IMG/VR virus record: IMGVR_UViG_3300034121_002124
Span: 1-37,890 of that record
DNA: 37,890 nt
Origin: a virus
Reading direction: 5' to 3' (one strand)
A model generated the notes under the pieces. That model was not told the DNA's origin. It saw nothing but the letters and a program-made list of their open reading frames with translations, and ran no database searches. The position numbers were made by a program, and so were the translations under genes. Positions within the stretch are counted from its first letter, which is position 1. Each line of letters starts with the position of its first letter. This document shows, one piece after another, positions 1 to 37,890 of this stretch.

Positions 1-927
1 GGTAACGCCTATCTGCGTTGCCGTGTGGCGAGCGTAAACGGTGTCCAAAGGGCGCACTTGACCCTATTGCCGTACACAAATTGCGCCTACTCTCGCGACC
101 TGTTTTACGGCAATGAACCGATGTTGTACTACTCCGACATTTGGAGTGTTGCATATTGGGTGTACAATCCACCCAAGCTGTACGCCGTAACCCGCGGAGG
201 CGTGCCGAACTTCCAAGAATATGCCGACGGAACGCTTGAGACCGTGTTTCACTTTACTGAAAAAACCCCTAAGACGCAATGGTATGGGGCTCCGGATACG
301 CTCGGCGCAACGGCGTGGATGTTTTACGAGACACAGCAATCGGATGCGCTCGTGCGGCAGGCCGCTAACCGCTGGCTTGGCACTATGCTGTTCGTCACTC
401 AAGCCCCGGATCCCATGGAAATGGCTGAGGTTAGCGAAGAGGAGATGGTGCAGCACCTGCAAAAAACGCAAAACAATATCGTCAATGCGTTGACCATGCA
501 AGGGCAAAACCGTGCAGGCATTGGCGTTGTGCAATATCCCCACGGGAGCGAACGCCCGGAGGCTATCCGGTTGGAGCCTATGACTGACCACCAGTACATA
601 ACAAGTACGGGTGCTATGGCACGGGAAAAGATATACGGCTCCCACGGCTACACGCCTATCCTGAACGGCGAAATACAAGCTCGCACGTCGCTTGGCGGCA
701 ACCTGCTAATTGACCAGTTGCGCGTTACGGACGTGTTGACCCTGAAGCCGGCTCAGGACAAAATGCAACGCGTTTGGCAGACGATTTTCGACGGCCTCGC
801 ATTTGCTACCCAGCGCCCGGACATGGCGAATAAAACGCTGTTTTTCCGCTCCCCGGTGCAAACCCTTATCAATCAAATCCTACCCCAACAGACCAATGCC
901 CCAGCAAACATTGCTTTCATCGAGTGA
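1..927 (+). CDS. Portal protein, C-terminal part (5' truncated by window start)
   Basis: The frame is open from base 1 and encodes 308 residues that match residues 153-460 of the complete portal at 35191-36573, with about a dozen substitutions. A portal forms the dodecameric ring at one capsid vertex through which DNA enters and the tail attaches. The assignment rests on the full-length copy, on its size (460 aa) and on its place in the head gene cluster, not on a catalytic motif. The gene is cut by the contig edge, so the GTG at 25 is not a real start. The next gene starts 13 bases after the stop. Differences from the second copy are conservative (V/I, K/R, F/Y), consistent with two functional strain variants. 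Confidence 0.7.
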   Translation, partial: GNAYLRCRVASVNGVQRAHLTLLPYTNCAYSRDLFYGNEPMLYYSDIWSVAYWVYNPPKLYAVTRGGVPNFQEYADGTLETVFHFTEKTPKTQWYGAPDTLGATAWMFYETQQSDALVRQAANRWLGTMLFVTQAPDPMEMAEVSEEEMVQHLQKTQNNIVNALTMQGQNRAGIGVVQYPHGSERPEAIRLEPMTDHQYITSTGAMAREKIYGSHGYTPILNGEIQARTSLGGNLLIDQLRVTDVLTLKPAQDKMQRVWQTIFDGLAFATQRPDMANKTLFFRSPVQTLINQILPQQTNAPANIAFIE

Positions 928-940
928 GTGCTTATTTTAC

Positions 941-1603
941 GTGAGCCATCACTACAGTCTGTCCGCTTCGGACGTGCAAAAGCAGATTTTTCTGCAGGAG
1001 CGCCGTGCCGCGCAAACGGTAATTGGAGCGGACTTTTTTACCCTCCTTTTGGCAGACGTGTACGATTACACGGGTACGCCGGAGTGGGTGCCGGGGACGT
1101 ATTCGTTCAATCAATTCGTTATTCGCTTCGGCCTCGTTTACCGGTCCGTCGCCAACGGCAATACATCGGATCCAAACGGCAGTCCGACGTGGGTGTTGGC
1201 AAACAAGTTCGAAACCGGCTGCTACAATTTGCTTTGGGATAACGGTTTTGCCAACTTTCTATCGAACGTAATCTTTGCCGCATCGTGCAACTCGATAGCC
1301 TACAAAGTAGCTCCGGGGGGGATTGTGCAAATAAACGCACAGGATGCCCAGCAGGCCGCCATTCAGACGGCGCAAACCGTCGCCACCAAGTACCGCGAAG
1401 ATGCAAACAGTTGGTGGGAGCTGGCAGCGCAATACGCGATTGATAATAACGAAAGTTGCAACGGCGCGTTTGATGAGTTTCTGCCCGTGAAAAAGCACAT
1501 CGCGTGCACGGCTAACGGCCAAACCGCTCAGCTTGGCAGGGCGCGTAACCGCTACTTCTTTGTTGGCACCTCGTTTAACCACCCCAACAACGCTAACTGG
1601 TAA
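941..1603 (+). CDS. Structural protein downstream of portal, head-tail connector candidate
   Basis: 220 residues from GTG 941. The frame is open further upstream but overlaps the portal coding sequence there, so I place the start just after the portal stop. The sequence is rich in aromatic residues (FNQFVIRFGLVYRSV, YNLLWDNGFANFLSN), has an alpha-helical look in the second half and contains a conserved APGGIVQINAQDAQQA stretch. There is no catalytic motif. Small proteins placed directly after the portal in siphophages are often head-tail connectors or adaptors, so I infer that role from position only. The stop overlaps the next start as TAATG, which indicates translational coupling. A second allele lies at 36587-37249. 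Confidence 0.5.
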   Translation: MSHHYSLSASDVQKQIFLQERRAAQTVIGADFFTLLLADVYDYTGTPEWVPGTYSFNQFVIRFGLVYRSVANGNTSDPNGSPTWVLANKFETGCYNLLWDNGFANFLSNVIFAASCNSIAYKVAPGGIVQINAQDAQQAAIQTAQTVATKYREDANSWWELAAQYAIDNNESCNGAFDEFLPVKKHIACTANGQTAQLGRARNRYFFVGTSFNHPNNANW

Positions 1604-1842
1604 TGGCTGTACGTGAACTTTTAACGGCGGTTATCCGCGCTGGTGGAACGTTGGTAAGCGAGGCCGAATATCGCCGCCGTATGGCCATTTGTGAGGCCTG
1701 CCAAAACAAAGGCGAGGTAACGGTCTTGGGCGTGGATTTCGCTGGCTGCACGGTCTGCGGGTGTCCGTTCGTGACCAAGTGCCGAGCGGATTTTCACCCG
1801 CTGGACGGGGGTAAAGTAAAATGCCCGGAGGGAAAATGGTAA
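1603..1842 (+). CDS. Cys-rich zinc-binding mini-protein (79 aa)
   Basis: 79 residues with a cluster of cysteines: CEAC near residue 30, CTVCGC near 50, a further Cys in TKC and a final KCPEGKW. Paired CxxC motifs indicate a zinc ribbon or a rubredoxin-like knuckle; this is inference from spacing. Similar short Cys-rich proteins ending in CPxGKW occur in phage structural clusters, but I do not recognise a named family. The start is the TAATG overlap with the gene before, and the end overlaps the start of the glycosyltransferase gene as ATGGTAA. The second copy (37249-37488) keeps all cysteines but changes CTVCGC to CTACGC. Confidence 0.65.
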   Translation: MAVRELLTAVIRAGGTLVSEAEYRRRMAICEACQNKGEVTVLGVDFAGCTVCGCPFVTKCRADFHPLDGGKVKCPEGKW

Positions 1843-2474
1843 CGCACGCATACATAATCAGCCGTGCCGGCGACTTTGAGCGCCAGCGCTGGGCGATTGA
1901 CCAAGCTGACCAGCTCGGCGTGGGCTACCGCTTTTTCCCGGCAATGCAGCCCGATGGGGTACGCTGGGGAGCCCTCAATACCCGCGTGCGGGGTATGCGA
2001 AAAAACGGCGCGTTTGGATGCCTGCTTAGTCATTACCACGTCCTTCAGGATGCGCTTTTAAACGGCACCGGGGCCCTGATTTTTGAAGACGATTTACTTC
2101 CCATGCCCGGGTTTGCCTTCGACTTTACCGACCTGCCACCGGCTGATATGTACTTCTTTGGCTGGATAACGTGGGGAGCTGAGGCAAAGGTCACTCCTGT
2201 AACCGAGAACTGGCACAAACGGGACAATTTTGCAGGCACCCATTGCTATTATGTGCCCTACGAACGCATCCAGCGGGTGCTGGCATGGTATGAAAAAAGT
2301 AAGTGGGATCTACAGGTGGACAACCTGTTAGCCACGGACCAAGGGGCGATTAGCCTGCTATTCAAAACAGGCCCTCGGGTACTCCAAAATACCGAGCTGG
2401 GTACCACCATTGGCAACCGTGCCCACCAATCCGACGTAGAATTTGCAAAACCATTTCTTCACAAACATTTTTAA
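1836..2474 (+). CDS. Glycosyltransferase family 25 (LPS biosynthesis type)
   Basis: 212 residues from ATG 1836. I choose this start over ATG 1821 because it lies in an ATGGTAA overlap with the preceding stop and has GGAGGG about 5 bases upstream, a rare purine-rich site here. Residues 61-66 GCLLSH followed by FEDD (83-86) match the GT25 signature, where the acidic pair binds the metal and nucleotide sugar. GT25 enzymes usually transfer hexoses to LPS or protein glycans. In a phage head-tail cluster it may glycosylate a virion protein or alter host surface sugars; which one cannot be seen. Three more glycosyltransferases lie at 30100-32059. A second, truncated allele is at 37482-37890. Confidence 0.75.
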   Translation: MVTHAYIISRAGDFERQRWAIDQADQLGVGYRFFPAMQPDGVRWGALNTRVRGMRKNGAFGCLLSHYHVLQDALLNGTGALIFEDDLLPMPGFAFDFTDLPPADMYFFGWITWGAEAKVTPVTENWHKRDNFAGTHCYYVPYERIQRVLAWYEKSKWDLQVDNLLATDQGAISLLFKTGPRVLQNTELGTTIGNRAHQSDVEFAKPFLHKHF

Positions 2475-2480
2475 GTAACC

Positions 2481-2882
2481 ATGTACAAGACAACGACCAC
2501 GGTGTCCACGAACACCACCGATGCCAACTTCCCGCTCCAGCGCGACGGATTCGACGGCGCCAAAACCAATTACCGCTGTACGCTGGACATCGACAGCCTT
2601 TCGGGCACCGCCGAAATTACCTCGATTACCATCGACGGCACGGTGGTGGCTATCCCTGCAGGCACGGACATCCAAAATGAAGGCAGCGTTCAGCAGGTCA
2701 TCGTGACTGCCGGCGAATCGCTGAACTACATCCAGTCGGACGTTCGCGTGAAGTTCACGGCAGCCGCGGGTTCGGATCCCTCCAACTTCCTGTTGGTCAT
2801 TGGAGGCGAGGCCAACGTGACCAGCGTGACGATTGGCGGCACGCCGCGTGCCGTGACCGTCGAAACGCTGCCTGCGCAGTAG
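2481..2882 (+). CDS. Beta-rich small structural protein, unknown function
   Basis: 133 residues, starting 6 bases after the GT25 stop. The composition is Thr, Val, Ile and Gly rich with alternating hydrophobic and polar residues (ITSITIDGTVVAIPAG, VTSVTIGGTPRAVTVETLP), typical of an all-beta protein. There is no signal peptide or membrane segment. Position between connector genes and the lysis genes, together with the beta-rich composition, suggests a capsid decoration, neck or fibre protein, but I do not recognise a family. A GC-rich hairpin that may be a terminator lies 25 bases after the stop. Confidence 0.6.
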   Translation: MYKTTTTVSTNTTDANFPLQRDGFDGAKTNYRCTLDIDSLSGTAEITSITIDGTVVAIPAGTDIQNEGSVQQVIVTAGESLNYIQSDVRVKFTAAAGSDPSNFLLVIGGEANVTSVTIGGTPRAVTVETLPAQ

Positions 2883-2907
2883 TTTTTTCATGTTAGCGGG
2901 TTTGAAC

Positions 2908-2929
2908 GGGGGGCCTTTCGGGGCTCCCC
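2908..2929 (+). terminator. GC-rich hairpin, possible terminator after the structural genes
   Basis: GGGGGGCC (2908-2915) pairs with GGCTCCCC (2922-2929) with one G-T pair and a 6-base loop. No clear T tract follows, so intrinsic termination is uncertain. It sits in the gap between 2882 and the next likely gene at 3045. Confidence 0.4.
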
Positions 2930-3044
2930 TATTCCCGGCCAAAAACCGATTGCCCATCCGTGAAAGACTCGTCTTTAATTCGCTCCCTTTGCTTTACGGC
3001 CTTTGTGCTGTTTATGCTCAACCTCCCAGATCGCCGCTCCGAAA

Positions 3045-3269
3045 ATGGACCTACTGATCAACAACAAGGATTTTATCCTACAAATGTGTCTCCTGTGGAA
3101 CGCAGGGGAGATCCTCCGTCTGGCGGTCAAAAGTGGCCGCGCGTTGAAGGTGTCCATAACTCGGAAAAATGGCTTTCAGATGGAGATCAAAGAACCCCCC
3201 AAACCCCAACCAAATGAACCACATCCAAACGAACCCGAACCTGAAAGTGACGATAGGCCAGCGGGTTAA
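3045..3269 (+). CDS. Small hypothetical protein (74 aa) before the lysis gene
   Basis: From ATG 3045 this frame gives 74 residues: a helical N-terminal half (MDLLINNKDFILQMCLLW), a basic stretch (KSGRALKVSITRKNG) and a Pro/Glu-rich tail with PNEP repeats. I prefer it over the overlapping GTG frame at 2960-3217 because its third codon positions are GC rich, like those of the neighbours. It overlaps the next gene by 56 bases in another frame. It lies where a lysis accessory gene could be, but no transmembrane segment is convincing, so no function is assigned. Confidence 0.45.
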   Translation: MDLLINNKDFILQMCLLWNAGEILRLAVKSGRALKVSITRKNGFQMEIKEPPKPQPNEPHPNEPEPESDDRPAG

Positions 3270-3501
3270 ATTCGCTGACCCGATTACCGGTGAACCCATT
3301 TACGGCACCGTTCATGAGATAGTGAGCGGCACGGCCAATGTCATCAAAACGGTGAAAGTTATCCGCGAAGACGGTCGTGTTGACTTTATCGAGGTCGCCA
3401 ACGTGGTGGTCTTGGCGGTTCAACTGATTGAGCCCCTTGCCAAATTTGGCCGCTGGGTTGCCAATCTTTTCCGCAAAAAAGCCAACCGCAAGCCCCTGTG
3501 A
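3214..3501 (+). CDS. Hypothetical protein with basic C-terminus (95 aa)
   Basis: 95 residues from ATG 3214. The frame is open further upstream, but the upstream part overlaps the preceding gene and reads unlike protein. The N-terminal 60 residues look beta-rich (TIGQRVKFADPITGEPIYGTV, VIREDGRVDFIEV), similar to small SH3-like barrels. A hydrophobic stretch VANVVVLAVQLIEPLAKFGRWVANLF precedes a basic tail KKANRKP. The hydrophobic helix followed by a basic tail would fit a small membrane-associated protein such as a holin-like partner of the endolysin downstream, but that is inference. The stop overlaps the GTG of the peptidase gene. Confidence 0.55.
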   Translation: MNHIQTNPNLKVTIGQRVKFADPITGEPIYGTVHEIVSGTANVIKTVKVIREDGRVDFIEVANVVVLAVQLIEPLAKFGRWVANLFRKKANRKPL

Positions 3502-3917
3502 AGCCACCACGGTATTTCGACATGGCAGAGTTCGACGACCGCACGGCCCCCGGCTCCGGGGAAAATATGCAGTGCTCGACGGTCGGCATGCTTGACGAAG
3601 CTCGGCACCGCTTAGGCAGGCCGCTGCGCATTACGTCCGGTTTTCGTACGCCGGAGCGAAACAAGGCCGTGGGCGGCGCAAAGGAGTCTTCGCACCTCAC
3701 GGGCTATGCCGTGGACATCTATGCCCCCACCGCTGAGGATAAGGCCGACCTGCTCCGGGCTTTGTTCAAAGTGGGTTTCCGGCGGTTCGGCATAATGGCA
3801 ACGGCCATTCACGCCGACAACGACCCGGATAAGGCATACGGTGTGTGGGCATACCCCAATACCCAGCCGACTGATTGGGCAAGGTTCGGGTCCCTGCCAA
3901 AAATTGAAAAGCTTTAA
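3498..3917 (+). CDS. M15-type D-Ala-D-Ala peptidase, endolysin
   Basis: 139 residues. Zinc peptidase signature of the M15 family: ITSGFRTPERNKAVGG (45-60), SSHLTGYAVDI (64-74) with metal ligands His66 and Asp73, and the final His105 in IHADND. M15 enzymes cut peptide cross-links of peptidoglycan, so this is the likely phage endolysin acting in the periplasm. The N-terminal PRYFDMAEF resembles the usual start of the domain, which supports GTG 3498 (GTGA overlap with the upstream stop) over ATG 3522. No signal peptide is present, so export would need a holin. It is the last plus-strand gene before the convergent minus operon. Confidence 0.8.
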   Translation: MKPPRYFDMAEFDDRTAPGSGENMQCSTVGMLDEARHRLGRPLRITSGFRTPERNKAVGGAKESSHLTGYAVDIYAPTAEDKADLLRALFKVGFRRFGIMATAIHADNDPDKAYGVWAYPNTQPTDWARFGSLPKIEKL

Positions 3918-3935
3918 GCGCCAAGGGCCACAAAA

Positions 3936-3965
3936 AACCCCCGCTATCGTTCGACGGCGGGGGTT
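3936..3965 (-). terminator. Hairpin terminator between convergent operons
   Basis: AACCCCCGC (3936-3944) pairs with GCGGGGGTT (3957-3965). On the minus strand the stem is followed by a run of T (the A tract at 3932-3937), as expected for intrinsic termination of the thyX-methyltransferase transcript. It may also slow plus-strand transcription from the endolysin gene. Confidence 0.75.
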
Positions 3966-4005
3966 GCTCAATTTAACCCTAATAACTACTTATGAGGGTG
4001 TAAAG

Positions 4006-4656
4006 CTAAAACATTCGGAGCTGAGATATGAAGTTTGCGTACCTTTTTTCGTGAGCTGCAAAGTAGTCCGCGTCCAACTCGTAACCCCAAAAATCGATGC
4101 CTGCCTTGTTTGCCGCGATTCTTGAGGAGCCGCTGCCGAGGTGCGTATCCAACACCTTTTGCCCGGGCTTTGCATAAGTTGCGAAAATCCAGTCGTACAG
4201 GGCGATGGGCTTTTGGGTCGGGTGGATGCGGCACATTGTTTGCCGTGTAGCCCATTGGTTGTTTTGATGCTTCCAAAGACTTTCTCTGCAAATTTTGGCC
4301 TGCATTTTTGCAAAACTTGTCCATGCCAATTCGTGCATTCCAAAGGACAAGCCGTTGGTTACATTTTTGTCCCAAACAATCCATTTAGCCGACGGCGGCA
4401 AATGCTCGGTAAAATAGTTGCCTCCCCAAATTATTTGGTGTTGAGATACACGGAATAGTTCGGCGAAATAGGACGCATTTGGTATGGCATTGTCCCAATT
4501 GGCCTTTTTGTATTTTGTGTATTTCGATGTTTTATACCCTGGATTATCCATACCTATCCCATACGGCGGATCCACCACGGCCAAATCAAAGAACTTATCG
4601 GGGAACTCGGCCATTGCGTCCATGCAATCGCGGAGATATGCGCGTTGGTCAATCAT
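4006..4656 (-). CDS. DNA adenine methyltransferase (beta class, N6), orphan
   Basis: 216 residues. DPPY at 29-32 is the catalytic motif IV of N6-adenine or N4-cytosine methyltransferases. The SAM-binding motif lies near the C-terminus (VLDTHLGSGSSRIAA), so the order IV then I marks a beta-class enzyme. The usual motif I DxFxGSGT is here DTHLGSGS, a mild deviation. HPTQKPIALYDWIF between them is typical of the family. No restriction endonuclease gene is visible, so it is probably an orphan enzyme that protects phage DNA from host restriction; the recognition site cannot be read from the sequence. ATG overlaps the thyX stop (4653-4656) and the gene is last in the minus operon. Confidence 0.85.
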   Translation of the reverse strand: MIDQRAYLRDCMDAMAEFPDKFFDLAVVDPPYGIGMDNPGYKTSKYTKYKKANWDNAIPNASYFAELFRVSQHQIIWGGNYFTEHLPPSAKWIVWDKNVTNGLSFGMHELAWTSFAKMQAKICRESLWKHQNNQWATRQTMCRIHPTQKPIALYDWIFATYAKPGQKVLDTHLGSGSSRIAANKAGIDFWGYELDADYFAAHEKRYANFISQLRMF

Positions 4657-5273
4657 AACCCAAAGGCTTTAATCGTGTGCGCAAACGGGTTTCCCTCGAT
4701 GTTTTTAACCAATCGCAGCATCTCGCCGGCCAGCATCCGCACTTCGCGCTGAGCCTCCGGCTTGTTGCGCAACCGCTGGAAGTGAACGAAACTGCGGAAG
4801 TTGAACATAATATCGAGTGTGAGCTGGTTGTTCATGGTCTTGAAGTAACGCGCGGATTCTTTGGCGCGGGCACGGCCCAGGATAGGCTCAAGCTCACGCA
4901 GGGCCGTGCGATACAGATAATCGCCTACGCTCCGATGTTCGTCAAGTTTGCGTATCCAGCCGGATGGCCAGTCGAACGGCAGGTAATTCCGGTCTTCTTT
5001 GAGCTCTTTATACCGTGCGCTTTCAGCGTTCACGCTCACGCCTATGCGGTGTTTCAGCAAGTGGATGTGCGTCGCCTGATCCACCGTACAAAGGAAGTGC
5101 AGACTGGATTTTTCAAAGGGCGTTTCGTGGCCCTTTTCCGCGAGCATTTTCAGCAGCGCGGGTATGCGATCTCGCTTTTCGGGGGTCAACTCCCGGCTGG
5201 TGGACGTCCATGCGGACAACGCGTGTTCGAGGTCGCCACCATAGTGGCCTAAAAGTTCAACTGTATTTGTCAT
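4653..5273 (-). CDS. thyX: FAD-dependent thymidylate synthase ThyX
   Basis: 206 residues. GHETPFEKSSLHFL followed by HIHLLKHRIGVSVNAESARY matches the FAD and dUMP binding region of ThyX, and NFRSFVHFQRLRNKPEAQREV the conserved C-terminal helix. ThyX makes dTMP from dUMP using methylene-tetrahydrofolate and reduced flavin, supplying thymidine for phage replication. The signature normally begins RHR; here it begins KHR and the spacing to the serine appears one residue longer, a variation I believe is seen in some phage enzymes. Its start is overlapped by a 28-codon membrane ORF and its stop overlaps the methyltransferase start, so it is part of one minus-strand operon. Confidence 0.87.
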   Translation of the reverse strand: MTNTVELLGHYGGDLEHALSAWTSTSRELTPEKRDRIPALLKMLAEKGHETPFEKSSLHFLCTVDQATHIHLLKHRIGVSVNAESARYKELKEDRNYLPFDWPSGWIRKLDEHRSVGDYLYRTALRELEPILGRARAKESARYFKTMNNQLTLDIMFNFRSFVHFQRLRNKPEAQREVRMLAGEMLRLVKNIEGNPFAHTIKAFGL

Positions 5274-5343
5274 GACGGCGTGTTTTTTCGGAATCAGCAG
5301 ATAGAAACCAGCAAATGAAAGCGACGGCGATAATTTCGATCAT
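5257..5343 (-). CDS. Micro-ORF, 28-aa single-pass membrane peptide
   Basis: Minus-strand ATG at 5343-5341 lies in an ATGA overlap with the stop of the 475-aa membrane gene. It encodes 28 residues: a hydrophobic segment MIEIIAVAFICWFLS followed by a charged tail with Lys, Arg and His. The stop overlaps the first codons of thyX by 17 bases. The two overlaps fill the gap in the operon exactly, which is the main evidence. It may be a real membrane peptide or a coupling ORF that carries ribosomes to thyX. No family is recognised. Confidence 0.45.
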   Translation of the reverse strand: MIEIIAVAFICWFLSADSEKTRRHDKYS

Positions 5344-6767
5344 GGCTTGAATGTTTTAGGGTTCGCCCCGGCCAATCTCGACCGGGTGCGCGTCTGCACG
5401 CCGGCGGCGTACAGGATAGATTCGATGCGCTCGATAGCCCGGACGGCGGTTGCGATGCTGCGCTTGATCGGTTCGCCCCGGTTCGCCCTATCTAAGTCGC
5501 TCCAATAGGCCCGTAATTGCTTCCTAAGAGCCTCGATTTCGTAAACGCTACGTGTGGGCAGCCCGTTGGTTTTCGTCGAATACGCGACTTGTGAGGGACT
5601 TCCAAGGGGTATATGGCAATCGAATATACCAAAGGTGGCCACGTCCACCGCGCGCGGGGTGCTGGGGGCAACCTCGCCACCGCTCCAAACAATTTCCCGC
5701 GGAGTGCGGGGCGCTGGTTCGGGGCGCAAAACCGGTGCGGTAACGACCGGATCCAGTTCCAACGTCGGTGCAACGGTCTCCCGAACGGCCACCGCTGGCT
5801 TAGTTTGATCCGAAAAGTTCTGCGAAAACGGTCGGGCGGTCGGGATGGATGCGGTCGGGGCTACTTCAGCCCGCACGGGGGCACGATAGCCAGTTCCAGC
5901 TGGCCGGGTGAAGAATCCAAACGGCGACCGCTGGGCACCCGTAAATACGGCTTTGTCCGGTGTTTGCGCGGAGCCCTTGGCATACACTTCCTCAAGTGCG
6001 TACAGAAGAGACGAAAGGATTAGCAACACCGTCGAAGCAATGGATAGCCACAACTGCAACGAATTCAAAGTGTGTGTTGCGGTGCTGTATTTGCCGAGCT
6101 TCGTTTCGTACTCCGCAACGGCTAATCGGCCTGCGGTCGCTGTTGCATCTTGTTGCGCTTGCAAATTTGTTGCTATCTGTTGCTCAATCTGCAGGCGTTG
6201 CGCTGCGTATTTGTCGGTGACGGCTTTCCTCTTTTTGTTGACCTCCGTTGCGGCCCAATTGTTGCCGCCTTTGGCCATTGCAGACAACTCGGGGTTAACG
6301 ACCGCAGCCGCCAGTTCCCGTTTTTCTGCGGAGCGGAGGCGTGCCAGCTGGTCGTTAAGCCCCTTGTTCACGTCGGCGATTTGCAGGGCGGTGGATACGT
6401 CGGCTTTCTTCAGCTCGGGCACGGTTGTTACCGCGTCCGTGACGTAATGCCGCCCATAGATGGTGAGGCCCAAGGTGCCGAAGACCTGCATGGTGAGAAA
6501 CAGGAGGGACCAAGACATAACCAACCGCTTGAAGGTGCCTTGGGTGCCATCGTAATAGCGGCCAAAGAACGTTTGGAGGCCCCTCATTAGCCCGTAATCA
6601 ATCGCCATCGATATAACGCCGACGGCTGCGATTCCGAGCGCCGCTGCCAGCTGCCACGGGGCAAACTGGATAAAGGTGGAGTACACGGCGAAAAACACCA
6701 CAAAGGCGCTATCGATTGCACCGTACATCGAACAGCCGTACGCTGTCATTTTATAGTATTTTTTCAT
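5340..6767 (-). CDS. Membrane protein with coiled coil and Pro-rich tail (475 aa)
   Basis: 475 residues from the ATG at 6767; upstream in-frame codons overlap the previous gene and are not used. Hydrophobic segments at about 17-37, 39-56, 83-104 and 238-257 look like membrane helices. Residues 115-235 are rich in Ala, Gln, Lys and Glu with heptad-like spacing (a coiled coil or helical hairpin between helices 3 and 4). The last 200 residues are Pro/Ala/Thr rich and end in a helical basic region (EIEALRKQLRAYWSDLDRANRG). I do not recognise the family. It belongs to the HTH-led operon with ThyX and the methyltransferase. Roles in membrane-linked replication or superinfection exclusion are possible but unsupported. 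The start is preceded by the C-rich motif CAACCCCGCAAACATG. Confidence 0.7.
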   Translation of the reverse strand: MKKYYKMTAYGCSMYGAIDSAFVVFFAVYSTFIQFAPWQLAAALGIAAVGVISMAIDYGLMRGLQTFFGRYYDGTQGTFKRLVMSWSLLFLTMQVFGTLGLTIYGRHYVTDAVTTVPELKKADVSTALQIADVNKGLNDQLARLRSAEKRELAAAVVNPELSAMAKGGNNWAATEVNKKRKAVTDKYAAQRLQIEQQIATNLQAQQDATATAGRLAVAEYETKLGKYSTATHTLNSLQLWLSIASTVLLILSSLLYALEEVYAKGSAQTPDKAVFTGAQRSPFGFFTRPAGTGYRAPVRAEVAPTASIPTARPFSQNFSDQTKPAVAVRETVAPTLELDPVVTAPVLRPEPAPRTPREIVWSGGEVAPSTPRAVDVATFGIFDCHIPLGSPSQVAYSTKTNGLPTRSVYEIEALRKQLRAYWSDLDRANRGEPIKRSIATAVRAIERIESILYAAGVQTRTRSRLAGANPKTFKP

Positions 6768-6783
6768 GTTTGCGGGGTTGGGG

Positions 6784-7062
6784 TTAAGGGTTGAGGTGTT
6801 GTTCGAGGATGGCGCGGGCTTCGTCTGATAGATTGTCCCAAAGACTTTCAGCGTAGTGTTTTTGGCAGGCGGCTTTGGCATCGTCAAGAGATTTAAAGCC
6901 AGTGCTTCCCCAGACAACACGCTCTTCGATTTGTAAACAAGCGATGCCGTTATACATATCGACGCTCACCAAGTACATAGCGCTAAAGTCGTGGACGTAG
7001 GCTAATTCGGTGTTTTCGTGCGCACCTTCTTGCCACTCAAGGTCTTTGACTAAATCTTTCAT
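6784..7062 (-). CDS. Hypothetical acidic protein (92 aa)
   Basis: 92 residues, acidic, with two parts: a beta-rich N-terminus (VHDFSAMYLVSVDMYNGIACLQIEERVVW) and a helical C-terminus (SLDDAKAACQKHYAESLWDNLSDEAR). A strand segment followed by 'DAKAACQKHY' is seen in many small phage early proteins, but no function is known to me. Its start has CAACCCCCGCAAACATG, nearly the same leader as the two neighbouring minus-strand genes. Gap to the next gene is 16 bases. Confidence 0.6.
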   Translation of the reverse strand: MKDLVKDLEWQEGAHENTELAYVHDFSAMYLVSVDMYNGIACLQIEERVVWGSTGFKSLDDAKAACQKHYAESLWDNLSDEARAILEQHLNP

Positions 7063-7080
7063 GTTTGCGGGGGTTGGGGG

Positions 7081-7236
7081 TTAAAAATAAAAAACGTTGT
7101 CGTTGTGGATTTCGGCACGGCGCTCGGCCTGTTCCGGTTCGGGATCCGGCGGTGGGGAAGGCGGTGGCAGGTCGGCGATTAGGTCGTTGCATAACCGCGC
7201 CAGTAGCCACGTCACCAAAACGGCTACAAAAATCAT
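7081..7236 (-). CDS. Small single-pass membrane protein (51 aa)
   Basis: Minus-strand ATG at 7236-7234 overlaps the stop of the HTH gene as ATGA. The 51 residues begin with a hydrophobic segment (MIFVAVLVTWLLARL), followed by a Pro-rich linker (PPPSPPPDPEPEP-like) and a charged tail. One membrane helix with a cytoplasmic or periplasmic tail is the natural reading. The overlap and complete fit in the operon support it. It might be part of immunity or exclusion together with the regulator, but nothing in the sequence proves this. Confidence 0.6.
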   Translation of the reverse strand: MIFVAVLVTWLLARLCNDLIADLPPPSPPPDPEPEQAERRAEIHNDNVFYF

Positions 7237-7466
7237 TTGCCAGCAATTTCGGGCTCCGCTTCGGCCAATTCGGGGGCAACGGGCACAATCACCAGCTGAT
7301 ACCCGAGGCTGCCGACAAACGCCTCCAGCTTTGCGATTGAGTGGGGGAGTTTCCTACGCAGGGCCCTCGGCCATGGGTGCGACACATTGGCCTTTTGGGC
7401 CAGCTGCTCAAAGGACTTTCCGGCCAGTTCGCCGTCGATTAGCTCGATTAGTTGCTGATGGATCAT
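7233..7466 (-). CDS. Small HTH transcriptional regulator (Cro/CI-like)
   Basis: 77 residues. KSFEQLAQKANVSHPWPRALRRK (about 17-39) fits a helix-turn-helix, and the following IAKLEAFVGSLGYQLVIVP is the typical tail of short XRE-family proteins. Such a protein would bind operators between the divergent promoters at 7496-7580 and control the early genes and its own operon. It is first in a minus-strand operon. Start has the motif AACCCCCACAAACATG. Without an integrase in the window a lysogeny switch is uncertain, and it may instead time early transcription. Confidence 0.65.
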   Translation of the reverse strand: MIHQQLIELIDGELAGKSFEQLAQKANVSHPWPRALRRKLPHSIAKLEAFVGSLGYQLVIVPVAPELAEAEPEIAGK

Positions 7467-7495
7467 GTTTGTGGGGGTTTTGATGAACGATGCCG

Positions 7496-7503
7496 CAAAG
7501 GTA
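7496..7503 (-). promoter_or_regulatory. Promoter -7 element for the HTH operon
   Basis: On the minus strand TACCTTTG fits the Bacteroidota -7 consensus TAnnTTTG, 30 bases upstream of the HTH start codon. No clear TTTG -33 element lies at the right distance. The AT-rich stretch 7504-7549 between the divergent promoters is the likely operator region. Confidence 0.5.
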
Positions 7504-7549
7504 TAAAACTATTTTAAATAAAAAAATTTAAAAAATATTTTTAAAAAAG

Positions 7550-7580
7550 CTTGACAAAACAAAAACCCGCCTTATCTTTG
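7550..7580 (+). promoter_or_regulatory. Early promoter 1, Bacteroidota type
   Basis: CTTG at 7550-7553 and TATCTTTG at 7573-7580 with 19 bases between them match the -33 (TTTG) and -7 (TAnnTTTG) elements of Bacteroidota housekeeping promoters. The AT-rich upstream sequence and the 5' leader are closely similar to early promoter 2 at 9308-9338. Confidence 0.8.
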
Positions 7581-7632
7581 ACCCACATTCAGACAGACAC
7601 AGACTTTCATTCCTAATCTCAATCCTTTTATC

Positions 7633-8040
7633 ATGAATCGCTCCGTAATCTTCCGCAACGCTTGGATTTCTGCCCGCAACCTCGCCACCGTCAACGGCGG
7701 CAACGTTCGCCAGTACATTGGCGAAGGGCTCCGCAAGGCTTGGCAGGGTGTAATTGTTACCATCGAGTCGCTCACCGTTAATGCTAACCAAGCTATTAAC
7801 GACTTAGCTCAAGCTATTCGTTACGCGATTAACCTGTATTATATGTCGCCAAAAAAACAAGAAGCTTTGGCTGTCGCCGAAAGTGTTGCCGAAAAGTCAA
7901 CCGAGTTCGGCGGTCAAGTCGCCGCTACTGTTGCCCGCTATCGCAAATGCACAGACAAACAAGCGTATCACATTGCTAAAGCCGCTTATGCCCTTGGCTA
8001 CGATTGCGCTCGCGAAGCTCAATCCATCTACACCGCTTAA
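7633..8040 (+). CDS. Early protein of unknown function (135 aa)
   Basis: 135 residues, first gene after early promoter 1 with a leader of about 45 bases. It is helical and basic at the N-terminus: NAWISARNLATVNGGNVRQYIGEGLRKAW, a pattern (AW, AR, GG, Y, L, AW) that recurs in small proteins of Bacteroidota mobile elements. The second half (KYRKCTDKQAYHIAKAAYALGYD-like) is also helical. No catalytic motif or signal peptide. As the first early gene it may take over host functions, but this is inference from position only. Confidence 0.6.
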   Translation: MNRSVIFRNAWISARNLATVNGGNVRQYIGEGLRKAWQGVIVTIESLTVNANQAINDLAQAIRYAINLYYMSPKKQEALAVAESVAEKSTEFGGQVAATVARYRKCTDKQAYHIAKAAYALGYDCAREAQSIYTA

Positions 8041-8064
8041 TCTTAACCTCAAAAAAAAATCGCC

Positions 8065-8286
8065 ATGTACTCCAAACCCGAATCGATCATCACGACTTCG
8101 ATCACCGCCGCCAAAAAAGCCATCGCGTCCGAGTTCGCTTACCGCGAAAAAAAGACCTACATCAAAGGTCTCACCTTCAAACCTACCTCCGCAACCTGCG
8201 AATGCGGGGAGACTCACGGCATTCGCGGTGAACATGGCAACGACTTTATTCGCGTTGCCGTTTGCAAAAAATGCGCTAACCAATAA
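8065..8286 (+). CDS. Small protein with CxC/CxxC zinc-ribbon-like motif (73 aa)
   Basis: 73 residues. CEC near residue 50 and CKKC near 68 could hold a zinc ion, with two His residues (ETHGIRGEHG) between. The N-terminal half is basic and may contact nucleic acid. Follows the first early gene by 24 bases in the same direction. No named family recognised. Confidence 0.55.
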   Translation: MYSKPESIITTSITAAKKAIASEFAYREKKTYIKGLTFKPTSATCECGETHGIRGEHGNDFIRVAVCKKCANQ

Positions 8287-8297
8287 ATTGTATCGTT

Positions 8298-8612
8298 ATG
8301 CAACTATCTGACTACACCTTCTACCTAATCGTAGCCGAATCTAATAGCTGGGTGCCGCCCACGCTGGCCCTCGAAGCGGAGCTAACGACCGCCAACCGAA
8401 TCGTTTATGCCCGCGAGGGTGATGGCCAACGCTTCCTAATGGTTGTCGGGCTACTCAATGCGACCCCGGTCAATTTGGCTGCCGAGTTCGCGTATATCGG
8501 TTCGGTCTTCGGTCTTCACAAAAGCGTTGTTCAGGCGGTGGCTGATTTTATGCCGGACGTGACCGCCGACTTGCGGGCAAAGTCTTGTTTCATGACAAAC
8601 CGCCCGTTTTAA
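8298..8612 (+). CDS. Hypothetical early protein (104 aa)
   Basis: 104 residues with mixed alpha/beta composition (YTFYLIVAESNSW, RFLMVVGLLNATPVNLAAEFAYIGSVFG), no cysteine clusters or signal peptide. Spacing of 11 bases from the gene before and a TAATG overlap with the micro-ORF that follows show an operon. Function not recognised. Confidence 0.55.
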   Translation: MQLSDYTFYLIVAESNSWVPPTLALEAELTTANRIVYAREGDGQRFLMVVGLLNATPVNLAAEFAYIGSVFGLHKSVVQAVADFMPDVTADLRAKSCFMTNRPF

Positions 8613-8689
8613 TGCTCCCCACTTACATCGCCCTGCTCGGCCTGTTTTTGGCGCTATGCGCTGCACTGGCCGAGCGTAAATCGGAATAA
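8612..8689 (+). CDS. Micro-ORF, 25-aa membrane peptide
   Basis: ATG at 8612 overlaps the upstream stop as TAATG and the ORF ends 2 bases before the next ATG (8692). The peptide is a single hydrophobic helix (MLPTYIALLGLFLALCAALAE) with a charged end RKSE. Overlap at the front and tight spacing at the back favour a real gene. Its place just before two lipoproteins suggests an envelope role, unproven. Confidence 0.45.
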   Translation: MLPTYIALLGLFLALCAALAERKSE

Positions 8690-8691
8690 CC

Positions 8692-8931
8692 ATGCGCTAC
8701 CTACTTGCCCTCACCATCGCCCTTCTGCTGCCCAGCTGCCGCCCTGCGGAGCAAAAACCGGCCCCGGAGTACTTTGTTCCCTGTTTCTATTTTCGTGACG
8801 AAGCTGGCGACCTGTGGCACTTCTGCCGTGAAGACGACTGGCAGCACCACACCGATACCGCAACCTATTCCAACTGTTTCTTTCTTAAGCTCCAACGTGA
8901 CGGCCTCGCCGTTTGGAAGCCAGTCTATTGA
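8692..8931 (+). CDS. Lipoprotein 1, candidate surface exclusion protein (79 aa)
   Basis: 79 residues with a lipoprotein signal peptide: MRYLLALTIALLLPSC, lipobox LPSC with Cys16 as the lipid anchor. The mature part is about 64 residues with two further cysteines and the pattern YFVPCF...DTATYSNCFF...DGLAVWKPVY. It resembles the next gene product in the positions FVPC, DTA-YS and AxW-P--Y, so the two are tandem paralogs. Small phage lipoproteins are known to block receptors or DNA entry (for example Llp of phage T5), so a superinfection-exclusion role is a reasonable but unproven guess. Confidence 0.65.
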   Translation: MRYLLALTIALLLPSCRPAEQKPAPEYFVPCFYFRDEAGDLWHFCREDDWQHHTDTATYSNCFFLKLQRDGLAVWKPVY

Positions 8932-8959
8932 TTTTTTACCTATTTAACCCCATACTAAC

Positions 8960-9211
8960 ATGAAAAAAATCGTTTTTTCCGCTCTTGCCCTTGCCATTGT
9001 CGCCGCCAGCTGCGCCCCACGCCATGAAAAACCCAGTGTTTTTGTGCCGTGCGTGACCGTCCGCGAAAACCCAACGGACAAAATGGACTGTATGTGCCGG
9101 TTCCAAGACCGGATCCACGCTCAGGACACGGCCTACTATTCCGAACGGATGTACCAGATTGCCCGCAAAAAAGGTCGCGCCTTTTGGCAGCCGTTCATGT
9201 ACGGTATCTGA
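8960..9211 (+). CDS. Lipoprotein 2, paralog of lipoprotein 1 (83 aa)
   Basis: 83 residues with signal peptide MKKIVFSALALAIVAASC, lipobox AASC with Cys18. The mature domain shares FVPC, DTAYYS and RAFWQPFMY with the gene before and has extra cysteines in DCMCRF. Preceded by AACCCCATACTAACATG, similar to the C-rich start motif elsewhere. It is the last gene of early operon 1; a terminator follows 31 bases later. Confidence 0.65.
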   Translation: MKKIVFSALALAIVAASCAPRHEKPSVFVPCVTVRENPTDKMDCMCRFQDRIHAQDTAYYSERMYQIARKKGRAFWQPFMYGI

Positions 9212-9242
9212 TGCTTCTTGACAAAAAAAACAAACGACTACG

Positions 9243-9266
9243 GCCCTGCTTCGGTGGGGCTTTTTT
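9243..9266 (+). terminator. Intrinsic terminator of early operon 1
   Basis: GCCCTGC (9243-9249), TTCG loop, GTGGGGC (9254-9260) form a 7-bp stem with two G-T pairs, followed directly by TTTTTT (9261-9266). Confidence 0.8.
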
Positions 9267-9307
9267 GTGTCCGGTCAAATTATTTTTAAAAAATTCTTTT
9301 AAAAAAG

Positions 9308-9338
9308 TTTGCACAAAAGAAAACCGCGCTTATCTTTG
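9308..9338 (+). promoter_or_regulatory. Early promoter 2, Bacteroidota type
   Basis: TTTG at 9308-9311 and TATCTTTG at 9331-9338 with 19-base spacing. Upstream A/T tracts and the leader (TTTTCATTCCTTAATCC) resemble early promoter 1, so the two promoter regions look duplicated. Confidence 0.8.
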
Positions 9339-9399
9339 CAGGGCCAACGGGCACAAACGACACTACATTTTCATTCCTTAATCCTTAATTTCTACTGTT

Positions 9400-9750
9400 A
9401 TGAACATTCAAAAGTATTACGACCAAGATGGCAACGCCACGCATTACGTTTGCCGCGCGCTGCTGTCATTTCACAACACGGCCACGCCTTGGATGGAGCG
9501 TGTACGCCAAGCGACGCACACCAACGTGGCATTGGTCAAAAACATCGAACTACAATACATGAGTGGCGTGCATCGTGCCAACGGCGCCGGAGAAGCGTCC
9601 GTTTGGCTGATGATTCCCGTGGACCGCGAAATCTCCAGCGTGCTGCACACGATTTCTGACTTTAGCAACCGCCTTGGAATCGATGGAATTACCGCGGCCG
9701 TCGCCATTTTTGACCTAAACTACCTCACCACCAAAAAAATCGACCAGTAA
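9400..9750 (+). CDS. Hypothetical protein before recombinase (116 aa)
   Basis: 116 residues, first gene of early operon 2, with TAATG overlap to the Bet recombinase gene. Contains MNIQKYYDQDGNATHYVCRALLSF and VWLMIPVDREISSVLHTI; mixed alpha/beta, no known motif. Its coupling to Bet suggests a role in recombination or replication, but no function is recognised. Confidence 0.6.
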   Translation: MNIQKYYDQDGNATHYVCRALLSFHNTATPWMERVRQATHTNVALVKNIELQYMSGVHRANGAGEASVWLMIPVDREISSVLHTISDFSNRLGIDGITAAVAIFDLNYLTTKKIDQ

Positions 9751-10487
9751 TGTCTAATCTCAGCACCCTTATCAACGTCACCAACGACGACCTTGCAGCC
9801 CTGGCGGCTGCGGGTATTATTCCGAGCGACTGCCCACCGGCCCAAGTCGCCATTTTCGCCCAACTCTGCGGAGCCGTCCAGCTGGACCCACGGCTCAAAG
9901 AAATTGAGCTAATTCCGCTTGGCGGCGGCAAGTATAGCCCCTATGTGCGCAAAGACGGGCTTCGCAAAATAGCCGCCCGTACTGGCGATTTCGCGGGTAT
10001 TGAGCCCATTCGCTTCGACGTGCTGCCCAATGGTGGCTACAAAACCGCCGCACAATTTGACGCTGGCCAAAAGCCACGGACGGCCACCTGTACGGTGTAC
10101 CGCTTTGTCCGCGGCGAGAAGTGCGCTTTCACGGTCACTGTATCCATGAGTGAGTTTAACAAAGGGCGCGGGCAATGGGGATCAATGCCAATCCAAATGC
10201 TCAGCAAAGTTGCCGAGGCCCATGCCCTGCGCATGGCTTTTCCCGAGGCCACCAACGGCTTGCTTGGTGAGGGCGAACTTGAGGTAGCCCGCGATATCGC
10301 GGCGCCCGCACGTGGCCCCGTCCTGCCAGCGCTCGAAATTGGCAGCCCAAAGTTCCAGCAGGTCGTGGTGGCCCTCGCCACGGATAAGGCGACCTTGGAA
10401 CAAGTTTGGACAAAGTTCGCCAAAGATGAAGCCGTGCAGGGGGCTTTGATCGATGCCGTTAACGAATATCAATCGCATACGCCGTGA
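9750..10487 (+). CDS. bet: Phage recombination protein Bet/RecT family
   Basis: 245 residues. LCGAVQLDPRLKEIELIPLGGGKYSPYVRKDGLRKIAARTGDF (about 39-81) and QWGSMPIQMLSKVAEAHALRMAFPEA (about 140-165) match the core of the Bet/RecT single-strand annealing protein family. These proteins anneal homologous single strands and work with a 5'-3' exonuclease, here probably the gene at 10740. Together they form a Red-like recombination pair for repair, concatemer formation or gene exchange. The tail after residue 185 is less conserved. The stop is shared with the GTG start of the next gene (GTGA). Confidence 0.85.
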   Translation: MSNLSTLINVTNDDLAALAAAGIIPSDCPPAQVAIFAQLCGAVQLDPRLKEIELIPLGGGKYSPYVRKDGLRKIAARTGDFAGIEPIRFDVLPNGGYKTAAQFDAGQKPRTATCTVYRFVRGEKCAFTVTVSMSEFNKGRGQWGSMPIQMLSKVAEAHALRMAFPEATNGLLGEGELEVARDIAAPARGPVLPALEIGSPKFQQVVVALATDKATLEQVWTKFAKDEAVQGALIDAVNEYQSHTP

Positions 10488-10747
10488 AGTATATTCCCCA
10501 GCGCTACAAGTACCACCTGCCCGTTGTCGGTTACAAAGGCAAGAATAATCTGGCCGAGTTCCGACAATGGGCCGCAGGGCAAGGAATAACTTTCGAAATC
10601 GAACAACGCCGCTTCTCCGTAAAAGTGACGTTTGCCCACCTGCCAAACGACCCGTGGACCGGTCCCGACCTTGCTGAGGCGGCAATCTACTGGGTCGGCG
10701 AAATTATAGATTACCTTAAATCCAAAAAATCCAAATCCCATGTTTGA
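10484..10747 (+). CDS. Hypothetical protein between Bet and exonuclease (87 aa)
   Basis: 87 residues from GTG 10484, chosen for the GTGA overlap with the bet stop. Basic with beta-rich segments (ITFEIEQRRFSVKVTF) and a Lys/Ser end (KSKKSKS). Sandwiched between two recombination genes with overlaps on both sides, so a part in the same process is likely; no family recognised. Confidence 0.6.
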   Translation: MKYIPQRYKYHLPVVGYKGKNNLAEFRQWAAGQGITFEIEQRRFSVKVTFAHLPNDPWTGPDLAEAAIYWVGEIIDYLKSKKSKSHV

Positions 10748-11435
10748 CTTCAAAATCCGCTGCTCTGCCATTGGCAAAATCATGACCGACCCCCGCAGCA
10801 AGTCGGAGCCCCTCTCCGAGACCACCAAGACCTATTGCCGTACGTGGCTAACGGAAAAGGTGTACGACCGCCGCATTGACGTGACCAGTAAGCAGATGGA
10901 CAAAGGCAATACGATGGAAGGCGTGGCAATTGATTTTGCCGCCAACATTGTTGAACCAGGTGCGTTGTGGTTCAAAAACGAGGACAAGTTCAGCGATGAG
11001 TACATGGCAGGCACACCAGACGTACTCACCGCCGACACGGTGTTCGACATCAAATGCCCGTGGAGCTTCGCCACGTTCCCCCTGTTCGAAACGGAGCTGC
11101 CGAACAAAGAGTACTACTGGCAGTTGCAAGGATACATGGCCCTCACCGGTCGCCAGTCGGCTGCAATTCTGTACGTTCTCACGGATGCCCCCGAGCACAT
11201 CCTGCTTGACGAAGCCCGCAAGCTGAGCTACCAGCGCGGTTTGGGCGGTGACACAACCGAAACGATTGATGAAGTCCGCCACCTGCTCACGTATCCAGAC
11301 GTTGCCGACGGCCTCAAGTTCAAACGCTTCGATGTCGGCCGCGACGAAGAGGCTATCCAAAAAATCCGCGACCGTGTATCTTTGTGCCGTGAGTACATAC
11401 AGTCGCTTTTGGTTAAGATTGAAAATGTGGTGTAG
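10740..11435 (+). CDS. YqaJ-like viral recombinase exonuclease
   Basis: 231 residues. The PD-(D/E)XK nuclease core is visible: Glu60 in GNTMEG, Asp94 in GTPDVL, then VFDIKCPW with Asp103 and Lys105, and WQLQGYMALTG (127-137). This is the arrangement of lambda-exonuclease/YqaJ enzymes that resect duplex ends to make 3' tails for Bet. It lies two genes after bet with an 8-base overlap to the gene before. Size is normal for the family. It is the last protein gene before the 816-base RNA and origin region. Confidence 0.85.
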   Translation: MFDFKIRCSAIGKIMTDPRSKSEPLSETTKTYCRTWLTEKVYDRRIDVTSKQMDKGNTMEGVAIDFAANIVEPGALWFKNEDKFSDEYMAGTPDVLTADTVFDIKCPWSFATFPLFETELPNKEYYWQLQGYMALTGRQSAAILYVLTDAPEHILLDEARKLSYQRGLGGDTTETIDEVRHLLTYPDVADGLKFKRFDVGRDEEAIQKIRDRVSLCREYIQSLLVKIENVV

Positions 11436-11453
11436 TAAAAAAGTAAGTGTCAA

Positions 11454-11483
11454 ACCGCCGTAGGTGAACGCCTGCGGCGGTTA
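11454..11483 (+). ncRNA. Hairpin H1 of RNA unit 1
   Basis: A 13-bp stem, arms 11454-11466 and 11471-11483, closed by a GAAC tetraloop. Core arm sequence CCGCCGTAGGT pairs with GCCTGCGGCGG. It lies 5 bases before the first tRNA-like gene. Hairpin H2 has the same core 160 bases later with a G-C to C-G exchange, which supports the fold. Confidence 0.7.
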
Positions 11484-11488
11484 TTTCG

Positions 11489-11570
11489 ACCACATGGTGC
11501 AAGGGTAGCACGTTCAGCAATTCTGGCTTGGCTTAATGAAAAATGCGGGTTCGACCCCCGCTGTGGTCAC
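11489..11570 (+). tRNA. tRNA-like gene 1 with 18-base anticodon loop
   Basis: A full cloverleaf can be drawn: acceptor GACCACA (11489-11495) with TGTGGTC (11563-11569), D arm GTGC/GCAC with loop AAGGGTA, T arm GCGGG/CCCGC with loop TTCGACC, discriminator A, CCA not encoded. The anticodon stem TTCA (11514-11517) pairs with TGAA (11538-11541), next to one G-A mismatch, and leaves an 18-base loop CAATTCTGGCTTGGCTTA instead of the normal 7. An inner 7-base loop AATTCTG with an imperfect stem is an alternative, but it lacks U33. No anticodon can be named. Could be an intron-bearing, degenerate or repurposed tRNA. Lies between recombination and replication genes. Confidence 0.7.
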
Positions 11571-11615
11571 GAAGGATATTAGGCTATTAGAGGTTATTAG
11601 AGAGAGAAAGTCTAA

Positions 11616-11641
11616 CCGCCGTAGCTGCACGGTTGCGGCGG
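11616..11641 (+). ncRNA. Hairpin H2 of RNA unit 2
   Basis: An 11-bp stem with arms 11616-11626 and 11631-11641 and loop GCAC. Core CCGCCGTAG/CGGCGG is shared with H1 at a 160-base offset; one inner pair is exchanged (G-C to C-G). It ends 7 bases before tRNA-like gene 2. Confidence 0.65.
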
Positions 11642-11648
11642 GATTTAT

Positions 11649-11731
11649 GGTGAGGTAGTGCAAGGGTAGCACGTTGACCGGGTTCAGGTGATACTGTGTC
11701 AAAAGCGCCGGTTCGACCCCGGCCCTCGCCG
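11649..11731 (+). tRNA. tRNA-like gene 2 with 19-base anticodon loop
   Basis: Cloverleaf with acceptor GGTGAGG (11649-11655) and CCTCGCC (11724-11730), one G-T pair; D arm GTGC AAGGGTA GCAC identical to gene 1; T arm GCCGG/CCGGC with loop TTCGACC; discriminator G, no encoded CCA. Anticodon stem TTGAC (11674-11678) pairs perfectly with GTCAA (11698-11702) around a 19-base loop CGGGTTCAGGTGATACTGT. Compared with gene 1, the third stem pair changes from C-G to G-C, a compensatory change. The variable region is 4 bases. No anticodon can be read with a normal 7-base loop. Probably a tandem duplicate of gene 1. Confidence 0.7.
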
Positions 11732-11770
11732 CAGAAGATACGCTTAGTTAAGATAAAAGGAATGTAGCGA

Positions 11771-11792
11771 CAGCTGGCCGAACGGTCGGCTG
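11771..11792 (+). terminator. Hairpin after the tRNA-like pair, possible terminator
   Basis: CAGCTGGCC (11771-11779) pairs with GGTCGGCTG (11784-11792), loop GAAC, followed by TTTGCGTTTG. The T tract is short, so it may be a processing signal or a weak terminator for the tRNA-like transcript. The GAAC loop is the same as in H1. Confidence 0.5.
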
Positions 11793-11878
11793 TTTGCGTT
11801 TGTAGGGTTGGGGTAGTGCGGATGCTTGTTTCCACGTTTTGCCAAAACGTCCTTTCACTTTGCTGAAAACCAGCAAGG

Positions 11879-12015
11879 CGGTACGCCCAAAAGGTGCTGA
11901 CCGATAAGCCCAAAAAGGGCAGACCCAATGCCCTAATGGTGCTGACCGGTACGCCCAAAAGGTGCTGACCGATAAGCCCAAAAAGGGCAAAGCGGTAAGC
12001 CCAAAAGGAGCCGAC
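11879..12015 (+). repeat. Six tandem 23-bp iterons (putative origin)
   Basis: Units begin at 11879, 11902, 11925 (22 bp), 11947, 11970 and 11993. Consensus core is GGTAMGCCCAAAAGG followed by a GCnGAC segment. Units 1-2 and 4-5 share an exact 42-base repeat (11880-11921 and 11948-11989). Such direct repeats directly upstream of a replication initiator gene are the usual binding sites of the initiator. They are too short and have no spacers, so this is not a CRISPR array. Confidence 0.85.
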
Positions 12016-12025
12016 CCAATACAAT

Positions 12026-12082
12026 ACAGAATAGAGAAATACAGAATAGATATTACAGAATAGAGAAATATAGAATAGAATT
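12026..12082 (+). repeat. AT-rich direct repeats, possible DNA unwinding element
   Basis: Four imperfect units of 13-15 bp (12026-12040, 12041-12054, 12055-12069, 12070-12082) with the core ACAGAATAGA. The strand is strongly A-rich. Directly next to the iterons, so it may be the melting site of the origin. Confidence 0.75.
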
Positions 12083-12088
12083 ACAAAA

Positions 12089-12112
12089 CGCGCAAGCGCG
12101 AATTTTTTTTTT
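12089..12112 (+). terminator. Short hairpin with T10 tract
   Basis: CGCG-CAAG-CGCG (12089-12100) followed within two bases by ten T. The stem is only 4 bp, so it is a weak terminator candidate that would separate the repeat region from the promoter at 12145. Confidence 0.4.
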
Positions 12113-12144
12113 GACTAAATAAACCAAAATACAAAAACTGCGTT

Positions 12145-12152
12145 TATCTTTG
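12145..12152 (+). promoter_or_regulatory. Promoter -7 element for the replication operon
   Basis: TATCTTTG matches the Bacteroidota -7 element, with the flanking GCGTTTATCTTTGCA very similar to early promoter 2. No TTTG lies at the standard -33 spacing. The start site is expected near 12159. Confidence 0.7.
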
Positions 12153-12160
12153 CATCAACA

Positions 12161-12251
12161 ATCCGCGGATGACTACCACCGCCCGCGGGTTTCCCTCCAA
12201 ATCCGAGATGGGGCCGAACGTGTGGTAGCGTTTTGGCCCCGTTCTTTTTTT
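12161..12251 (+). promoter_or_regulatory. Attenuator-like leader with two complementary hairpin loops
   Basis: Hairpin A: arms 12161-12168 and 12183-12190 (core CCGCGG/CCGCGG), 14-base loop containing CTACCAC (12173-12179). Hairpin B: GGGGCC (12210-12215) with GGCCCC (12235-12240), inner stem AACG/CGTT, 8-base loop containing GTGGTAG (12222-12228), followed by GTTCTTTTTTT up to the ATG at 12252. Hairpin B is an intrinsic terminator by form. The two loops are perfect 7-base complements, so a kissing complex or an antiterminator pairing is possible. Confidence 0.7.
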
Positions 12252-19140: not shown

Positions 19141-20112
19141 GGCAATCGCGCCAAACGGCGACACGCTAACTTTCAACATCCCCACGGAGGCCACAGAGGT
19201 CACGGTGGGGCAATTCTTTGAATGCCATATCGCATACCACGCGATGATGGGGGCGCTTAGGCACCAAGCTGAGACGGGCGAGAATTCGCTTGGAGGCGTG
19301 CCGCTGGTGGCCTACCTGAATGCGCTGGCCCATAGCCTCCGCCCGTTTATGCCCGGCGTAAACCCCACCGAGGTGACGCTGGCCGGGGAGAGCGAAGAAC
19401 ACGCCGCAACGATGTTGATGGGTGCCGTGGAGGCTATCGCCGGCTGCTTTGCACGACACACACCGAAAACCCCGGAGAACGTGTTTGAGTTTGACGGGCA
19501 ACGCTGGTACCTATGTGAGCAGGCGGTGAACTACAAAAACCAACGCGGGCCCGGCTTTTCGGTCAAACAAGTGGCCCAATCGCTGTTACTTGAGGACTAT
19601 TTCAAGAATTTCTTGGAATTCAAACTGGCTAAAGACGTGGAGGCCGTAATCGAATCGCGCGATGCGGAGCAGATGAGCGCCATTTACATGACACCCACGC
19701 GCATTTTTTTGGCCCAAATGGCCCTGTTTTTGCGCAAATCGCCGGATGAGCCGTTGCCGCAAACCCAAGAGGCATTCGACCGCTGGCACGCTGAGCGCAT
19801 TAAGGAGATTGAGCAACTGCCTTTGGCCGTCGCTATCGATGTGCGCAACTTTTTTTTTCTTACCTCGATGCCCTCGCCAACGACCCCATCTTCCGCAACT
19901 GGTTCAAGCCACCAAGGGCCCCCAGCTTCAAAGAAAGTCCCGAGCAAGTCAAAATCCGGCAGTACCGGGAAAGGCACGAAGACGGCAAAGGGAGGGAACT
20001 CTCGATTTACGGGCGGCTCTGGAAAACAGGGGCCTTCCGAGACTGGGACGTGATGCTTTGGAGCCCTTTCTTTGACGCTATACAAATCGCAATCGCAACC
20101 GAATACCCATGA
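19127..20112 (+). CDS. Tail assembly chaperone candidate with -1 frameshift (328-aa product)
   Basis: From ATG 19127 the zero frame runs to TGA 20051-20053 (308 aa), but after a run of nine T (19850-19858) it becomes a Ser/Thr/Pro/Lys/Gly tail unlike the rest. In the -1 frame the sequence continues as a protein-like segment (SYLDALANDPIFRNWFKPPR, QVKIRQYRERHEDGKG, FRDWDVMLWSPFFDAI) of 84 residues, ending at 20110-20112 in an ATGA overlap with the next gene, the normal junction style here. So an extended product by -1 slippage is likely, as in the G/GT tail chaperones of lambda-like phages. The N-terminal 240 residues are helical. A one-base assembly error in T9 is the alternative. Exact role is inferred. 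Confidence 0.65.
19850..19858 (+). promoter_or_regulatory. Slippery T9 site for -1 frameshift
   Basis: Codons AAC TTT TTT TTT CTT. Both P- and A-site Phe tRNAs can re-pair after a one-base backward slip; the -1 frame then reads TCT TAC CTC GAT. No strong downstream pseudoknot was identified by eye. Confidence 0.6.
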
Positions 20113-22199
20113 CCATAATCGATATTTACCGGGCCTTTTGCCTTGCCGTTGAGAACTGCCCCGAATCGTTCGAGGCCAACAACTTGCGGCCAAATACCTT
20201 TGCCACCGTCAACTTTGCCAGCGAACTGCAGTCGAACAACGGGGGCAAAACGCAGGTGGACGCGGAAGCAGGCACGTTCTTCTCCCGTGCTTACGATGCG
20301 TCGGATTACAGCGACAAACAACTGGAACTTCAACACCCCTTAGTGTTGATGGAAGTGACCCAAGGCACGGGCACGGTAAGCCGCTACCGCTTGAACTTTA
20401 GTTTGTCGGTATTGGATGTAATCTTGCCCTACGACTTGACAACGCAGGCGAATCCCCGCACGATTGATCAAATCATTGCCGACTGCCTGCAGATAGCTTA
20501 CAACACGCTAAACGTCGCGAGGGCCACGACAATTAACGGCGTACCGCTTTCGACCTACATCCCCGCATCTACGGCGGTCACGGCGGTGCCGTTGCGGTCC
20601 GGATCCGTACAGCGGCACGTTGGGTGCGAGTTGCGGTTTGAAGTCCCGCTCATGGCACCCTGCGATACCTATGGGCTTCCCGCACAAGTTGAGCCCCCGA
20701 CGTATCCCCCGTGTTGCCGCGAAATCGAGATCCGCAACGATGGGGAGTACATACAGTACCGCTACGTGGGGGAAGTTGACTGGATTGATTTAGTTTCGCT
20801 GGCCGAAATTACCGGACCGCAGGGCCCCGAAGGACCGCAGGGCGACCCGGGCACTCCCGGATCGGCGGCCACAATCGCCGTGGGCACCACCACCACCGGA
20901 GCGCCGGGCACCAATGCCGCCGTGGTCAACTCTGGCACGTCCTCAGCAGCCGTGTTCGATTTTACCATCCCACGCGGTGACGTTGGTCCGCAGGGGCCGC
21001 AGGGTGATCCCGGCCCGACCGTCCCGTTGTGCGATATCCTGACCGTTGGGAATACGGCGTGTTTGGATATAAACATGGACCAAAATGACCTGACCAATGT
21101 GGGCAGTATTGACTTCGATACGTCGCCTGCCAACGCGGGGGCCGTCGCTCGCATGCAATGGAACAACACGGACGGGACTTTGGATATCGGCCTGAAAGGC
21201 GGCGCGGTGACGTTGCAAATCGGGCAGGAGCAAGTCGCACGCGTGGTGAACAAAACGGGAGCGGATCTTTTGGAAGCGCAATACCGCGCGGTCCGTGTTG
21301 ACGATGCGCAAGGGCAACGGCTGGCCGTGAAGCTGGCACAAGCTGATACCGCTGCCAATGCAAATGGTACGCTGGGCATCGTGACGGAGACAATCCAAAA
21401 CAACCAAGAGGGCTTTATTACTTTGACCGGGCAGGTGCGCGAAATCAATACGACGGGCAGTTTGCAGGGCGAGACGTGGGCAGACGGCGACGCGCTTTGG
21501 CTTTCCCCGACAACCCCCGGCGGACTAACCAACGTCCGCCCAACGGCTCCGTACTTCAAGGTAGCAATCGGTTACGTCGAATACGCCCACATTAACCACG
21601 GCAAAATCTTTGTGCGTGTTGGCGAGGCCCTCGGGTTTGACGACCTGCACAATATGAACCAAACAAACGCCGAAACGGCGGGGCAGGTTATGACCTGGCA
21701 GAGCGGGGGATTCGGGCAATTCCAAGACCTGCCAGCGACTCCCGTGCAGCTCAAAAACAGCACGCTACAATCGGTTACGGGTACAACCGCCAACACTATT
21801 TTGCAGTCCCTCACCGTGCCCGCTGGGACCTATGCGCCGGGCACGTTGGTGCGCATCTTAGTGCGTGGCGTGAAGGCTGGCACCGCTGGTTCCGCTACAT
21901 TTCGGTTGTATTACAACACCTCGGTAGCTATCGCCGGAGCCCAACAGTTGATCCTCCAAAACGCGGCCGCTGCGACTACGTTCTTTCAAGTTGAGCGAAC
22001 TTTGAACGTAATTTCGGCGACCAATACCCAAACATTCGGCGTGGCCAGCACCATCGCATCCGACACCGTACTATCTGCCGTTGCCGTGTCTTCGCTCAAT
22101 ATTGATTGGACGGTGACGCAATACTTTTTCACGGCCTGCCAGCTGGCCAACGCCGGGGATACCGTATCTTCGAACTTCATACTATTGACCGAACAATGA
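20109..22199 (+). CDS. Tail fibre-like protein with collagen-like repeats (696 aa)
   Basis: 696 residues. Residues 1-200 form a separate domain of unknown type (PLVLMEVTQGTGTVSRYRLNF and IDQIIADCLQIAYNTL suggest an alpha/beta fold). Collagen-like triplets follow near 234-250 (GPQGPEGPQGDPGTPG) and 291-305 (GDVGPQGPQGDPGP), separated by a segment commonly found between phage collagen repeats. The rest is beta-rich (NKTGADLLEAQYRAVRV, GQVREINTTGSLQGETW), as in phage fibre shafts, and ends in a beta-sandwich-like domain. It is probably a virion fibre binding the cell surface. Its position before the tape measure gene is unusual for a tail fibre, so an N-terminal head-tail joining function fused to a fibre is possible. 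Confidence 0.7.
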   Translation: MTIIDIYRAFCLAVENCPESFEANNLRPNTFATVNFASELQSNNGGKTQVDAEAGTFFSRAYDASDYSDKQLELQHPLVLMEVTQGTGTVSRYRLNFSLSVLDVILPYDLTTQANPRTIDQIIADCLQIAYNTLNVARATTINGVPLSTYIPASTAVTAVPLRSGSVQRHVGCELRFEVPLMAPCDTYGLPAQVEPPTYPPCCREIEIRNDGEYIQYRYVGEVDWIDLVSLAEITGPQGPEGPQGDPGTPGSAATIAVGTTTTGAPGTNAAVVNSGTSSAAVFDFTIPRGDVGPQGPQGDPGPTVPLCDILTVGNTACLDINMDQNDLTNVGSIDFDTSPANAGAVARMQWNNTDGTLDIGLKGGAVTLQIGQEQVARVVNKTGADLLEAQYRAVRVDDAQGQRLAVKLAQADTAANANGTLGIVTETIQNNQEGFITLTGQVREINTTGSLQGETWADGDALWLSPTTPGGLTNVRPTAPYFKVAIGYVEYAHINHGKIFVRVGEALGFDDLHNMNQTNAETAGQVMTWQSGGFGQFQDLPATPVQLKNSTLQSVTGTTANTILQSLTVPAGTYAPGTLVRILVRGVKAGTAGSATFRLYYNTSVAIAGAQQLILQNAAAATTFFQVERTLNVISATNTQTFGVASTIASDTVLSAVAVSSLNIDWTVTQYFFTACQLANAGDTVSSNFILLTEQ

Positions 22200-22384
22200 T
22201 CGCAATCCCGCACGGCCCGAACGGCCAACCGATAGAACCCATCGTACCGCCCCGTCCTACGTTGTTTGACGGCACGGTTTTATGGCTGTTTGATGACGAA
22301 GCCGAATTTTCGCGCTGGTGGAACGCGATGTATCCACCTATCCCGACACCGCCGGAGGGCATAATCGAGACCATCGATGCTTAA
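22196..22384 (+). CDS. Small hypothetical protein (62 aa)
   Basis: 62 residues from ATG 22196 in ATGA overlap with the fibre stop. Pro-rich with the central segment TLFDGTVLWLFDDEAEFSRWWNAMYP. Ends in an 8-base overlap with the next gene. The short size and tight coupling argue for a real gene; no family recognised. Confidence 0.55.
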   Translation: MIAIPHGPNGQPIEPIVPPRPTLFDGTVLWLFDDEAEFSRWWNAMYPPIPTPPEGIIETIDA

Positions 22385-22877
22385 CGAGTTCATAGACGCA
22401 CTGCAGGGGGCGCTACAGGGCGCTACACGGGACCTAATTAAGGAACTGGAGGTGCAGGGCCACCGCAACACCGGAGACCTTGCGCAATCGTTTACGGTGG
22501 ATATACGGCTCGTTGGCAAAACGGTCATTGGCGAGGTGAAAGGCAATTTTTACCTTGATTACGTCAACCGCCGCACACACCACCAGCGCATAACTGGGGG
22601 CCAAATCGCCGGATTGACCAAGTATTTTACCGACAAAGGGCTATCCGGGAAAGAGCTGCAGGGTGCGGTTTGGGGCACGGCGCGCAAACAAGTTGAAGAA
22701 GGCAGCCCAACCCGCGCATCGTACCGATTTTCGAGCAATGGACTACGAACCGGAGCGATTGAGCGCACGTTTGGCACAATCGAAAACAATCTATCTACGG
22801 AGCTGGGACGTGCATTGTCCGTTACCATCGCCGCGCAATTTACACCCTCTCTTAACCGAGAGTTAAAAACCGTATAA
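22377..22877 (+). CDS. Tail completion/neck protein, HK97 gp10-like
   Basis: 166 residues. ELEVQGHRNTGDLAQSFTVDIRLVGKTVIGEVKGNFYLDYVNRR followed by a GLTKYFTDKGLSGKELQGAVWGTARKQ segment fits the pattern of HK97 gp10-like or minor tail completion proteins (a helix, then a beta sheet with a basic edge) often found before the tape measure gene. These proteins join head and tail. Not a strong motif, so position counts heavily. The start overlaps the previous stop and the tape measure follows at once. Confidence 0.5.
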   Translation: MLNEFIDALQGALQGATRDLIKELEVQGHRNTGDLAQSFTVDIRLVGKTVIGEVKGNFYLDYVNRRTHHQRITGGQIAGLTKYFTDKGLSGKELQGAVWGTARKQVEEGSPTRASYRFSSNGLRTGAIERTFGTIENNLSTELGRALSVTIAAQFTPSLNRELKTV

Positions 22878-22878
22878 A

Positions 22879-25800
22879 ATGGCCGAACAAGTCGTTTTTT
22901 TCAGGGTAGAAGCCGACGGCGTGGCCGACTTGGTGGACCAGTTGGGGCTACTTCGCAAACAGGCGACCGAATTGCAGCGCGATATGCGCAAAGCAACCGA
23001 TCCGGCGGATTACGTGAAGCTCAACCGAGAGCTCGAAAACAACCGAATCGAGCAAAAAGCGATTACCGCCGCGATCAAGGACAACACCAAGGCTGTTCGG
23101 GAACAGACGGGCATGGCGCTTGGCTCCTATCGCCAACTTGATAGTGAGCTGGGGAGGCTCCGGCGGTCGTACAAAGAGCTGGCCGAAGCGGAGCGCAATG
23201 GAATAGCGGGCAAACAGACGCTTGACCGCATCGCCCAACTCGATACACAGCTAAAACAAATCGATGCTTCAATGGGACAGTTCCAGCGCAACGTTGGCAA
23301 CTATCCAGGCTCCAACCTTGGCAAATTCGCAGGTGGAATCGCTGGTCTTGGCGGTCCTATTGGCGGTTTTGTGGGCAATTTGCAGGCTATGCAATCCCCT
23401 TTACAGGACATCGCTGGCGGTCTTGGCATGACTGGAACCGCTGGCCTCGCTGCCGCAGGGGGCATCGCTGCCGCCGCCGTGGTAATCGGGAAAGGCGTGG
23501 CCAACGCCATGGAATTCGAGACGGCTTTTGCGCAACTCTCCGCTACCCTCGGCGTGTCCGGTGCTGAGGCCGACGCATTAAAGGAGCGCATCTCCGAACT
23601 TGAAACCATTACCCTAACTGGTGGCGCGCAAATCGTGTCCACGTCTTCGCAGATTGCGGATGCGCTCACCGTGGTGGGCTCGGCTGCTCCCCAGCTGCTG
23701 AAAAATCAAGACGCTTTGCAAGCGGTCACTAAAGAGGTAATTGTTTTCTCGAAATCTGCGGGTACGGACCTCGCTGGTGCGGCTAAAGTAGTCACGGGGG
23801 CGATCAATTTGTTTGGCCTTGAGGCTTCCGAAGCGGCACGCGTTGTAAACGTTTTAGCAGCCGGGGAAAAGGAGGGTTCGGCGACAACTTTGGAGGCGGC
23901 TGCCGCGCTGGAAACAGCTGGTGGGGCTGCACGTTTGACCGGAGTTTCTATAGAACAAACCACCGCCGCAATTCAGTTGTTGGCAAAAGATAGCATTAAG
24001 GGGAGCGAAGCTGGTACTGCATTGCGAAATGTACTTTTGACGCTGGCCACGGCATCTGAGCTACCCGCAGGTGCGCAGGAGGCGCTTGGAAAAGCTTTGC
24101 AGGGAACTGGCAAAGACATTACTTTTTTCCAAGACAAAAACGTTTCGCTTGTTGACAAACTTAACCAGCTGAAAACTATTAGCGGAGACACGGCATCGAT
24201 GACCGCAATTTTTGGAAAGGAAAACATCAACGCTGCTATATCGCTCACGAAATACGCAGATGAGTTTCCGAACCTAACAGCCGCCATAACCAACACCAAT
24301 GTAGCCTACGACCAGGCGGGCGTGAAACAAGATACGTTCGCGGCAAAGCTGGAAAATCTTAGTAACAAAGTAAACAATTTACTTACAACCATTGGCGAGC
24401 TACTCCTTCCTGTTTTGTCGGCAATGGCTGATTATTGGATGGGAATTATAGCCGCATTTGAAGAAGCTGGGTCTGCGATTGGAGACGTTGTTGCAGAATT
24501 AAATTTAGGTAGCGAAGCGGCATTTGAGTTTACCGATTTGGTGGAATTCATGGGGAAGGTTATGCTTGCCGTCGCTACTGGCCCTATTAAAGTATTTACC
24601 TATTCGTGGCGAATGGTAGGCGCTACTATCGCCGGAATTAAAGCTATTGCGGCTGACATTCCGACTGCCATTGGGCAACTGGTAAGAGATAGCATTGACC
24701 ACTTATCGGTATTTGCCCTGAAAGCCAAAGCAGCCTTTGCGAACGCAAGCAACTTTATAACGTTCGGATTGGCCGGTGGTGGTGAGGAGTTCATTGCTCA
24801 AGCGGATGCCATTTACAACAATATGCAGGAGCGGGCTAAGGGCAACGTAGATATACTTGGTAAGTATAGTGCAGCGTTTACCGGGTTCATAGATAAGGCA
24901 AAGGAGAAAGACGAATTGCGCAAACAGGCCGCGGAGCAAGCGGTAAAGGCTGAAGAAGAAGCAGTGTTGTTAGCTGAAAAGTTAAAGGCGGATGCTGAGG
25001 CCGAAGCAGAACGCAAAAAAAAGGCCGAGGAAGCGGCGAAAAAAGCCGCTGAAGAAGCGAAAAAGCGTGCCGAAGAGGAGCGCCGCAACCTTAATTTTTT
25101 GCGTGCCGAACTGGTTAAAGTAGAAGAGCAACTGAAAAAATACGCCGACAAATCGCTTATTCCAACGGCCCTTCTGCAGTCGTACAATAGCCTGAAAAAC
25201 GAGATTGCAGGGGTTGAAAGACAGTTGGCTGAAATGGACCAAGCCGAAATGCAAAGGCGGACAATCGAGATGTTGGTAAAATTTAAGGCTGAAACAGAGG
25301 CGTTAGACGCACTTGGCGACGACATAAACGACCGGCCTATTGAGTTGAGCGTACAAATAGGCGAGGAATCCATACGAAATTTGGAGGGGCAATTAGATGG
25401 ATTGGTGGACTTTACCGCAAAAGCCAGCCAACAATCTATTGTTGACACGCAAAAGGCCCTAAAAACCCTCGACGAAATAGAGGCCGAAGACGCTCAAAAG
25501 CGATTAGAAGATGAAAAAAACCTACGTGAACAGATAAAAAAAGCTTCGATTGCGCTGGCGCAAGATGCGGCGGATGCGATATTTGAAATTGAATCCCAAA
25601 ATGCCGAGCGCCGAATAGAGCGCCGAATGGATGAGCTGGAGATGCAAGAGGCTGCACAACTGGCCCTTGTTGAGGGTAATGCTCAGGCCGAAATGCAGGT
25701 GCGCGAAGACTATGCCGCGCAACGAGAACAACTGGAGCGTGAAGAGTTCGAGCGCAAAAAGCGCATGGACATAGCTCAGGCCATTATGAACGGGGCGTTG

Positions 25801-26385
25801 GGCATAACGGCGGCTTTGGTGCAAGTGCCAGCTGGCTTTGTAATGGCTGCATTAATCGCCGCACAAACCGCTGTACAAGTGGCCACCATTGCCGCGCAGG
25901 AGTTCGCCGACGGCGGCCTTATTGCGCCGTCCGATAGCCTTTCCCCCAAGGCCGAATCCGGCATCTTTGTCGGACCATCGCACGCGCGCGGCGGCATCAA
26001 CACGCGACTATCCGGTCGGCTGGTGAACGTGGAAGGGGGAGAGTACTACGAACGGCTGGCCGACGGTTCGAGCGTCGTAATTAACAAACGATCCACCTCC
26101 CGTTTCGCCTCCGCTTTGCGTGCTCAGGCTGGAAAAAATTACGCCGGGAAACTGCAGGCGCTGTCTGCGATAAACGAAATGGGTGGCGGCGTGCCGCTCT
26201 TTGCAATGGGCGGTATTGTCCCCCCGATGGGCAACGCTGCATCGGACCGCCAAGCATCCGGCCAAATGGAATTGCTTGCAATGGCATTGTCAAAAATTGA
26301 TAACCGCGTTCCGGTTCTCACCCTCCAATCTTTCGACACGGTAAATGCCCGTGCAAACCAAGTAAAAACCTTACAAGGACTATAA
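22879..26385 (+). CDS. Tape measure protein (1168 aa)
   Basis: 1168 residues, the longest gene. N-terminal coiled coil (about 10-120), a Gly/Ala-rich hydrophobic middle (LGGPIGGFVGNLQAMQSPL and later AAGGIAAAAVVIGKG), a TP901-type core with LSATLGVSGAEADALKERI and TTAAIQLLAKDSIKGSEAGTALRN, a long charged coiled coil (about 670-760, KAEEEAV, AEAERKKKAEEAAKKAAEEA), and a typical end FADGGLIAPSD with HARGGINTRLSGRLVNVEGGEYYERLADG and VINKRST. Tape measures set tail length at roughly 0.15 nm per residue, so a tail of about 170 nm is expected, which indicates a siphovirus. Starts one base after the gp10-like gene. Confidence 0.9.
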   Translation: MAEQVVFFRVEADGVADLVDQLGLLRKQATELQRDMRKATDPADYVKLNRELENNRIEQKAITAAIKDNTKAVREQTGMALGSYRQLDSELGRLRRSYKELAEAERNGIAGKQTLDRIAQLDTQLKQIDASMGQFQRNVGNYPGSNLGKFAGGIAGLGGPIGGFVGNLQAMQSPLQDIAGGLGMTGTAGLAAAGGIAAAAVVIGKGVANAMEFETAFAQLSATLGVSGAEADALKERISELETITLTGGAQIVSTSSQIADALTVVGSAAPQLLKNQDALQAVTKEVIVFSKSAGTDLAGAAKVVTGAINLFGLEASEAARVVNVLAAGEKEGSATTLEAAAALETAGGAARLTGVSIEQTTAAIQLLAKDSIKGSEAGTALRNVLLTLATASELPAGAQEALGKALQGTGKDITFFQDKNVSLVDKLNQLKTISGDTASMTAIFGKENINAAISLTKYADEFPNLTAAITNTNVAYDQAGVKQDTFAAKLENLSNKVNNLLTTIGELLLPVLSAMADYWMGIIAAFEEAGSAIGDVVAELNLGSEAAFEFTDLVEFMGKVMLAVATGPIKVFTYSWRMVGATIAGIKAIAADIPTAIGQLVRDSIDHLSVFALKAKAAFANASNFITFGLAGGGEEFIAQADAIYNNMQERAKGNVDILGKYSAAFTGFIDKAKEKDELRKQAAEQAVKAEEEAVLLAEKLKADAEAEAERKKKAEEAAKKAAEEAKKRAEEERRNLNFLRAELVKVEEQLKKYADKSLIPTALLQSYNSLKNEIAGVERQLAEMDQAEMQRRTIEMLVKFKAETEALDALGDDINDRPIELSVQIGEESIRNLEGQLDGLVDFTAKASQQSIVDTQKALKTLDEIEAEDAQKRLEDEKNLREQIKKASIALAQDAADAIFEIESQNAERRIERRMDELEMQEAAQLALVEGNAQAEMQVREDYAAQREQLEREEFERKKRMDIAQAIMNGALGITAALVQVPAGFVMAALIAAQTAVQVATIAAQEFADGGLIAPSDSLSPKAESGIFVGPSHARGGINTRLSGRLVNVEGGEYYERLADGSSVVINKRSTSRFASALRAQAGKNYAGKLQALSAINEMGGGVPLFAMGGIVPPMGNAASDRQASGQMELLAMALSKIDNRVPVLTLQSFDTVNARANQVKTLQGL

Positions 26386-26388
26386 CCA

Positions 26389-27681
26389 ATGGCTTACACG
26401 CTTCAACCAACCAATATTATTAACCCCGGCTGCGATCCGCAACCGTATTGGACCATGTTGGACCAGGGTGCCTACCCGAATCTGTACCGGGCAAAAATTG
26501 ACCTGCAAATCAATGGAACGACTTATCAGCAGAACGGCCAAACGGCGTACGCATTGGCAGACGCTAAGCCGATTGATGTTTACGACGTAGAATTTCAGTG
26601 GGATGCTTCGCCTCTTATTATGGAGTTTTTTGCCCGCAAACAGGCCGAAGCTGGCGATTTACCGCTGGCCTTCCAGTCTGATCTAAACGGCTACAATGGC
26701 GTTTACGACATGGTGGATTCGTATTGTGACGTCCGGTGCAACGCCAATTATTTCGAGATTGACGGCCAAAACCATGAAGTGGCCAGCGCGGCCCCGGCGG
26801 ACATGAGCAACCAAAAGATTTTCATCAATGCCGCCACGCAGTTTGATGAGGTGACCAACCTAAACGCGTTCGACCCTAATACGGTGGCGCTGGCTCGATT
26901 TCTTACGAATTGCCCGCAAAGGACGGAGATTGCGGTTGATGAGGCTGCGTTTCTATCGTTCATTACGAACAAGTCTTGTGAAGGCACACACGCGGTCCTG
27001 TACCGTGGATACCTTGCCGACGGTACGCAGGTTTGGTCACGCACTTTGTTTGTGCCGGCCACACAGTACGCCCTGTTGCAGGTGCCCACAGGTCTCCGGC
27101 AGCTCCGGGCAATGAATGCCGCTGGGGATTTTGACCTGCAATCGGGCACCTTTACAACCGCTATTGGTGGCTACACGGTCACGGCCGGGTGCTATGTGGA
27201 AGGTGACGGCTTCACTGGCTACAGCGAAACCTACGTTTACCAAATCGCCGACTACTGTGGCCAGCGAATACACTTCAAAAACACGTTTGGCTGTATCGAT
27301 TCGGTCACATTCACCGGGTTGGTGCAAATCAACAACACACCCCTATCCAAGCTTTACAACAAAATCATGAACAACACTGTTCCGCAGACCGCGCAGATGT
27401 ACGGGCGGGCTAAGCACGGCGCTAAAGATTCAGACGTTTACCGCCTTTCGCTCGATCCTATTAATGACTCGCAGCGCGAATGGCTGCGGGAACTACAGGT
27501 TAGTCCGCTGGTATGCACCGAAATAGGCGGTTTCTCCGGCAAAACGGGTAACAGCGACTTCGAATTTTTGCCTTTAGTTGTTGACGACGTTAACGGGTTG
27601 GTGTACGATAAAACCGCGTCCGTGTATCCTATTGAGCTCACGATGCGCGTTGCCCGCGACAAATTCAAAAGCGTTATCTGA
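26389..27681 (+). CDS. Tail tip/distal tail-associated protein (430 aa)
   Basis: 430 residues, 3 bases after the tape measure gene. No transmembrane segment; beta-rich with many aromatic residues and about ten cysteines (NPGCDPQPYW, DSYCDVRCNANY, NKSCEGTHAVLYRGY, ADYCGQRIHFKNTFGC). Position right after the tape measure is that of distal tail or baseplate hub proteins. The central part resembles a beta-sandwich. No catalytic motif recognised. Confidence 0.6.
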   Translation: MAYTLQPTNIINPGCDPQPYWTMLDQGAYPNLYRAKIDLQINGTTYQQNGQTAYALADAKPIDVYDVEFQWDASPLIMEFFARKQAEAGDLPLAFQSDLNGYNGVYDMVDSYCDVRCNANYFEIDGQNHEVASAAPADMSNQKIFINAATQFDEVTNLNAFDPNTVALARFLTNCPQRTEIAVDEAAFLSFITNKSCEGTHAVLYRGYLADGTQVWSRTLFVPATQYALLQVPTGLRQLRAMNAAGDFDLQSGTFTTAIGGYTVTAGCYVEGDGFTGYSETYVYQIADYCGQRIHFKNTFGCIDSVTFTGLVQINNTPLSKLYNKIMNNTVPQTAQMYGRAKHGAKDSDVYRLSLDPINDSQREWLRELQVSPLVCTEIGGFSGKTGNSDFEFLPLVVDDVNGLVYDKTASVYPIELTMRVARDKFKSVI

Positions 27682-29882
27682 TGGTTCGGATCCTGATATA
27701 CCCCATTGGTGGCGGTTTGCCCCTCACGGTTGACCTGGAAGGCCCGGACGCACTGGCTGATGCGTTGGTGCTTGACCTCCGCCCGACGGATGCCGAGAAC
27801 GTGCTAAAGGGCGGGGCAACGGAATACAGCTTTGACGCTGCGCAAACCCCGTCCAACCGCGCGATTTTTGACGATTGGCAACACTATCAACGGGACGCGG
27901 GCACGGCCTATCTGTACCGAGATGCGGTGTTGGAGGTGAACGGCTTCCCGGCTCGATTGGGCAAAATCGCGCTGATGAGTACAACGGAGGACGTTGCGCG
28001 CCTCACGATGTTTTTCGATAGTGAGGACCCGTTCCGCAATCTGCAAGACCTGCGGGTGAACGAATTGGATTGGGACGTGGTGCCGGATACCGAAATAGTA
28101 GCATTGGCGGCTGGCGGATTTACAGGCGGTTCTACCTACTTTAACGGGCAAAAAAACGTGGTGACAGCCCCGGCAAAGCTCCGCAGCTGGCCACTTGAAA
28201 GTGGCAATCGAGTAGTTACCAATGCGGATTTTTACTCCTGCATATCCGTTAAATCGCTGTTTTACCAAGCGTTCCAGCGCACCACACCCACGGCGCCAGC
28301 TTCTATTGATTACCTATCGCAGTGGTCGGGCTCCGATGCGTTTGAAAACTTGGTTATCTTTCTCAACAAAAATCGCGATTACGATAAGGAGTATTTGCGG
28401 CGGCTGTACGGGGCATTGGTGGGCCAGCTAAATTTTGCCCTTACAGTGCCCGCTGGGTTGGTTAATAATGGCTCTGCTACCTTTATCAACAATGATACAA
28501 CCGACGGCTTCTATGACAATAACGGCAATTTTGATATAGCCACAGCCACCTATACCGCGCCTTACAATGGGGTGTATCGCTTCGATGTAAGTTTTAAGGT
28601 AGGCACTGCCTTTCCTACGGGCCTTAATCAGCTGTTTATGCGGTTTATGCTCAATGCTACCCTGCTTACTCAGCAGCAGGGCCCGGATATGTACAATGGC
28701 AACGAGTACACTTTTACGTTTACTGCGGCCAATGTGCAAATGGCAGCAGGCGACACAATGAAGTTTGAGTGGGTGAGCGGCTCAACGGGTGGAACATGGA
28801 ACGTGCAAAGCGTAAAAATGACTATCGAAATGCAAGCCGACAGCTATGCGGCGGGCAATACTCCGATGCTCACTGGCGGCTGGGTGCCCTCTAACTTGAC
28901 CGTAGCGGACGTTATGCGGGACGTATTCCGTATGTTTAACCTGCGGATGTTTTGGGATAACGTGCGGCAGACAATGGCTATTGCACCTGCGCGGCGCTGG
29001 TACAATCAGTTGGACGGCACTACCTATTCCGGGTTCATGGCACAGCCCGAAGTGGATTGGACGGACCGGGTGGTCGAGCCTCCGCAGGAAATTATTGTCG
29101 AACGCTGGGCGTGGGATTACTGGACCGTTTACGGCGAACCTGCGGACGCATGGTTAAAGGCACAAAGTGCGCTATCTGAAGTGCCGAGCGCGGGCGGTCG
29201 AATTAACACAGGGCGTTATGGGTCGCAGCGCAATGTAACGGAAATGGAGGGTAAACCTATGGCGCATATTTTTGACGGGACCGTTTCCAATCCTGCCAAT
29301 CCAACGGTGCTTATTCCGATGCTTATGCGTGAAGACCACACCGTTGACCCTATTGGCCAAACCAATTTTAACGAAGACGATAGCCTGTTCTATCTCACCG
29401 TTGCACCGGTTAACCTTGCGATTGAGTACGGACAGCTCCGCACCTACAATATTCCAAACGCCTTTGTGTCCTATCAAAACTGCATTCGGGCAACGCAGGT
29501 ACCGTACGACTTGGACACTAATGTAAATAGCATTGTACGCCCGTCGCTGGCCTTTGGTGACGAAGTAAGTGTGAACGGCAACCCTATCCCCGGCCTGCTC
29601 TCAAACTATCATTTTGGCACAATCATGTCAGCCAACAATGGCAAATACATGAAGGCCCAAATCCGCCTAAGCAGCGTAGATTTGCAGACGTACACGTTTG
29701 ACCGGCCAGTGCGTATCGCCTCCCGGTTGTTCGAGGTACTCCGCATTAACGGCAAACCAGCTGAAAGCGACATTTACGAAGTGGAGTTGCGCACGATTGA
29801 CTATCCCGACGCGGCGGCCCTCGAATGGCTACAAAACCCTAATTCGCCCTCTTATCTTGTTTACGATGCAGACCCCGAGTAA
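27681..29882 (+). CDS. Tail tip/baseplate protein with C1q-like domain (733 aa)
   Basis: 733 residues, TGATG overlap with the gene before. The N-terminal 230 residues are beta-rich with a conserved start (MVRILIYPIGGGLPLTVDLEGP). Residues about 253-385 form a separate beta-sandwich of C1q/TNF type (YTAPYNGVYRFDVSFKV, LFMRFMLNATLL, NEYTFTFTAANVQMAAGD), probably a sugar-binding insertion. Its codons are more A/T rich than the flanks. The C-terminal half contains a hub-like part (VADVMRDVFRMFNLRMFWDN, EIIVERWAWDYWTVYGEPAD). The product is probably the tail-tip receptor-binding or hub protein, inferred from position and domains. Confidence 0.65.
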   Translation: MVRILIYPIGGGLPLTVDLEGPDALADALVLDLRPTDAENVLKGGATEYSFDAAQTPSNRAIFDDWQHYQRDAGTAYLYRDAVLEVNGFPARLGKIALMSTTEDVARLTMFFDSEDPFRNLQDLRVNELDWDVVPDTEIVALAAGGFTGGSTYFNGQKNVVTAPAKLRSWPLESGNRVVTNADFYSCISVKSLFYQAFQRTTPTAPASIDYLSQWSGSDAFENLVIFLNKNRDYDKEYLRRLYGALVGQLNFALTVPAGLVNNGSATFINNDTTDGFYDNNGNFDIATATYTAPYNGVYRFDVSFKVGTAFPTGLNQLFMRFMLNATLLTQQQGPDMYNGNEYTFTFTAANVQMAAGDTMKFEWVSGSTGGTWNVQSVKMTIEMQADSYAAGNTPMLTGGWVPSNLTVADVMRDVFRMFNLRMFWDNVRQTMAIAPARRWYNQLDGTTYSGFMAQPEVDWTDRVVEPPQEIIVERWAWDYWTVYGEPADAWLKAQSALSEVPSAGGRINTGRYGSQRNVTEMEGKPMAHIFDGTVSNPANPTVLIPMLMREDHTVDPIGQTNFNEDDSLFYLTVAPVNLAIEYGQLRTYNIPNAFVSYQNCIRATQVPYDLDTNVNSIVRPSLAFGDEVSVNGNPIPGLLSNYHFGTIMSANNGKYMKAQIRLSSVDLQTYTFDRPVRIASRLFEVLRINGKPAESDIYEVELRTIDYPDAAALEWLQNPNSPSYLVYDADPE

Positions 29883-30138
29883 ATTGCACGCCGACTTTTA
29901 CAAGCTGCTCACGGGGCAGGATCCGGACGCATCCCTCGGCATCCCCCCGCGAATTGCCCGGGTAATTGAGATTCTCGGCGACGTGCAGGTGAGGCGCACC
30001 TTGGTAAAGGCTAATCTACTCGAACGCCGCACGGCTCCGGCTCAGCTCGCAATGCGGTACGGCGTGTCGGTTCAGTCAATCTACTTTCACAAACACGCCC
30101 TATCGCGGGGTAGCCAAAAACCACCGGACGAGGGGTAA
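29866..30138 (+). CDS. Small HTH protein (90 aa)
   Basis: 90 residues from ATG 29866, overlapping the end of the tail-tip gene by 17 bases. LLERRTAPAQLAMRYGVSVQSIYFHKHALSRG contains a helix-turn-helix of the type AQLAxRYGVSxxSIYxH. It may bind DNA as a late regulator. The 3' end overlaps the convergent glycosyltransferase gene by 39 bases. An alternative upstream start would lie in the other gene and is not used. Confidence 0.5.
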   Translation: MQTPSKLHADFYKLLTGQDPDASLGIPPRIARVIEILGDVQVRRTLVKANLLERRTAPAQLAMRYGVSVQSIYFHKHALSRGSQKPPDEG

Positions 30139-30771
30139 GTCGCTGGCCACGGTTTGCACCTGCCAAGACTTTAGCACGTCCTTAATGCCGCCGCAAATGA
30201 ACGGACGGTCACGAAGCGCTTCCAGCTGGCCACGGTTGGCGGATAGCTGCTTGCTATCTATCTCCCGTTCGTGAGCAAGCGAAGTGAAGTGCATATTAGG
30301 GCGGTGTGTGTAGGGCAGCCCGGTGGCCTTCACGCGGACTAATAGCGCATCGTCCTCTCCACCCCAACCCCAAAAGGTATTCGGGTAGCCACCTGCATCG
30401 GTGAAGTACTTTGTGGTGGTCAATACCACGCCGCCGAAATAATCCGCGTACGGCATCCGGTTGTTGAATTGCGATGCGGCGGTGGCGAGGTGGTCAAACG
30501 CACTATCCAAGCGCGTATAGTCAACGCCGGGGAACGGGAGCATGTCCACATCGTGCAACGCAATATAGGCGTTGTTCCCGTGGCTTGTGCTTACCGCGAG
30601 GGCTCCGATGTTGAGTAGCGTCCCCCGGTTAAAGGGTTGGCCGGGGGCTTGTTCGACAACCCAAAACTGGGGCGTGTATTTGCCTTCGGAATGCTCACGA
30701 ATGTGCTGATAGAACTGCTCGAGGTGCGCCGCGCGGTCGCGGTAAGGGATTACGAAATGGACTACTTGCAT
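30100..30771 (-). CDS. GT7-like galactosyltransferase
   Basis: 223 residues. The motifs of family GT7 beta-1,4-galactosyltransferases are visible: FNRG (47-50), ALHDVDMLP with HDVD (73-76) as metal-binding DxD-like site, YFGGVVL (111-117) and NTFWGWGGEDDALLVR (131-146). This family is best known from animal Golgi enzymes, but bacterial and phage forms exist. It transfers galactose or a similar sugar from UDP to a terminal sugar. It is the last gene of a three-gene minus-strand glycosyltransferase operon. The substrate, virion protein or host glycan, is unknown. Confidence 0.8.
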   Translation of the reverse strand: MQVVHFVIPYRDRAAHLEQFYQHIREHSEGKYTPQFWVVEQAPGQPFNRGTLLNIGALAVSTSHGNNAYIALHDVDMLPFPGVDYTRLDSAFDHLATAASQFNNRMPYADYFGGVVLTTTKYFTDAGGYPNTFWGWGGEDDALLVRVKATGLPYTHRPNMHFTSLAHEREIDSKQLSANRGQLEALRDRPFICGGIKDVLKSWQVQTVASDLPLVRWFLATPR

Positions 30772-31385
30772 GGAAGTTGGGATAGAAGGTTATCGATTCG
30801 GTTTGTTTGCTCGGCATCGTGGCCGTAGTCACGGCTGTACCAAGTGTGCATAAAATACGGCGTTTGGGTGGCTATGCCGTCCGCGTGAGTGGTTACGGGA
30901 ATGGTAGCCACCGGTAACTTGTGAACGTAATAAAGCAGGTAGTACAGGCCCCAAAACGGTTCGGCCGTCACGTCACCGGGCGCGCTGTACAAGTTGCGCA
31001 CGCGTTGCCGAGCTTTGCCATTTTCAAACACACGGCCTAAAATCGTCTTGGCCCGGTCGCTATCTAAGACCCAAAAAAACGGATTGCCGACGTACCGAGG
31101 GAGGGCCAAACGGTGCGGAATTGACCGCTCCGAAACCACGTAGTCCGGATCCGATTCCACCAAGCGGGCAACGGCATCCCAGTCGAACACAAAGCAGTCT
31201 AAATCGCAAATAACGATTTTGCCGGATGTTCGCCGCACTGCCTGCAAAAGAAAATCCAGCGCACCCTCGAAGCCGTCGATGCCGTGCAATGGAAGGAACT
31301 CAGCCACGTCCGGCGGTGGCAGATAGGTCTTGAAACGCTCAAACAGCGGGCCCTCGAATGCCCGCGTAACGATAGTAAATTTCAT
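30762..31385 (-). CDS. Putative glycosyltransferase with DxD motif (207 aa)
   Basis: 207 residues. GKIVICDLDCFVFDWDAV has a DxD motif at 61-63 that matches the nucleotide-sugar site of GT-A fold enzymes, and TPYFMHTWYSRDY near the end is seen in related phage genes. The rest is unlike known families to my reading. It overlaps both neighbours (10 and 4 bases) and is between two clear glycosyltransferases, so a sugar-modifying role is likely. Confidence 0.55.
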   Translation of the reverse strand: MKFTIVTRAFEGPLFERFKTYLPPPDVAEFLPLHGIDGFEGALDFLLQAVRRTSGKIVICDLDCFVFDWDAVARLVESDPDYVVSERSIPHRLALPRYVGNPFFWVLDSDRAKTILGRVFENGKARQRVRNLYSAPGDVTAEPFWGLYYLLYYVHKLPVATIPVTTHADGIATQTPYFMHTWYSRDYGHDAEQTNRIDNLLSQLPCK

Positions 31386-32059
31386 GCCTGATCTTCAATG
31401 TGGCGGTTATCGCCAATGTGCCGGACGTAGCCGAGCGGGTTATCAAGAATCGCCGCATGGTATCCGCGGCGGTAAAAATGCTCTCCGATATGCTGCTCAG
31501 CACGCCAACCAGTACGCCCGTCGGCTACCTTCACGAAGTCAAAATTAGCGAACTCGGCGGCGCGACGCAGGCCGGGGTTCAGGGAGAAGCCGCGCCAAAA
31601 ATAACGAGGTGGACGGTTTTGCGGGTACGGGTGTCCATCGATAGCCATAATTAACCCAGTCGGGCTACGCTTTATCCGGTGGCCGTTCGTGTCGTTGTGC
31701 GCGCGTAGCCATACCTGCAACGCCCTCGGTTCGCTTTGCAGGCGCAATCGTGACCGTTCCATGAATCCACCGGCAAAGAATTCCCAATCATCTTCGCAGT
31801 GAAAAATCCACGGCGTATCGACGTTTGCGTAAAGGCTGGTCAACGATGCCATGTGCCCACGTCCGGGAGGGGTGTTGAGGAACTTGATGCAGGGAAAATC
31901 GCGGTAAATTACCGAGTTATCCGTCGCAAAACCATCTTCGTTGACCCAAACTGCGGCAAAATCGGCTAATCGGTAGTGCTGATTTAGGCTTTGCAGTGTT
32001 CTCCAAAGCAGGTCGGGCCTCCCGCAAGCCGTTATTAGCAAGGTTGTTTTGTCCAGCAT
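31382..32059 (-). CDS. GT2-like glycosyltransferase (225 aa)
   Basis: 225 residues. The N-terminus TTLLITACGRPDLLWRTLQSL is the classical start of GT-A/GT2 enzymes, and WIFHCEDDWEF carries the acidic metal motif EDD (89-91). The middle has a sugar-binding segment RYFWRGFSLNPGLRR. First gene of the minus-strand operon; its start lies 68 bases from the divergent protease gene. No Bacteroidota -7 element is obvious on that side. Confidence 0.65.
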   Translation of the reverse strand: MLDKTTLLITACGRPDLLWRTLQSLNQHYRLADFAAVWVNEDGFATDNSVIYRDFPCIKFLNTPPGRGHMASLTSLYANVDTPWIFHCEDDWEFFAGGFMERSRLRLQSEPRALQVWLRAHNDTNGHRIKRSPTGLIMAIDGHPYPQNRPPRYFWRGFSLNPGLRRAAEFANFDFVKVADGRTGWRAEQHIGEHFYRRGYHAAILDNPLGYVRHIGDNRHIEDQA

Positions 32060-32127
32060 CGTAAAAAAGTTAAAAGCACGCTATAAAATCGCCGCTAAAT
32101 TAGGCTTTCGCGTGTTCACTTTGCATT

Positions 32128-33231
32128 ATGCAACGCCAAAAACACCCATTTCCGCTGGAAGTCAAAGGCCGTACGATTACCGTAATGGGTGAAGTCGGCT
32201 GGGATTTTTCAGCTAAGGACCTAATCGAGTACCTTTTGGCCCTTGGGAATACCGAGCCAATCGAGCTTTTGATCATGAGCGAAGGCGGCACGGTGGCCGA
32301 GGCAACGGCGGTGTACGATTTTGTTCGGGTGAACAATTACAACGTCACGACATCGGTGTATGGCTATGCGGCCTCCGCTGCAACTGTGTTGGCCCTTTGT
32401 GGTCGCCGTGTTCGCATGGGACAAAGCGCCATTTGGATGGTGCATTCCCCGTATTTTTACGAGTTCGTGCCCACTACCTCCATGCCCGAAGAGGGCGATA
32501 TGGAAGAAACGGACGTGGAAGACGGCTACAAAAAGCCCAAGATGAACGGCGAAATGGAAAACGGTGTGTGGGTGAAGCGAATCGAAACGACCTTTCAAAC
32601 CATTATCGCCGACATCTATGCCCGCAAAACAGGCGGCACGCGTGAAGAAATGCTTGCTTTGATGAAGCTGGGCGACGACACGAACAAGCTCTACAATGCT
32701 GAGGAAACGCTGGCCCTCGGCTTTATTGATGAAATTTTGGTGGATGCAACGGCTACGGCTGCTGCGTTCATGAACCAGTTTACCTATAACAAAACCAATC
32801 TCATGAACCTTTTTGCACGCATGGCCGCAATGTTCGGCCAAAAGCCTGAGGAGACCACCGAGGACGCGCTGGTCGCCGAAATGCAGGCCAAATTTGGCGC
32901 ACTTGACACCGTAAAGGCCGACCTCGAAAGCCTGAAAGCGGTGTTCGCAACTGCCAACGACCCCGGCGATACGCAGCCCGAACCCGAACCGACGGAGCCA
33001 ACCGAAGCCCCGGTTAATGCCGAGGTCGAAAGCCTCAAAAACGTGGTGGCCGAATTGACCGAAAATAGCCGCAAGCTGGCCGCCGAACTGGCCGAAATCA
33101 AAGCGAAGGGCCCCGCCTCCGCACCCATCGCCAACGGAATCGTCACCGGTGAACCTCAAACCAACCTGCCCAAATCTCAACAGGAGCGCATTGCCGAACT
33201 GTGGGCGAAATCGCAGGCATTCAAATCGTAA
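32128..33231 (+). CDS. ClpP-like head maturation protease with scaffold-like tail (367 aa)
   Basis: 367 residues. Residues 10-210 form a ClpP-type serine protease: SEGG (51-54) as oxyanion loop, GYAASAATVLALCG with catalytic Ser83, and MVHSP with catalytic His106. Residues from about 230 are charged and coiled-coil-like (DALVAEMQAKFGALDTVKADLESL, LKNVVAELTENSRKLAAELAEIKAK), separated by a Pro/Glu linker (DTQPEPEPTEPTEAP). This tail resembles capsid scaffolds, so the gene appears to join protease and scaffold, as in several phages. It is just before the capsid gene. Confidence 0.8.
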   Translation: MQRQKHPFPLEVKGRTITVMGEVGWDFSAKDLIEYLLALGNTEPIELLIMSEGGTVAEATAVYDFVRVNNYNVTTSVYGYAASAATVLALCGRRVRMGQSAIWMVHSPYFYEFVPTTSMPEEGDMEETDVEDGYKKPKMNGEMENGVWVKRIETTFQTIIADIYARKTGGTREEMLALMKLGDDTNKLYNAEETLALGFIDEILVDATATAAAFMNQFTYNKTNLMNLFARMAAMFGQKPEETTEDALVAEMQAKFGALDTVKADLESLKAVFATANDPGDTQPEPEPTEPTEAPVNAEVESLKNVVAELTENSRKLAAELAEIKAKGPASAPIANGIVTGEPQTNLPKSQQERIAELWAKSQAFKS

Positions 33232-33254
33232 CCAATCAAACCATTTTCCCAATT

Positions 33255-34547
33255 ATGAACCGCTTTGGCATCCCCAACGGCCCTGTTAATGTACCCGCGC
33301 CCTCGGTAACGGCCGAGAACGGTGGCTTTAACATCCAAATCGCGCCCAACGTGGCGCAAAACATCGGTATCAACCTCCAAACGGAGGTGGCCGCCGACCT
33401 CGTGCGCTATTTCAACGCCTACATGTTCATGACCTTCCCCCAAGGCGTGACTACCATTCGCACCATTGCGATGGGAGGCGATCCTACGATCATGCTGAAA
33501 TCGAAAGATAACAGCTGCGACTGGGACCCCCGCACGAACGTCACCAACAGCCGCGTGATGACTATCTCCGCATGCCGGGTGGAGATGCAGCTACAGCAGT
33601 GTATCGGTACCATTTCCGAACTGTACAACCAGATGGTCCAAAACAACCTGCTGTTTGAAAGTGAGTCCGGCATCGCCTACCTGCAAAACATTGCAACTAT
33701 CGCAGTGCGCGCCATGCAGGACGGGTTGGTTTTGGTGGCCATTGCCAACGGTTCTTTGGGCGACCTTTCCGCAGGCGATATCTCGGCCAATGCGCCGTAC
33801 TTTCAGGCTGACTGGCTGACCTATCTGCAAACGCAGTACGCGTTGTGCGACGGCAAATCGCTGATCCAGCAGCTGCAAGAGGGTGCTGGCGACTTCCCTT
33901 GGCTGAACTTGGACGCCGACGGTTCGGCAAATCCGGTGTTTTCCGATCCGGCTTTGACCTATTCCGCCTCGGGCATTTTGTCCTACACGGACGTAATCCC
34001 GACGCTGGAAGCCCTGTTTGCCCAAGCTCCGCCCCCGCTGATGGACGCTGTTTCCGAAGGCCTGATTGACGGTGACGGTACTTATTTGCAGCCCGTGCTG
34101 TTGGTGTCCCGTGCCGTGCGCACCGCCATCCAACAATATTTTGCGCAACAGGAGGCTGGCGCTGGTGCCGTCGCTCGTTTCTTTGTGGAACGTGAAGCCA
34201 TCCTAAGCGGTCGTTCGGTTCGCTACCTTGCGTATCTCGCCGCTGGCTCCGAAATCCCCGTGCTGTATGAGCCTGCGTACGACAAAATCGCCGACCGCGT
34301 GTTGTCCAATGGCCAGCGCATCGTCAACCAATGGGCGGTTTTGACCGTGGCCCGCAACCTCACCATCGCCTTCGGTTATGACACCGTGGAAGGTACCGTG
34401 GGTGCGTCGTTCATCATCCGCCGCTATGGTGCCGATATGCCTTCCAAGGCTGGTGTAACCGAGGCCCGTGCTGCTGCATTGGTGGGTGCTGGCATCCGCG
34501 ACAAATACCTCGTGGCTGCTGCTTGCAGCTTTTTCGTAACCGTCTAA
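33255..34547 (+). CDS. Major capsid protein candidate
   Basis: 430 residues from ATG 33255; upstream codons overlap the protease gene and are excluded. The gene follows the protease/scaffold gene directly and is the right length for an HK97-type shell protein. There is no signal peptide. Sequence is Ala and Asn rich with long helical and strand segments (VEMQLQQCIGTISELYNQMVQNNLLFESE, TYLQPVLLVSRAVRTAIQQYFAQQEAG). No direct motif defines a capsid protein, so position and size are the evidence. A strong terminator follows the next gene. Confidence 0.65.
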   Translation: MNRFGIPNGPVNVPAPSVTAENGGFNIQIAPNVAQNIGINLQTEVAADLVRYFNAYMFMTFPQGVTTIRTIAMGGDPTIMLKSKDNSCDWDPRTNVTNSRVMTISACRVEMQLQQCIGTISELYNQMVQNNLLFESESGIAYLQNIATIAVRAMQDGLVLVAIANGSLGDLSAGDISANAPYFQADWLTYLQTQYALCDGKSLIQQLQEGAGDFPWLNLDADGSANPVFSDPALTYSASGILSYTDVIPTLEALFAQAPPPLMDAVSEGLIDGDGTYLQPVLLVSRAVRTAIQQYFAQQEAGAGAVARFFVEREAILSGRSVRYLAYLAAGSEIPVLYEPAYDKIADRVLSNGQRIVNQWAVLTVARNLTIAFGYDTVEGTVGASFIIRRYGADMPSKAGVTEARAAALVGAGIRDKYLVAAACSFFVTV

Positions 34548-34559
34548 TCCAACCAAACA

Positions 34560-35123
34560 ATGGCTTGCGTATTATCCAACCTTTCCTCCGGCTGCCAACA
34601 ATTCGGCGCGATTGTCCGCGTCTATGTGGGTGCCGTCGCTGATGTGGCCACCACTACATTTGACGCTAACGACCAAATTACGGGCTTGACGATGGTCGGC
34701 TACAGTGAATTTGTCGAACTGCAACCCGAGACGCTCGAGGCGACAACTCAAACCCTGAACGTCCTCACGCGTGACGATCGTTCGGCCCCTGCCCGCTGGG
34801 TGCACACCATCGACACCATGTTCCTCGGTACGTCCGTCGCCACCCGCGCCGCCATCGCTTCTTTGGTGGACTGCTGCGACAAACTGTTTGCTATCGTGGA
34901 GACCGCCAACGGCGACCGCTTTGTAGTAGGACTTGACAAAGACGCCACCGAAACGAACGGTGTGCGCTCTTCCATCGTGCCCTTGACCATTGCCAGCCCC
35001 AACGGGGTGAACTTTGGAACGGCCACCGGTGCCGGTGTGGTGACGTCTTTGCAGATGACCGCCACCACCGTGTCCCAAGCGTTCATGCTGAATTCTTCGG
35101 TAACGCTGCCCGTGGTGCCGTAA
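34560..35123 (+). CDS. Major tail protein or capsid-associated protein candidate (187 aa)
   Basis: 187 residues, 12 bases after the capsid gene. Beta-rich with regular strands (AIVRVYVGAVADVATTTF, LFAIVETANGDRFVVGLD, NGVRSSIVPLTIAS). The pattern of a domain with an Asp/Gly turn in FVVGLDKDATETNGVR resembles tail tube proteins, but head decoration proteins look similar. I lean to a tail tube since no other candidate is obvious in the tail cluster, but the gene is among head genes. Ends 23 bases before a strong terminator. Confidence 0.45.
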   Translation: MACVLSNLSSGCQQFGAIVRVYVGAVADVATTTFDANDQITGLTMVGYSEFVELQPETLEATTQTLNVLTRDDRSAPARWVHTIDTMFLGTSVATRAAIASLVDCCDKLFAIVETANGDRFVVGLDKDATETNGVRSSIVPLTIASPNGVNFGTATGAGVVTSLQMTATTVSQAFMLNSSVTLPVVP

Positions 35124-35146
35124 CACCTCGCTGTTTTCCAACCTTA

Positions 35147-35176
35147 GGCCCGCTCGGTTTCGGGCGGGCCTTTTTT
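35147..35176 (+). terminator. Strong intrinsic terminator of head operon
   Basis: GGCCCGCTCG (35147-35156) pairs with CGGGCGGGCC (35161-35170), one G-T pair, loop GTTT, followed by TTTTTT (35171-35176). Confidence 0.9.
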
Positions 35177-35178
35177 GT

Positions 35179-35186
35179 TATCTTTG
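35179..35186 (+). promoter_or_regulatory. Portal promoter -7 element
   Basis: TATCTTTG follows the terminator by two bases and lies only 4 bases before the ATG of the portal gene. The transcript would start at or just inside the coding region, so a leaderless mRNA is implied if this promoter is used. Confidence 0.55.
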
Positions 35187-35190
35187 ATTT

Positions 35191-36573
35191 ATGTTCGGAC
35201 CCGATTATAGCGCATACAGTTTCTTCGGGGCACAACCCCGGACGGACGCGCAATTCAGCCAGCAGTTCCAAATGGCGACATCGCAGCCCAATCCGGTGCC
35301 GGCGATGATTCGCGATACAAAGGAGCTGCAAACAATTTTCGATTACCTCGGCATCGTGCCCCCGTGGAAGGACGGCGATTTTTACGCGTTCAACATGATG
35401 AGGTACTTTGAGCGGCTGGGAGAGAACTCCGAGAGCCATTCGAGCGCGATTAAGGGTATTGCCATGGCTGCGTTCGGCGACCGTGCGCAAATTGGTGTAT
35501 CCAATTACGATGGGTTTGGCGATGAGGTTCGCGAGGCCACGGCACAAGAACTGGCCGCAACGGGCGAATGGCTGCTCTCCCTCGGGGTAACGGCTACCGA
35601 AGTGGCCGATATGAATCGGATGCTGTGGCGCTCGCTGAAAGAAAGCGGTAACGCCTATCTGCGTTGCCGTGTGGCCAGCGTAAACGGTGTCCAAAGGGCG
35701 CACTTGACCCTATTGCCGTACACAAATTGCGCGTATTCGCGTGACTTGTTTTACGGCAACGAACCGATGTTGTACTACAGCGACATTTGGTCAATCAGCT
35801 ATTGGGTGTACAACCCTCCCCGGCTGTACGCCGTGACCCGTAACGGGGTGCCGAACTTTCAAGAATACGCCGACGGAACGCTCGAGACGGTCTTTCACTT
35901 TACCGAGAAAACCCCTAAGACGCAATGGTATGGGGCTCCCGACACGCTTGGGGCGACGGCGTGGATGTTCTACGAGACCCAACAATCGGATGCGCTGGTA
36001 CGGCAGGCAGCTAACCGCTGGCTTGGCACTATGCTCTTCGTAACGCAGGCCCCGGATCCCATGGAAATGGCAGAGGTGAGCGAAGAGGAGATGGTGCAGC
36101 ACCTGCAAAAAACCCAGAACAACATCGTGAACGCGCTAACCATGCAAGGCCAAAACCGTGCAGGCATTGGCGTGGTGCAATATCCGCATGGCAGCGAACG
36201 CCCGGAGGCTATCCGGTTGGAGCCTATGACGGACCACCAATACATAACAAGTACAGGCGCAATGGCACGGGAAAAAATCTATGGTGCGCATGGCTACACG
36301 CCTATCCTCAACGGCGAAATTCAGGCGCGCACATCGCTGGGCGGCAACCTGCTGATTGACCAGCTGCGGGTGACGGACGTGTTGACCCTGAAGCCCGCTC
36401 AGGACAAAATGCAACGCGTTTGGCAGAGCATTTTTGACGGCCTCGCCGAAGCCACCAACCGCCCGGATATGGCGAATAAGACGCTGTATTTCCGCAGCCC
36501 GGTGCAAACCCTTATCGAACAAATCCTACCCCAACAATCCAATGCCCCAGCCAACGTTGCTTTCATCGAGTGA
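35191..36573 (+). CDS. Portal protein (complete, 460 aa)
   Basis: 460 residues. The N-terminus (residues 1-60) is Pro/Gln/Ser rich with a variable feel; then DYLGIVPPWKDGDFYAFNMMRYFERLGENSESHSSAIKGIAM and VTATEVADMNRMLWRSLKESGNAYLRC match the helical wing and stem of PBSX/HK97-type portals, and the C-terminal clip-like part contains GEIQARTSLGGNLLIDQLRVTD. The protein forms the ring for DNA entry. It sits between the head genes and a connector candidate, although here it comes after the capsid gene, while portal usually precedes protease and capsid. The C-terminal part has a second allele at the left end of the window. Confidence 0.75.
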   Translation: MFGPDYSAYSFFGAQPRTDAQFSQQFQMATSQPNPVPAMIRDTKELQTIFDYLGIVPPWKDGDFYAFNMMRYFERLGENSESHSSAIKGIAMAAFGDRAQIGVSNYDGFGDEVREATAQELAATGEWLLSLGVTATEVADMNRMLWRSLKESGNAYLRCRVASVNGVQRAHLTLLPYTNCAYSRDLFYGNEPMLYYSDIWSISYWVYNPPRLYAVTRNGVPNFQEYADGTLETVFHFTEKTPKTQWYGAPDTLGATAWMFYETQQSDALVRQAANRWLGTMLFVTQAPDPMEMAEVSEEEMVQHLQKTQNNIVNALTMQGQNRAGIGVVQYPHGSERPEAIRLEPMTDHQYITSTGAMAREKIYGAHGYTPILNGEIQARTSLGGNLLIDQLRVTDVLTLKPAQDKMQRVWQSIFDGLAEATNRPDMANKTLYFRSPVQTLIEQILPQQSNAPANVAFIE

Positions 36574-36586
36574 GTGCTTATTTTAC

Positions 36587-37249
36587 GTGAGCCATCACTA
36601 CAGTCTGTCCGCTTCAGACGTGCAGAAACAAATCTTTCTGCAGGAACGCCGCGCCGCGCAAACGGTAATCGGGGCGGACTTTTTTGCCTTGCTATTGGCG
36701 GACGTGTACGATTACACTGGTACTGCGGAATGGGTGCCAGGGACGTATTCGTTTAACCAATTCGTTATCCGCTTCGGGCTGGTTTACCGCTCCGTTATGA
36801 ACGGAAATACATCGGACCCCAACGGTAGCACGACGTGGGTGTTGGCGAATAAATTTGAAACCGCCTGCTACAATTTGCTTTGGGATAACGGACTTGCCAA
36901 CTTCCTATCGAACGTAATCTTTGCCGCCAGTTGCAACTCGATAGCCTACAAAGTAGCTCCGGGGGGTATCGTGCAGATTAACGCACAGGACGCTCAGCAG
37001 GCCGCCATTCAAACGGCGCAAACGGTCGCAACCAAGTATCGAGAAGATGCCAATAGCTGGTGGGAGTTGGCAGCGCAATACGCCGTGGACAATAACGAAA
37101 GTTGCAACGGCGCGTTTGATGAGTTTTTGCCCGTGAAAAAGCACATCGCGTGTACGGCCAACGGTCAAACCGCTCAGCTTGGCAGGGCCCGTAACCGCTA
37201 CTTCTTTGTCGGCACCTCGTTTAACCACCCCAACAACGCTAACTGGTAA
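36587..37249 (+). CDS. Structural protein downstream of portal, second allele
   Basis: 220 residues from GTG 36587, colinear with 941-1603 and with only a few amino-acid differences. Same start context after the portal stop and the same TAATG junction to the next gene. Connector role inferred from position, as for the first allele. Confidence 0.5.
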   Translation: MSHHYSLSASDVQKQIFLQERRAAQTVIGADFFALLLADVYDYTGTAEWVPGTYSFNQFVIRFGLVYRSVMNGNTSDPNGSTTWVLANKFETACYNLLWDNGLANFLSNVIFAASCNSIAYKVAPGGIVQINAQDAQQAAIQTAQTVATKYREDANSWWELAAQYAVDNNESCNGAFDEFLPVKKHIACTANGQTAQLGRARNRYFFVGTSFNHPNNANW

Positions 37250-37488
37250 TGGCTGTTCGTGAGCTTTTAACGGCGGTAATTCGCGCTGGTGGAACGCTGG
37301 TATCGGAGACGGAATATCGCCGCCGTATGGCCATTTGTGAGGCCTGCCAAAACAAAGGCGAGGTAACGGTCTTGGGCGTGGATTTCGCTGGCTGCACGGC
37401 CTGCGGCTGCCCGTTCGTGACCAAGTGCCGCGCTGATTTTCACCCGCTTGACGGGGGCAAAGTAAAATGCCCGGAGGGAAAATGGTAG
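37249..37488 (+). CDS. Cys-rich zinc-binding mini-protein, second allele
   Basis: 79 residues with all cysteines of the copy at 1603-1842 conserved; two residues differ (E/T near position 21 and V/A in CTACGC). The same ATGGTAG overlap links it to the GT25 gene. Confidence 0.65.
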   Translation: MAVRELLTAVIRAGGTLVSETEYRRRMAICEACQNKGEVTVLGVDFAGCTACGCPFVTKCRADFHPLDGGKVKCPEGKW

Positions 37489-37890
37489 CACAAGCTTACA
37501 TAATCAGCCGTATCGGCGACTTTGAGCGCCAACGCTGGGCGATTGACCAAGCGGATTCCCTCGGCGTGGGCTACCGCTTTTTCCCTGCCATGCAGCCCGA
37601 TGGCGTACGTTGGGGAGCGCTCAATACCCGCTTGCGGGGAATGCGCAAAAACGGCGCGTTCGGCTGCTTGCTATCCCATTACCATGTATTGCAGGATGCA
37701 CTGTTGAACGGCACCGGGGCCCTCGTTTTTGAAGACGACTTGCTCCCAATGCCGGGGTTCCAGTTCGACTTTACCGACCTGCCACCGGCTGATATGTACT
37801 TCTTTGGCTGGATAACGTGGGGAGCTGAGGCAAAGGTCACTCCTGTAACCGAGAACTGGCACAAACGGGACAATTTTGCAGGCACCCATT
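37482..37890 (+). CDS. GT25 glycosyltransferase, second allele (truncated by window end)
   Basis: 136 codons from ATG 37482, open to the window end. It contains the GT25 motifs GCLLSH and FEDD as in the copy at 1836-2474. From the codon at 37764 on it is identical to the first copy. The missing C-terminus follows from the first copy if the circular map is correct. Confidence 0.75.
   Translation, partial: MVAQAYIISRIGDFERQRWAIDQADSLGVGYRFFPAMQPDGVRWGALNTRLRGMRKNGAFGCLLSHYHVLQDALLNGTGALVFEDDLLPMPGFQFDFTDLPPADMYFFGWITWGAEAKVTPVTENWHKRDNFAGTH

Follow-up and report, generated by a model that had tools for sequence, protein, structure and literature searches.

The question raised by this locus is what role two tRNA-like RNAs with oversized anticodon loops have between the recombination and replication genes of a phage. 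The window, i.e., the whole stretch of DNA that was analysed, is a 37.9-kb virus record (positions 1-37,890). A gene for a RecT/Bet-like annealing protein (9750-10487) lies near the two RNAs, called t1 and t2 here, and a gene for a RecE-like exonuclease (recE, 10740-11435) ends just 5' of hairpin 1. From recE to the replication initiator gene, which ends at 13331 on the 3' side of t1 and t2, the order is hairpin 1, t1, hairpin 2, t2, then the third hairpin and finally a stretch rich in repeats, with the terminase and tape-measure genes lying 3' of the initiator. Upstream of the initiator there is a promoter-like TATCTTTG, which we take to be of the Bacteroidota type, and the distant RecE relatives that occur in genomes are all from Bacteroidota; the predicted host is a Bacteroidota-type bacterium.

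It is noted that the imperfect repeats (GGTGCTGACCGATAAGCCCAAAAAGGGC...) at 11870-12020, 5' of the initiator gene, are perhaps replication-origin iterons. The initiator leader (12160-12243) contains a pair of hairpins with 7 bases of loop-loop complementarity (CTACCAC/GTGGTAG), the second hairpin being followed by a U-run directly 5' of the start codon. The loop-loop pairing covaries in relatives (CTTCCAC/GTGGAAG, CTGCTAC/GTAGCAG, CTCCTAC/GTAGGAG), and the pattern was found in this clade only, plus one unconvincing match, and never in shuffles; its appearance is that of a kissing-hairpin leader or attenuator of an undescribed kind. In addition, the window ends (1-2244 and 35647-37890) are direct repeats of 2.2 kb that are 89% identical, perhaps reflecting a circular genome joined from two strains.

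Structure of the two hairpin-linked units

An earlier note on this DNA had described two tandem units of a hairpin followed by a cloverleaf, repeating every 160 bases. The two units with their enlarged loops are confirmed, while the period is not, the unit starts being 161 bases apart. All features lie on the + strand. The terminator-like hairpin 1 (11453..11482; AACCGCCGTAGGT-GAAC-GCCTGCGGCGGTT, then ATTTC) lies 3' of recE and 5 bases 5' of t1 (11488..11569), and the equally terminator-like hairpin 2 (11616..11641; CCGCCGTAGCT-GCAC-GGTTGCGGCGG, then GATTTAT) lies 7 bases 5' of t2 (11649..11731). The third hairpin (11769..11794), identical in the relative L003, is likely the terminator closing the element. 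In t1, the acceptor stem GACCACA/TGTGGTC with discriminator A, the D arm (11497-11511) and the T arm (11545-11561) surround an anticodon stem (11513-11516/11537-11540) that has four Watson-Crick pairs plus a G/A mismatch and closes a loop of 18 bases (11518-11535), or of 20 bases with the mismatch included. In t2, the acceptor stem GGTGAGG/CCTCGCC with discriminator G, the D arm (11658-11672) and the T arm (11707-11723) surround an anticodon stem of five pairs (11674-11678/11698-11702) and a loop of 19 bases (11679-11697). The identity of the D arm and its flank between the two units also holds, with the 18-mer GTGCAAGGGTAGCACGTT present at both 11497 and 11658.

The tRNA-like body is borne out by the Rfam tRNA model (RF00005), which matches both units end to end, with 49.5 bits for t2 (E 2e-9) and 48.5 bits for t1 (E 4e-9) relative to the gathering cut-off of 29 bits, and which places the extra bases of both in the anticodon loop. 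No Rfam family besides tRNA matched t1 or t2, and the tmRNA covariance model gave no match to them. Under the default fast filters of Rfam both units are missed, the permissive mode recovering tRNA, and ARAGORN calls them tRNA-??? and tRNA-Asn, with anticodons taken from within the oversized loops. A D-arm/T-arm pattern with an enlarged gap matches twice in the window and never in 100 shuffles, and a descriptor of acceptor plus T arm gives 44 matches, true tRNAs among them, in the fetched DNA of 609 kb and none in a shuffled copy. Folding of the extra bases into a long variable arm, as in type II tRNAs, was rejected because the stem spanning the whole insert covaries.

Covariation, conservation and relatives

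It had been suggested that the related phages be examined for compensatory changes in the acceptor and anticodon stems and for standard 7-base loops. Among the six distinct copies with a full cloverleaf, double compensatory changes are present in all five anticodon-stem pairs (97% of cells paired) and in five of the seven acceptor pairs, with none of 500 shuffles as high, and the whole cloverleaf is 98.4% paired, as compared with 82.5% in shuffles and 35-54% when slid. For the top half, i.e., acceptor plus T arm, 96.2% of cells are paired over 13 elements (those of L016, whose T stem seems bulged, being left aside), with 32 double-change cells versus 10 in shuffles. The covariation of the acceptor and anticodon stems implies constrained RNAs, arisen neither by chance nor by simple decay. 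The large loops of 18 (20 with the mismatch) and 19 bases are thus enclosed by stems with compensatory changes, and the claim that such molecules could not decode normally stands.

Eight further contigs of the clade were obtained by IMG/VR protein searches, with RecE 52-92% identical, and at least one element is present in each of the nine clade phages. L003 and L006 have the t1/t2 pair. L008 has tA with a 6-base loop and then tB with a 7-bp stem enclosing 13 bases, and the element of L018 has a 4-base loop. In L019 and L020 there are minihelices in which the acceptor and T arms are linked only by AATGGTCCC or AATGGTTCA, the D and anticodon arms being absent, and one further copy in L019 is tRNA-Leu-like and carries a long insert. 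L016 has two elements with a rearranged, tmRNA-like middle. In L017, a covariance search of the whole contig found no element behind recE and two further downstream, before the terminase region, where the mimics lie behind a hairpin with a U-run, hairpin and mimics being together at this other place. For RecE relatives at 48% identity or less, no element was found near recE in the stretches fetched. It is also noted that the recE-adjacent stretch 7519-7742 of L017, where mimics are absent, has elements of hairpin plus U-run followed by Bacteroidota-type promoter motifs; these elements would yield two short RNAs of about 80-90 bases.

Based on these comparisons, the feature retained across the clade is the top half, whereas the decoding half varies by several different routes, with loops of 18-20, 13-17, 6 or 4 bases or no arm at all. 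That the conserved portion is the top half of tRNA, and that the hairpin belongs to the terminator type of this phage, had been overlooked before. With the anticodon half enlarged, shrunk or deleted, the mimics would be unable to decode, while with the top half kept they should be handled by the host tRNA-maturation enzymes, and the relatives that have the upper half only, usually right behind a hairpin, point away from protein synthesis and towards a role as processing sites or decoys.

These data bear on three readings. If the extra bases were short introns, spliced out to leave normal decoding tRNAs, their position in the anticodon loop would be explained, and the intron mode of ARAGORN can force an anticodon in several unrelated large-loop cases. 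By contrast, the inserts differ in length and sequence with no common splice signal, homologous elements have loops of 4 or 6 bases or lack the arm, and bacteria are not known to have short tRNA introns that an endonuclease cuts out; the idea, raised in the earlier note, is therefore considered very unlikely, the least probable of all. If the mimics were degenerate pseudogenes, i.e., former phage tRNAs with a decaying anticodon half, the high variability of that half and the tRNA-Leu-like copy of L019 would be expected, but the compensatory changes, the presence in all nine phages and the following comparison make this improbable: between the window and L003, the mimic bodies are 92-100% identical (the t1 anticodon arm excepted) and the hairpins 96-97% (hairpin 1, 96.7%), versus 63% for third codon positions of recE and 53% for the spacer after t1. 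Finally, if the mimics were aminoacyl carriers that do not decode, with a synthetase charging them irrespective of the anticodon and a use other than translation, the canonical top half and T loop would be accounted for, but t1 and t2 have neither G3:U70 nor a long variable arm, and no common identity set is visible because the acceptors vary from copy to copy, as do the discriminators (A in t1, G in t2), so that we regard this reading as very improbable.

The loops themselves are partly conserved. In L003 the t2 loop matches that of the window at 19 of 19 positions, and three phages share the segment GGCTTGGCTT in the loop of t1 while the surrounding stems have changed. Moreover, the window and L006 show zero differences from 11543 to about 14800 (~3.3 kb) and clear divergence on both sides, which places the left crossover inside t1; part of the conservation of mimics and loops may be due to recombination. 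The apparent hypervariability of t1 between these two phages was considered as a hot spot and rejected, since the recombination boundary explains it.

Possible processing, decoy and antisense roles

Nearly all single elements or first tandem members start 2-8 bases 3' of a terminator-like hairpin. The strongest hairpin that ends within 14 bases upstream has a median score of 26 for 15 near-clade elements versus 14 for 483 ordinary phage tRNAs, with a p of 1e-7 that overstates independence because the elements share ancestry; outside the clade the excess is modest (p 0.007, 12 elements, two of them from one contig). The two lowest scores in the near clade belong to second tandem members, and no separate hairpin belongs to those of L008 (tB) and L017 (b). 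The hairpins resemble further terminator-like hairpins that the phage has at 16986-17013 and 35146-35171, and are candidate intrinsic terminators, with strong stems and a U-run that is good in L008 (TTTTTTT) and L017 and partial in the window (ATTTC, GATTTAT). We read them as putative terminators or terminator-like 3' ends.

The best explanation, which we hold tentatively and at slightly less than an even chance, is that the RNase P of the host cleaves t1 and t2, as tRNA mimics that do not decode, and that they act as RNA-processing (punctuation) elements. It draws on the observed structure, conservation and covariation of the mimics, their adjacency to hairpins, their variable anticodon half and their presence in nine of nine clade phages. 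In the proposed mechanism, the recombination transcript would run into the terminator-like hairpin 3' of recE, and the polymerases that read through would produce the mimic. Host RNase P would then cleave at the 5' end of the mimic, a few bases 3' of the hairpin, so that the upstream mRNA would have a terminator-like protected 3' end, remade on the read-through transcripts, and the recombination mRNA would be separated from the replication region. Known substrates of RNase P include precursors of tmRNA, mRNAs and phage (regulatory) RNAs (PMC4919922, PMC12710915), and the structural feature of its substrates, the helix of acceptor plus T arm, is present and covaries in the mimics, cleavage itself being predicted. 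We infer their transcription, RNase P cleavage, CCA addition and purpose. Several points weigh against punctuation. If termination at the hairpin is efficient, little mimic would be produced; the identical t2 loop, which is the main unexplained fact, and the kept GGCTTGGCTT are not needed by punctuation alone; the second tandem members noted above have no own hairpin; and the hairpin adjacency could be a by-product of insertion at operon ends.

Ranked second is the decoy reading, in which sham tRNAs would occupy host defence enzymes that act on the acceptor/T-arm half or the CCA tail and thus spare the real tRNAs. The earlier note had thought of anticodon nucleases among the enzymes to be decoyed. 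This part is unlikely, since the anticodon arm is just what relatives lose or distort, and the enzymes considered here are those that would bind the acceptor/T-arm half. The conserved portion is just the top half. Cas12a3 enzymes, one of which is of Bacteroidetes origin, cut the tails of tRNAs; their contacts are with the acceptor stem and the T arm, and they tolerate the loss of the remaining tRNA loops (PMC12851939). Moreover, tRNA-targeting defences are countered by phage tRNAs (PMC10264068, PMC11555353). By contrast, a decoy leaves the fixed position behind a hairpin without reason, no own promoter is seen upstream of the one or two copies, and no host defence is known for this phage. We consider the decoy possible, although unlikely.

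Ranked third, and more doubtful still, is an antisense or protein-binding RNA whose enlarged loop would do the work, with the tRNA body there for processing and stability. Such a role would explain the identity of the t2 loop and the retention of GGCTTGGCTT, and a phage precedent is the RNase P-processed C4 antisense RNA of P1/P7, as cited in PMC4919922. However, the complementarity of the loops to the phage genome is not above that of shuffled loops, so that the guide role suggested earlier fails for targets in that genome and is retained for other antisense guiding; moreover, the minihelices of L019 and L020 have no loop, and other relatives have unrelated loops. The 16S tail was also considered as a partner for the t2 loop (AGGTGAT) and rejected, as the pairing spans 7 bases only and is not kept in L008 tB (AGGTAAT).

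Occurrence beyond the clade and comparison with known RNAs

A scan of viral contigs with a looser pattern, filtered on acceptor and T-arm pairing, gave, among the matches listed, tRNA-like elements with loops of 14-32 bases in unrelated contigs. At least seven contigs have large loops closed by a stem (L183, L187, L208, L223, L252, L181 and L241), with five paired stem positions in L208, L223 and L252, while chance is still possible for cases with only four. L252 has two such elements, with a hairpin in front of each. Most of the outside-clade cases listed exceed the RF00005 cut-off, L223 and the separate case L046 not being among those. We tentatively propose, at rather less than an even chance, a recurrent undescribed class of phage RNA, composed of a terminator-like hairpin plus a non-decoding tRNA mimic, that would have arisen in several unrelated lineages, its top half recruiting or jamming host tRNA enzymes and its anticodon half evolving freely.

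Other searches gave negative results. The window element had no match in a DNA search of 50,697 phage records, its specific pattern was absent from 395 Bacteroidota genomes, and none of four unrelated large-loop cases led to a cultured phage when used as queries in DNA searches. There was no close RecT relative in cultured phages and no RecT alignment in bacterial genomes; RecE aligned to nine Bacteroidota loci in bacterial genomes, none of which has an element adjoining recE. In the open-access full-text literature searched there was no report of such enlarged loops or of a hairpin-linked class, in agreement with the earlier statement that no such family is described.

Compared with canonical tRNA (RF00005), the mimics share acceptor, D arm, T arm and T loop in tRNA geometry, but their anticodon loop has 18-20 bases rather than 7 with U33, and relatives lose the anticodon and D arms. 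The tRNA-like domain of tmRNA (RF00023) likewise has a top half without a normal anticodon arm, with weak matches to L016 t1 (19.1 bits) and L017 b (17.0 bits; cut-off 47), but the mimics have no message part and no G3:U70 in their acceptors. C4 of P1/P7 and the phi80-induced RNA are, according to PMC4919922 and PMC12710915, also small phage RNAs that are tRNA-like enough for RNase P, whereas the mimics match no Rfam family but tRNA, their cleavage is a prediction and, in contrast with C4 as an antisense RNA, no target for their loops was found in the phage genome. The phage tRNAs of van den Berg 2023 (PMC10264068), which evade anticodon nucleases, are also altered in the anticodon loop, but by base changes and with function proposed to be kept, while the mimic loops are too large to decode. 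tRNAs have also been reported in the GOLLD linker (PMC12286853). Here, L004 has a tRNA-like element (4571-4692) with an anticodon-loop insert of ~58 bases and exactly the same 18-base D-arm sequence as the window, about 500 bases 5' of a GOLLD match (5201-5596, 92 bits, cut-off 150), and a tmRNA match at 9958-10424; by contrast, there is no GOLLD match in the window or its clade.

Non-decoding tRNA-like RNAs as such are known already, as tmRNA, RNase P-processed phage RNAs and viral tRNA-like ends; what has no description in the open-access literature searched is a phage element that links a hairpin to a tRNA mimic with a free anticodon half. Annotation tools mislabel such elements as tRNAs for Asn, Lys or Thr or as undetermined ones. 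The usual view of phage tRNA genes is that they help translation or replace host tRNAs that have been cleaved, and the non-decoding elements of which only the top half is kept show that phages select the tRNA shape for another purpose too. With tRNA-targeting immunity (Cas12a3) present in Bacteroidota, whether that purpose is a processing site or a decoy is now directly testable.
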